Assembly: GCA_012034765.1 (NCBI GenBank)
Contig: JAAUOU010000017.1
Location: 1 to 49,281 of the forward strand
DNA from: Pleurocapsaceae cyanobacterium CSU_1_1
GTDB taxonomy: Bacteria; Cyanobacteriota; Cyanobacteriia; Cyanobacteriales; Xenococcaceae
Direction: 5' to 3'
DNA: 49,281 bases
Of the stretch, positions 1-49,281 are shown piece after piece. Within the stretch, counting starts at the first letter, position 1. Each line of letters opens with the position of its first letter. A program made the translations under genes and the position numbers. The notes under the pieces were generated by a model. It did no database searches. It had not been told where the DNA came from and saw only the letters and a list, made by a program, of their open reading frames with translations.

Positions 1-45
1 TTTCCCATTGCGACGCGAAGCTAGTCCTTTAGGGCTCATCTGTCA
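1..45. repeat. Dispersed CCTTTAGGG palindrome-type element (partial, left edge)
   Basis: The segment contains GCGACGCGAAGCTAGTCC followed by TTTAGGGCT, which matches the words that recur near 9760-9875, 18830-18930, 19140-19230 and 24825-24890. It is cut by the window edge, so its true length is unknown. No coding frame is evident. Confidence 0.5.
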
Positions 46-164
46 AATTGGTGCGATATGATGTTTTCACTACTCTCTCTACCTGTCTTTTTTACGATTG
101 ACAGAACTAAATGTAGCGGGAGTTTTTTCTTATTTCTCTTCGCGATCGCATTTATTTTGACTTT

Positions 165-1151
165 TCAGACATCCTCTAAAGCAGTAACAAAGTCGATCGC
201 TTGACTATTTGAGTTAAGCAGTAGGTCTATTGTTGTTAGAGTTCCCATTCGTTTTTTGTAGTTAGAATCATTCATAGCGGGAGTGTGTCCCATTGATTTA
301 GCTCTAATTTCTAAAGGTATACCTGCTTGCATACCGTTAATATTACCCAGGTTTCTATCGGCGTGAGTCTGAGTGATTGGAGCATTCCAATTAACTAGTT
401 TTACCCGAGCTGCTTTAGAATAAAAATCCGCAAGAGATCTAGGTTTATTGCTTCTAGGTTTATTGTTGGGCAACAAAGGATTTTTAATATCCAACTGTTC
501 CATCAAGTCAGGATACTTAGGCGGTATCTGAGGACGAGCTATTCTACCCCCAGTCTTGACAGTAGTACCTATAACCGTTTTATCTCCTATGTAAATTAGA
601 TTGGTTGTGTTGTCAGGGTCATTCAAAGCAGGTATTGATACACCATCATTAGTTATACATGACTCAATAAGGTTTTTGATTGCGAATACTTCGCTAATTC
701 TTAGAGCGTAAACAATTTGAATGGAAAATACCCACAACCAAGCTTTTCGGGTATCTAAATTGACTCTTGAATTTAAAGGTTGTGTTACTCCTAGCGTTTT
801 GTCTCTCCAGGTAAAGAATTCATTTAGATCAATACTCTGAAGTGTCGCAAATTCAGTTTGAATAACATTAAGATCACCTAGAGAGTCTAATATATCTTGT
901 CTTTTAATAGTTCTCGCTAGCTTCTTCATAGCAGACGCGACATATTTGTAATTCCGTGTACCTTTCTTTTGTTTGTCGATAACCTTCTGAATATCAGCTA
1001 GGTTTACAGTCTTGTATTCTGGTAGATGCTGATAAAAACAGCCATAGGTTCTTTGCCAACTTGATTGGTCACTAGGACTACTCTTATCTCTTTTCCGTTT
1101 GCTTCTGGTATCTACCGAAGTCAGATAGTAAACTTTCGTAACCAATTTCAT
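165..1151 (-). CDS. Tyrosine recombinase / phage-type integrase
   Basis: 328-residue site-specific recombinase expected to cut and rejoin DNA at a tRNA attachment site. The C-terminal half carries the family's catalytic set: Arg151 in ALRISEV, His263 and Arg266 in THADRN, His289 in SMGHTP, and the nucleophile Tyr298 in DSNYKKR. The N-terminal 110 residues are basic and helical, as in core/arm DNA-binding domains. The gene starts next to clustered 10-bp repeats and an orphan tRNA 3' end (1243-1272), the usual arrangement for an integrase beside its own att site. The mobile element would therefore extend leftwards out of the window. An AAGGATT ribosome-binding site precedes the ATG. All five catalytic residues are intact, so the enzyme could be active. 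Family is clear; exact subfamily is not. Confidence 0.85.
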   Translation of the reverse strand: MKLVTKVYYLTSVDTRSKRKRDKSSPSDQSSWQRTYGCFYQHLPEYKTVNLADIQKVIDKQKKGTRNYKYVASAMKKLARTIKRQDILDSLGDLNVIQTEFATLQSIDLNEFFTWRDKTLGVTQPLNSRVNLDTRKAWLWVFSIQIVYALRISEVFAIKNLIESCITNDGVSIPALNDPDNTTNLIYIGDKTVIGTTVKTGGRIARPQIPPKYPDLMEQLDIKNPLLPNNKPRSNKPRSLADFYSKAARVKLVNWNAPITQTHADRNLGNINGMQAGIPLEIRAKSMGHTPAMNDSNYKKRMGTLTTIDLLLNSNSQAIDFVTALEDV

Positions 1152-1161
1152 TTGTGTAATC

Positions 1162-1207
1162 CTTACTCACTTTTTACTCACTTTAGTTCTAAACGTTAGT
1201 GAGTAAG
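1162..1207. promoter_or_regulatory. Clustered CTTACTCACT repeats, possible integrase arm sites or operator
   Basis: CTTACTCACT (1162-1171), TTACTCACTTT (1174-1184) and the inverted AGTGAGTAAG (1198-1207) lie just upstream of the integrase start. A perfect 12-bp palindrome, ACGCTATAGCGT, follows at 1219-1230. Repeats in this position resemble arm-type or excisionase-binding sites, or an autoregulatory operator. The role is inferred from position only. Confidence 0.4.
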
Positions 1208-1242
1208 TGTTTGAGATGACGCTATAGCGTGAAAAAGAGGCA

Positions 1243-1272
1243 AATCTTGGGTTCGAATCCCTTCACCCGCTT
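1243..1272 (+). other. Orphan tRNA 3' end (T-arm plus acceptor strand), probable att site
   Basis: GGGTTCGAATCCC forms a T-loop with a three-pair stem, and CACCCGCT looks like the 3' acceptor strand plus discriminator base. No matching 5' acceptor (GCGGGTG) occurs upstream, so no full tRNA can be folded. Together with the adjacent integrase this is best explained as the duplicated tRNA 3' end left at one boundary of an integrated element. The intact tRNA should lie at the other boundary, outside the window. Confidence 0.6.
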
Positions 1273-1525
1273 AAGTCTTATGCTTTAGTAATGGCTCTAG
1301 TAATAGGCTACATCCGAGGCAGCAGTTTTGAGTTTTATTGATCCCTGATTTGTCCCCAATTATTTGCGTTAGAGTTAAAGCACAATTTAATGCTCAACAG
1401 CTAATAGTTCGATAAAATTGGATAGAGGAGTAGAGCGACCGTCAAAGTAGATAAGATAATTATTTCAGATTAACAAAAAACCAAGTTTATTTATCCTCTA
1501 ACGTTATCAATCCCAGTCGATTAGA

Positions 1526-1834
1526 GTGCGTCCATATAAAATACACACAATAGATTTAACTTGCGAATATCCCTGTCCTTGTCGAAGAAACGGAAAGTTA
1601 CAACCGATTATTTTGACTGAAGCTTTGGGTTGCGATCGCTGTCAACAGTTGTTTGTCGTCAAAAAAGACGGTCAGACAATAGAGCAATTATCTTTTGTTT
1701 ACCAAAAAAAATCTTGGAGATGGACTGGTCATGGTTGGCAAAACGCCTACACACGTTGGACGAGCGGGTATTTACTAATCATCTTGGCTATATTGCTGGG
1801 TCTGAGTATTCTGGTAGTAGTGATACTATCGTAA
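1526..1834 (+). CDS. Zinc-ribbon-like single-pass membrane protein, function unknown
   Basis: 102-residue protein with GTG start. Five cysteines (Cys13, Cys17, Cys19, then Cys36 and Cys39 in GCDRC) suggest a small zinc ribbon, followed by a Trp-rich stretch (about 63-77) and one strongly hydrophobic C-terminal helix (about 81-101). The ribbon would therefore be cytoplasmic and the tail membrane-inserted. It lies 90 bp upstream of the ProA-like gene on the same strand and may be co-transcribed. I do not recognise a named family; it reads like one of the short conserved cyanobacterial hypotheticals. Coding potential is supported by the ordered Cys pattern and the clean C-terminal helix. Confidence 0.6.
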   Translation: MRPYKIHTIDLTCEYPCPCRRNGKLQPIILTEALGCDRCQQLFVVKKDGQTIEQLSFVYQKKSWRWTGHGWQNAYTRWTSGYLLIILAILLGLSILVVVILS

Positions 1835-1924
1835 ATGTTGCGTTGGTTAAATGCTCAGAGTATCATTTCCTGAATGGTGGTGTTTTTTTGTTCATCTCAT
1901 TAGTTCTATCCCTGTTTGTAATCT

Positions 1925-3190
1925 ATGGGTATTAATAGCAAAGGTATACAAAGTTCATCAGATCGAGTGCTAACCATAGTTCAAAAATCCCATAAAGCTG
2001 CTATTAAACTTGCTCAAATATCGGGTTCAAAAAGAAGACTAGGAATATTAGCCATAGCAGAAGCAATAGAAAGCAGTTGCGATGAAATATTAGAGTCGAA
2101 TACGATTGACCTGGAAATGAGTCGCGAAATGGCGATCTCTGAGCCGATAGCTGACTGGTTAAAACTAACGCCAGAGCGATTGGATATGACAATTGCTATT
2201 TTAAAACGACTTTCCCAAGCCGCAGATCCAACAAGACGTTTAATTAACGCTCCCTATCAGTTAGAACCCTCTCAAACCTATTGTCAGTTAGTTCCCTTGG
2301 GAACTATCGCCTTGATCTATGAAGCCTTGCCTGAATTAGCAGTGATCGCCGCTGGACTGTGTTTAAAAACAGGAAATAGCCTAATCACAAGAGGTTGCGG
2401 TACTGCTAGTAATTCCAACCAGACCATTGCCAGCATCATTCAAAAAGCATTAGCATCGACGGAGTTACCTTCAGGAACAGTTGAAAATATTTCTGCTGAA
2501 ATGGGTATTTCAGTGCAAGAGTTAGTTACCCAAGATCGTTATATTAATTTAGTGATACCTTATGGTCGACCGAGCCTAGTACAACAGGTGGCAGAAAAAG
2601 CAACCGCACCAGTATTAAGAACTGCGATCGGTAACTGTTATTTATACTGGTCACAAAGCGGTAGCCTAGAGCTAACCCGCCAGATGATTGTCGATAGTCA
2701 TGATGGTGAACCAGATGCAGTCAATGGGATCGAAAAAGTATTGATTAACCAAGAAGTCAAATCTTCGATGTTGCAATCGTTGTTTAATAGTCTGCAACAG
2801 TCAGGATTCAAACTGCGGGGAGATGAAGCATTAGTCGAGCAGTTTCCTGATTTTTTATCCCTAATGAAACCTGAAGAATGGCGTAAACCATATTTAACTA
2901 AGGCGATCGCATTTCGTCAGGTAGACAGCTTGTCTCAAGCAATAGCTTGGATTAACCGCTACAGTAGTGGTCATGCAGATTCAATTGTCACAAAATCTTA
3001 TCAAGAAGGACAGCAATTTGTTCAAAGTATTGAGAGCGCTTTAGTGTACATTAATACTTCTCCCAAGTTTTCTCGTATTCCTCAAGAAGGAAGCGATGTA
3101 TTTTTAGGTATGTCAAACCAAAAAGGTTATCGCCAAGGTTTAATTAGCGTGGAAACTTTTATGACAATCAAGCAAATTGTCCAGGGATGA
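1925..3190 (+). CDS. proA: Gamma-glutamyl phosphate reductase-like aldehyde dehydrogenase (ProA family, divergent)
   Basis: 421 residues, the normal length for glutamate-5-semialdehyde dehydrogenase, which reduces gamma-glutamyl phosphate with NADPH in proline synthesis. Recognisable blocks are VPLGTIALIYEALPELA and GLCLKTGNSLITRGCG in the nucleotide-binding half, and AIGNCYLYWS, where the Cys aligns with the catalytic cysteine of ProA. The protein is clearly divergent. The conserved C-terminal block rich in Gly (FGAE-GIST) is replaced by FLGMSNQKGYRQG, and the usual substrate loop residues differ. Some cyanobacteria have two ProA-like proteins, and this looks like the less canonical one. Proline synthesis is plausible but not certain. 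It is convergent with clpC, with a terminator between them. Confidence 0.75.
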   Translation: MGINSKGIQSSSDRVLTIVQKSHKAAIKLAQISGSKRRLGILAIAEAIESSCDEILESNTIDLEMSREMAISEPIADWLKLTPERLDMTIAILKRLSQAADPTRRLINAPYQLEPSQTYCQLVPLGTIALIYEALPELAVIAAGLCLKTGNSLITRGCGTASNSNQTIASIIQKALASTELPSGTVENISAEMGISVQELVTQDRYINLVIPYGRPSLVQQVAEKATAPVLRTAIGNCYLYWSQSGSLELTRQMIVDSHDGEPDAVNGIEKVLINQEVKSSMLQSLFNSLQQSGFKLRGDEALVEQFPDFLSLMKPEEWRKPYLTKAIAFRQVDSLSQAIAWINRYSSGHADSIVTKSYQEGQQFVQSIESALVYINTSPKFSRIPQEGSDVFLGMSNQKGYRQGLISVETFMTIKQIVQG

Positions 3191-3262
3191 GCAATGATCC
3201 TGTTCGTCTATTATCCTTGACCAAGCGGATTTAGGATGAGCAGTAATCACCAAAAGAGCGAC

Positions 3263-3293
3263 AAAAAAAAGGTGAACTAGTTTTGCTCACCTT
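3263..3293 (-). terminator. Rho-independent terminator of clpC
   Basis: On the minus strand AAGGTGA pairs with TCACCTT across an 11-nt loop and is followed directly by eight Ts. It lies about 30 bp beyond the clpC stop codon and sits between two convergent genes. It would mainly serve the minus-strand transcript. Confidence 0.8.
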
Positions 3294-3323
3294 AAAGACA
3301 AAATTTAATTCGCTCTATTTTTA

Positions 3324-5681
3324 TTAACGAGTTGCTTCGACTAAAACCTGTTCTTGTACAGATGCCACGGTAGTATTACCATCCTCATCAATATCAACTA
3401 AAGCATTATCACCATCGTTAACTCGACCAGAAAGAATCGCTTCAGCTAGACTGTCTTCTAGTAAGCGCATGATTGCTCGACGCAGAGGTCTAGCACCATA
3501 ACTAGGATCGTAGCCTTCTTCAATTACCTTGTCTTCAAAAGCAGTGGTGACTCCTAAAGTAATCTCACGCTGTTCTGCTAATCTGACTGAGATCTCTTTC
3601 AGTAAAATACTGGCAATCTGTCTAACTTCAGGCTTAGTCAACTGACGGAAGACAATAATTTCATCCAGACGATTAATAAATTCAGGACGGAAATAGTTTT
3701 TTAATTCCTGATTAACTAACTCTTTGATGCGGTTATATTGTGCTTCGTCTTGATCTCCAGAAAAATCAAAGCCTAAACCACTACCGCCTTTTTCAATTAC
3801 CCTTGATCCAATATTAGAGGTCATGATAATTACAGTGTTTTTAAAACTGACGGTGCGTCCTTGAGCATCGGTCAAACGACCATCATCAAGTAGCTGAAGC
3901 ATCAAGTTAAAGACATCGGGGTGAGCTTTTTCAATCTCATCAAATAGCACTATGGTGTAGGCTTGCCGACGTACCGCTTCGGTTAACTGTCCGCCTTCAT
4001 CGTAGCCGACAAAACCTGGAGGAGAGCCAATTAGCTTGGAAACGGTGTGGGATTCCATGTATTCCGACATATCAATCCGTACAATCGCTTCTTCTGAACC
4101 AAACATTTGCGTAGCTAAAGCTTTAGCTAATTCAGTTTTACCAACTCCTGTAGGACCAGAAAAGAACAAACTGGCAATAGGACGATCGCGATCGCCTAAA
4201 CCCGAACGAGAGCGCCGTAAGGCACGGGAAACAGCCTTGACGGCTTCATCTTGACCAATGACTCGTTCATGAAGATCATCTTCCAAATACATCAGCGCTT
4301 CTGACTCAGTTTCCGTCATTTTAGTCACGGGTACTCCAGTCCAAGCAGCCACGATTTTAGCGATCGCTTCTTCGTCAACCACGGGAGTTAAGGCTTCTGG
4401 ATTAATGGTAGCCACATCAGCCTGATTTTCTTCTTTAGCCTGCAAACAGTGGTTAAGATGAGTCCGAGAACCAGCTTCATCAATTAGGTCAATTGCTTTA
4501 TCGGGTAAAAAGCGATCGGTAATATATCTCTCTGAGGAGATTACCGCAGTTCTAATGGCTTCATCGGTGTATTTAACTTTGTGAAAATCTTCATAGGTTT
4601 TGCGTAATCCTTGCAGAATTTCAATCGCATCTTCAACAGAAGGTTCACCTACCATTACTTTTTGGAAACGGCGTTCTAAAGCAGCATCTCGCTCAATATA
4701 CTGACGGTACTCATCTAGAGTAGTGCTACCAAGACATTGAATTTCGCCTCTAGCTAAAGATGGTTTGAGCATATTAGCAGCATCCATCGCTCCCCCCATT
4801 GCCCCTGCACCAACAATAGTATGAATTTCGTCAATTACCAGGATAATATTACCTGCCTGACGCACTTCTTCTACAATCGACTTGAGACGTTCTTCAAACT
4901 CCCCTCTAAACTTAGTTCCTGCCAGGAGGGAACCCATGTCTAAGCTAATTACTTCCTTGTCAGCCAACAGGGAAGAAACATCACCCTCAACAATGCGTTG
5001 GGCTAATCCTTCAGCGATCGCCGTTTTACCAACTCCAGGCTCACCAACTAGAATGGGGTTGTTTTTAGTACGTCTACCTAAAATTTGTACGGCTCGCTCG
5101 ATTTCGGGAAATCTACCGACTACAGGGTCGAGTTTACCTTCTCTTGCTAAATCTGTAAGGTTGATACTAAACTCTTTGAGCTTAGTTGGCTGTTCTCTGC
5201 CGCCACCGAAACCAAAAGGATTATCTTTACCTGCTGCCACTACCTCTGTTTCCCCCAACTTTTTGATTAAGTCTGTCCGTAGCTGTCTCAAGTTAACATT
5301 TTGTTTTGTCAACAGCTTGACTGCCATGTTGTCAGTCTGTTTAATCATCGCCAACAAGATATGTTCGGGACTAATAAAATTACTCTTTAATTGGCGTGCT
5401 TCATTAAAAGCCTGTTCTAAAATTCTTTTGGCTTTTGGGGTGAAGGGAATATTAGCGGGAATAAACCCAGAACCCTTACCAACTATCTCAATTGCTAGAT
5501 TTCTAGTTTGCTCTAGATTAATATCTAGATTTGCTAATAATTTTGCTGCTGTCGATGTTCCCTCCCCAATCACGCCCAACAAAATGTGTTCTGTCCCTAC
5601 CAGATTATGTCCTGTGTTGCGGGCTTCTTCTTGAGCAAGGACGACATTTTTTATAGCTTTTTCATTGAAGTATTCAAACAT
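3324..5681 (-). CDS. clpC: ClpC-type AAA+ protease chaperone lacking the UVR/middle domain
   Basis: Hsp100 unfoldase that feeds substrates to ClpP. Order of domains: double Clp_N repeat (1-145); AAA-1 with Walker A GEPGVGKT (213-220) and Walker B VIDE (about 282-285); AAA-2 with Walker A GPTGVGKT (509-516) and Walker B VLFDE (about 578-582); and the C-terminal small domain. LGF at about 636-638 sits where the ClpP-binding tripeptide is found. At 785 residues it is shorter than typical cyanobacterial ClpC (about 820). The loss is at one place: only about 30 residues separate [11 protein letters not shown] (396-406) from the AAA-2 lead-in [18 protein letters not shown], so the coiled-coil M-domain with its UVR motif is absent. 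That domain mediates adaptor binding and the resting state, so this copy may be regulated differently. Whether a standard ClpC exists elsewhere cannot be seen. Confidence 0.93.
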
Positions 5682-5834
5682 GGTTTAAACAACTCCCCTT
5701 GTTTATTAAATTAATATTTCTTTATCTTCTTTACCTAATTTATCTTTTTTGACTGTCAAAATGTAGTGGTAAAAGCCGTAATCTATTTTTTTTGAGGATT
5801 AAATTGGCAAAATCTATAATCAGGAATAGTTCCT

Positions 5835-6437
5835 ATGATTGACGAGGGCTATATTAAATATCAGTGTCATTGGTCAAAAGTTGAAGCGATCGCCGAAACT
5901 GATATTGGGGAACTAAATCGCTGGCGTAAACAGCTTTATCAATTGGGTTTGATCGGTGAATACGACAATGGAATTGGTTTTGGTAACCTGAGTATTCGTT
6001 TACCTCATAGCGAACAATTAATCATTTCAGGGACACAAACAGGAGGAATTGCTGAGTTAACACCACAACACTACACCAAAGTAGTCGATTATAATTGGCG
6101 ACAAAATTATGTTACTTGCCAAGGATTAATCAAAGCTTCCTCCGAAACTTTAACTCATGGGGCAATCTATCATGCGCTACCTAAAACCAATGCAGTAATT
6201 CATGTTCATCATCATCAACTTTGGTCACAACTACTAGATAGTATTCCCACAACCAATCCTGATTGTGCTTACGGTACAACAGAAATGGCGGAGGAAATCA
6301 TCAGATTATGTCAACAACCTTTGACTCAACAGCAAAGAATTATTGCCATGAGCGGTCATGAATCAGGAATCTTGACTTTTGGACATAATTTAAATCAGGC
6401 TGGTGAAACTTTATTGAAGTACTTCGCCACCACTTGA
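5835..6437 (+). CDS. Class II aldolase/adducin-family protein
   Basis: 200-residue zinc enzyme of the fuculose-/rhamnulose-phosphate aldolase and ribulose-phosphate 4-epimerase superfamily. Visible motifs are FGNLSIR (49-55), the phosphate-loop SGTQTGG (65-71), SSETLTHGAIYHA (102-114), the zinc-binding HVHHH (123-127) and the third ligand in GHESGI (174-179). All three zinc histidines are present. The substrate is unknown; methylthioribulose-1-phosphate dehydratase and sugar-phosphate aldolase are both possible. It is divergent from clpC across a 153-bp spacer that must contain both promoters. Confidence 0.8.
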   Translation: MIDEGYIKYQCHWSKVEAIAETDIGELNRWRKQLYQLGLIGEYDNGIGFGNLSIRLPHSEQLIISGTQTGGIAELTPQHYTKVVDYNWRQNYVTCQGLIKASSETLTHGAIYHALPKTNAVIHVHHHQLWSQLLDSIPTTNPDCAYGTTEMAEEIIRLCQQPLTQQQRIIAMSGHESGILTFGHNLNQAGETLLKYFATT

Positions 6438-6547
6438 TTCAAGCAATTTATCTGTCTATTAAATATCCTGAGAAATCTGAGCATTAGTTTACTCATACTG
6501 ACGTAGGACATCGCAATAACCCAATTCAAATCACGGAATAATATCAA

Positions 6548-7201
6548 TTGCTTAATCAATCTTGGCAGAAAAATCGTTTCAGAATCTTACCGCTAATAGC
6601 TGCTATTAGTTGCTTGTTTAGCATTACTTTCAGTCCTATAGCTACAGCTAAATTATTTGATGGACCAATTGATCGGCTTCCCCTCGAACAGAGAGTTGCC
6701 TTGAAAAAAGGAGAATTAGTTTTTCTGGGTAAAGACGGCAATTACACTTCCCGTCTACTGATCTCGACTACCGTAGACAATGCTTGGCAAGTTTTAACAG
6801 ACTATAAAAATTTTGCCAATTTTCTCCCTGGAGTTGTCAGTAGTGAGTTACTCGAAAGTAATGGCGATCGCAAAATTTTTGAACAAATCAATAAAATTAA
6901 AACCCTTGTCTTTAGCATCGAATCAAGAGTTAAAGTCGCCACCATTGAATCATATCCCAAGCAAATTGCTTTTGAGGCGGTTGATGGCGATTTAAAAACG
7001 ATGAATGGGACATGGGTATTAGAACCCGTCTCTCCTTATCCTAGCGCCCCTCCAGACCAGGTTTTAGTCACTCATAAGGTCGTGGTTGAACCAGCTAAAG
7101 CACCTAGTGACAGCATTTTTTACAGCATCTACGAAGATCGCCTCCAAGAAACCCTCAAGGCAATCAAAAAAGAAACAGAGCGACGAGCAAAAAATCAATA
7201 G
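6548..7201 (+). CDS. Secreted SRPBCC/START-like (polyketide cyclase/dehydrase-type) protein
   Basis: 217 residues beginning at a TTG. An in-frame TAA lies at 6539-6541 and TTG is the only usable start before the signal peptide. Residues 12-34 form a hydrophobic leader ending ATA-K, so export to the periplasm or thylakoid lumen is expected. The rest fits a helix-grip fold: NYTSRLLISTTVDNAWQVLTD, then NFANFLPGV, which is the usual entry of the coenzyme Q-binding/cyclase family. The fold binds hydrophobic ligands; the ligand here is unknown. The gene ends four bases before a heptamer repeat shared with the convergent methyltransferase gene. Confidence 0.7.
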   Translation: MLNQSWQKNRFRILPLIAAISCLFSITFSPIATAKLFDGPIDRLPLEQRVALKKGELVFLGKDGNYTSRLLISTTVDNAWQVLTDYKNFANFLPGVVSSELLESNGDRKIFEQINKIKTLVFSIESRVKVATIESYPKQIAFEAVDGDLKTMNGTWVLEPVSPYPSAPPDQVLVTHKVVVEPAKAPSDSIFYSIYEDRLQETLKAIKKETERRAKNQ

Positions 7202-7205
7202 ATCT

Positions 7206-7239
7206 CTGCTCATTACTCATTACTGCTCATTGCTCATTG
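7206..7239. repeat. Degenerate heptamer repeat (RCTCATT)4
   Basis: Four copies of GCTCATT/ACTCATT with one 3-nt interruption. On the minus strand the repeat encodes the last residues (AMSNEQ) and stop codon of the adjacent methyltransferase. It belongs with the other 7-bp repeats in the window (29740, 38936, 41315, 44521). Confidence 0.75.
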
Positions 7240-8044
7240 CCAACTGCCTTTGTGCTTCGTACAACAGTAAAGCAGTGGTAATGGCAACGTTCAAAGACTC
7301 AACGTGATTTGCCAAAGGAATTTTTATGTGTATATCTGCTAAATCGAGCAACTGTGCTGATAATCCTGCACCCTCATTCCCTAGTAAAATTAGACTGGGG
7401 CGAGTAAAATCAACCTCCCAATAAGTTTTAGTAGCTTGAGAGGTAGTGGCAAGAATCTGCACTCCTTGCTGCTGCTGCTGCTTAACTAATTGAGGTAAAT
7501 CTTGGTTGGTCACGACAGGTAAGCGAAACCATTGCCCCGCACTAGCTCGCAGAACTTTGGGGCTATAAAAATCGACGCTATCAGGACTCAACCAAAGACC
7601 ATCAACTCCTGCTGCTGCTGCGGTTCGGATGATTGTACCCAAGTTACCAGGATCTTGCAGTCTTTCTAGGGCAATTCCTACATTTTTTAGAGTGGGTACT
7701 GTTTCGCTAATTGGTCGAGGAGCGATCGCCACCACTCCATCAGGATTAACCGTAGTTGCGATCGCATTTAATACTTCTGGACTAACTAATTCAACTCTAA
7801 CCTCTTGCTCGGCAATTATTCGGCATAATGGCTGATGATTTTGCTGCCATCGCTCTGTGTGAAAAATAATATCTAGCTTATAATCGGCATGGCAAGCAGC
7901 CTCAACTAAATTAGTTCCTTCAATCAGCAGCAAATTTTGCTTCTGTCGTTCTTGGGAACGATGTAGCTTGCGAGCCTGCTTGACTAAAGGATTTTTAATA
8001 CTGGTTAAAATGTTATTTTCCTTCCTGCTATTGACGAATAGCAA
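7220..8044 (-). CDS. TrmH/SpoU-family RNA 2'-O-ribose methyltransferase
   Basis: 274-residue SPOUT methyltransferase that transfers a methyl group from SAM to a ribose of rRNA or tRNA. An N-terminal substrate-binding domain (15-100, KNPLVKQARKL then LLIEGTNLVEAA) is followed by the knotted catalytic domain with the three family motifs: LERLQDPGNLGTIIRTAAAAGV (the N and R are catalytic), LLGNEGAGL, and IPLANHVESLNVA. The target nucleotide cannot be told from sequence. The C-terminal six residues and the stop lie inside a heptamer repeat, so the natural end may have been moved by repeat insertion. The start ATG is 31 bp from the neighbouring tRNA-Leu. Confidence 0.88.
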   Translation of the reverse strand: MLFVNSRKENNILTSIKNPLVKQARKLHRSQERQKQNLLLIEGTNLVEAACHADYKLDIIFHTERWQQNHQPLCRIIAEQEVRVELVSPEVLNAIATTVNPDGVVAIAPRPISETVPTLKNVGIALERLQDPGNLGTIIRTAAAAGVDGLWLSPDSVDFYSPKVLRASAGQWFRLPVVTNQDLPQLVKQQQQQGVQILATTSQATKTYWEVDFTRPSLILLGNEGAGLSAQLLDLADIHIKIPLANHVESLNVAITTALLLYEAQRQLAMSNEQ

Positions 8045-8075
8045 GGTTCAAAGTAATACTTTGATTGCCTAGCCA

Positions 8076-8160
8076 TGCGGAACTCGGGACTTGAACCCGA
8101 ATGTTTTAAACAAACACTAGAATCTGAATCTAGCGCGTCTACCAATTCCGCCAGTTCCGC
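8076..8160 (-). tRNA. tRNA-Leu (anticodon CAG)
   Basis: 85-nt cloverleaf: acceptor GCGGAAC pairs with GTTCCGC, the anticodon arm CTAGA-TTCAGAT-TCTAG gives CAG, a long variable arm typical of class II tRNAs follows, and the T-arm is CGGGTTCAAGTCCCG. Discriminator base A; the 3' CCA is not encoded. Confidence 0.95.
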
Positions 8161-8322
8161 ATCAGAATTAGATCTACAAGCTCTTATTATGATTGACTTT
8201 TATATTCAATGTCAAACTTAAAACTTGCCTTAAGTTAATTTTTTTAATTCAAAACTGTTCAATTGAATTTTTGAAGTCTATCTTAGTATTGCTCAAAAGC
8301 CCAAATAAATATATTTAATATC

Positions 8323-8328
8323 AAGAGG
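8323..8328 (+). promoter_or_regulatory. Ribosome binding site that places the murA start at an ATT codon
   Basis: AAGAGG ends 8 nt before ATT at 8337. It is the only Shine-Dalgarno-like sequence in the open frame upstream of the conserved murA N-terminus, and it lies only a few codons after the in-frame stop TAA at 8316-8318. Confidence 0.55.
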
Positions 8329-8336
8329 ATAAAGCT

Positions 8337-9689
8337 ATTAACTCTATCTCTAACCCAACCAAAATTACCTTAGAAGACTCTCAAGCTATATTAGAAATCT
8401 GGGGACGTTCTTCGCTTTCAGGAAATGTCCAAATTAGTGGGGCAAAGAATTCTGCTCTGGTCTTAATGGCAGGTTCTATACTCTGTCCTGGCAAATGTAC
8501 TTTACGCAACGTGCCAAACTTAGTTGATATTAAGCGTATGGGCCAGATACTCGAAGCTTTGGGCGTTAAGCTAAAGCGTCAAGACGATGTGATTGAAATT
8601 GACGCTACCAAAATTAACCCGACTGAAGCTCCTTATGATGTCGTATCTCAGCTTCGAGCTAGCTTCTTTGTGATCGGGCCTCTATTAACGAGGCTAGGTA
8701 CGGCTCGCGTTCCTCTACCTGGAGGATGTGCTATTGGCGCTAGACCAGTCGATCTTCATGTACGCGGACTACAGGCGATGGGGGCAAGCGTTTCCATTGA
8801 AGATGGTGTGGTTCACGCAAATTTGGTTGGTAATAATCAGCGCTTACGGGGAGGCAAAATTTATTTAGATTATCCTAGCGTTGGAGCGACAGAAACTATT
8901 CTCATGGCTGCTACTCTGGCTAAAGGAGAAACTAAGATTGAGAACGCAGCACAAGAACCAGAAATTGTCGATTTGGCTAACTTTTGTAATCAAATGGGAG
9001 CAAAAGTTACTGGTGCAGGAACTAATACCATAACTATTCAAGGGGTTAAAGAACTTAGCTCGATTGAATATAACGTAATTCCAGATCGGATTGAAGCAGG
9101 AACATTTCTCGTAGCAGGAGCAATCACCAAGTCGGAAATTACCTTGAGTTCAGTCATCCCCGAACATCTTGCCCCTGTAATCGCCAAACTCAATGAGATT
9201 GGCTGTCAGATAATGATTGAAGACGAAGCTGGTAAAACTTTTGGTGGGAATATTCAATCTAAACGCCTACGCATCATTCCTGGAGAGCTTCGTGGGACTG
9301 ATATTGAAACTCTTCCATATCCTGGCTTTCCTACTGATATGCAGGCGCAGTTTACTGCCCTATTAAGCATCAGTAAAGGCAATAGCGTGATCAGCGAAAC
9401 TGTGTTTGAAAATCGCCTCCGCCATGTAGCTGAATTACAGCGCATGGGAACTAACATTCGAGTTAAGGGTCATCACGCTATTGTTCAGGGTGTGGCGATG
9501 ATTTCTGGCGCACCAGTCATGGCAACTGATTTAAGAGCTTCTGCTGCTCTAGTTTTAGCTGGCTTGGCTGCGGAAGGTAAAACTACCGTTCATGGATTGC
9601 AACACCTCGATCGCGGTTATGAGGATTTAGAGCATAAGCTACGTGGTTTAGGTGCAAGACTAGAACGAATTATTCCTGAAGGCACATAA
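8337..9689 (+). CDS. murA: UDP-N-acetylglucosamine 1-carboxyvinyltransferase, non-ATG start
   Basis: MurA transfers enolpyruvate from PEP to UDP-GlcNAc, the first committed step of peptidoglycan synthesis in the cytoplasm. The catalytic loop [14 protein letters not shown] holds the Cys equivalent to E. coli Cys115, and ISGAKNSAL holds the Lys-Asn pair equivalent to K22/N23. That second motif is encoded upstream of the first ATG (8466), so starting there would remove essential residues. The frame is open back to TAA at 8316 but contains no ATG, GTG or TTG before 8466. ATT at 8337 follows AAGAGG by 8 nt and gives 450 residues, a normal cyanobacterial length. I therefore place the start at ATT. 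A sequencing error or point mutation in an original ATG is the alternative. Confidence 0.85.
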
Positions 9690-9720
9690 TACAACTATTT
9701 AATTATTTAATTATTCAAAA

Positions 9721-9752
9721 GCGATCGCTGCTTGTTACTGATAGGCGATCGT
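9721..9752. terminator. Possible hairpin downstream of murA
   Basis: GCGATCGC at 9721-9728 and GGCGATCG at 9744-9751 can pair over an intervening loop, followed by TTTATG. The T-run is weak, so this may simply be two HIP1-type words close together. Confidence 0.3.
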
Positions 9753-9760
9753 TTATGCTA

Positions 9761-9873
9761 AAGCCCTAAAGGATTCACTCTTTGTATATGCGTAGCGGTA
9801 TCCTTTAGGACTAGCTCCGCCCTAAAGGATTAGCTAGCGCGTCCGCGTCCGTCCTCCTTTAGGGCTTTTAACA
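9761..9873. repeat. Dispersed palindromic element with AAAGCCCTAAAGGA terminal inverted repeats
   Basis: The element begins AAAGCCCTAAAGGA and ends with the inverse, CCTTTAGGGCTTTT, about 110 bp apart. It holds further internal ATCCTTTAGGA and GCCCTAAAGGA words, so several nested hairpins are possible. Its segment 9820-9849 is identical over 30 bases, in reverse complement, to 19173-19202. There is no transposase inside. It occupies the spacer between murA and rubA. Confidence 0.7.
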
Positions 9874-9973
9874 GCCAGAAACTGCTGATCATTCAATCTT
9901 GTCTCTTCACCCTGTCTTTTTATGCGATAATTCATAAAAGAAAAATATTTTAATATTTGCTTAATATAAAGCA

Positions 9974-10375
9974 ATGAATGAGCCAGCTAAAGAAGAACAA
10001 TTAGTACCAAAAGAGATTCTCCCCGAGGAAAAGACTCTAGCGAAAGAGAAAACTTTGGCGGAGCAAGCTCCTTCGAGCTATGAATGTCGCTCTTGTGGTT
10101 ACGTTTACGTACCATCGAAGGGAGACAGCCAGGGGAAAGTTCCTGCGGGAACTCTCTTTGAAGAGCTATCTTCAGACTGGCGTTGTCCTGTCTGTGGTGT
10201 GCGTAAAACTCAATTTGTCAATATTGGCGCACAAGGCGCACCATCAGGCTTTGCTGAAAATTTGGATTACGGCTTAGGAATTAATCGTCTAACTCCTTCC
10301 CAGAAAAACATTCTGATTTTTGGTGCGCTAGGTTTAGGCTTTCTATTTTTCCTTAGTCTATACGGTTTGCACTAG
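9974..10375 (+). CDS. rubA: Membrane-anchored rubredoxin, photosystem assembly factor
   Basis: 133 residues. The rubredoxin core carries the iron-binding cysteine pairs CRSCG (Cys38, Cys41) and CPVCG (Cys71, Cys74), and a single C-terminal membrane helix spans about 111-131. The first 33 residues are a charged extension with a short repeat (EEKTLA, KEKTLA). RubA is required for photosystem assembly in cyanobacteria and is characteristically located upstream of ycf48 and psbEFLJ, exactly as here. The iron site is predicted to face the cytoplasm or stroma-equivalent side. Confidence 0.93.
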   Translation: MNEPAKEEQLVPKEILPEEKTLAKEKTLAEQAPSSYECRSCGYVYVPSKGDSQGKVPAGTLFEELSSDWRCPVCGVRKTQFVNIGAQGAPSGFAENLDYGLGINRLTPSQKNILIFGALGLGFLFFLSLYGLH

Positions 10376-10518
10376 TAGCGCTCATTTAGCCATGGGTATT
10401 TAAATCTAGATCACTAATGACACAGAGAGACATTTAGTCATGTCTTGCTGGTCAAACTAATTGCCAATTTAGAATCAAACATTGCTTTTATCTGCCTCAA
10501 CCAGTCACAAAAACGTTT

Positions 10519-11526
10519 ATGAGTTCATTGATTAAAAAATTAAAGCAAATAGCTGTTATATTTGCTGTCTGTATATTTTGTATTAGCTGTAGTCGAGTTC
10601 CGTCTACCATTACTAATCCCTGGAAGACGCTGACTCTTCCTTCTGAAGCGATTTTTTCGGATATTGCTTTTACCAGCAATTCAGATCGTGGCTGGTTGGT
10701 AGGAACACAAGCGACATTGTTTGAAACTACCAATGGTGGAGAAACCTGGACTCAGCAATCTTTAGAGTTAGGTGATGAAAAAGTTACTTTAGAAGCAATT
10801 AGTTTTGATGGTGATGAAGGTTGGATTGCAGGTCAACCATCTATTTTGCTGCATACTGAAGATGGCGGAGATAGTTGGGCGCGTATTCCTCTAAGTTCTA
10901 AACTTCCTGGTTCACCTTTAGATATTATTGCTCTGGGTAAATCAACCGCAGAAATGGTGACGAATCTTGGTGCAATTTATAAAACTGAAGACGGCGGTAA
11001 AAACTGGAAAGCTCTAGTCGAAGGCTCGGTTGGGGTAGCAAGAAGCATCCATCGTTCTGATGATGGTAGATATGTAGCTGTCTCAGCTAAAGGTAATTTC
11101 TTTTCTACTTGGGAACCAGGTGCGACGGAATGGACACCTCACCAGCGTACCTCATCTCGCCGTCTACAAAATATGGGTTTTAACCAAGATGGGAGTCTCT
11201 GGTTATTAGCTCGTGGTGGACAGGTGCAGTTTAGCGATACGGTCAATTATGATGAATGGGGAGAACCTATTTATCCTGAGTTTTCTTCTAGTTGGGGCTT
11301 TTTAGATGTGGCTTATCGCACCCCTGAAGAGATCTGGTTAGCAGGAGGAAGTGCTAACCTATTAGTTAGCCCCGATGGTGGTCAAAGCTGGTCAAAAGAC
11401 CGTGATGTGGAAGATGCTCCATCGAACTTTTATAAGATAGTATTTCTTTCCCCCGAAAAAGGTTTTGTTTTGGGTGAACGAGGAACACTATTAAAATATG
11501 TCCCCGAAGCTGGTGCTGCTGTTTAA
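10519..11526 (+). CDS. ycf48: Photosystem II assembly factor Ycf48/HCF136, lipoprotein
   Basis: 335 residues. The signal peptide ends in a lipobox, CIFCISC, with Cys24 as the probable lipidated residue, so the protein is lumenal or periplasmic and membrane-tethered. The remainder is a seven-bladed beta-propeller with repeated motifs such as TTNGGETWTQQ, TEDGGDSWARI, TEDGGKNWKAL and SPDGGQSWSKD. Ycf48 binds precursor D1 during PSII reaction-centre assembly and repair. It stands between rubA and psbE, consistent with a PSII biogenesis operon. Confidence 0.95.
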   Translation: MSSLIKKLKQIAVIFAVCIFCISCSRVPSTITNPWKTLTLPSEAIFSDIAFTSNSDRGWLVGTQATLFETTNGGETWTQQSLELGDEKVTLEAISFDGDEGWIAGQPSILLHTEDGGDSWARIPLSSKLPGSPLDIIALGKSTAEMVTNLGAIYKTEDGGKNWKALVEGSVGVARSIHRSDDGRYVAVSAKGNFFSTWEPGATEWTPHQRTSSRRLQNMGFNQDGSLWLLARGGQVQFSDTVNYDEWGEPIYPEFSSSWGFLDVAYRTPEEIWLAGGSANLLVSPDGGQSWSKDRDVEDAPSNFYKIVFLSPEKGFVLGERGTLLKYVPEAGAAV

Positions 11527-11609
11527 TTACTAATCTTAGTTGTAGGCAGTTACCCTTGTTTCGTATTATGTAAATAGAGCTTTAGAACATTTAAAAAGGA
11601 GAAACAAAC

Positions 11610-11855
11610 ATGGCAGGTGATACTGGTGAACGTCCATTTTCTGACATTATTACGAGTGTTCGCTATTGGGTAATCCATAGCGTTACTATTCCTATGCTAT
11701 TTGTAGCTGGGTGGTTATTTGTCAGTACTGGACTAGCTTACGATGCATTTGGCACTCCTCGTCCTGACGAGTATTTTACTCAAGAACGAATCGAGATTCC
11801 TGTAATTAGCGATCGCTATGATGCGAAACAGCAAATTAAAGAATTCAATCAGTAG
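11610..11855 (+). CDS. psbE: Cytochrome b559 alpha subunit
   Basis: 81 residues, the standard length. The single membrane helix carries the haem-ligand His in [11 protein letters not shown], followed by the lumenal tail [12 protein letters not shown]. It is preceded by a strong AAGGAG ribosome-binding site. First gene of psbE-psbF-psbL-psbJ. With PsbF it forms the b559 haem heterodimer needed for PSII reaction-centre assembly. Confidence 0.98.
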
Positions 11856-11892
11856 TACATTAATATTGATAGTCAAATTATAGGTAACAAAC

Positions 11893-12027
11893 ATGACAGG
11901 TAATAGTCCTAATCAACCCATTTCGTATCCCATCTTCACAGTGAGATGGTTAGCAATTCATACTTTAGCAGTACCCACTGTCTTCTTTTTGGGTGCGATC
12001 GCTTCAATGCAATTTATTCAAAGATAG
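11893..12027 (+). CDS. psbF: Cytochrome b559 beta subunit
   Basis: 44 residues. One membrane helix holds the haem-ligand His in [14 protein letters not shown], the hallmark of PsbF. It starts 37 bp after psbE and ends 15 bp before psbL, within the usual four-gene operon. The start ATG gives the usual N-terminus ending in [10 protein letters not shown]. Confidence 0.97.
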
Positions 12028-12042
12028 GAGTTAATATTAACC

Positions 12043-12162
12043 ATGGACAGAAATCAAAATAGTAACAGACAGCCAGTAGAGCTAAATCGTACTTCTCTTT
12101 ATTTAGGATTACTTTTAATTGCTGTTCTCGGCATTTTATTCTCTAGTTACTTCTTTAACTAA
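12043..12162 (+). CDS. psbL: Photosystem II protein L
   Basis: 39 residues with the PsbL signature [15 protein letters not shown] and the C-terminal SSYFFN. Single membrane helix. PsbL lies at the PSII dimer interface and is needed for forward electron transfer at QA/QB. The AGGAG upstream overlaps the psbF stop region, suggesting coupled translation. Confidence 0.97.
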
Positions 12163-12213
12163 AAAACCTGTTTTCGTCGATTTAAACTTTAAATAGCAAG
12201 AGGATTAAGAAAA

Positions 12214-12333
12214 ATGTTTGCAGAAGGAAGAATTCCCTTGTGGATCGTTGCTACGGTAGCTGGCATTGGTGTAATTGCTGTTGTTGGTACCTTCTTCTAC
12301 GGTTCTTATGCTGGCGTTGGCTCAGGGATGTAA
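12214..12333 (+). CDS. psbJ: Photosystem II protein J
   Basis: 39 residues with the PsbJ signature [17 protein letters not shown] and a glycine-rich C-terminus. Single membrane helix. PsbJ influences PSII assembly and QB-site function. It is preceded by AAGAGGAT and is the last gene of the operon; a hairpin terminator follows within 35 bp. Confidence 0.97.
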
Positions 12334-12366
12334 GTCTTGTTTTCAACAGTGTAGAATAAGCAAAAT

Positions 12367-12404
12367 AAACCGCCTAGTTGTTAATCTACATGGGCGGTTT
12401 TATA
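12367..12404 (+). terminator. Terminator closing the psbEFLJ operon (possibly bidirectional)
   Basis: AAACCGCC (12367-12374) pairs perfectly with GGCGGTTT (12393-12400), with T-rich sequence after it. The minus-strand HlyD gene ends at 12400, inside the stem, so the hairpin may stop transcripts from both sides. Confidence 0.8.
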
Positions 12405-14454
12405 GTTCTAAACCGCCTTTTTGGAGTTTTTTGAAAGGATCGAGTACAAAATCAATTAAACGACGTTGACGAATGATCACCTCCGCCGTAGCAGTTTGAC
12501 CAGGAGTGAGGGTAATTCGCTGATGATTACCTTCGATATAATCTCGCTCTAATTCGATTTTTAGTTCAAAGATTTCCTGTTGACCTTGAGCCGTTTCGAT
12601 TATCTTTGAGTCTGGAGAAATCCAGCTAACTTTACCTGCCTGTACTCCATAATCTTGAAAAGGATAGGCATCAAACTTAATCTTGACTGGCATTCCAACT
12701 CTCAAAAAGCCGCTTTCGGTAGGAGTCATGTTGGCTTTTAACGCCAAAGGAGAATCTTCAGGAGCAATCTCGACTAAATTTTCTCCCGACTGTACGACTG
12801 CGCCTGCCCCAGAGATAGGTAAGTGAAATACCGTACCACTAGCGGGTGCTTTTAAAACTCGCTGGGTTAGCTGAAAGTTCAAAGAACCAATTTGGCTTTT
12901 GCCTTGAGCAATTTCGGAATTGAGGTCAGAAATTTGAGTCTCTAAATTTTTGAGTTGCTCTTCGGTTTTTAGCAATGCTAGTTTTCCTGAATGGACAACA
13001 CTTTGATAGCTACGCTCTTGTTCTTGTAGGCGCAAACCTGCCTGTTCGATTTCTGATTCGGTTTGTTGAATTAATTTGTCGTAATTACGTAGTTGTTCCG
13101 TAAGGCGATCGCGAGATTGTTCTAGTTCTGAACCTGCTACAGTAAGACGTTCTTGGTTTTCTGCCGCTTGCTGTTGAATATCTTCAAGGCGGTCTGCGGG
13201 GATGATGCCATCTTTAAAAGCTTGATCATAGCGAGACGCTTTTTTTTGTGAACCTGCCAGAGCAACTTCGGCTAATCGATGATTAGCACCACTGGCATTA
13301 ATCGCACCTTTAAATTGTTCAAGTTGGGCTAACTTTTCTTGTTTTTGAGTCAGATAAAGGGTTTGGAGTCCATTGAGATTTTGTCTAGCTTGCTTTACCT
13401 GGGCTTGTTTTTCTAATTCTTGAGCTTGGTTTTGTTGTTCTTGGGTACGTAGTGCCAAAGATAGTTGATTTTGCATCAGTTCAAGCTGGGTTAAACGGTT
13501 TAGTTGACCCGTTTGTTTCTCTTCTAGCTGCTGAAGATCAGCTCGAATCACATCGGATTCTAACTCTAGCAAAACTTGTTGGGCTTTGACTGTATCGCCT
13601 TCTTTGACTTTGATCGCGGCGACTGTACCAGCTACGGGTGCGTCTAGCTCAACTATTTGGGCTTTGGGTTCTAATTTACCGCGAGCCATACCCGTTTCGT
13701 CTACTTTAGCTAAAATCGACCAGGGTAAAATTATCCCTGTAAAAACTACCAACACATAAAATAAGCCTCTAGTCCAAAGACGAGGCATAGCATCTAGTAA
13801 ATCTTTGGTCGCCATTGACCAGTCTTCTTCTGGGAACGATGCTAGTTTTGAGCTAGAAGGAACTATAGCTGTGCTATCAGTAACTCCGCTAGTCCTTTCG
13901 GAGATTAATTTGAGATTGAAGACCTCATCATCATCTAATTCTTTTCTCAAATCATCTAATTCTTTTTTTAAATCGACCTCAACCTCTGGAACTTTTGTTT
14001 CTATTGGCTGAAATAATCCCTGACTCAAATGTACATAGTTGCGATCAGTAAAGCGAATGGCACGAGCTAGTTCCTCAGAGGAGGCATTTTTACTAAGATA
14101 TCCCTTAGCACCGGCATCAAAAGCTGCATCGATGTACTCCTGTTGGTCATGACTGCTTAAAATAACTACTTTAGTAGCGAGGAAAGACTCACTAAATTTT
14201 CGAGTTGTTTCAATTCCATCGATACCAGGCATTTCAATATCAATCAAGGCAATATCTGGTTGCAGCTTTGCTGCCAATTCTAGAGCTGTTGCGCCATCAT
14301 TAGCCATACCAACAACTTCGAGATCGGGTTCTGCTTCTAGAGCTATGGGCATTAGTTTGCAGATAAGATTTTGGTCATCAACAATCAGAATTCGTATTTT
14401 CTTAACGATTTCTTCGGTAAAGCATGAATCTTGGGTTTCAGTTTGATAGGACAT
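12400..14454 (-). CDS. Response-regulator receiver domain fused to HlyD-type membrane fusion protein
   Basis: 684 residues. Residues 20-135 are a NarL-like receiver domain with an intact acidic pocket (Asp26, Asp27), phosphoacceptor Asp72 in LIDIEMPG, Ser100 in VVILSS and Lys122 in YLSKNAS. An acidic linker with the repeated unit DLKKELDDLRKELDDD follows (about 161-176), then one membrane helix (about 230-248). The rest is a periplasmic adaptor: biotinyl-lipoyl half-motif (APVAGTVAAIKVKEGDTV), a long coiled-coil hairpin (about 305-525), second lipoyl half (KAPASGTVFHLP) and beta-barrel. The receiver would be cytoplasmic and the adaptor body periplasmic, so phosphorylation could act directly on a type I exporter. 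The usual NarL DNA-binding domain is absent. It lies 171 bp downstream of the ABC transporter, on the same strand. Confidence 0.9.
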   Translation of the reverse strand: MSYQTETQDSCFTEEIVKKIRILIVDDQNLICKLMPIALEAEPDLEVVGMANDGATALELAAKLQPDIALIDIEMPGIDGIETTRKFSESFLATKVVILSSHDQQEYIDAAFDAGAKGYLSKNASSEELARAIRFTDRNYVHLSQGLFQPIETKVPEVEVDLKKELDDLRKELDDDEVFNLKLISERTSGVTDSTAIVPSSSKLASFPEEDWSMATKDLLDAMPRLWTRGLFYVLVVFTGIILPWSILAKVDETGMARGKLEPKAQIVELDAPVAGTVAAIKVKEGDTVKAQQVLLELESDVIRADLQQLEEKQTGQLNRLTQLELMQNQLSLALRTQEQQNQAQELEKQAQVKQARQNLNGLQTLYLTQKQEKLAQLEQFKGAINASGANHRLAEVALAGSQKKASRYDQAFKDGIIPADRLEDIQQQAAENQERLTVAGSELEQSRDRLTEQLRNYDKLIQQTESEIEQAGLRLQEQERSYQSVVHSGKLALLKTEEQLKNLETQISDLNSEIAQGKSQIGSLNFQLTQRVLKAPASGTVFHLPISGAGAVVQSGENLVEIAPEDSPLALKANMTPTESGFLRVGMPVKIKFDAYPFQDYGVQAGKVSWISPDSKIIETAQGQQEIFELKIELERDYIEGNHQRITLTPGQTATAEVIIRQRRLIDFVLDPFKKLQKGGLEL

Positions 14455-14625
14455 TTTTATGGCGTTGGTGATTTAATAATGACGTACAAAGTAAGACTGT
14501 TCGGAGCTATTAGCTGTCAGCTATTAGCTATGAGCTTTTGAATAACTTTTATCATTTGGATAAGTATTCGGATAGTGGAAAAGCATTACACATTCAGCAA
14601 CGCCATTTTTATAAATCATTAATCG

Positions 14626-17600
14626 TTAATTATTAATCGATAACTGTTGTTGGTTTAAATAAAAGTAATGACCCTGTTTGGTCATTAGCTCTGAATGGGT
14701 ACCGCTTTCAACCAAAATGCCTTGATCGAGGACTAAGATTAAATCAGCTTGGCGAATTGTGGAGAGGCGGTGGGCAATGACAATAGTGGTGCGACCTTTA
14801 AGAATAGTATTTAGGTTAGTTTGAATAATTCGCTCTGATTCTGCGTCGAGGTTACTGGTAGCTTCATCTAAAATCAATAGACGAGGATTGCCTAATAAAG
14901 CACGAGCGATCGCTAAACGTTGACACTGCCCCCCTGAAAGCATTCCGCCCCGTTCGCCGATGGGTGCTTCGTAGCTTAGGGGCAACTGTTCAATAAAATC
15001 ACTTGCCCCTGCCAACACCGCAGCATGGCGAATCTCTTCGATCTTGGCTTCGGGATGGGAAATGCTGATATTTTCTCTGATTGTCCCGCCAAATAAGAAA
15101 TTAGATTGATCGACTACCCCAATTTGCGATCGCAAAGATTGTAGAGATACAGTAGTTAAATCTTGACCATCAATTAAAACTTTACCGTCGGTAGGTGCAT
15201 ACATACCCAAAATCAACTTAGAAACAGTGGTTTTTCCCGAACCGCTACGACCGACAAGGGCGACAGTTTGTCCTGGCAACACTTCAAAGCTGAGATTTTC
15301 AATTACATTGGTTTCGTTATCTGGGTGATAGCGAAAAGTTACTGCTTGAAAAGATAAGTGTCCCTTCAAAGATGACATGATTTGACGGGGTTGATGATTG
15401 AGGTCTTCTTCTGGCTCGGCATCAAGGACATCATTAATTCTTTCGACAGAAATAACTACTTCTTGGAGTTGATTCCACAAGATTGTCAGTCGCTTGAAGG
15501 GGCTAATCACATTGGCCAGGAGCATATTAAAAGCCACTAATTGACCGATAGTAAGTTGGTTTTGAATAACTTGCCAAGCGCCGTAGCCTAGAATAGCGGT
15601 GCTAGCTAAGACTTCAATCGTTGAGCTAAAAATTTGGAGTTGATTACTGATCACCTGTCCCGAGAAAGTTTTGGCAATTGAGCGATTGAGCAATTGTTCC
15701 CATTGCCAGCGGACTCGCTGCTCTACTGCCATGGATTTAATGGTGGTTACTCCTGTCAGAGCCTCAATTAAAAAGCTGCTTTCTTTGGCCAGAGCCGTGA
15801 AAATTTCGCGGGAAACTTTTTGTAAAAATGGGGTGGCAATTAGAGCCAGTAATAAAAACGGCGGCACAATCGAAAGTGCTAGTAAAGCTAGTTGCCAGCT
15901 ATACCAAAACATCAAGCCGATATAAATAAATACGGTGAGCAAATCGAGGACGATTGATAGAGCTTCTCCCGTCAAGAAACGCTGGATTTTATGATTTTCC
16001 TGAATGCGAGCAATAATATCCCCGACATAACGAGATTCAAAAAAGCTCAGGGGTAAACGCAAAGTATGACGAATAAAACCAACGATTAAAGCTGCATCAA
16101 CCCGCTGGGCAGTGTGATCCAGTAGATACTGACGCAATCCCGTCATTACTACTTTAAATAGCCCAAAAATTAATAAACCTACTATTACAGCGATTAAACT
16201 AAGACTGCTACGTTGCACCACCACGCGATCGAGTAACAGTTGAGTTAGCAACGGCGTTACCAAGGAAAATATTTGGATCAACAAGGAAGCTACAAATATT
16301 TCCGAGAGTACTAACTGATGGGGACGGACTAATTCTAAAAACTGCCAAAATTGAGTCTTGACTTCTTGAGCTTCGGTTAATAAAACTGTCGGCTGGAGCA
16401 ACAGAGCATAATCAGTCCAGCCAGCTTGAAACTCTCTCGCCGTCAGGGTACGTTGACCCAAGGCAGGATCGCCGACTACCACGCGATCGCCTTTAATTTC
16501 ATACACAACTATGTAATGGTTGCCTTCCCAATGAGCGATCGCTGGAAGTTGTTGTTTGGCTAGTTGGTCCAAAGATGCTTTAACAGGTCGCGTCACGAAG
16601 CCAATTGTGTCCGCCGCTGTGATCAAACCTTTGAGCAATGAACCACTACGATTTACCCTAGCTAATTCTCGCAGTCGATTGAGACTGAATTGTTTGCCCC
16701 AATAGCGTCCCACCATTACCAAACAGGCTGCACCACAATCGGAAGCACTTTGTTGACCATAGTAAGGATAACGACGAGTCAATCGTTGCCAAAGATGACC
16801 AACTCGTTGAGCTGGTTTGGGGAAATAAACTTGGGGCTTTTTGGGGGGCTGCTTAGTAGCAACTAGCTGAGGAATATCGATAGTCGACGCTACACGACTT
16901 AAATTCTTTATCTTTGGTAGTTTCGGGTTAGCTGTACCTGTTGGCAGTAAATCTAACTCTCCCTGTTGGGCATTTTCTTGACTCAGGGTATATAGTTCTG
17001 TCGGTTTTTGAACTTGCCAAGAGTTATCTACATTCTTTAAGTCGGGAAAATGAACACTACCAGATTGAAGTAGCCTCTCAGAGTTAATTAATTCCCCTCT
17101 TCTAATTAACCACATTCCTTGATCCTTAACCGCTGACTCTTTTAGCTTTCCTGGTAATAAATGATGAGGTTGCAGCAAAGAAACAATTTTATTTAACTCG
17201 GTTACGGTCGTATTTTTAAATTCAGCAGTTTGACGACAAAGCAGCAATAATTCTAGATGCAAAGCACGACGGCGGAATTGTTTGCCCAGAGACGTGTTTT
17301 GTGTGATTAACTGTTGTAAGAGTTCCCCAGGTAAATAGGCAAGCTTCAGTTTAAAAGAAGCCCTCGCCATATAGGGAAAAAATGTTTCTTGGGGAAATAG
17401 AGTCAACTCCCCAAAAGATGACCCTGGTTCTAAGGATGCTAAAAATTCATCTTGGTAATCGAGCAATCTGGCTTTACCTGCGATCGCAATATAGATCCCA
17501 GGAGTCGATCCTGAAGATTGCCAAAACTGTTCCCCTGGGTTAGGTTCAACGATCTGAATCGCCTTAAGACAGAGGTTTAGTTCTGAGGAAGATAGTTTGA

Positions 17601-17673
17601 TCCCAATGGCTTGCTTGAGCTTTTGTTCTAGATCTTTTTTCAGAGTCGATGGAGATGATATATCTAGAGTCAT
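14626..17673 (-). CDS. C39-peptidase ABC exporter with N-terminal cyclic-nucleotide-binding-like domains
   Basis: 1015 residues. The first 140 or so form a cNMP-binding-like domain, including the cassette FGEL...YMARA (about 87-105). A second degenerate copy may follow (about 160-235). The C39 protease domain holds Cys313 in SDCGAAC, His386 in GNHYIVV and Asp402 in GDPALG, so it should be active; such proteases remove double-glycine leaders from exported peptides. Six membrane helices (about 455-730) lead to the ATPase: Walker A GRSGSGKT (808-815), signature LSGGQ (912-916), Walker B LLILDE (932-937). With the HlyD partner this makes a peptide or protein exporter spanning the inner membrane. 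It starts 33 bp after the HTH gene and is probably co-transcribed. The substrate is not identified. Confidence 0.92.
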   Translation of the reverse strand: MTLDISSPSTLKKDLEQKLKQAIGIKLSSSELNLCLKAIQIVEPNPGEQFWQSSGSTPGIYIAIAGKARLLDYQDEFLASLEPGSSFGELTLFPQETFFPYMARASFKLKLAYLPGELLQQLITQNTSLGKQFRRRALHLELLLLCRQTAEFKNTTVTELNKIVSLLQPHHLLPGKLKESAVKDQGMWLIRRGELINSERLLQSGSVHFPDLKNVDNSWQVQKPTELYTLSQENAQQGELDLLPTGTANPKLPKIKNLSRVASTIDIPQLVATKQPPKKPQVYFPKPAQRVGHLWQRLTRRYPYYGQQSASDCGAACLVMVGRYWGKQFSLNRLRELARVNRSGSLLKGLITAADTIGFVTRPVKASLDQLAKQQLPAIAHWEGNHYIVVYEIKGDRVVVGDPALGQRTLTAREFQAGWTDYALLLQPTVLLTEAQEVKTQFWQFLELVRPHQLVLSEIFVASLLIQIFSLVTPLLTQLLLDRVVVQRSSLSLIAVIVGLLIFGLFKVVMTGLRQYLLDHTAQRVDAALIVGFIRHTLRLPLSFFESRYVGDIIARIQENHKIQRFLTGEALSIVLDLLTVFIYIGLMFWYSWQLALLALSIVPPFLLLALIATPFLQKVSREIFTALAKESSFLIEALTGVTTIKSMAVEQRVRWQWEQLLNRSIAKTFSGQVISNQLQIFSSTIEVLASTAILGYGAWQVIQNQLTIGQLVAFNMLLANVISPFKRLTILWNQLQEVVISVERINDVLDAEPEEDLNHQPRQIMSSLKGHLSFQAVTFRYHPDNETNVIENLSFEVLPGQTVALVGRSGSGKTTVSKLILGMYAPTDGKVLIDGQDLTTVSLQSLRSQIGVVDQSNFLFGGTIRENISISHPEAKIEEIRHAAVLAGASDFIEQLPLSYEAPIGERGGMLSGGQCQRLAIARALLGNPRLLILDEATSNLDAESERIIQTNLNTILKGRTTIVIAHRLSTIRQADLILVLDQGILVESGTHSELMTKQGHYFYLNQQQLSINN

Positions 17674-17705
17674 CGCTTTGGCTCGGTAAAATTTAACTTA
17701 GTATT

Positions 17706-18338
17706 TTAGTATTCTTTTTCAATCGGAAATAGTCTAAAGTCCACTGATGTAGGTTCACAAGTGTAACTAAGATTACCAATCACAATTCCAGGGCGATTTC
17801 CCTTTGGGAACACTCCGCGATCGCTCTGGAATTGTTTATCTGTCTCCAAAGTGTTCTGACGAGTAGATAGTCCCATCTTTTTCAGCAGTCGATTGATATG
17901 GCGCTCACCTATTTCAATATTTAACTCTTTTGCTAAATGTTTACCTAACCATTTTGCTGTCCAGCGAGTAAAAGGGTAGCCACAATCTCTAGGACTTTGA
18001 TTGACTAACTCTTCCAATCGATTTAGATACTCTTCGTTAACCCTCTTTGGTCTACCAATAGATAGTTCGTGCCAATTATGAGCTTGTCCGATTCGTGCCG
18101 TATAAATCCAATATCTGGCGGTTTCATTAGAACAGTTTAGAGTCTGGCAAATTTCTGCTTGAGAATGTCCTGAATCTGCCAGCAACATAATTCTAATCCG
18201 ACGCTGGAATTCAGGACGCAAATCTTCTTCTAAATTTTTAAGTAATAGCTTTCGTTGAAATGGTGATAGTAATGTACCGTTTTCCTGCTCTGAAGCATTA
18301 GTTTCAGTAACATTTGGGTTTAAGTAATTGCTTATCAT
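17706..18338 (-). CDS. Helix-turn-helix protein related to the IS630 transposase DNA-binding region
   Basis: 210 residues. Residues 35-105 form a Sigma70-like HTH (RIMLLADSGHSQAEICQTL, then NETARYWIYTA), and 110-170 a winged helix (TAKWLGKHLAKEL and ERHINRLLKKMG) of the type found at the start of IS630 transposases. No DDE catalytic domain follows. The C-terminal 40 residues are unlike transposases, and no inverted repeats flank the gene. This suggests a DNA-binding regulator rather than a mobile element. It is the first gene of the export cluster, 33 bp before the transporter, and may control it. Its own target is unknown. Confidence 0.7.
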   Translation of the reverse strand: MISNYLNPNVTETNASEQENGTLLSPFQRKLLLKNLEEDLRPEFQRRIRIMLLADSGHSQAEICQTLNCSNETARYWIYTARIGQAHNWHELSIGRPKRVNEEYLNRLEELVNQSPRDCGYPFTRWTAKWLGKHLAKELNIEIGERHINRLLKKMGLSTRQNTLETDKQFQSDRGVFPKGNRPGIVIGNLSYTCEPTSVDFRLFPIEKEY

Positions 18339-18827
18339 GATCTTAGATACTTTCAGTTTACTAATTAAACTAATTTCTATTAAACCAATTATATTGCTAT
18401 GTTACAAGTAAAAAGATTTGTGTAATATTAGTTTACAATAACAAATTTTTAACAAAATAGTATTTGGAACATGCCTCTAGATTTGCCAATAAATTATTGC
18501 ATTTGCATAATAAACATCAATAAAGTATTTTTGCCAACAAACACTTTAAACTATGTGTTGCAATATACATTGCTCATCTAATAGTTTTTATCAAAAAAAA
18601 ATTAACAAAAACAATAAATTAATACACATACATTTTTAGACGTAAAATAGTAAAAATATTTGATTCTATATGGAACAATATAATTTTTATAATGTACGTC
18701 TGATGTGAAGTAAATTTTAGAAACTAGAAAAAAGTTACTGATTGTTCCGCTTAGTTTTGGGGAAACCCCGCCATGAGCGATCAAGTTGTTGAATCTCATG
18801 AAAAAACCCCTTAAGCGAGACTTGCAC

Positions 18828-18930
18828 TAAAGCATTTGCCCTAAAGGATATGCGAAGCGGTATGGTTTAGCACTAGCTTCGCATCGTCTTTGCGCCTTTC
18901 GGCGACGTGGGCTTCCTCGCTCAATTCTTT
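18828..18930. repeat. Dispersed CCCTAAAGG element, degenerate copy
   Basis: Contains GCCCTAAAGGATATGCGAAGC and further words such as TAGCTTCGCATCG and GCGCCTTTCGGCGACG, related to the copies at 1-45 and 9761-9873. It does not have full terminal inverted repeats. Confidence 0.5.
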
Positions 18931-19138
18931 GTCTGAGCTGACCAATCAAACGTTTACGTTTATATAATTACAAATTTAAACTATCGACAAATCGAGAATA
19001 ACTAGAGAACATCTGATGTGAATTTAAATAATAAATCTGAAGAAGTTGTGAGGATGGGTGAACGAAAAAAGGGCTAGGGGAGGAAAATTAAATCAGCGCA
19101 CTTTTATACAGTCGTGGAGCGTAAAACCCTGTCTATGC

Positions 19139-19232
19139 GCAAGCAGGAAGACGAAGCAAAGGACGCGAAGCTGACGCGGACGCGCTAGCTAATCCTTTAG
19201 GGCCAGCTAATCCTTTGAGGAATCCTTATCCC
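19139..19232. repeat. Dispersed CCTTTAGGG element, inverted copy
   Basis: Positions 19173-19202 are a perfect 30-base reverse-complement match of 9820-9849. A second TAATCCTTTGAGG word follows immediately. It clearly belongs to the same repeat family as the murA-rubA spacer. Confidence 0.7.
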
Positions 19233-19384
19233 CTCAACCATAGATAAATATGATTACAAGAGAAACCTATATATGAACTATCGTCATCCCTAAAGTAGCC
19301 AAAAGGCTGATAGGCTGCCTTCAAAAGAACATAGTGAAATGTGAAATGGTCTACTCCGTCCTGTAGGAGTTTGATTATTCTCAA

Positions 19385-19723
19385 TTACTTCCACCCCTGT
19401 TCAGCCTGTTGTAAGACATAAGCACTAACATCTGCTATTTGTTCGGGAGTTAACTTATCTCCATAAGCTGACATGATTCCTTTACCGTTAGTAACCAAAG
19501 AGGCGATCGCTTCTTGAGTATCAACCTTATGTTTACGTAAAGCTTTAGACTTTAGGTTTTTACCCCGTCGTACAATATTGCTCCCATTTATATGACAGCC
19601 AGCACAGTTGGCTTCAAACACAGCTGCACCATTGTTTAAGTTAGTAGAAATAGAATCTGCTAAAGCGGGACTGCTAAAGGCAATAATGGCAATTAAAGTA
19701 ATTAGCGCAATAATCTTTGGCAA
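19385..19723 (-). CDS. petJ: Cytochrome c6-like c-type cytochrome
   Basis: Small lumenal or periplasmic electron carrier. A signal peptide ending in SSPALA precedes the mature protein, which has the haem motif CAGCH, a probable axial Met in GIMSAYG, and the family C-terminus ADVSAYVLQQAEQGW. Cytochrome c6 carries electrons from cytochrome b6f to photosystem I or a terminal oxidase. I place the start at TTG 19723 (MPKIIALIT), which has GGGAG at a good distance; an in-frame TTG at 19753 would add ten residues that do not look like a leader. A c6-like paralogue is possible, as some cyanobacteria have several. Confidence 0.8.
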   Translation of the reverse strand: MPKIIALITLIAIIAFSSPALADSISTNLNNGAAVFEANCAGCHINGSNIVRRGKNLKSKALRKHKVDTQEAIASLVTNGKGIMSAYGDKLTPEQIADVSAYVLQQAEQGWK

Positions 19724-19773
19724 AACAAAACTCTCCCAAGCCAATAATATCAATAATAACTAACAAGCCTGTA

Positions 19774-19927
19774 GGGTGGGCATAAAATAACCAGAGCAAA
19801 TGAGCGTTTGAGCGTTTTTAGAACAACTTATTGCCCACCAAAGATACCAATAATTTAAAGCGAATTATTGCAGTAGACATTAAGAAAATTACTCATTGCA
19901 CTTCCTAATTCCTGGTAATGCCCACCC
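19774..19927. repeat. About 150-bp spacer element bounded by a 10-bp inverted repeat
   Basis: GGGTGGGCAT (19774-19783) and its exact inverse ATGCCCACCC (19918-19927) bound the petJ-rpiA spacer, with a further TTGCCCACC inside at 19831-19839. The words resemble short dispersed palindromes common in cyanobacterial spacers. No coding capacity. Confidence 0.45.
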
Positions 19928-19951
19928 TAATCATTGTAATAATTAAATCGA

Positions 19952-20653
19952 TTAAAATTCACTAATTTCTGGCTTACCATCGACGATTTTTCCCACCAAA
20001 ATAAGATCTGCTACTCCAACAAACAGACCATTTTCTAAGACACCAGGCAGATTATTAATTTCTTTTTCCATTTCTCCAGGGTTTTTGATGTGATCGAATT
20101 TGACATCAATCACTAAGTTACCCTGATCTGTCACTACGGGACCTGCTTTTTTCACCCCCATCCGTAGCTCTGGCTTCCCTCCTAACTTTTCTAGACTACG
20201 CATTACAGGGGCAACCGCCATCGGAATTACCTCTACTGGTAAAAGAAAGGTCGAACCAAGTTTATCAACTAATTTACCTTCGTCCACTACGACAATAAAT
20301 TCTTTAGCCAGACTGTCTACTACTTTCTCACGGGTATGAGCTGCGCCACCACCTTTGATCAGATTTTTGTCTGGGTCGACTTCATCAGCACCGTCGATCG
20401 CAATATCGATATGATCGATCGCATCAAGAGTAACTAAGGGAATTTTAAATTCTTTGGCTAATACTTCTGCTTGAAACGAAGTTGGAACACCCTGGATATT
20501 TTTGATTTCTCCTTTTGCCAAGCGATCGCCGATATACTCAATAGCATAGGCAGCAGTAGAACCCGATCCTAATCCGACAATTGAGTCTGACTTGACTCGC
20601 GCTGCGGCTGCTCTACCTACTTCTTGCTTCATCGTTTTGACAGGATCGCTCAT
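19952..20653 (-). CDS. rpiA: Ribose-5-phosphate isomerase A
   Basis: 233 residues, typical length. It interconverts ribose 5-phosphate and ribulose 5-phosphate in the Calvin cycle and pentose phosphate pathway. Diagnostic motifs are [18 protein letters not shown] (with the catalytic acidic residues) and [13 protein letters not shown]. Cytoplasmic. Start ATG gives [13 protein letters not shown]. Confidence 0.97.
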
Positions 20654-20954
20654 GAATTTAATTTCCTTATCTAGTCTTAATTGTTTAATCTAGAATTTAT
20701 TTTCTCAGATATTTGCGCCAAAGCTTGAAAAAAGGCTGTTGAAAATTTACTTGCTTAACTCATTCTGTACAATTCTTTTTTGTATTTCATATAACCATCT
20801 ACTCACAAAAAATAATGGTGACAATCATCCCAGGTTTTCTTCTGAGTTATTGTCACCATTGTTGATTAAGTTAAAGTTTTACTTCTGACAATTGAGTTGA
20901 TAGCCTACAGCTACGAGCTTCACTCGTTTACTATGATATATTCCCTCATCAGCA
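20654..20954. other. Spacer between rpiA and the RNA-binding protein gene
   Basis: About 300 bp. It carries the rpiA promoter region near its left end and a strong hairpin terminator (20814-20860) belonging to the RRM gene. No open frame of note. Confidence 0.6.
20814..20860 (-). terminator. Hairpin terminator downstream of the RRM gene
   Basis: AATGGTGACAAT (20814-20825) is perfectly complementary to ATTGTCACCATT (20849-20860). The 12-bp stem lies about 95 bp past the stop codon, and the minus-strand sequence continues into TATTTTTTGTG, a T-rich tail. Confidence 0.7.
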
Positions 20955-21416
20955 TTAGTTATTGGCTGCTGCCAACATTTCTTTAAGCTTGGCTAATTCA
21001 TCTGCCCAACGAGGATCGGGCTGAATACTACCCTGTTGTTTTTGAGTATTGGTACTTGGTTTTTTGCCACTGCTGCGTTTGTTCGCAGTTTTACGCTTAG
21101 GTGCATCAGCATTACTGCTACCATCATTATTACCTTCGGGTGCTGCTTCACCATCTTCACTCTTAGAACGAGGTAAGGCTTTTTCGATTTTGATAGGACT
21201 GTCCATAAAAGACTGACCATTATATTTTTCAATAAACTGATCGGCTAATTCATCGGTAGGAACTGTAACAAAAGCGAAACCACGGCATTTACCTGTTTTG
21301 CGATCTTTGATTACTTTAGTTGAAACTTGCTCTCCTTCATCAGCAAACATAGCTGCTAAAGTATCGCGTTCAATTTCCTCTTTGGGTAGGTTTCCCACGT
21401 ACAAACGAATAGACAT
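20955..21416 (-). CDS. RRM-type RNA-binding protein with basic low-complexity tail
   Basis: 153 residues from the ATG at 21416, which has GGGAG about 9 nt upstream; an earlier in-frame ATG at 21434 overlaps that site. One RRM domain has RNP2 LYVGNLP and RNP1 KCRGFAFV. The tail is Ser/Lys/Asn-rich (KRKTANKRSSGKKP) and ends in the short helix DPRWADELAKLKEMLA. Cyanobacterial Rbp proteins of this type bind mRNAs, and several are cold-induced or help place thylakoid mRNAs. Longer, tailed members such as this one form a separate subgroup. The roughly 590-bp upstream region may include a long regulatory leader. Confidence 0.88.
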   Translation of the reverse strand: MSIRLYVGNLPKEEIERDTLAAMFADEGEQVSTKVIKDRKTGKCRGFAFVTVPTDELADQFIEKYNGQSFMDSPIKIEKALPRSKSEDGEAAPEGNNDGSSNADAPKRKTANKRSSGKKPSTNTQKQQGSIQPDPRWADELAKLKEMLAAANN

Positions 21417-21434
21417 AAAACTATAATCTCCCAA

Positions 21435-22002
21435 GCTGATTGAATTCCAAAAATGTGTGCAGAGCGAACGCTTTTTTAGTGGCGGTTAAGCCAATATATA
21501 AATTGATTATCGAAAAATTTTTTATCGATGGATTTTTTTTTGTAGACAAAATCAACTTATTTCCATGCCAGACATTCTATTGAAACAGCTTTGCTGACAT
21601 TGAAATGAGCTAGCTAGATAATCTGACCTGACTCTTATTAGCCATAGCAGTTTAATCAAAGCCTAAGGCAAATCTTACCGCAAAACGGCAGAATAATCTG
21701 CGATCGCAATGTTGATAAAAATAGCGCCAGCTAATCAAAATTATCAGTTGAATTTAATTTCAAAATTGCACCTTATGCTAATTATTACAGAATGTTTACG
21801 CCCTTAGCCAATTTATTCAATTTATTTACGTTTCTTCTCCTAAATTTCTGTCTTAAGAAAGAGCGGGAATTTAGTTTAATAGTTGACAATCAAATGTATT
21901 AGTTATTATAACTAAGTAAAGTATTTGTCAAGTCAATGTAATAATAGCTTACATACAACAGGACAAATGAATTGCTAATCTCAAACTAAGGAGTGTGATT
22001 TT
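21435..22002. other. 568-bp divergent regulatory region between the RRM gene and nblA
   Basis: Holds the promoters of both genes. The RRM side has long A/T runs (around 21515-21540). The nblA side has a recognisable promoter at 21883-21911. No additional gene is evident. A long RNA leader for the RRM gene is possible but cannot be shown from sequence. Confidence 0.55.
21883..21911 (+). promoter_or_regulatory. Candidate sigma70-type promoter of nblA
   Basis: TTGACA (21883-21888) is separated by 17 bp from TTATAA (21906-21911), close to the consensus for housekeeping sigma factors. The transcript would begin about 85 bp before the nblA start. A GGAG Shine-Dalgarno element lies just before the ATG at 22003. 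Confidence 0.5.
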
Positions 22003-22197
22003 ATGTCAGATTCAATCAAGCTGTCTTTAGAGCAGAAATTTAATATTCGCTCTTTCGAGACTCAAGTAAAATCGATGAGTCATGAACAGGCTCAAGATTT
22101 TTTGGTTAAGCTTTACGAGCAAATGATTGTCAAGGACAATATGTATCAAGACTTTATTCGTCATCAGTGGGGGCTAGACTCTCCTCCTGGTGTATAG
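22003..22197 (+). CDS. nblA: Phycobilisome degradation protein NblA
   Basis: 64 residues, matching the family throughout: LSLEQKFNIRSFETQVKSM, then SHEQAQDFLVKLYEQM and the Met/Tyr-rich NMYQDFIRHQWG. NblA is a small helical adaptor, made on nitrogen or other nutrient starvation, that binds phycobiliproteins and delivers them to a Clp protease. The same window contains a ClpC variant, although no linkage is implied. Strong AAGGAG ribosome-binding site. Confidence 0.96.
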   Translation: MSDSIKLSLEQKFNIRSFETQVKSMSHEQAQDFLVKLYEQMIVKDNMYQDFIRHQWGLDSPPGV

Positions 22198-22360
22198 CAA
22201 AATAACTGCTTGGTTAAGCCTCCTTCTCTTGCTAAGTTCCAGTAAAATAGCTGGGGATCTGGGGTTGAAACTCAAGAAAAAATAAGAAAATTAAGATTAC
22301 AGGAACGATTCAACCTTTTTTTTGCTAGGGTAAAACAAAGAAATTTGCTATTTAGCCTGT

Positions 22361-23239
22361 ATGTTTCAAAGCTGCTTAATCTGTACAGATTTTACCGATG
22401 GTTTATCTCGTTTAGCCAACTGCGTGCCTAACTTAGCTCAAAGTGGTCTTAAAAAAATAGTTTTTTTCCATAGTGTTCCCCTTTGGGAAGAAGGAGAAGT
22501 GCCACGCATAGACAATGAGAAAGTAGAACAAGCCAAGCAACGACTGCAAAAAGCTCTAGACAACGCTCCAAATAATCTAGATGTTCAAGTAGAAGTGCTT
22601 TCAGGAAAACCTTTAGATACAATTCCCAGAATCTTAAAAAAGCATCCTGTAGAGGTGCTAATAACAGGAACTCCCATTAGAAGCTCGTTACAAGAGAACT
22701 TTTTTGGCAGTACCAGTAAAGGTTTAGCAAAGCTCACAAGTCAGCCCTTAAATATTATTCGCCCTGAACTGATTACCACCTATACTTTGGAAGAACTAGA
22801 ACTTCGCTGTAGTCATTTGTGGCGTTGTTTATTAATTCCTTACAATAACAGCGAAACTGCGCGTTATTTAATTGAGCAAGTTAAAAGATATGCTCAAAAT
22901 CGTCCCGATAATTCTTTAAAGCAGTGCATATTGGTATCGGTGGTTGATGACTGTGTTCGTGAGTCTGTTTTAATCGAAGAGCGAGTCAAAAAAGCTGAAA
23001 TTAGTTTGAAGTCGGTAAAGCAAGAATTAGAAGCATTAGATCTGGAGATAAATACTTTAGTAAAAGTAGGTAATCCTGTACATGAGATCACTACTGTTGC
23101 TCTAGACTATGATATTAGCGCGATCGCGATCGCTACTGATTATCGTAACAGTCTCGTACAGTGGACAGTTCGTAGCTTTGCCAATGACATAATGCGCAGT
23201 AGTTGGTTTCCCATCCTCCTGTTTTCGCCCAAGAAGTGA
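22361..23239 (+). CDS. Tandem universal stress protein
   Basis: 292 residues forming two Usp folds: residues 1-138 (start FQSCLICTDFTDG, end LTSQPLNIIRPE) and about 150-292 (LWRCLLIPYNNSETAR, end SSWFPILLFSPKK). Usp proteins are cytoplasmic nucleotide-binding or dimerising proteins linked to stress survival. The canonical GxxGx9GS ATP loop is only partly recognisable in the first half (GTPIRSSLQENFFGSTSKGL), so ATP binding is uncertain. Confidence 0.75.
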   Translation: MFQSCLICTDFTDGLSRLANCVPNLAQSGLKKIVFFHSVPLWEEGEVPRIDNEKVEQAKQRLQKALDNAPNNLDVQVEVLSGKPLDTIPRILKKHPVEVLITGTPIRSSLQENFFGSTSKGLAKLTSQPLNIIRPELITTYTLEELELRCSHLWRCLLIPYNNSETARYLIEQVKRYAQNRPDNSLKQCILVSVVDDCVRESVLIEERVKKAEISLKSVKQELEALDLEINTLVKVGNPVHEITTVALDYDISAIAIATDYRNSLVQWTVRSFANDIMRSSWFPILLFSPKK

Positions 23240-23466
23240 TTGATGATTTGAGTGGCAAAATTATCTAATTCTTCAAGATCTTGATATCTTTTGTCTTCTT
23301 GGTAATTCTCCGTCATCATCAAGTACACTATCTAAGGTAAACAAGATTGAGCGATGCTTCTTGAGCCGAGTGCTTTGCAAGTTGCACGTTCGGTTCTTAA
23401 GGGAGAGAAAGTGATAGTGATGTCCTTACCCTACCCGACTTATTGACTTATGGAGAGGATAAGAGG

Positions 23467-24804
23467 TTGGCTACTCGTGTAATTATCGTTCGTCATGGAC
23501 AAAGCACTTTTAATGCCCAAAAGATAATTCAGGGTCGTTGTGATAAGTCTATTTTGACCGAGCAAGGAATGAGGGATGCACGACGGGTAGGAGAGGCTTT
23601 GAGTGGTCTTAAAATTGATGCTTTTTATTGCAGTCCTCTACAACGTGCCAAACATACAGCAGAGATCATTCAGCAGTATTTAACTGATTCTCCTGCTTTA
23701 CAAGCGACTGAGCAATTAATGGAGATCGATCTTCCTTTGTGGGAGGAGATGAAAAAAGACGAAGTGATCTCTAAGTTTGGGTCTGATTATCAGCAGTGGA
23801 AAACAAATCCTCAAGACTTCAAAATGCTCGTGAAAGGGCAAGAATATTATCCTGTACGTTCTCTTTATCAACAGGCACAAGAATTTTGGCAACAGGCGAT
23901 CGCTCAACACCCAGATCAAACTATTTTAATCACTGCCCATAACGGCATTAATCGCTGTCTAATTATGAGTGCCATTGGCATCAGTGCCGATCGTTATCAC
24001 TCGATTCAACAGTCCAACTGCTGCATTAATATCCTTAACTTTACAGGTGAATTTGGCGAACCAGTACAGCTAGAATCTCTCAATCAGACTTCCCATGTCG
24101 GGATGGCAATTCCCCCCATGCGTCCAAATCATTCGGGGCCTCGTTTACTCTTGGTACGTCATGGTGAAACCAACTGGAACAAAGAATCCCGTTTTCAGGG
24201 GATCAGAGATATTCCTTTAAATGATAACGGGCGATCGCAAGGACGTAAAGCCAGCGCATTTTTACAAGATATTCCCATCGACTTTGCCGTTTCTAGCTCG
24301 ATGATGCGTCCCATAGAAACAGCTCAAATTATCCTCGAACACCATGATGGCGTTGAATTGACCACCACCCCAGAACTAATCGAAATTTGTCATGGCTTAT
24401 GGGAAGGAATGCTCGAAACGGAAATTAAGGCCGAATATCCTGAACTGCTCCAGCAGTGGAAAGACAAGCCCGAAACCGTTCAGATGCCCGAAGGAGAGAA
24501 CCTACAGCAGGTCTGGGAGCGCGGAGTTTCCGCCTGGAATAAAATTGTGGCAGATCATAGCAATACCGATACCTCTGAAACAGGACTAGTGGTGGCTCAT
24601 GATGCAATTAATAAAGTAATTATTTGCTATCTGCTTGGTCTAAAACCTGATAACTTTTGGAACATTAAACAGGGAAACTGTGCCGTCAGTGTGATTGATT
24701 ACCCTCAAGGTGCATCGGGTAAACCCGTACTCCAAGCAATTAATCTAACTAACCACTTAGGAGATGGCAGCATTATCGATAAAACCGCAGCAGGAGCATT
24801 GTAG
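23467..24804 (+). CDS. Double histidine phosphatase (phosphoglycerate mutase-like) protein
   Basis: 445 residues with two complete histidine-phosphatase domains. The first has RHGQSTFN and AHNGINR; the second has RHGETNWN and AHDAINK. Both catalytic His pairs are therefore intact. Cyanobacterial proteins with this double architecture act as phosphatases; phosphoserine phosphatase activity is reported for relatives, while a mutase role is less likely. I place the start at TTG 23467 (MATRVIIVRHG), 7 nt after GGAGAGGA, rather than at the upstream in-frame TTG 23443. The gene is followed by a dispersed repeat. Confidence 0.85.
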   Translation: MATRVIIVRHGQSTFNAQKIIQGRCDKSILTEQGMRDARRVGEALSGLKIDAFYCSPLQRAKHTAEIIQQYLTDSPALQATEQLMEIDLPLWEEMKKDEVISKFGSDYQQWKTNPQDFKMLVKGQEYYPVRSLYQQAQEFWQQAIAQHPDQTILITAHNGINRCLIMSAIGISADRYHSIQQSNCCINILNFTGEFGEPVQLESLNQTSHVGMAIPPMRPNHSGPRLLLVRHGETNWNKESRFQGIRDIPLNDNGRSQGRKASAFLQDIPIDFAVSSSMMRPIETAQIILEHHDGVELTTTPELIEICHGLWEGMLETEIKAEYPELLQQWKDKPETVQMPEGENLQQVWERGVSAWNKIVADHSNTDTSETGLVVAHDAINKVIICYLLGLKPDNFWNIKQGNCAVSVIDYPQGASGKPVLQAINLTNHLGDGSIIDKTAAGAL

Positions 24805-24825
24805 AATATATAGATATAATTAGCT

Positions 24826-24888
24826 ATAATGCGAAGCCCTAAAGGAATAAACTTGTGTCCCTAATCTAATCCTTTAAGGCAAAAGGTC
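24826..24888. repeat. Dispersed CCCTAAAGG element, short copy
   Basis: GCGAAGCCCTAAAGGA and TAATCCTTTAAGGC form an imperfect inverted pair about 45 bp apart. The element fills the spacer between two convergent genes. Same family as 9761-9873. Confidence 0.55.
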
Positions 24889-24891
24889 TGG

Positions 24892-26268
24892 TTATGCAGA
24901 CACGGATACTGGTTCTTGTTTGGACTGAGGTGCAGATTCTTCCCCTGGCTGAGGAGGATTAATTTCTAACTGTAAAGAAGTATTGATGGTGATTAAACGC
25001 GCTCCTCTTCCCTGAGTAAAGTAGTTCCACGCCCACTGAATCATAACGATTAGTTTATTATCAAACTCAATCAGGTAGTAGATGTGAGCAAACACCCAAA
25101 TAATCCAGGCGATAAAACCAGAGAATCGAGCAAAATTAAGATCGACGACGGCTTTATTTTGACCAATTACTGCCATGCTGCCCAGATCTTGATAGCTAAA
25201 GGGTTTAACTTTTACGCCAATTACTCTTTTGGCGATTAAATCTGCCACGTATTCTCCTTCTTTCATTGCTACAGGGGCAACTCCAGGTAAAGGACGTTCA
25301 CCTTGATGAGGGAAGTTAGCTAAATCGCCAATGACGAATATATCAGGATAATCTTTGATACTTAAGTCAGATTCAACAACTACTCTGCCAACACGATCTA
25401 ATTCTGCCCCTGTGCGATCCGCCAGCACTTTACCCATAAACGATGCTCTGACCCCCGCAGCCCAAAGAATTGTATGAGCTTTAATGGTTTCGGTTGTTTC
25501 ACCCTGACGATAAGTTACAGAATGATCGGCAATATTGGTTACTAAAGTCTTGGTCTGAACGTCTACACCCAGTTTTTCTAATGACTTTTGGGCTTGGGCT
25601 GAACACTCTTCAGGATAGGGAGGTAAAATGCGCTCCATCCCCTCAAACAAGATAATTTTTGCTTGGGTAGTATCAATATCGCGAAAGTCATCTTTAACCG
25701 ATTGATGAGCAATTTCAGCGATCGCTCCAGCTAATTCTACTCCAGTAGGACCCCCACCAACAACAATAAATGTTAATAAAGCTTGACGCTTTTCTGGGTT
25801 TGTCTCTTTTTCTGCTGCCTCAAACGCCGTAAATATCCGACGACGCATTTCCAGAGCATCCTCTACGGTTTTCAAACCTGGAGCATCATTCTGCCACTGA
25901 TCGTTACCAAAGTAATGATGACTGACACCAGTTGCTACCACCAATGCGTCATAATTTAATGCTTCTTTTTGTTCTAAATAGACTTTTTTAGCATCAGGAT
26001 CGATATCAACAACTTTATCTAATAAAACTTGAGTATTTTTATGTTTACTCAAAATCACCCGCAAAGGAGAGGCAATGTCGGCAGGGGATAAAGTACCTGT
26101 CGCCACTTGATATAGCAAAGGTTGAAATAAATGAAAATTACGTTTGTCAATTAACGTCACTTTAACGGGGGCATCTTTGAGAGATTTAGCTGCATAAAGT
26201 CCGCCAAAACCACCGCCGACTATTACTATATGAGGGAGATCTGTCTGCTTGGTTTGAGTGTTTTTCAT
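24892..26268 (-). CDS. Type 2 NAD(P)H dehydrogenase (NDH-2 family)
   Basis: 458-residue FAD enzyme of the NDH-2/Ndb family, which passes electrons from NAD(P)H to a quinone at the membrane without proton pumping. FAD-binding GGGFGG lies near the N-terminus (IVIVGGGFGGLYAA), the NAD(P) fold motif is VVGGGPTGVELAG, and FVIGDLA is the FAD ribose motif. The C-terminal region (about 385-425) is hydrophobic and aromatic, fitting a monotopic membrane anchor. Cyanobacteria have NdbA, NdbB and NdbC types. This resembles the shorter NdbA-like group, but the assignment is tentative. Confidence 0.88.
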   Translation of the reverse strand: MKNTQTKQTDLPHIVIVGGGFGGLYAAKSLKDAPVKVTLIDKRNFHLFQPLLYQVATGTLSPADIASPLRVILSKHKNTQVLLDKVVDIDPDAKKVYLEQKEALNYDALVVATGVSHHYFGNDQWQNDAPGLKTVEDALEMRRRIFTAFEAAEKETNPEKRQALLTFIVVGGGPTGVELAGAIAEIAHQSVKDDFRDIDTTQAKIILFEGMERILPPYPEECSAQAQKSLEKLGVDVQTKTLVTNIADHSVTYRQGETTETIKAHTILWAAGVRASFMGKVLADRTGAELDRVGRVVVESDLSIKDYPDIFVIGDLANFPHQGERPLPGVAPVAMKEGEYVADLIAKRVIGVKVKPFSYQDLGSMAVIGQNKAVVDLNFARFSGFIAWIIWVFAHIYYLIEFDNKLIVMIQWAWNYFTQGRGARLITINTSLQLEINPPQPGEESAPQSKQEPVSVSA

Positions 26269-26604
26269 AGAAAAATTAGGGAATTAGAATTAGTATTACT
26301 GCGCTTAATAAATTTGCTTATATATCAACAACCAAATAAGTCGAAAATTTGTTTTCTAGCAATTATATACTAATATTAACTTTTGTAAATCAATCTCCAA
26401 CAAATATCGCTATTATGTGGTCAAACACATAATTGTTTGAGGGCTTCAATACTAGGTTTAGCTTTTTTGGAGCGACAATGATGTAGCTAGAGCAACAAAA
26501 TCTCGCTCAATGTTACAAATGAAACAAATAAAAATGATTAATCACTGCAATGATGATTTTTGAAAGCAGTATTAATATCCTCAATTTTGTTGAGTTTTTA
26601 AGAG
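26269..26604. other. 336-bp AT-rich spacer
   Basis: Contains the promoter region of the NDH-2 gene and, at 26421-26440, the inverted repeat TCAAACA-N6-TGTTTGA. The repeat could be an operator or a weak terminator for the DUF2808 gene. Nothing else is visible. Confidence 0.5.
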
Positions 26605-27162
26605 CTAAAAAGGATCACTATCGTTGCTATCAAAATGTAATCGTCCCGCACCTAAGTACATCCCGCGAGCTTTTTCTCCTCTAGGGTAAGCCGTGACCCC
26701 AAATAAATACACGCCCCCAAAGTCAGGATTGCTTTTAGGCTTCAAGCCAATGGTGATGCTATTACCTGGAGGTATTGGCTGGTTGAACCGCACTGTAATC
26801 TTTTCTGTAGCTTCATCTGTCTTAGCGATCGCCTGTATGCGCTCCGCTTTGTCGCGATGACTGCCTAAATACACTTCAGTTTCTTCGGGCTTAAATTTAA
26901 TTTCGTCTCCACCACTGCGCTGTTGGATCACCACCTCTTGCAAGGGTTCACCAATGTTATCAGGCAATTCAAGATCAAAATAGTATCTTGCCTGTCTGAC
27001 TCTAACTCCGCTAAAAGTAGTGTAGGCATCGATCAGCAATAATCCTGATTCGAAAGAGACTGTGCCATCAGGTGCTTGAACTGCTTGGGCGGGAAGCTTA
27101 ATTGCGCTGCTTAAAGCGATCGCCATTAACCAGTATCTCCACCGATAAAATGTCCTAGTCAT
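26605..27162 (-). CDS. DUF2808-family secreted protein
   Basis: 185 residues with a signal peptide (hydrophobic 12-28, cleavage near LPAQA). The mature part matches the cyanobacterial DUF2808 family: ARYYFDLELPDNIGEPLQEVVI, IPPGNSITIGLKP and GVYLFGVTAYPRG. No enzymatic motif is evident. Proteins of this family are predicted to be extracytoplasmic; their role is unknown. Confidence 0.8.
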   Translation of the reverse strand: MTRTFYRWRYWLMAIALSSAIKLPAQAVQAPDGTVSFESGLLLIDAYTTFSGVRVRQARYYFDLELPDNIGEPLQEVVIQQRSGGDEIKFKPEETEVYLGSHRDKAERIQAIAKTDEATEKITVRFNQPIPPGNSITIGLKPKSNPDFGGVYLFGVTAYPRGEKARGMYLGAGRLHFDSNDSDPF

Positions 27163-27329
27163 ATACTCTATTACTCTATAACTAACTAAAAATAGGTTTC
27201 TTTAGTTATCCTAGCGATTCCAACTTTAAGTAGCTAAAGTGATTTTAGAGAATTTCTGACTTTTAAGAAGGGGTGGTTTTGCTCTAAACTGTGAGTTGGC
27301 TCATTATAATTCAGGATAAATTCATAGCA

Positions 27330-27524
27330 ATGGAAATCGGGCAAAAGGTAAAAGTTTATCGGCTCAAAGATCGAGTGAATAGGAACGTTGCGGGAACGTT
27401 AGGAAAAGTCGGCATTATTAAAGAATATAAAATGACCGATGGCAGTGGCGTTGGCGTGGTGGTTCAATTTGATGATCGCACCTCAACCTGGTTTTTTGAG
27501 GATGAAATCAAGCCCGTAAACTAG
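27330..27524 (+). CDS. DUF2862-type small basic protein
   Basis: 64 residues from the ATG at 27330 (MEIGQKVKVYRLKDRV). An upstream GTG at 27291 would add 13 residues with no family resemblance. The sequence is an all-beta, SH3-like small protein (GKVGIIKEYKMTDGSGVGVVVQFDD) conserved in cyanobacteria, with similarity to ferredoxin-thioredoxin-reductase-alpha-like barrels. Function unknown. It lies 40 bp before the Get3/ArsA-like gene. Confidence 0.75.
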   Translation: MEIGQKVKVYRLKDRVNRNVAGTLGKVGIIKEYKMTDGSGVGVVVQFDDRTSTWFFEDEIKPVN

Positions 27525-27564
27525 TCATAATAAATTAAATCTATAACAGACTAAATTTTTAAAT

Positions 27565-28650
27565 ATGTCCTCGATCGTCACCTTTTTAGGTAAAGGCGGT
27601 ACGGGTCGCACCATTAGCGCGATCGCAACTGCTAAAAAACTAGCTACAGAAGGGAAAAAAGTGCTTTTGATGGGGCAAGATCCCACCCCTGCTTTTGGTT
27701 TAATTTTAGGCGCAACGCCGACTACCGAACCCCAAGAGATTGGTGCTAATTTTGCCGTGATGCAGTTAAATTCTGCTGTCTTGCTAGAAAATAGCTGGGA
27801 ACAAGTTAAGCAAATTGAAGCCCAATATTTGCGATCGCCAATTCTTAAACAGGTATACGGTCAAGAGTTAGGTATCTTGCCAGGCATGGATCGGGCGTTA
27901 GCGCTCAATACCATTCGCGAATATTATCAAAGCAATCAATATGACGTAATTGTTTATGATGGTACAGGAGGAATCGATACGCTGAGAATGTTCGGTTTAC
28001 CTGACATATTAAGTTGGTATTTTCGTCGTTTTCGCGGTATTTTTGCCGAATCTGAGATTGTAAAAACTCTCTCTCCCTTTGTTCAACCTGTCAGCAGCGC
28101 TATTTTCAATACATCTTGGTCAGCAAGCGATATTACAGGTAACAATAGTAACCCTGCAACTCAAATGCTCGAAGACGGTACAGCAGCACTAAGCAAGGGT
28201 AATGTGATGGCTTATTTAGTAACGACTCCTGACCCGATAGCGATCGCTACAGCTAAATATCTCTGGGGTAGCGCCCAACAGGTTGGTTTGGGCGTTGGGG
28301 GAGTGTTGCTACGAGGAGCAACTGAAACGACTGAATTTGAACCTCTACCAATTATCTCCATGCCAAACTATGACGGTAGCAACTGGCAGCCTTTAATCGA
28401 TGAATTGCCAAAAATGTCAGCAGGGGTTGATATTCCCAAAGCAACAGAATTTGTGATGGCAGAGCGTAAGATTAAAGTATTCTTACCAGGATTTGACAAA
28501 AAAAATGTCAAGTTAACTCAATATGGGCCAGAAATTACTATTGAGGCGGGAGATCAGCGACGCAATATCAGCCTACCCCCTGCTTGGCGTGGTAACTCAG
28601 TCACAGGGGCTAAATTTACCAATGGTTATTTAGAAGTGACGGTAGGTTAG
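27565..28650 (+). CDS. Get3/ArsA-fold ATPase with C-terminal HSP20-like domain
   Basis: 361 residues. The N-terminal P-loop is GKGGTGRT (9-16): it keeps the first signature Lys (Lys10) of deviant Walker A ATPases but has Arg15 where most have Lys. IVYDGTGGIDTLRM supplies switch-type residues. The C-terminal 60 residues (KIKVFLPGFDKKNVKLTQY, then NISLPPAWRG) form an alpha-crystallin-like beta sandwich. Cyanobacterial homologues are described as putative tail-anchor-mediating ATPases. The role in membrane protein insertion is inferred from fold. It precedes chlG by about 100 bp on the same strand. Confidence 0.8.
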   Translation: MSSIVTFLGKGGTGRTISAIATAKKLATEGKKVLLMGQDPTPAFGLILGATPTTEPQEIGANFAVMQLNSAVLLENSWEQVKQIEAQYLRSPILKQVYGQELGILPGMDRALALNTIREYYQSNQYDVIVYDGTGGIDTLRMFGLPDILSWYFRRFRGIFAESEIVKTLSPFVQPVSSAIFNTSWSASDITGNNSNPATQMLEDGTAALSKGNVMAYLVTTPDPIAIATAKYLWGSAQQVGLGVGGVLLRGATETTEFEPLPIISMPNYDGSNWQPLIDELPKMSAGVDIPKATEFVMAERKIKVFLPGFDKKNVKLTQYGPEITIEAGDQRRNISLPPAWRGNSVTGAKFTNGYLEVTVG

Positions 28651-28747
28651 TTGAGTAGGGGCGAAGGCCCTACGCCTCTACAAGATAGGGGTAAACCACT
28701 GTCTTGCCCGTACAAAAGTCAAGAGCAAATAAACGGTATATATCATC

Positions 28748-29737
28748 ATGTCTGACTCCACCACTAATCCTAAAAAACCCGATAACGCAGGTAATTCTAA
28801 GACTCGTCAACTGCTGGGGATGAAAGGCGCAGCAACAGGGGAAACTTCTATCTGGAAGATACGCCTTCAGCTAATGAAGCCGATTACCTGGATTCCGCTG
28901 ATCTGGGGCGTTATTTGTGGTGCAGCTTCTTCAGGTAATTATACCTGGACAGTTGAAAACTTCTTGCTTTCGGCAGCCTGTATGTTGCTTTCAGGCCCAT
29001 TGATGACGGGGTACACTCAAACTGTTAATGAGCTATATGACCGCGACATTGATGCAATTAACGAGCCATATCGACCGATTCCTTCAGGGGCAATTTCTCT
29101 ACCCCAGGTAAAGGTGCAGATCTTTGTGCTGTTATTGGCGGGGCTAGCATTAGCCTATGGTTTAGATCTAGCTGTGGGTCATGATTTTCCTACCATTCTT
29201 TGCATCGCCTTGGGTGGTTCATTGATAGCCTATATTTACTCCGCACCACCATTAAAACTAAAGCAAAACGGCTGGCTGGGTACTTATGCTTTAGGTTCAA
29301 GCTATATTGCCCTGCCTTGGTGGACTGGTCATGCTTTGTTTGGAGATTTAAACTGGAAAATCGCCATTTTGACTCTTATTTATAGTTTTGCTGGGTTGGG
29401 AATTGCCATCGTCAATGACTTTAAAAGCGTAGAAGGCGATCGCGAATTGGGTCTGAAATCTTTGCCCGTCATGTTTGGCGTAACCACTGCGGCTTGGATT
29501 TGCGTAATTATGATTGATGTTTTTCAAATCGGCATCAGTGGCTATCTAGTCTCTGTTCATGAAAACCTTTATGCCACTATTGTCTTTTTGTTAGTTCTTC
29601 CCCAAATTGTTTTTCAGGATATGTATTTTTTGCGTAATCCCTTAGAAAACGATGTTAAATATCAAGCCAGCGCCCAACCATTTTTAGTCTTCGGGATGCT
29701 GTTTACAGGAATTGCTTTAGGACATGCAGGAATTTAA
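28748..29737 (+). CDS. chlG: Chlorophyll synthase
   Basis: 329-residue UbiA-type prenyltransferase that esterifies chlorophyllide a with geranylgeranyl or phytyl diphosphate. The Asp-rich motif NELYDRDIDAINEPYRP is diagnostic, and a second motif lies at NDFKSVEGDRELG. About eight to nine membrane helices. The N-terminal 35 residues are cytosolic and hydrophilic. In cyanobacteria ChlG associates with the YidC insertase and Ycf39. A CATTGAA heptamer array begins two bases after the stop codon. Confidence 0.96.
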   Translation: MSDSTTNPKKPDNAGNSKTRQLLGMKGAATGETSIWKIRLQLMKPITWIPLIWGVICGAASSGNYTWTVENFLLSAACMLLSGPLMTGYTQTVNELYDRDIDAINEPYRPIPSGAISLPQVKVQIFVLLLAGLALAYGLDLAVGHDFPTILCIALGGSLIAYIYSAPPLKLKQNGWLGTYALGSSYIALPWWTGHALFGDLNWKIAILTLIYSFAGLGIAIVNDFKSVEGDRELGLKSLPVMFGVTTAAWICVIMIDVFQIGISGYLVSVHENLYATIVFLLVLPQIVFQDMYFLRNPLENDVKYQASAQPFLVFGMLFTGIALGHAGI

Positions 29738-29739
29738 AT

Positions 29740-29781
29740 CATTGAACATTGAACATTGAACATTGAACATTGAACATTGAT
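29740..29781. repeat. Heptamer tandem repeat (CATTGAA)5 plus one imperfect unit
   Basis: Five perfect CATTGAA units and one CATTGAT follow directly after the chlG stop. It is one of five seven-bp-unit arrays in the window, a class of short tandem repeat known from filamentous and other cyanobacteria. Confidence 0.9.
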
Positions 29782-29909
29782 AACCTGACACTCAACTCTA
29801 GATAATATCTCATTCAAAAATACTCTCTATGAACAAAAGAGAGAGGAAGATCGATGAGAGAATAAATATTCTTTAAATAAATTTGCATATTAGAGAGGAG
29901 AACTACTAA

Positions 29910-32507
29910 ATGTTAGAAGGCTATAGAAAACACGCAGCAGAAAGAGCAGCCTTGGGTATTCCTGCTTTACCTTTAACGGCGCAACAAACTTCAGAATTAT
30001 GTGAAATTTTCAAAAATCCTCCCGCAGGCGAAGAAGAGGAACTTTTGGGGTTGTTGCGCGATCGCGTCCCGCCTGGTGTAGATGATGCAGCTTATGTTAA
30101 GGCGGGTTTCTTGACTGGTGTAGCCAAGGGCGAAATTAACTGTCCGATAGTTTCGGCGGTAGAGGCAGTACATTTGCTGGGTACAATGATTGGTGGCTAT
30201 AACGTCCATTCTCTGGTGGAATTGCTCAAGTCTGATGATCGGGCGATCGCTACGGAAGCAACTAATGCTTTAAGCAAGACTTTATTGGTATTTGATGCCT
30301 TTAACGATGTACTAGAATTGGCTCAAAGTAATCCCTTTGCCCAGCAGGTAATTGATTCTTGGGCAGATGCAGCCTGGTTTACCAGTCGTCCTCAGCTACC
30401 TGAAGCGATTACTGTTACGGTATTTAACGTACCAGGAGAAACCAACACCGACGATCTATCTCCTGCACCTCATGCCACTACTCGCCCCGACATTCCCCTC
30501 CACGCCTTGGCAATGCTAGAGTCAAAAATGCCTGATGGCTTGGCAACTATTGCCCAGTTAAAAACTAAAGGTCATCCTGTAGCTTATGTTGGTGATGTAG
30601 TTGGTACTGGTTCATCTCGTAAATCAGCGATTAACTCCGTGTTGTGGCATATCGGCAATGAAATCCCCTTTGTTCCTAACAAAAAAGCTGGGGGCTATAT
30701 CTTAGGTAATAAAATTGCGCCGATTTTCTTCAATACAGCAGAAGATTCGGGGGCATTACCCATTGAGTGTGATGTCTCCCAGATGAAGACAGGAGATGTA
30801 ATTACCATTCATCCCTATCAAGGCGAGATTACTAACGAAGCAGGAGAGATAATTACTACCTTTACCCTCAAACCCGACACGATCATTGACGAAGTGCGTG
30901 CAGGGGGGAGAATTCCCTTGCTTATTGGTCGCGCTTTAACTGATAAAACTAGGGCAGCCTTAAATTTGCCTGTCTCAGAAATCTTTACTCGTCCATCTCT
31001 ACCAGAAGATACTGGCAAAGGTTTCACTCTAGCGCAAAAAATGGTCGGTAAAGCCTGTGGTTTAACTGGGGTTCGTCCAGGTACATCCTGCGAACCAATG
31101 ATGACTACCGTAGGTTCTCAAGATACAACAGGGCCAATGACTAGAGATGAATTAAAAGAGCTGGCTTGTCTGGGTTTTAATGCCGATTTAACTCTACAAA
31201 CCTTCTGTCATACCGCAGCCTATCCCAAGCCTGTGGATATCAATACTCATAAGAGCTTACCAGACTTCTTCTCTACCCGTGGTGGTGTCGCCTTGCGCCC
31301 AGGAGACGGAATCATTCACTCCTGGCTAAATAGAATGCTGTTACCCGACACGGTGGGTACTGGTGGCGATTCCCATACTCGATTTCCTCTCGGGATCTCC
31401 TTTCCTGCTGGTTCTGGTTTAGTCGCCTTTGCCGCAGCATTAGGAGTAATGCCTCTGGATATGCCCGAATCTGTGCTGGTTCGCTTTACAGGGGAATTAC
31501 AGCCAGGAATTACTCTCAGAGATATTGTTAACGCTATTCCCTGGGTGGCTATCCAACAAGGAAAACTAACCGTTTCCAAAGAGAATAAGCAAAATGTCTT
31601 TAATGGACGAGTTATGGAAATGGAAGGCTTGCCCGATCTTAAGGTAGAACAGGCGTTTGAACTTACCGACGCTACCGCCGAGCGTTCTTGTTCTGGTAGT
31701 ACTATTAAACTCAGTGAAGCTACCATTGCCGAATATTTGCGTTCTAATGTAGCGCTGCTCAAAAACATGGTGGCGCGGGGTTACAGTGATGGTCGTACCT
31801 TGATGCGTCGGGTTGCCAAAATGGAGCAGTGGCTTGCTAATCCTGAATTAATGTCTGCGGACAAAGATGCAGAATATGCCGACACGATTGAAATTAACTT
31901 GAGTGAAATCACCGAACCCATCGTTGCTGCACCCAACGATCCTGATAACGTCAAACTCATGTCAGAATGTGCGGGAGACAAAGTAGATGAAGTGTTCATT
32001 GGTTCTTGCATGACCAATATTGGACACTATCGCGCTGCTGCCAAAATCCTCGAAGGTGCGGGAGTCGTCAAAGGAAGACTTTGGGTGTGTCCTCCTACTC
32101 GCATGGATGAAAAGCAACTGAGGGAAGAAGGGATATACGGTATCTTTGCTGCTGCTGGCGCACGGACTGAAATGCCTGGCTGTTCTCTCTGTATGGGTAA
32201 TCAAGCCCGTGTGGAAGACAACGCCACTGTCTTTTCTACTTCTACCCGTAACTTCAATAACCGTATGGGTAAAGGCGCGCAGGTTTACTTAGGTTCGGCA
32301 GAATTAGCGGCTGTCTGTGCCTTATTGGGTAAGATTCCTACAGTGGATGAATACATGGCAGTAGTCAAAGAAAAAATTGCTCCTTTTGAAAGCGATTTAT
32401 ATCGCTATCTCAATTTTGACCAAATTGAAAATTTTGCTGATGAAGGTCGAGTAATTCCCTTGGAAGAAATGCCTAAAATTGAGGATATTTTGGGTATGCC
32501 TGTATAA
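29910..32507 (+). CDS. acnB: Bifunctional aconitate hydratase B / 2-methylisocitrate dehydratase
   Basis: 865-residue 4Fe-4S enzyme that interconverts citrate and isocitrate in the cytoplasm. The B-type order is visible: an N-terminal HEAT-like domain ([16 protein letters not shown]), a swivel domain early in the chain ([19 protein letters not shown] and [14 protein letters not shown]), then the catalytic domains with [11 protein letters not shown] and the cluster Cys residues in [10 protein letters not shown] and CSLCMGNQ. It is the usual cyanobacterial aconitase. Strong AGAGAGGAG ribosome-binding site; hairpin terminator downstream. Confidence 0.97.
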
Positions 32508-32522
32508 TTTCTCCTGGTCTTG

Positions 32523-32553
32523 TGATCCCTTCTCTAGGGAGGGATCATTTTGA
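32523..32553 (+). terminator. Terminator of acnB
   Basis: TGATCCCT (32523-32530) pairs with AGGGATCA (32540-32547), followed by TTTTGAT. It lies 15 bp after the acnB stop and 3 bp before the end of the convergent substrate-binding protein gene. Confidence 0.7.
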
Positions 32554-32555
32554 TA

Positions 32556-34354
32556 TTACTCAGTGATCTTTAACTGATCCAGATTCCAAAATGCACCACC
32601 AAGAGCCGAATATTCCACTCCTTCAATATTGTTGCGTACTGCTGCCATTGAATAGGGATTAACGAGATAAATAAAAGGTACTTTTTCTGAAACTAGCTCC
32701 TGAATCTCGCCATAGATAACCTTGCGTTTCTCTTGATCTAATTCTTTTGCCGCTTCAATAAACAAGCGACCAATTTCGGTTTCCCAATCAGCTACAGTTC
32801 TACCTTCTAAGGGTTTTCCTTCTGCTGGAGTGGCAATATTGAAAACATGAGAGTTCCCATCTGGCAGCCAAACATTAGCTCCGCTATTAGGTTCATTCCC
32901 TCCCGTAAAGCCGAGAATAATCGCATCCCAAGCTAATGAGCCACTCATTCTACCAACTAAAACATTGAAGTTAATAGTTTTGAAGTTTATGTCTATACCA
33001 ATCGCTTCTAAGTCTTCTTCTACTTGATTACCAATCTCTTCCCGAATTTGGTTACCAGTATTCGTATTCAAAGTAAACTTGACTCGATTTCCTTGGTCAT
33101 CAAATAGTTGACCCTGCGGGTTATATTTAAACCCTGCTTCTTTGAGCAATTGTTTTGCTTTCTCTGGGTTATAGTCATAACCTTTGAGATTGGGGTTGTA
33201 AAAAGGAGACTGGACAGAAATAAAAGACTGTTGTGGCTGTCCCAAACCGCGATAAATGTTTTTCACCATTCTCTGACGATTAAGAGCATAAGCGACAGCT
33301 TGCCTAAATTTGAGATTGTTAAACCAGCGAGACTTGATCGGATTGACGACAGGTTTACCGTTTTGTTTTCCTGTGTTGAGATTAAATGCCAAATAGCTCG
33401 TGGTGTAATCAGGACCACCATTATAAATTTTAAAATTGCCTTTTCTTCTTCCTTTTTAAGTAAAGAGAAATATTCAGGCTTTACTTCAACTGAATTAAGA
33501 CTACCTGAGCGAAATTGGGTCAAAAAGGTATCTGTAGACTCCACAATTTCCCAGACAACTCTTTTAATATAGGGAATATCTTTATTTACTGCGTCTTTTT
33601 TCCAGTAGTAAGGATTCTCTTCAAACACCAGTCTTTGGGCGGTGGCGTAGCTTTTGAGCTTATAAGCCCCACTGGCAACCAGTTTTTCTGGAGGTGTATC
33701 TACTGACCAAGTAGAAAGAAACTTCAAATTGCCAGATTCATCTTTTTGTTCGACAGTTTCTTTTAAGATATGAGCAGGAAAAATAGATGCTCCAGTTACC
33801 CCCAAAAAAGGTGCAAACGGTTCAGGAACAGTAAATTTAACCTGTCGCTGATTAATCTTAGTTACTTGAGGAAAAGCTCCAGTCTCACCAATTTTGAGTA
33901 CATCTTGCATCCCCGTCGGAATATCAGGATTTAAATAAAGCTGATTGTAGGTAAACACTACATCTTCTGGTGTTAAAGGTTGACCATCAGACCATTTAAG
34001 GTTTGGTCGTAGAGTATAAACAATTTCTAAGTTATCGTCAGAAATGTCCCAAGACTCAGCTAAAGCGGGTTCAATATCTCCTGTAATAGGATGCTGTCTA
34101 GTTAATCCCTCCAGCATCATTGAACCTACTAAGCTACTGGTTTCATCACTAGCGATTACGAAGTTGAAAGTTTTGGGATCGCTTAAAATAACATCAACTA
34201 ACTGGGGTGGCTGGTCGGGATTTGCCAAAAGGGTACTAGGATTACAGGCTGTCAGAGGAATTAATAACAGCACTGCTAAAACTATAGCTAGACATTTAGT
34301 GACCAATGTTCGGAGGGAGTTAAATAAAGCCAAGACTAATATTCTCTTACTCAT
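32556..34354 (-). pseudogene. Family 5 ABC substrate-binding lipoprotein (peptide/nickel type), one-base frameshift
   Basis: The N-terminal part (34354 down to about 33440) has a lipobox LIPLTAC, then TFNFVIASDETSSLVG and LRPNLKWSDGQPLTPEDVVFTYN, typical of oligopeptide/dipeptide-binding proteins. At the A-run near 33441-33444 (minus strand GAAGAAGAAAAGG) the reading frame is lost. Continuing in the next frame gives the expected NFKIYNGGPDYTTSYLAFNL and then FRQAVAYALNRQRM through to 32556. One missing A restores a normal protein of about 600 residues. The upstream frame otherwise runs on as nonsense to 33263. It may be a real null mutation, a phase-variable homopolymer or a sequencing error. 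No permease genes are adjacent. Confidence 0.85.
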
Positions 34355-34459
34355 TGTTTAGACAACATGTAGACCACATTATATTTGCTGCCGTCAATTT
34401 TGAGGTATGGGAAATTCTTTAGGGCTGAATTACTTTCACAAATCAATCATTGCATAACG

Positions 34460-34972
34460 TTAGTCAAACTGTTGTCGAATAGTTTTTAAAGGCAAAAACA
34501 AGGATAGAGGTCGATCTTCAAAGGGTAAAAATTCATATTTCAAATAGAACTGCTTTGCTCTTTCATTAATAGCATCTACTCTTACAGCGTAGATTCCCAC
34601 CTCTTCTGATATTTGAACTGTTCGATTAAGAGCATCTACTAAAAGCTTCTCTCCTAATCCCTCTCCCTGGCAATTCAAATCTACAGCTAATTTACCAATT
34701 AATATTGCTGGAATCGGATAACTCGGCAGCTTACGAACTGTATTTTCGGGCAAAGACTCAAACTCAATTGTACTGGTGCTAATAGTGTAGTAGCCGTCTA
34801 TGCTTGTTGAAGTAGATGGTTTCACCGCAATATATGTTTTGCCAATCCCTTTTTTGTCATTTTGTCTGGCATACTTTCGCAAATATTGATTCAACTCATT
34901 ATTGCCACAATCAAAGTCAGCGCAGTTATGTTTTTTTTGAATTGGGACAAAATCCCAACTATCATTCGCCAT
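34460..34972 (-). CDS. GNAT acetyltransferase toxin of a type II toxin-antitoxin pair (TacT-like)
   Basis: 170 residues of the TacT-like GNAT type: FDCGNNELNQYLRKYARQND at the start, the acetyl-CoA loop NCQGEGLGEKLL (about 119-130), and the catalytic-Tyr region FYLKYEFLPF. TacT-type toxins acetylate the amino group of charged tRNAs and stop translation. Its start overlaps the end of the DUF1778 gene by 11 bp, the standard antitoxin-first order. Both parts appear intact. Confidence 0.82.
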   Translation of the reverse strand: MANDSWDFVPIQKKHNCADFDCGNNELNQYLRKYARQNDKKGIGKTYIAVKPSTSTSIDGYYTISTSTIEFESLPENTVRKLPSYPIPAILIGKLAVDLNCQGEGLGEKLLVDALNRTVQISEEVGIYAVRVDAINERAKQFYLKYEFLPFEDRPLSLFLPLKTIRQQFD

Positions 34973-35291
34973 ACTTATTTTTGTATTTTGCTATAGCTGA
35001 CTTTAATTTTCCTTTTAGCACAGGAGGATTTTCTAAAGCGGATACAAACAAATCGCGATCGCGATTACTTAATCTTAATCTCTCTCGATTCTCAATATCT
35101 TGTTGAGCTAAAGGCAGCAAATTTAGCAAAGTATAAGCACTCAAGGATACACCTTTAATTGAAGCAGCTTCTTCCAACAAAGCTTTTTGCTCTTTGGTGA
35201 CTCGTAAGTCAATACGACTATCTTTAGGTGTAAGGGACGACTCAAGTTCGCCGTCTTTTCTAATTACCTTTCTAGATGATGTTTCGCTCAT
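34962..35291 (-). CDS. DUF1778 antitoxin (TacA-like ribbon-helix-helix)
   Basis: 109 residues. An RHH DNA-binding domain (about 25-58: RIDLRVTKEQKALLEEAAS and GVSLSAYTL) is followed by the toxin-neutralising tail NRDRDLFVSALENPPVLK, a signature of DUF1778 antitoxins. It probably represses its own operon, and CGTATT/AATACG half-sites lie just upstream. Translation is coupled to the toxin by an 11-bp overlap. Confidence 0.85.
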   Translation of the reverse strand: MSETSSRKVIRKDGELESSLTPKDSRIDLRVTKEQKALLEEAASIKGVSLSAYTLLNLLPLAQQDIENRERLRLSNRDRDLFVSALENPPVLKGKLKSAIAKYKNKYGE

Positions 35292-35303
35292 GACGAATAT
35301 TTA

Positions 35304-35348
35304 ACGTATTTAAAAATTATTTTAACTTAATACGGAATAAATACGTAC
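35304..35348 (-). promoter_or_regulatory. Candidate operator of the toxin-antitoxin operon
   Basis: ACGTATT (35304-35310) and the inverted AATACG words at 35329-35334 and 35339-35344 surround AT-rich sequence in the expected promoter position. RHH antitoxins usually bind such short inverted sites cooperatively. Inferred from position and symmetry. Confidence 0.4.
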
Positions 35349-35526
35349 GTTTACCCAGATTTTAAATTTCTCTCAGCTGTGAGCATATTTTCTGACTCCG
35401 TTTTTCAACTTCTCTTGAGGAATCAACTCAAAGAGTGCGTTACATCAGATATATTGTTTCTAGCTACCAGTAACAGGTAAGTATCAAGCGATCGCGCTTT
35501 TATTAATTCAATTATTAATTATTTCT

Positions 35527-36642
35527 ATGATTTCTAGTAATCAAATTGGTGTAGCCGTAGTTGGGACAGGATTTGGGCAGAAAATTCACATTCCAGGATT
35601 TCAACATCATCCCCGCACGGAAGTAGTAGCTATATATAACCCCGATTTAAATAAAGCTAAAGCAATTGCTGATGAGCATAAGATTTTCTATGCCTACAAT
35701 AGTTTAGATAAAATTCTCTCTTTGCCTGAAGTAGATGCAGTAAGTATCTCTACTCCGCCGTTTTTACATTACGAAATGGGTAAAAGAGTATTAGAAGCTA
35801 AAAAGCACTTGCTGTTAGAAAAGCCGATGGCAATGAACGCCACCCAGGTTAAAGAACTATATCATTTAGCTCAGGCTCAAAAAGTAACGGCGATCGCTGA
35901 TTTTGAATTTCGCTATGTCCCCGCTTGGCTATCTTTAGCCGAACATCTGGAAAATGATTATGTGGGCAAAAAAAGATTGATTAAAATCGACTGGCTAGTA
36001 ACTAGTCGCGCTGACTCCCAACGAGACTGGAATTGGTATTCTCAACAGGAGGCTGGAGGTGGTGCTTTGGGTGCAGTGGCTTCCCATGCCTTTGATTACA
36101 TTAACTGGCTGTTTGGCTCTGTATCTAAACTCTGTGGCTATCTTAACTGTGCCATACCCGAACGTCCCGATCCTCAAGACGGTGGCATGATGAAGCCTGT
36201 CGATGCGGATGATACCTGCTTAATCATGATGGAATTAGCAGATGGTACTCCTGTGCAGCTATCGATTAGCTCTGTTACCTATAGTGGTAGAGGACATTGG
36301 GTAGAAATTTATGGAGAAAAAGGAACTCTAGTTCTTGGTAGTAGTAACTTAAAAGATTACGTCCACGGCTTTGAATTATTCGCTGCTCCCGCAGGCAAAT
36401 CTTTAAAAAAGGTTTCTCTTCCTAAAAATTTAGAGTTTCCCCAGACATTTACCGACGGCAGATTAGCCCCATTTATTCGTGTAGTCAATTGCTTTGTGGC
36501 ATCAATTGATGCTGGCAGATCTCTTACTCCGTCCTTAAAAGAGGGAGTTTATTCGCAATTACTGATGGATTTAACCCATCGATCGCATCAACAAAAAACT
36601 TGGGTTGACGTGCCTAATCTCGAACAGTTTATTAGCAAATAG
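35527..36642 (+). CDS. Gfo/Idh/MocA-family NAD(P)-dependent oxidoreductase
   Basis: 371 residues. N-terminal Rossmann fold with GVAVVGTGFGQKIHIPGF and the family motif LLEKPMAMNATQ, in which the EKP Lys is usually catalytic. The C-terminal beta-sheet domain includes GGGALGAVASHAFDYINWLFG, with the conserved His. Such enzymes oxidise or reduce sugar derivatives or similar substrates; the substrate here is unknown. The stop is 74 bp before the DUF4327 start. Confidence 0.9.
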   Translation: MISSNQIGVAVVGTGFGQKIHIPGFQHHPRTEVVAIYNPDLNKAKAIADEHKIFYAYNSLDKILSLPEVDAVSISTPPFLHYEMGKRVLEAKKHLLLEKPMAMNATQVKELYHLAQAQKVTAIADFEFRYVPAWLSLAEHLENDYVGKKRLIKIDWLVTSRADSQRDWNWYSQQEAGGGALGAVASHAFDYINWLFGSVSKLCGYLNCAIPERPDPQDGGMMKPVDADDTCLIMMELADGTPVQLSISSVTYSGRGHWVEIYGEKGTLVLGSSNLKDYVHGFELFAAPAGKSLKKVSLPKNLEFPQTFTDGRLAPFIRVVNCFVASIDAGRSLTPSLKEGVYSQLLMDLTHRSHQQKTWVDVPNLEQFISK

Positions 36643-36716
36643 TAATCTTGTTGATATTTAATCGCGGTTTATTACTGTTGAACCAGACTGAATTATTTAA
36701 GCAGAGAGTATCACTT

Positions 36717-36947
36717 ATGCTATCGATCACTTTAACCAAACGCTATTCTATCTGTGCAATCCGTGAAGAAGCTATCAACCTTTTAGAACTAGGCGTTATT
36801 GCACTCGATCAGCCTTTACGAATTTTATTTGAATACTTGCCAGCTAGAGAATGGAGTATGATTGAGTGCGAACTTGAAAGATATGATTATTTCTTGCGCG
36901 ATCGCATTATTGATTTAGTAGGTGAAATCAGTTGGGAAAGTGATTAA
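36717..36947 (+). CDS. DUF4327-family small protein
   Basis: 76 residues from the ATG at 36717 (MLSITLTKRYSI); an upstream TTG at 36648 would add 23 residues that do not resemble the family. The core, IREEAINLLELGVIALDQPL then YLPAREWSMIECELERYDYFLRDRI, matches cyanobacterial DUF4327. It is helical, with no membrane segment or enzymatic motif. Role unknown. Confidence 0.7.
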   Translation: MLSITLTKRYSICAIREEAINLLELGVIALDQPLRILFEYLPAREWSMIECELERYDYFLRDRIIDLVGEISWESD

Positions 36948-36981
36948 AGACAAGTTCTAAGAAACTTTTCTCAAGTTAGAG

Positions 36982-37419
36982 ATGGATATTTGTGCGATCG
37001 CCGAGCAAGATTTACAGGTAGTATCTCAGCTATATGTCTCGGTATTTAGTGGCCCACCTTGGAATGAAGATTGGGAATTCACTTGGGCATACGAGCGATT
37101 GCAATGGATTTATCAGTCTAAAGGTTTTGTGGGATACATTGCCATAAATGACGATCAAACTCTTGGGGCAATTATGGGTCATTTTGTCCCGTTTAAAGGT
37201 AATAAAGGTTTTGAAATAGTTGAATTATTAGTAGCTACTCATCACCAAAATCAAGGCATTGGCAACAAATTATTGACCAAACTGGAATTAACTCTCCAGC
37301 AAGATAATTATGATAATACCTGGTTACTAACTGCAAAAGATTCTGATGCAGAGTCTTTTTATTCAAAGCATAGTTATCAAAGAGAGCGTAAAATAGTTTT
37401 ACTTAATAAAGAACTATAA
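36982..37419 (+). CDS. GNAT-family N-acetyltransferase
   Basis: 145 residues with the GNAT acetyl-CoA motif VELLVATHHQNQGIGNKLL (about 86-104) and the C-terminal DAESFYSKHSYQ, carrying the usual Tyr. The substrate is unknown. It precedes the helicase gene by 20 bp on the same strand, so the two are probably co-transcribed. It is not paired with an antitoxin, unlike the GNAT at 34460. Confidence 0.82.
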   Translation: MDICAIAEQDLQVVSQLYVSVFSGPPWNEDWEFTWAYERLQWIYQSKGFVGYIAINDDQTLGAIMGHFVPFKGNKGFEIVELLVATHHQNQGIGNKLLTKLELTLQQDNYDNTWLLTAKDSDAESFYSKHSYQRERKIVLLNKEL

Positions 37420-37439
37420 AAACTTTTGGTAGTTATTTA

Positions 37440-38876
37440 GTGAATCAGATTGATTGGCATCAGTTAGCAGCTTTATATCGTCAAAAACATCTCAATAGCC
37501 GATTAAAAGAAGGTGGCAAAAGTTATCAAGATGGTAATTTTGGTACTCCTATTTTTCCTGATAATTTAAAACTGAGAAAATATCAACATCAAGCAGTAGC
37601 TAACTGGCTAGAAAATAAGGGTAGGGGAACTCTTAAGATGGCAACAGGTAGTGGCAAAACTATCATTGCTTTAGCGATCGCCCAAGAACTTTATCAGCAG
37701 ATTAGCTTGCAGGTACTCTTAATAGTTTGCCCAACTCAGCATTTAGTTTCCCAATGGTCAAGAGAATGTTTAAAGTTCAACCTTCAGCCGATTACTGCCA
37801 TGATGCGGGTAAGTAACTGGCAAGGAGAATTATCAAACCAGTTATATAATTTACCAAACTCAGCTCAATCTTTTTTAACCATCATTACCACAAACTCAAC
37901 TTTAATTAGTGATGGTTTTCAATCTCAGCTTAAATACTTTCCTGCCAAAACCTTAATAGTGGGAGACGAAGCACACAACTTAGGTTCATCTGTGATCGAA
38001 TCTTATTTACCTCGTAATATAGGCTTGCGTTTAGCTCTTTCGGCTACTCCAGAAAGACAGTACGATGAACTAGGTACAGAAGCGCTATTAAACTATTTTG
38101 GGACAATCCTTCAGCCAGAATTCACCTTAGCCGATGCCATTAAACAGGGTGCATTAGCTCATTATCTCTACTATCCCGTATTTGTTAAACTAACAGCCTC
38201 TGAAGCATTGACATATGCTCAACTTACCAAACGAATTGGCTGGACTTTAAACAAAAATCCTAGTTTTCAGGGTAATGATACTTTAACCTCTTTATTAAAT
38301 AAGCGATCGCGTTTAATTGCCAATGCAGCAAATAAACTAACCTGTCTTAAGGAATTAATGAGATCGAGATTAAATACTACCCATACTATTTTTTATTGTG
38401 GTGATGGACATTTAGACGATGATACACGCCAAATTGATGCAGTTACGCACCTATTAGGCAAAGAGTTAGGCTATCGCGTTAATACCTATACTACCGATAC
38501 GCCTTTAGAAGAAAGAGAACGTTTACGTCGTCAATTCGAGTCTGGAGAGTTACAGGGTTTAATTGCGATTCGTTGCTTAGATGAAGGTGTCGATATACCT
38601 GCCATTAAAACTGCCGTAATCCTTGCAAGCAGTAGTAATTCTCGTCAATTTATTCAGCGTCGTGGCAGAATTTTGCGTCCTCATCCTAGTAAGCAGCAAG
38701 CCACACTATTCGATACGATCGTCATCCCGCCAAATTTAGATCGAGATACTTGGGAAGTAGAAAAGAACCTCTTACGTAAAGAACTACGGCGGTTTATCAC
38801 CTTTGCCGAATTGGCTGATAATGCCGAAGAAGCAACAACACAGCTATTGAAACTGCAAGAACACTATGAACTATAA
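37440..38876 (+). CDS. SF2 DEAD/DEAH-box helicase
   Basis: 478 residues from a GTG start. Motifs: LRKYQHQAVANWL, Walker A MATGSGKTI, motif II GDEAHNLG, motif III LALSATPE, and the C-terminal helicase motifs IAIRCLDEGVDIPAI (V) and QFIQRRGRILRP (VI). No nuclease or other domain is attached. Similar stand-alone helicases occur in restriction and phosphorothioation-linked defence loci, but no dnd genes are in the window, so that link is only a possibility. A 45-bp sequence repeated at 39640 begins at its stop codon. Confidence 0.85.
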   Translation: MNQIDWHQLAALYRQKHLNSRLKEGGKSYQDGNFGTPIFPDNLKLRKYQHQAVANWLENKGRGTLKMATGSGKTIIALAIAQELYQQISLQVLLIVCPTQHLVSQWSRECLKFNLQPITAMMRVSNWQGELSNQLYNLPNSAQSFLTIITTNSTLISDGFQSQLKYFPAKTLIVGDEAHNLGSSVIESYLPRNIGLRLALSATPERQYDELGTEALLNYFGTILQPEFTLADAIKQGALAHYLYYPVFVKLTASEALTYAQLTKRIGWTLNKNPSFQGNDTLTSLLNKRSRLIANAANKLTCLKELMRSRLNTTHTIFYCGDGHLDDDTRQIDAVTHLLGKELGYRVNTYTTDTPLEERERLRRQFESGELQGLIAIRCLDEGVDIPAIKTAVILASSSNSRQFIQRRGRILRPHPSKQQATLFDTIVIPPNLDRDTWEVEKNLLRKELRRFITFAELADNAEEATTQLLKLQEHYEL

Positions 38877-38921
38877 ACAATAACATTGTTACTAATCCCC
38901 AAAACGAAACTCTGTCTCTCC
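38877..38921. repeat. 45-bp direct repeat, copy 1
   Basis: It matches 39640-39684 at 42 of 45 positions. It begins at the last base of the helicase stop codon. The pair brackets a 718-bp AT-rich segment with one open frame. Confidence 0.85.
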
Positions 38922-38935
38922 TGGTACTGCTGCGC

Positions 38936-38956
38936 GGAAGTCAGAAGTCGCAAGTC
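38936..38956. repeat. Degenerate AGAAGTC heptamer, three units
   Basis: GGAAGTC, AGAAGTC and GCAAGTC in tandem. The same unit is repeated three times perfectly at 44521-44541. Another (TTTGCGTC)-like repeat, ttgcgtctttgcgtctttgc, lies at about 39000-39020. Confidence 0.6.
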
Positions 38957-39125
38957 ATACCAACTCTCTATGAAAATGCACTAAATCAAATTTTATCCTT
39001 TGCGTCTTTGCGTCTTTGCGCGAGATTTACAATCATAATATTAAGTGCAACTTTAAAGAGAAATAGTACAAACCCTATTTTTGTACTATAATACTTGAGT
39101 ACTGTAGAAAGTAAGATTTAATTTT

Positions 39126-39665
39126 ATGCCTATTAGTCCAGAGTTATTATCTTTTTTGCACGAGTATTTAGACGCATCTCTAAAATTAGAGAACAATATA
39201 TTAATTTGGCCATTTACAGTGTGGGGAAAACTAAACAATCCCAAAGGAAATCTTATTGTTGAGGTTGTTAGCTATGAAAGTAAATGGAAAAATAAATTAA
39301 AACTATTAGTATATAATCAAGATGAAAAATATCAACAAACTAAATTAGAAGAGTTAAAACTTTTATTTTTAGAAATAAATAAAGCTGAAGAAAGATTTTC
39401 TGTTAAGGCAGATATTATGCAAAGTTCATCATTTTTCATATCTTTCCTTTCTATATTGTTTACTGTGTGGAGTAAATTTGTATTCGGAAATAACATTTCC
39501 ATGCAAGTTTTAGTTTTACTATTATTATATTTTTTAAGTATATATATTTTTTCAAATTCCTGGTATTATAAAAGGCTTACATCATATACTAAATGCTTAG
39601 GGAAAACAGCACAAGAAGTTATAGATTGCTTTTCAACAGACAATAACATTTTTACTAATCCCTAA
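39126..39665 (+). CDS. AT-rich two-helix membrane protein, unknown
   Basis: 179 residues. The first 90 are soluble, Lys/Glu-rich and helical in the second half (TKLEELKLLFLEINKAEERF). Two membrane helices follow (about 103-118 and 125-147). I do not recognise a family, though the two-helix plus soluble-domain layout recalls SLATT-type defence effectors. Base composition is much more AT-rich than the neighbours. The last residues (DNNIFTNP) and the stop lie inside copy 2 of the flanking 45-bp direct repeat. These features point to insertion of foreign DNA. Coding status rests on the continuous frame, an upstream promoter-like TTGAGT/TATAAT region and a sensible topology. Confidence 0.55.
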   Translation: MPISPELLSFLHEYLDASLKLENNILIWPFTVWGKLNNPKGNLIVEVVSYESKWKNKLKLLVYNQDEKYQQTKLEELKLLFLEINKAEERFSVKADIMQSSSFFISFLSILFTVWSKFVFGNNISMQVLVLLLLYFLSIYIFSNSWYYKRLTSYTKCLGKTAQEVIDCFSTDNNIFTNP

Positions 39666-39684
39666 GACGAAACTCTGTCTCTCC
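39640..39684. repeat. 45-bp direct repeat, copy 2
   Basis: Second copy of 38877-38921 with three substitutions. It overlaps the C-terminal codons of the AT-rich membrane protein and ends 9 bp before the stop of the convergent tldD gene. Confidence 0.85.
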
Positions 39685-39693
39685 CAGTCCAAT

Positions 39694-41190
39694 CTATGAA
39701 CTTCTACCTACTTGAATATTTCTCACCCTCACAGGAACACAGGCATGGGTCATTTGGGCAATCTGCATCGGTTCGCCTTTTCCGCACATATTAGTTCCAC
39801 ACTGAACTAGTTCAGATTCACCACCAAGGGCATCAATACTGTTCCAGAAGTCGGTAGTCATACTGTGGTAGGTAACATTCTTCAGCATTCCCGTAATTTT
39901 GCCGTTTTTCACCTGCCAGAAGGCATCTCCGCCAAACTGAAAGTTACGACGCTGTTGATCGATGGAATAACTGCCAATACCGTCAATGAGAATACCGTCT
40001 TCAGTGTCAGCAATCATTTCTTCGAGAGTTGCAGTGTGGCTATCTCCAGGCTTTCCTGGTTCTAAACCTAAATTGGGAATACGCACCATCGGCGTACTCG
40101 ACCAACTATCAGCAAAGGCACTACCGTTACTGCTTCCTCTACCTAAGCGAAAAGCGGTTTCACGATCTGTCAGGTAGTCGTTAAGAATACCGTCTTTAAC
40201 TACATACCAACGTTGTGCGGGAACACCCTCATCATCATAAGGCATAGTGCTACGACCTTGAGGTTGAGTGCGATCGGCTACTAGATTTACCCAAGGGGCA
40301 GCATATTGTAGTTTATGTAGGTTGTCCGTGGTGGCAAAACTAGTCCCTGCAAAGTTAGCTTCGTAACCGTATACTCGGTCAAGTTCGGTAGGGTGTCCGA
40401 CAGATTCGTGAATAGTTAAGAATAAATTACTGGGTTTTAAAATGAGAGTTGTTTTGCCATCTGCTGTAAATTCTGGGGCGTAAACTTTGGCGATCGCTTC
40501 CTCGGCTACTCGTTCGATATTACCCAATAGATCGGCGCTGTCAACATGTTCATAGCCAATATTAAGGGGTGGACGTTCATAATTTCTGCCTTTGGCATCC
40601 CCATTAGCGATCGCTGTACAGCCCATGCCAGGATAGCTACGATAGAGGGTTTGTTCGATTACTGAACCTACAGTAGAGGCGAATATTTTGTCTTCTTGGG
40701 CAAAACTGAGGAAGGAATAGGCTTTTTTGATGCCCTTGTCTCCATAGCTTAAAAATTGCTCGTTAATCTTGAGCAGCAACTCCGCTTTCTCTTGAATCGG
40801 CACTTCAAAAGGATTAATTTTAATTGGTGTAGTGTAGCGCTCCTGATATGCCTCTACAGGCACTAGCTTGACAGGCTCTTGTTGAGTTAAACGACTACCT
40901 TTGGCAGTTTCCACAGCTAAGTTAACAATCCGCGTGATTTCTGCTGGAGTAATTCGATGAGAAGCCACAAAACCCCATGCACCGTCTAACAGCACTCTTA
41001 TTCCAAAACCTGAGCTAACGTTGTCACTAAGACGATTTAAAGAGCGATCGCTCGCCGATAAGTTTTGGTTTCGATAGTGACAAATCCGAATATCGCCATA
41101 TTCACAACCCGCCTGACGAATTAGATTTACAGCGAGAAGAGCTAATTCTTTGGATTCTTTGGTAGTTGTTTGAATTGGGGCTTGTATCAT
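39694..41190 (-). CDS. tldD: TldD/PmbA-family metalloprotease
   Basis: 498 residues. The zinc-binding motif of TldD, HESVGHPTELDR, is intact, and ADSWSSTPMVRIPNLGLEPG and GTNMCGKGEP are family blocks. TldD works with TldE/PmbA as a heterodimeric peptidase on unfolded or leader-containing peptides such as microcin B17 and PQQ precursors. No tldE is in the window. The HExxxH-bearing subunit is the catalytic one. Confidence 0.92.
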   Translation of the reverse strand: MIQAPIQTTTKESKELALLAVNLIRQAGCEYGDIRICHYRNQNLSASDRSLNRLSDNVSSGFGIRVLLDGAWGFVASHRITPAEITRIVNLAVETAKGSRLTQQEPVKLVPVEAYQERYTTPIKINPFEVPIQEKAELLLKINEQFLSYGDKGIKKAYSFLSFAQEDKIFASTVGSVIEQTLYRSYPGMGCTAIANGDAKGRNYERPPLNIGYEHVDSADLLGNIERVAEEAIAKVYAPEFTADGKTTLILKPSNLFLTIHESVGHPTELDRVYGYEANFAGTSFATTDNLHKLQYAAPWVNLVADRTQPQGRSTMPYDDEGVPAQRWYVVKDGILNDYLTDRETAFRLGRGSSNGSAFADSWSSTPMVRIPNLGLEPGKPGDSHTATLEEMIADTEDGILIDGIGSYSIDQQRRNFQFGGDAFWQVKNGKITGMLKNVTYHSMTTDFWNSIDALGGESELVQCGTNMCGKGEPMQIAQMTHACVPVRVRNIQVGRSS

Positions 41191-41314
41191 TGGTGCTTTA
41201 AGTGTTGATTTAGATATATCTTAAACAAAAGCTTTGGGGAATGAGTCAAACAAAGCATGAAGTTTGAAGGAAGCTAGCTTTCTTTTTTTCTGCAAAATAA
41301 AAGCCCCGTCGTGA

Positions 41315-41397
41315 ACTTCATACTTCATACTTCATACTTCATACTTCATACTTCATACTTCATACTTCATACTTCATACTTCATACTTCATACTTCA
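41315..41397. repeat. Heptamer tandem repeat (ACTTCAT)11 plus partial unit
   Basis: Eleven perfect ACTTCAT units and a twelfth partial one between tldD and the next minus-strand gene. The neighbouring gene's stop codon and last residues lie inside the array. A perfect array of this length is expected to vary in copy number. Confidence 0.95.
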
Positions 41398-42349
41398 AAG
41401 TTAGACACTGATTTGAGCTATCTACTACCAATATTTCCGACCTAACTTTAATCTCAGTCTTGCTAAACTCAGGTTTTGGTCGAATTCTTACTAAAAAGTA
41501 GCCTTGGGTATTCTGGGGTGCCAGGGTGTATTTTGGCTCGGTAATGACACACCAAGTTAGAGGTAAACTAGAGCGATCGTAAAGAGTGAAGTAAATATCA
41601 AACTGCTCGATAATTTCCGATGCTGTGACAATTTGGAGAGTTTGTTTAGCGTCTAAATAATTATAGGCAAAATGGGTCGCAGGAGCGCCAACGGGTAAGT
41701 ATTCCCTACGGACAAAAGATTCTGGTAGATAGTTACGCAGCTTCAAGATCGTAAATATATAGTAGTGGAGGCTGGAGTAAAACCAGTTTTTAGCGTTAAT
41801 TAAATCATGGTAGTAGTTATTGATATCACCAGGGATATTATAAGGTTCAACAAATAATTGCTCGTCTATTTTTATTGCTGGATAGTTAATAGTATCAGCA
41901 CGATTATAATAGCGAACTCCTAGAGAATATTTACCCGCAGGCAACTTAATTGTCTGCCAAGAATTAGCGGGATCTAATTGCTCTGATTCGAGGCTGGTAA
42001 CGGTTTTATAGCCAGGGAAACTATACACTACTGCAATCCAAGAACGAGCAGACTGATTAGCAGTTTTAGTATCAATAGCGATCGCTTCTGTAACTTTAAA
42101 AGGGCCTAAAGTACCAATAATGGCATGTGTGTTCCACCTCGGCCCTTTGGTCATCAAAACGGGTAAAATCAACGGAGCTTTAATCATCTTCGCCGACAAT
42201 ACGCGCCACTGGGAAGCCTTCTTTTTATTCAGCGCCAGATAAACCGTAAACAAATTACCGATCGCAAATTTAACTATCTTATTGAAGACAAAAGATAAGC
42301 AAGCTAAAGGAATTTCCCACAATAACCAGATTTTATCCATTAGTTTCAT
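41381..42349 (-). CDS. Conserved cyanobacterial hypothetical protein (possibly DUF6208)
   Basis: 322 residues. An N-terminal hydrophobic region (about 10-65) contains one or two membrane-associated helices. The rest is beta-rich with many aromatic residues (LPAGKYSLGVRYYNRAD, EPYNIPGDINNYYHDLINA, REYLPVGAPATHFAYNYLD). It resembles the cyanobacterial DUF6208 group, an identification from memory that I hold loosely. No catalytic motif is clear. The C-terminal residues (KYEV) and TGA stop are supplied by the ACTTCAT repeat, so the original end may have been replaced. Confidence 0.6.
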   Translation of the reverse strand: MKLMDKIWLLWEIPLACLSFVFNKIVKFAIGNLFTVYLALNKKKASQWRVLSAKMIKAPLILPVLMTKGPRWNTHAIIGTLGPFKVTEAIAIDTKTANQSARSWIAVVYSFPGYKTVTSLESEQLDPANSWQTIKLPAGKYSLGVRYYNRADTINYPAIKIDEQLFVEPYNIPGDINNYYHDLINAKNWFYSSLHYYIFTILKLRNYLPESFVRREYLPVGAPATHFAYNYLDAKQTLQIVTASEIIEQFDIYFTLYDRSSLPLTWCVITEPKYTLAPQNTQGYFLVRIRPKPEFSKTEIKVRSEILVVDSSNQCLTLKYEV

Positions 42350-42542
42350 AGTCTAAGGGCGATCTTTTATCAACGTAGTTGTTATTAGTCACTATTTAAA
42401 ACCTTACACCGAAATCTGAAACTAGATGCACCGCCAGAATAAAACTTCGATTCCTAGACGGACAGTCTTATAATCAAAATATTTAAAACAAATGAACAAC
42501 CCAAAAATTAAAAACTAATTGATAAAATACCTTGAGCAAAAA

Positions 42543-43112
42543 ATGTTAACTATTGGAACTCAAAAGAGCGATCGCATTACGACAATTACCGACACAACTT
42601 GGGTTGAATATATTGCCTTAGATTTGCCCAGTAAAAGAGTCTCATTTCGCAAAGGAGTAATTACCATCGTGTCTCCAGGTAGAAACCATGAAATGATTGG
42701 TGATTATATTAGGTCAATTATTTGGGCTTATTGTCGTAAAAACAACCTCGCTTTGTTTCCTTACAATCAAACTACCCTCAAAGCAGAGGGCAAAGAAGCA
42801 AAAGAGCCTGATGTGGCTTACTGCTTTGGTGTAGATAAAGATAAGCCAGACTTGGCTGTGGAAGTCAACTTGACATCTGGTAGTATTGATGACCTAACCA
42901 AATACCAATATTTAAAAATTGCCGAAGTCTGGCTTTGGGAAGAAAATAGAATTAAATTCTTTGCCTATCAAACGGATGGGTATTTAGAATTAACAAGAAG
43001 CAATTTTTTACCTAGTTTACACAGCGATCGTGTAACAGAAATTGTCAATAGTTGCTTTGGCAAAAGCCTTTTAGAAGTTGAAGTAATAATTAATACAGAA
43101 AAAGAAAGTTAA
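42543..43112 (+). CDS. Uma2-family (DUF820) putative PD-(D/E)XK endonuclease
   Basis: 189 residues from the ATG at 42543; an in-frame TTG at 42519 is less likely. The restriction-like fold is visible in HEMIGDYIRSIIWAYCRKN, KEPDVAYCFG (catalytic Asp) and DLAVEVNLTSGS (second acidic pair), followed by YQYLKIAEVWLWEENRI. Uma2 genes are strongly amplified in cyanobacteria, often next to repeats, and their biological role is unsettled. Confidence 0.8.
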   Translation: MLTIGTQKSDRITTITDTTWVEYIALDLPSKRVSFRKGVITIVSPGRNHEMIGDYIRSIIWAYCRKNNLALFPYNQTTLKAEGKEAKEPDVAYCFGVDKDKPDLAVEVNLTSGSIDDLTKYQYLKIAEVWLWEENRIKFFAYQTDGYLELTRSNFLPSLHSDRVTEIVNSCFGKSLLEVEVIINTEKES

Positions 43113-43119
43113 TTAATAA

Positions 43120-43704
43120 TTATTTAAAAGTTTGTAACTTACTAAAAGAATAAGCACCCATCAGCGCACCCCAAGTTCCTTTTCCAGTTACAAGATCGAT
43201 ACCTTTGTCATAAGTTAGCAACTCGTTGGCTGTAGCTTTGAAGCCCAGAAAAACCTGAAAAGTATTACCTTGATAAGTAACACTACAGGGTTCATCTGTC
43301 ACTGGAGCAGTTGTAAAACAGTATCCGTTAGCTAATTCTTGAGTAGCAACTTTAAGCGTACAGTTGGGTAAAAACTTAATTTTATCTGGAGTAATCTGGG
43401 CAATTAAAGCTTGATTTTGTCCCGCGCCTCTACCAGTAGCCAGATCCTCAAACATATAGAATTCTACCTCAATATTTTCTCGTTCTCGTAAACGCAAAAT
43501 TCTCGGACGATAAGGTTGATCTAGCTGAAGAATATTAGCCTGTTCCGCAAATAGAGCAATGCTATCGTCGGTAAAAATAGGTACTGGACGAATCCACAGG
43601 CGCAAATTAACGAACCAAGCGGGTTGTTCTATCGCTTGGGATTGATTACTAAATTCTCCAGCTAAATAGTTAGCTAGTGCAGTCAGTTGAGGAGAAAAAT
43701 GCAT
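43120..43704 (-). CDS. cpcT: CpcT/CpeT-family phycobiliprotein lyase
   Basis: 194-residue T-type lyase that attaches phycocyanobilin (or a related bilin) to the second cysteine of the beta subunit of phycocyanin, phycoerythrocyanin or phycoerythrin. Family blocks are AGEFSNQSQA, RLRERENIEVEFYMF, and the end block GIDLVTGKGTWGALMGAYSFSK. The fold is a lipocalin-like barrel. CpcT and CpeT cannot be separated by eye. No phycobiliprotein structural genes are adjacent. Confidence 0.88.
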   Translation of the reverse strand: MHFSPQLTALANYLAGEFSNQSQAIEQPAWFVNLRLWIRPVPIFTDDSIALFAEQANILQLDQPYRPRILRLRERENIEVEFYMFEDLATGRGAGQNQALIAQITPDKIKFLPNCTLKVATQELANGYCFTTAPVTDEPCSVTYQGNTFQVFLGFKATANELLTYDKGIDLVTGKGTWGALMGAYSFSKLQTFK

Positions 43705-43866
43705 TTAATCAATAAAATCAATAAAGTTGTTTGATGCTGATTATCTTAGGACATTAAACGAGAAGTATTGGCATAGATCTATTCCCAACTCCGTCAAAGG
43801 TATCAACAAAACTAACAAAAGAAGAAAGTCTGGAGGCTATTACGCTAAACCAGAAGCGATCGCACG

Positions 43867-44013
43867 ATGTTTGAAGAAACATTTGATGACGCGATGGAAG
43901 AGGCAACCTATGAAGCTTTTGAAGGCAAGCTCAGTATAGAAGAGTTGGCAGCTAAGTTAGATCGCCAGCAAATCATTGATAGGGCGATCGCTTTATGTAC
44001 TAAAAATGTGTAA
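43867..44013 (+). CDS. 48-residue acidic helical protein, coupled to the next gene
   Basis: Short frame: it begins MFEETFDDAMEEATYEAFEG and ends QQIIDRAIALCTKNV. It is acidic and helical throughout, with no membrane segment. Its TAA stop overlaps the ATG of the following gene as TAATG, a classic translational-coupling arrangement that favours a real gene. An AGAAGCGATCG stretch precedes the start, but no clear GGAG. A different frame at 43727-43939 competes with it and looks less protein-like. Possible antitoxin-like or regulatory small protein; no family recognised. Confidence 0.45.
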   Translation: MFEETFDDAMEEATYEAFEGKLSIEELAAKLDRQQIIDRAIALCTKNV

Positions 44014-44495
44014 TGTATCTGAACGGTTTAATTTATAATAGTTTACAAAACTATAAAAAGATATTATCAAAACATATGAACGGTACCAACGGACAATTAG
44101 AACGCCTCATTGCTCTGGCGGAAGATGAGCTAGCCGTATATAGTACCGATGCTCGCAAGATTGAAAAATTAAGACGTAAAATTGGTCTTTCTCTAAATGC
44201 TAGACAACAAAAAGAAGTTAAGGAAGAATTGCTAGAATTAATGCCCAAAGGCTGGTTCGGTAAGCTAATTGAAGAACAGCGTCAGACTGTAGCTTTACCT
44301 TTTTGGGGAATTGCGGGATTAGGATTATTATTTGGTATTTCCTTACGCCAGCCTGTTGATTTCCTTGCGCCAGCTATCGGCATTCCCCTGGCGATCAATA
44401 TTCAAAAATGGGGCTGGAATTTACAAGCCAAACGAATTCTGCTCAAAACTCTAGAAGAAATTGAGGAACGCATCAAGCAACCAGTTAAAGAGTAA
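44013..44495 (+). CDS. Hypothetical membrane protein with N-terminal helical domain
   Basis: 160 residues. A Lys/Glu-rich helical domain (about 22-85: LERLIALAEDELAVYSTDARK and the following charged helices) is followed by two hydrophobic segments (about 93-108 and 115-127), then a charged C-terminal helix. I do not recognise the family. The start at 44013 overlaps the stop of the 48-residue frame; an internal ATG at 44076 (MNGTNG) is possible but lacks a ribosome-binding site. Confidence 0.6.
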   Translation: MYLNGLIYNSLQNYKKILSKHMNGTNGQLERLIALAEDELAVYSTDARKIEKLRRKIGLSLNARQQKEVKEELLELMPKGWFGKLIEEQRQTVALPFWGIAGLGLLFGISLRQPVDFLAPAIGIPLAINIQKWGWNLQAKRILLKTLEEIEERIKQPVKE

Positions 44496-44496
44496 G

Positions 44497-44516
44497 GGAC
44501 GTTCCATGGAACGTCC
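44497..44516. repeat. Perfect 20-bp palindrome
   Basis: GGACGTTCCATGGAACGTCC is self-complementary over its full length and starts 2 bp after the preceding stop codon. It may act as a hairpin at the transcript end or be one of the dispersed palindromes common in cyanobacteria. No T-run follows. Confidence 0.7.
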
Positions 44517-44520
44517 GTAC

Positions 44521-44541
44521 AGAAGTCAGAAGTCAGAAGTC
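44521..44541. repeat. Heptamer tandem repeat (AGAAGTC)3
   Basis: Three perfect AGAAGTC units followed by AAAAGT, close after the 20-bp palindrome. Same unit as the degenerate array at 38936. Confidence 0.8.
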
Positions 44542-44576
44542 AAAAGTACCACAAGGGTATAACATCAAAAGTCAAA

Positions 44577-44915
44577 TTAATATTGACAAACATCTTCCCT
44601 AATTTCAACTTTAATAGAAGTTTCAGGCTGTTCTTTATGGCAATATTCTTCTAACTCTTCGCTCAACTCTTCTAGCTTTTGGCTGACTCCTTCAATTTCT
44701 TGGTTCACCTCTTTAACTGCATTACTCTCAAATTCTTCGGTAATGTCGTTTAATCGTTGAGTAGAAATATCTACACATTTTTGCTCAACACGAATATAGG
44801 TTTCGTAAGGACAACTGTTCTCAGCCTTGACATGGTAATTGACAAATAAGGGTAAGCATAGCGCTACTAGAGGTAAAGTAATTTTAATTTGATTGGTTTT
44901 TTCTTGAGTAGCCAT
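44577..44915 (-). CDS. Small secreted or anchored cysteine-containing coiled-coil protein
   Basis: 112 residues. A hydrophobic segment (about 11-30, ITLPLVALCLPLFVNYHVKA) is followed by a domain with Cys35, Cys47, Cys92 and Cys109, spaced for two disulphides, and an acidic coiled coil (about 55-91, EVNQEIEGVSQKLEELSEEL). Export seems likely. Family not recognised, and the role is unknown. Confidence 0.6.
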   Translation of the reverse strand: MATQEKTNQIKITLPLVALCLPLFVNYHVKAENSCPYETYIRVEQKCVDISTQRLNDITEEFESNAVKEVNQEIEGVSQKLEELSEELEEYCHKEQPETSIKVEIREDVCQY

Positions 44916-45107
44916 AATTCAACCTGAAGCAAATAACATTTTTACGTCCTCAATGATTCAACCTTGACTAATTTTGAGCTATTTTGCATTGATCTAAATC
45001 ACAGTAAAAAGTAAGCCAGTAGTGATGATTTGTGAAGCTGCTTAAAAGATACTGCAAGGTTAGTCATGCTCAAGATTAATTACAAAACTAACTAAGATAG
45101 ACATGTC

Positions 45108-45926
45108 ATGACTACAAAATACTTACAGTGGAATCCAGAGGACTATGCGAAAAATTCAGATGCTCAATTAAAGTGGGCGCGATCGCTGACTAAAGGCTTA
45201 AACTTAGCAGAATACCAGTCTATTCTGGACGTGGGATGTGGTGACGGGAAGATTACTGCTGACTTTGCCGCTACTTTGCCTCAAAGCCGAATCGTCGGCG
45301 TAGATAGTTCACCTGAAATGATTGCTTATGCTGCTGAGAAATATCCCCACAGCCACTATCCTAATCTTACTTTTGCTTGCGTTGATGCGCGATCGCTTGA
45401 TTTTAATCAAGAGTTTGATTTAGTTTTCTCCAACGCCACTCTTCACTGGGTAAACGATCATCAAACATTTCTCAAGGGTGCGAAAACAGCGTTAAAAGAG
45501 CGGGGAAAATTAATTATTTCCTGTGGGGGAAAAGGTAATGCAGCCCAAGTTCTAGATACTTTTGCCCAGTTAACGGCTATGGATTTGTGGAAGCCTTATT
45601 TTGCAGATTTTGATAACCCTTATTTCTTTTATGGACTTGAAGATTATCAAACATGGCTACAACAATCTGGCTTTGCTGTTAAACGCCTAGAATTAGTTCC
45701 CAAAGACATGACTCATCAAGGGGAAGTAGGATTAGCTGGCTGGATACGCACCACCTGGATGCCTTTTACTAAATATGTACCAGAATCTCAGCGTGACGAT
45801 TTTATTGCTCAATTTGTTGAGTTATATCTAGCTAAAAACCCTTTGGATACTCAAGGATTGAGTCATGTTTCTATGGTTAGGTTAGAAGTTAATGCCGATC
45901 AAGCTGAGTTTGAGTTTTGTTGTTGA
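45108..45926 (+). CDS. Class I SAM-dependent methyltransferase (trans-aconitate methyltransferase-like)
   Basis: 272 residues. Motif I, ILDVGCGDGKI (about 39-49), binds SAM; VGVDSSPEMI is the post-I acidic loop; FDLVFSNATLHWVND is motif IV. The layout YLQWNPEDYAKNSDAQLKWA at the start is typical of Tam-like methyltransferases. Substrate unknown; trans-aconitate, small acids or isoprenoid-type substrates are possible. Confidence 0.85.
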   Translation: MTTKYLQWNPEDYAKNSDAQLKWARSLTKGLNLAEYQSILDVGCGDGKITADFAATLPQSRIVGVDSSPEMIAYAAEKYPHSHYPNLTFACVDARSLDFNQEFDLVFSNATLHWVNDHQTFLKGAKTALKERGKLIISCGGKGNAAQVLDTFAQLTAMDLWKPYFADFDNPYFFYGLEDYQTWLQQSGFAVKRLELVPKDMTHQGEVGLAGWIRTTWMPFTKYVPESQRDDFIAQFVELYLAKNPLDTQGLSHVSMVRLEVNADQAEFEFCC

Positions 45927-46026
45927 TGTAATACTAAATTTTATTAGTAGAGGTAGTTATCAACAATTAATATATAAGTGACCCAGACAAGAATTGGCTT
46001 AAATCTCTGGGTAATCAAAACTAATT

Positions 46027-46446
46027 ATGACTAACCGATCTTTTCCATGGCGCAATTTTATCGTCACTATCTGTCTAAGCTTTATACTTATAAGCCTGAC
46101 CTATGTATTCCCGACAAGCAATCAACCATTGCTGGCTCAATCGGATCTCAATCTTCAATCCGATATTATTTCCCTTCAGGCACGTATTAGCCGTTTAGAA
46201 CAAGAAGTAAGCAGCCTTAGAAGCTCTAATTCTAGATCCCTTGAGCTGACTCCTCCGAAACCAAATCAGCCTCCTACTCCGCCCAAGGATCGCACGATAA
46301 TAGGTAACCCTCCCGCAGTTGACGGACAGGTGGTTGGACGCAGCGATCCTTTATACGCAAGATTGGCGACATTATTAGTTGAACTCAAAGAAGAAGTTAG
46401 GAGTCTCGATCGCCGTTTGACAAAAATTGAGCAAACTACCCCTTAA
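46027..46446 (+). CDS. Secreted or anchored coiled-coil protein, unknown
   Basis: 139 residues. Hydrophobic segment 11-30 (signal peptide or anchor), a coiled coil (about 40-65, DIISLQARISRLEQEVSSL), a proline-rich linker (TPPKPNQPPTPPKDR), a conserved-looking DGQVVGRSDPLYARLATL block, and a second coiled coil (LLVELKEEVRSLDRRLTKIE). The order suggests an extracytoplasmic scaffold. Similar proteins occur in cyanobacteria without an assigned role. Confidence 0.65.
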   Translation: MTNRSFPWRNFIVTICLSFILISLTYVFPTSNQPLLAQSDLNLQSDIISLQARISRLEQEVSSLRSSNSRSLELTPPKPNQPPTPPKDRTIIGNPPAVDGQVVGRSDPLYARLATLLVELKEEVRSLDRRLTKIEQTTP

Positions 46447-46756
46447 AGCAATCTTCTTTTGCTCAAGTTAATATTTCTAAAATCGGGCAAGCAAATTTAT
46501 TGTAGCCCTGCCTGTCCTAAGTTTAAGTGTAAACACTGATATTTACTATAAATTCTTTTATATTTATAATCTTGTTTTAAAATTAAAAAACACAAGTTTT
46601 AGTTAAATAAAAATGTTTAATTGACTTTAACAGCGATCCCGAAGGGTAGACCGAGCATAATCGCCCGTAAGATCGTCCTCTCATTAGTTTAAATCGGGTA
46701 ACCTAAACCTCCAAAACAATAAAAACAATAGTTATAAACATCGTCAACTGTAAATT
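46447..46756. other. 310-bp spacer upstream of scpA
   Basis: AT-rich sequence with the scpA promoter region. It includes a short GCGATCCCGAAGGGTAGACC word (about 46632-46651) of the dispersed type seen in cyanobacterial spacers. No gene is visible. Confidence 0.5.
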
Positions 46757-47554
46757 ATGACTATAACTCCTGCACAGGAAGCGATCGCCAATTTAATCAA
46801 TCTAGCAGAACGCGGAGAAATTGATCCCTGGGATGTTCCTGTGATTAGCATCATTGATCGATTTTTGGCTGAACTAGGCTTAATCGGAGAAACAGAATCT
46901 CCACAACAGGAGGCAGATTTACCCCGTTCTGGTCAAGCTTTTCTGTGGGCATCGATGTTAGTACTGCTCAAAGCTGATAGTCTTAATCAAATAGAAGAGG
47001 AACTAGAGGATATAGATGCAGATGATTTTTTTGCTGAAGAAATTTATCTAGATCCCGAAAAACGATCATTACCTGCTAATTTAGAACAGCATTTGCGTCG
47101 TCGGACTTCGGTTCAACCAATCAACAAACGTCGAGTTACCCTACAGGAGTTGATCGAACAGCTAGAGCATATTGCCGCAGAGATTGAGGCTGTTACCACC
47201 GATGGCTCTCCCCGTCGCACGCAACGTTCTCGTAGTGCTGCCATAAAAGCGATCGCACAACTTGCCCACAATGAAAATTTAACGGAGTTAGCAGCCCAGC
47301 TAGAAAATTTTCTGCATCTTAATTTGTCACATTTATCGCCCAACCAAGATTATGTAGACTGGGAACAGCTACTACAAAAATGGCAAATTGACAAATTAGC
47401 CAAAGCGGAAGTCAAAGAACACTTAAATTCAGATCGGGCAGGGGTCTTTTGGGCATTGCTGTTGCTTTCGGCACAGTCGAAAGTGGAACTATTTCAAGAA
47501 GAGTTTTACCAAGATTTAAGTATCCGCCCTTTAAATTCGTGTCTGCCAACTTGA
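46757..47554 (+). CDS. scpA: Segregation and condensation protein A
   Basis: 265 residues, kleisin subunit of the SMC-ScpA-ScpB complex that compacts and segregates the chromosome. The N-terminal block INLAERGEIDPWDVPVISI is diagnostic and binds SMC. The acidic centre and the C-terminal winged-helix region (HLNSDRAGVFWALLLLSAQSKVELFQEEFYQDLSI) fit the family. Cytoplasmic or nucleoid-associated. Confidence 0.92.
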   Translation: MTITPAQEAIANLINLAERGEIDPWDVPVISIIDRFLAELGLIGETESPQQEADLPRSGQAFLWASMLVLLKADSLNQIEEELEDIDADDFFAEEIYLDPEKRSLPANLEQHLRRRTSVQPINKRRVTLQELIEQLEHIAAEIEAVTTDGSPRRTQRSRSAAIKAIAQLAHNENLTELAAQLENFLHLNLSHLSPNQDYVDWEQLLQKWQIDKLAKAEVKEHLNSDRAGVFWALLLLSAQSKVELFQEEFYQDLSIRPLNSCLPT

Positions 47555-47629
47555 TTCTTCGGTGAACATTGTTGATACACTGGAATAGTTTAAACAGTTA
47601 TTTTTAAGTCTGGTTGAGGAGAAGCTTGA

Positions 47630-48793
47630 ATGAAGGCCATGATTTTGGCGGCTGGCAAAGGCACTCGCGTTCGTCCCATAACATACACAATCCCAAAACC
47701 CTTAATTCCGATCTTACAAAAACCAGTCATGGAGTTTTTATTAGAACTGCTGCGACAGCATGGTTTCGATCAAATCATGGTCAACGTCAGTCACCTTGCC
47801 CATGAAATTGAAGGATATTTTCGTGATGGTCAACGTTTTGGTGTAGATATTGGCTATTCTTTCGAAGGTAGCATTGTTGATGGTAAATTGGTCGGCGAAG
47901 CAGTAGGTTCTGCTGGTGGATTACGCAAAATTCAGGATTTTAATGCTTTTTTTGATGATACATTTGTAGTTCTTTGTGGTGATGCTCTCATCGATCTGGA
48001 TCTAACCGCAGCCGTCAAGCAACATCGAGCAAATGCCGCGATCGCTACTGTAGTTACTAAAAAAGTGCCTAAAGAAGATGTTTCCAGCTACGGTGTGGTG
48101 GTGACGGATGACAATGGCAGAATTAAATCTTTCCAAGAAAAACCTTCGGTCGAGGAAGCTTTAAGTACTGATATTAATACAGGTATTTATATTTTCGAGC
48201 CAGAAATATTTGATTATATTCCTCCCAAACAAGAGTTTGATATTGGAGGAGAATTATTTCCCAAGCTCGTGGAAAAAGAAGCACCCTTCTATGCTGTTTC
48301 GATGGATTTTGAATGGGTTGATATTGGGAAAGTTCCTGACTACTGGCAAGCTGTTCGGGGTGTCCTCACCAGAGAAATCAAAAACGTCAATATTCCTGGT
48401 ACAGAAGTTGCCCCTGGAATCTATACGGGTTTAAATGTTGCGGTCAATTGGGATAAGGTAGATATTCAAGGACCTGTTTACATTGGCGGCATGACCAAAA
48501 TTGAAGATGGTGCAAAAATTGTTGGTCCAGCCATGATTGGTCCTAATTGCTATATCTGTAGCGGGGCAACAGTAGATAATAGCGTGATTTTTGAATATTC
48601 TCGTTTGGGAGAAGGAATTCGCTTGGTTGATAAACTGGTATTTGGGCGCTACTGTGTCGATAAAACTGGGGCGGCGATCGATCTACAGGCTGCTGCTTTG
48701 AATTGGCTTATCACAGATACCCGTAATAATCCTTCCGAACACGAACTAGGTGAGCATAAGGTAATTCAGGATTTTCTGAAAGAAGATAATTAG
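47630..48793 (+). CDS. NDP-sugar pyrophosphorylase (nucleotidyltransferase plus left-handed beta-helix)
   Basis: 387 residues. The nucleotidyltransferase domain begins MKAMILAAGKGTRVRPIT and continues with PKPLIPILQKPVMEFLLE, LCGDALIDLD and DINTGIYIF, all family marks of enzymes that make UDP-, GDP- or dTDP-sugars. The C-terminal third (about 270-340) has hexapeptide repeats (KIEDGAKIVGPAMIGPNCYI) forming a left-handed beta-helix. The sugar and nucleotide cannot be determined by eye; mannose-1-phosphate and glucose-1-phosphate are the usual choices. GGAGAAG ribosome-binding site. Likely supports polysaccharide or cell-wall synthesis. Confidence 0.88.
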   Translation: MKAMILAAGKGTRVRPITYTIPKPLIPILQKPVMEFLLELLRQHGFDQIMVNVSHLAHEIEGYFRDGQRFGVDIGYSFEGSIVDGKLVGEAVGSAGGLRKIQDFNAFFDDTFVVLCGDALIDLDLTAAVKQHRANAAIATVVTKKVPKEDVSSYGVVVTDDNGRIKSFQEKPSVEEALSTDINTGIYIFEPEIFDYIPPKQEFDIGGELFPKLVEKEAPFYAVSMDFEWVDIGKVPDYWQAVRGVLTREIKNVNIPGTEVAPGIYTGLNVAVNWDKVDIQGPVYIGGMTKIEDGAKIVGPAMIGPNCYICSGATVDNSVIFEYSRLGEGIRLVDKLVFGRYCVDKTGAAIDLQAAALNWLITDTRNNPSEHELGEHKVIQDFLKEDN

Positions 48794-48959
48794 ATTGTTT
48801 GATTGGGCGTTCCTTAAATTAGAGAACGTCGATTAAAAATCACCTAGTCTAGGTTATGTTTCTAAACGGTTTTCCCAGCTAGTTTGCAATCTCAAAGCGA
48901 ACAAATTAAGAATTGCCTGTAATTTTATAACTTTTATTGATATAATTACATAGTCTTGA

Positions 48960-49033
48960 TGGGCTATAACTCAGTTGGTTAGAGTGTCACATTGACATTG
49001 TGGAAGTCGGCAGTTCGAGTCTGCCTAGCCCAA
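48960..49033 (+). tRNA. tRNA-Val (anticodon GAC)
   Basis: 74-nt cloverleaf: acceptor TGGGCTA pairs with TAGCCCA, D-stem ACTC/GAGT, anticodon arm TCACA-TTGACAT-TGTGG reading GAC, T-arm GGCAG-TTCGAGT-CTGCC, discriminator A. CCA is not encoded. Confidence 0.93.
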
Positions 49034-49189
49034 CTCCTCGCTAGCGCTCGTCGTTCTTGATTCTCCTTGCCGACTTCACAACGACAAAGCGCCACTCTTG
49101 CTCAAAACTTGCTCACTTAGGAGAATAACCTAACTAGCCAAGCGAGTAAATAGAGTACATAGATACCCCAATTATTTAAGCGCTTAATA

Positions 49190-49220
49190 AAAACAGGGCA
49201 TTATAGCACCTGTTTTTGGT
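49190..49220 (+). terminator. Hairpin terminator after the tRNA-Val region
   Basis: AAAAACAGG (49190-49198) pairs with CCTGTTTTT (49210-49218) over an 11-nt loop, and the stem ends in Ts. It lies about 155 bp after the tRNA and could equally serve a gene beyond the window on the minus strand. Confidence 0.6.
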
Positions 49221-49281
49221 TCTCTAAAACTATTTTGCTGATAAGTCTAATCTCAGGCTAGGTACTGTATAGCTATACAGA

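Follow-up and report, generated by a model that had tools for sequence, protein, structure and literature searches.

Pleurocapsaceae cyanobacterium CSU_1_1 encodes, within the 49,281-nucleotide stretch of DNA analysed here (the window), a protein in which a complete response-regulator receiver domain is joined in a single frame to a type I HlyD-type secretion adaptor. The protein may be the periplasmic adaptor of a cyanobacterial 'bacteriocin'-type double-glycine exporter whose N-terminal receiver, held on a flexible tether, controls export through phosphorylation, a tentative reading to which we give a little less than an even chance. The features of the gene and of the cassette to which it belongs are as follows.

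12400 to 14454, minus strand: receiver-HlyD fusion gene, 684 aa, frame unbroken from ATG to stop
14044 to 14397, minus strand: receiver domain, residues 20-137 (Pfam PF00072 at 22-134; AlphaFold strands and helices)
14239 to 14241, minus strand: codon of Asp72, the presumed phospho-acceptor
13825 to 14040, minus strand: variable disordered linker, about residues 139-210 (pLDDT <50)
13768 to 13824, minus strand: conserved juxtamembrane element, about residues 211-229, common to fused and unfused relatives
13708 to 13764, minus strand: likely transmembrane segment, about residues 231-249 (hydropathy maximum)
12403 to 13707, minus strand: periplasmic HlyD-type adaptor, residues 250-684 (TIGR01843, AlphaFold model, Foldseek)
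14626 to 17673, minus strand: cNMP-like / C39 peptidase / ABC transporter, 1015 aa, ahead of the adaptor gene and in the same orientation (Pfam domains and motifs)
17706 to 18338, minus strand: short HTH protein, 210 aa (IS630 transposase model NF033545, positions 1-117 of 299)

Architecture of the fusion protein

In Pfam the receiver is matched at residues 22-134 with 91.3 bits (Response_reg, cut-off 30.2, E 5.6e-26) and the adaptor at residues 533-652 with 75.3 bits (HlyD_3, cut-off 22.2), while the NCBIfam type I adaptor model TIGR01843 (type_I_hlyD) exceeds its cut-off of 208.65 by a narrow margin at 211.9 bits. The active-site set of the receiver, Asp26, Asp27, Asp72, Ser100 and Lys122, is present in full. 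These matches, above the cut-offs and in one frame, bear out a first-pass annotation that had described just such a receiver fused to an HlyD adaptor. It had also proposed kinship with the NarL type of regulator with the DNA-binding output replaced, and this holds as well: the best NCBIfam receiver models for the protein are MctR and NarL, the related solved receivers are those of DesR, VraR and NarL, and there is no DNA-binding (HTH) domain among the Pfam matches, which sets the protein outside the NarL family of regulators. Around 230 residues lie ahead of the likely transmembrane segment, the most hydrophobic 19-residue stretch beginning at residue 231, so that the protein departs from the short cytoplasmic tail that the annotation gave for HlyD proteins. 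It is this long N-terminal extension that is the new part, the adaptor portion itself being unaffected.

The AlphaFold model, built with 30 sequences, has a mean pLDDT of 72.0 and a pTM of 0.38, and at this pTM the relative placement of its domains is no evidence of contacts. The model contains the whole (beta-alpha)5 receiver fold at residues 20-137, a region with pLDDT below 50 across residues 139-231, two helices of more than 100 residues each (301-414 and 420-530) and a beta-rich part. In Foldseek searches the receiver matched DesR receivers, including those of DesK-DesR complexes, with TM scores of 0.80-0.81 (by target length) at 1.7-1.8 Å and 38-40% identity, and the adaptor part was grouped with EmrA, MacA and HlyD.

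The linker between the two parts ranges from 32 to 110 aa across the 31 fused type I proteins; its length, variability and disorder point to tethered docking more than to rigid coupling. Following it, Thr216, Leu219, Asp221, Pro224, Thr228 and Arg229 do not vary among 30 sequences, of which 25 lack a receiver. As the juxtamembrane element is conserved with and without a receiver, it would seem that the receiver was added ahead of an older cytoplasmic element. Internal ATG codons at residues 214, 223 and 256 may yield a receiver-less product. A promoter scan found 14 candidates against 14.0 expected and is uninformative.

The exporter cassette

The fusion gene is the last of a cassette of three, preceded by the genes for the IS630-like HTH protein and the transporter, in that order. 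The transporter is matched in Pfam by Peptidase_C39 (127.6 bits), ABC_membrane (166.9 bits) and ABC_tran (122.4 bits), with a further cNMP_binding match below its cut-off (26.3 bits against 27.5, E 7.5e-6). The C39 domain contains the motifs QQSASDCGAAC, HYIV and DP, within which we take the catalytic residues to lie, and the Walker A and signature motifs are also seen. The short HTH protein is possibly a domesticated fragment of an IS630 transposase that acts as a regulator. On either side of the cassette lie psbE (Pfam) with small psbF/psbL/psbJ-like frames identified by eye (11610-12330, plus strand) and a c-type cytochrome gene (Pfam; 19385-19753, minus strand).

Cassettes were compared where 4,500 bases or more lay upstream of the adaptor, which removed one fused adaptor out of 18 and six unfused ones out of 85; also excluded from the count were search loci of short length (L001-L004, L006 and L089-L117), duplicates, and adaptors without a segment below 1e-35. 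A C39-ABC gene on the same strand precedes 16 of the 17 testable receiver-HlyD genes and 77 of the 79 receiver-less HlyD genes. The suggestion that the fusion always sits beside a C39 ABC transporter is thus upheld for all of the testable fused adaptors except one. The upstream transporter carries the cNMP-like domain at 15/17 fused and 75/79 unfused loci, and the HTH gene lies ahead of the exporter at 12/17 and 58/79, respectively. Among the 18 transporters of the fused cassettes and of contig C99 of CSU_1_1, 15 fit the motif pattern for C39, Walker A and signature; the remaining three have QHSNSDCG or QHSASDCS at the Gln/Cys site, with the Gln and Cys kept. The receiver-less cassette is the common form; the exporter is a common one, of which the fusion is a less frequent variant bound to particular lineages.

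Candidate cargo peptides

Candidate cargo was found as small frames that share a leader of the type GSELFxDSESFLxEL...GG and have variable cores. Such frames occur at 4 of the 18 fused loci and at 35 of the 84 unfused ones (L133 being omitted from the count), compared with 0 of 102 loci shuffled in two-base blocks. Three of these peptides are encoded beside a close relative of the window gene, L010. In the window itself a pattern search, which included a scan of 21 kb around the cassette, found no double-glycine precursor. Elsewhere in CSU_1_1, contig C92 encodes four peptides with GG leaders in a 19-kb stretch that includes two PpiC-type rotamases (Pfam); none of the 11 frames of at least 120 aa in this stretch, viewed by eye and six of them scanned by Pfam, resembles an ABC transporter. 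That the window transporter serves the C92 peptides is inferred, and contigs C155 and C99 also carry candidate exporters. Of four peptides scanned against NCBIfam, the one at L134 matched a class IIb bacteriocin model (24.2 bits, cut-off 21.5) and the other three had matches below cut-off only.

The genes around which the four C92 peptides are arranged (C92:66000-85000, L242, at about 7501-15580) are those of an APH-like kinase (32.1 bits), a HopA1-family protein (200.8 bits), an aldo/keto reductase and the two rotamases. We take the pairing of a kinase with a HopA1-like protein to be reminiscent of class V lanthipeptide clusters.

Distribution of the fusion

Altogether 38 non-redundant receiver-adaptor frames were collected, all from three cyanobacterial families (f1, f31 and f40), which are also the families searched most closely. 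The adaptor is of type I in 31 and more distant in seven (L005, L120, L124, L133, L210, L215 and L218). Intact fusions are found in Pleurocapsa CCALA 161 (94%), Pleurocapsales LEGE 06147, Pleurocapsa MO_192.B19 and Waterburya KI4, and CSU_1_1 has a second intact type I fusion, with its own cassette, on contig C155. Counting a receiver as included when the match starts at query residue 20 or earlier, the fusion is present in 17 of 27 genomes of the organism's own family (full-length copies in 14; divergent copies only in G103, G483 and G486), in 6 of 11 genomes of the family of G054 and in 5 of 29 of the order of G393, where the matched region of G502 and of G503 includes a single counted stop codon. 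An evenly drawn set of 386 genomes from across the phylum, searched at E ≤1e-80, showed it in two, CSU_1_1 and G393; no more than the top three candidates of each genome were scored, and divergent copies would escape this search. Sampling beyond the cyanobacteria consisted of a plasmid set and one pattern-seeded scan of GTDB contigs, in which the best 80 of 130 loci included four fusions, those of the four relatives just named.

Three plasmid records matched at E values up to 1e-30; their matches start at query residue 189, 210 or 211 and cover the adaptor alone, and do not represent spread of the fusion on plasmids. Nor did Pfam detect hidden receivers in the N-termini of the unfused HlyD proteins at L055, L087, L135, L140, L145 and L147. 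Contig C99 of CSU_1_1 carries a third type I cassette (L121:6616-8603), whose receiver-HlyD frame has its break inside the receiver; it is not a case of separate receiver and HlyD genes, as the remainder of the receiver runs on in the HlyD frame. At L211 (G508, a genome 76% complete) the receiver occupies its own frame of 143 aa, possibly as a split copy.

Receivers on other classes of adaptor

Three further contigs of CSU_1_1 encode receivers on other adaptors: a DevB protein on C64 (L120:5630-7540; TIGR02971, 293.1 bits, cut-off 129) with an ABC ATPase gene nearby, an RND-type adaptor on C187 (L124:4056-5912; TIGR01730, 172 bits, cut-off 94.9), and a divergent type I adaptor on C11 (L119:7107-9251) whose 178.3 bits fall below the cut-off of 208.65. 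A genome of the same genus, G120, has a receiver on an NHLM adaptor (L133:8326-10299, contig C5; TIGR03794, 415.3 bits, cut-off 156.2), adjoined by two ABC genes. The RND fusion on C187 looks local, since no other match among 194 genomes at E ≤1e-60 reaches the receiver, the others starting at query residue 148 or later, an assessment based solely on the range of each match and the length of its frame.

A 620-aa protein on contig C36 (L123:5330-7189) also has a receiver at its N-terminus, with a hydrophobic stretch around residue 161 and some 440 residues that no Pfam family matches. It was rejected as an adaptor, having no Pfam adaptor domain and only receiver families in the best 25 of its 89 NCBIfam rows, and it has no notable similarity to the C64 fusion outside the receiver.

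That receivers recur across adaptor classes is the best indication that placing one on an export adaptor is a matter of design and not of accident. It is possible, rather than probable, that this lineage has repeatedly placed receivers on the cytoplasmic end of adaptors of several classes (type I, NHLM, DevB and RND) and so built a class of response regulators with the assembly or opening of an envelope-spanning export machine as their output, switched by phosphorylation, with about six receivers per pump and no transcription.

Conservation and evolution of the receiver

All five active-site residues are kept in 29 of the 38 fused receivers; eight are damaged and one (L005) is ambiguous, its DD motif being in frame but ahead of the first ATG, GTG or TTG. 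The damage comprises D72G in L010, D27N and D72N in L163, the first acidic residue in L091, several positions in L207, and loss of the second acidic residue in L011, L012, L132 and L169, one clade of fused proteins whose receivers are set apart by a long branch in the receiver tree. On the adaptor tree the nearest relatives of the window protein are L009, L163, L089 and L010, two of them with intact sites and two (L010 and L163) without Asp72.

The ratio dN/dS, calculated by the Nei-Gojobori method with a custom script, is 0.17 for the receiver, 0.55 for the linker and 0.08 for the HlyD part between the window protein and L009, and 0.11, 0.31 and 0.14, respectively, between L106 and L185. In three further pairs the receiver value is 0.13-0.24, the degenerate pair L011/L132 giving 0.24. 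The receiver is therefore under purifying selection while the linker drifts.

On a quick adaptor tree of 63 rows (31 fused and 32 unfused representatives) the presence of the receiver changes 11 times, at least eight of these being forced by supported branches, and the true number will be lower because the 'receiver-less' tips include L003, which is frame-broken, and L211, the possible split copy. The receiver tree is poorly resolved; the type I receivers do not form one clade on it (eight changes, four forced), and the receiver of L204 lies on a long branch among unrelated receivers. Repeated gain, loss or exchange are all possible explanations of this scatter.

Histidine kinases near the cassettes

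Kinases were sought by phmmer with one HisKA/HATPase query in the frames of all loci then in the set, a search that distant kinases may escape. A kinase adjoins one fused cassette only, that of L131, where it is a REC-PAS-HisKA-HATPase protein; with this query no dedicated kinase was found at the other fused cassettes. The remaining matches were at the receiver-less locus L043 and at L232, a stretch of the CSU_1_1 genome.

Relation to known systems

Receiver proteins that act on machines and not only on genes include CheY, which acts on the flagellar motor, and PorX of type IX secretion; these are separate proteins, whereas the receiver of the window is fused to the envelope machine. The cytoplasmic signalling domain of Alg44 responds to c-di-GMP and serves alginate synthesis, in contrast to the phosphorylation and peptide export proposed here. 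Alg44 combines a PilZ with an HlyD-like domain, so a signalling domain on an HlyD-like protein was already known (PMC4971617, in the part of the paper available). NarL/DesR-type regulators have receivers like that of the window protein in sequence, fold and active-site residues, but the window protein has an export adaptor in the output position in place of a DNA-binding domain. The solved HlyD-type adaptors 8dck, 7sgr and 5c21 resemble its adaptor part in sequence or fold, and the window protein differs from them by about 210 extra residues of receiver and linker before the juxtamembrane element.

The type of exporter has been published. In the available part of PMC3140520, cyanobacterial bacteriocin clusters contain a long-type transporter with CAP_ED and C39 domains, and a rotamase (SurA) is present in groups I, II and VI. 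As in the window, C39 and ABC domains are combined in one protein with HlyD adjoining; the nucleotide-binding N-terminus of the published transporters has its counterpart in the window only in the cNMP_binding match below cut-off. These clusters hold double-glycine precursors, of which none was found in the window. The same portion of text treats HlyD as a single-domain protein and contains neither 'response regulator' nor 'receiver'. In the PteB/EbfG system of Synechococcus elongatus PCC 7942 small GG peptides are secreted efficiently only when the C39 transporter has its Cys (PMC4997328, available part), and within that part 'HlyD' is absent and a receiver-adaptor was not found. The candidate cargo peptides, with the rotamases on C92, fit these published accounts, so far as the available portions go. 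Judged from its sequence, the exporter of the window works like the published double-glycine peptide exporters; as no precursor was found in the window, it is described in these terms and not as a proven member.

Among the papers listed in searches of mainly openly accessible literature, none describes a receiver-HlyD fusion, judged by title or abstract, in agreement with the annotator's statement that no characterised example was known; an earlier mention is possible. Nor was one found in the available parts of PMC8277102, PMC4365693, PMC4971617 and PMC13125312, or in that of the main text of PMC9953108, where 'HlyD' is absent. It is the receiver version of the signalling-domain-on-HlyD design that was not found in print.

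A possible role for the receiver in export

On the reading preferred here, the C39-ABC transporter would cut the leader after the GG and the peptide would be exported through an HlyD/TolC-type conduit. By analogy with 8dck and 7sgr, each of which contains six adaptor chains, about six receivers would ring the ATPase side of the pump. Asp72 would be phosphorylated by a kinase encoded elsewhere, and the receivers, then paired or docked differently, would alter assembly, substrate access or ATPase activity, such that export follows two-component signalling and needs no transcription. Where relatives have a damaged site, the receiver would by now be a docking module that is fixed or independent of phosphate. 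NarL/DesR-like receivers pair upon phosphorylation and, by this analogy, phosphorylation-driven pairing within the adaptor ring would be our preferred mechanism.

Control by phosphorylation is favoured by the intact site in the window protein and in 29/38 receivers, purifying selection, the C39-ABC gene before 16/17 fusions, the receivers on DevB, RND and NHLM adaptors, the DesR-like fold, the six-chain adaptors and the GG-leader frames. It is disfavoured by the loss of Asp72 in two of the four nearest relatives, the eight damaged sites, the finding of a kinase beside only one fused cassette with the single phmmer query, the disordered linker of 32-110 aa, the greater frequency of the receiver-less cassette and the lack of a GG peptide in the window. 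Phosphorylation gating would thus seem plausible, and probably not universal among the fusions.

The damaged receivers that stay fused (L010, L163, L091, L207 and L011/L012/L132/L169), and the dN/dS of 0.24 that the degenerate pair L011/L132 still has, would also be expected of a phosphate-independent docking or pairing module that steadies the adaptor ring or places the pump, with signalling secondary or absent; we consider this somewhat unlikely given that the window protein and 29/38 receivers keep the full site. It is improbable that signalling runs in reverse, the adaptor-anchored receiver being a phosphate sink or a reporter of pump state that acts on kinases or transcription and not on export. 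Receivers on several adaptor classes and the kinase beside L131 would fit such a role, but the phmmer query revealed no dedicated partner at other fused cassettes, and cassettes without the receiver also exist. Were the receiver a harmless passenger in the course of being lost, its scatter on the adaptor tree (11 changes, at least eight forced), the site losses and broken copies such as C99 would be explained; retention across three families and values of dN/dS well below 1 (0.11-0.24) in five receiver comparisons make this very unlikely. An assembly or frame error that joined two genes, which the annotation would have recognised from separate genes in all close relatives, can be dismissed, as the same fusion occurs in independent genomes, among them the four relatives named above, nothing in the window points to it, and the sole broken case (C99) splits a fusion instead of making one.

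Should phosphorylation of the receiver gate export, the protein would be a response regulator with the secretion machine itself as its output, and the release of bacteriocin-like or signalling peptides could follow a sensor without new gene expression. Natural relatives that have lost the site or lack the receiver offer ready comparisons, and the question comes down to Asp72 against the export of a defined GG peptide.
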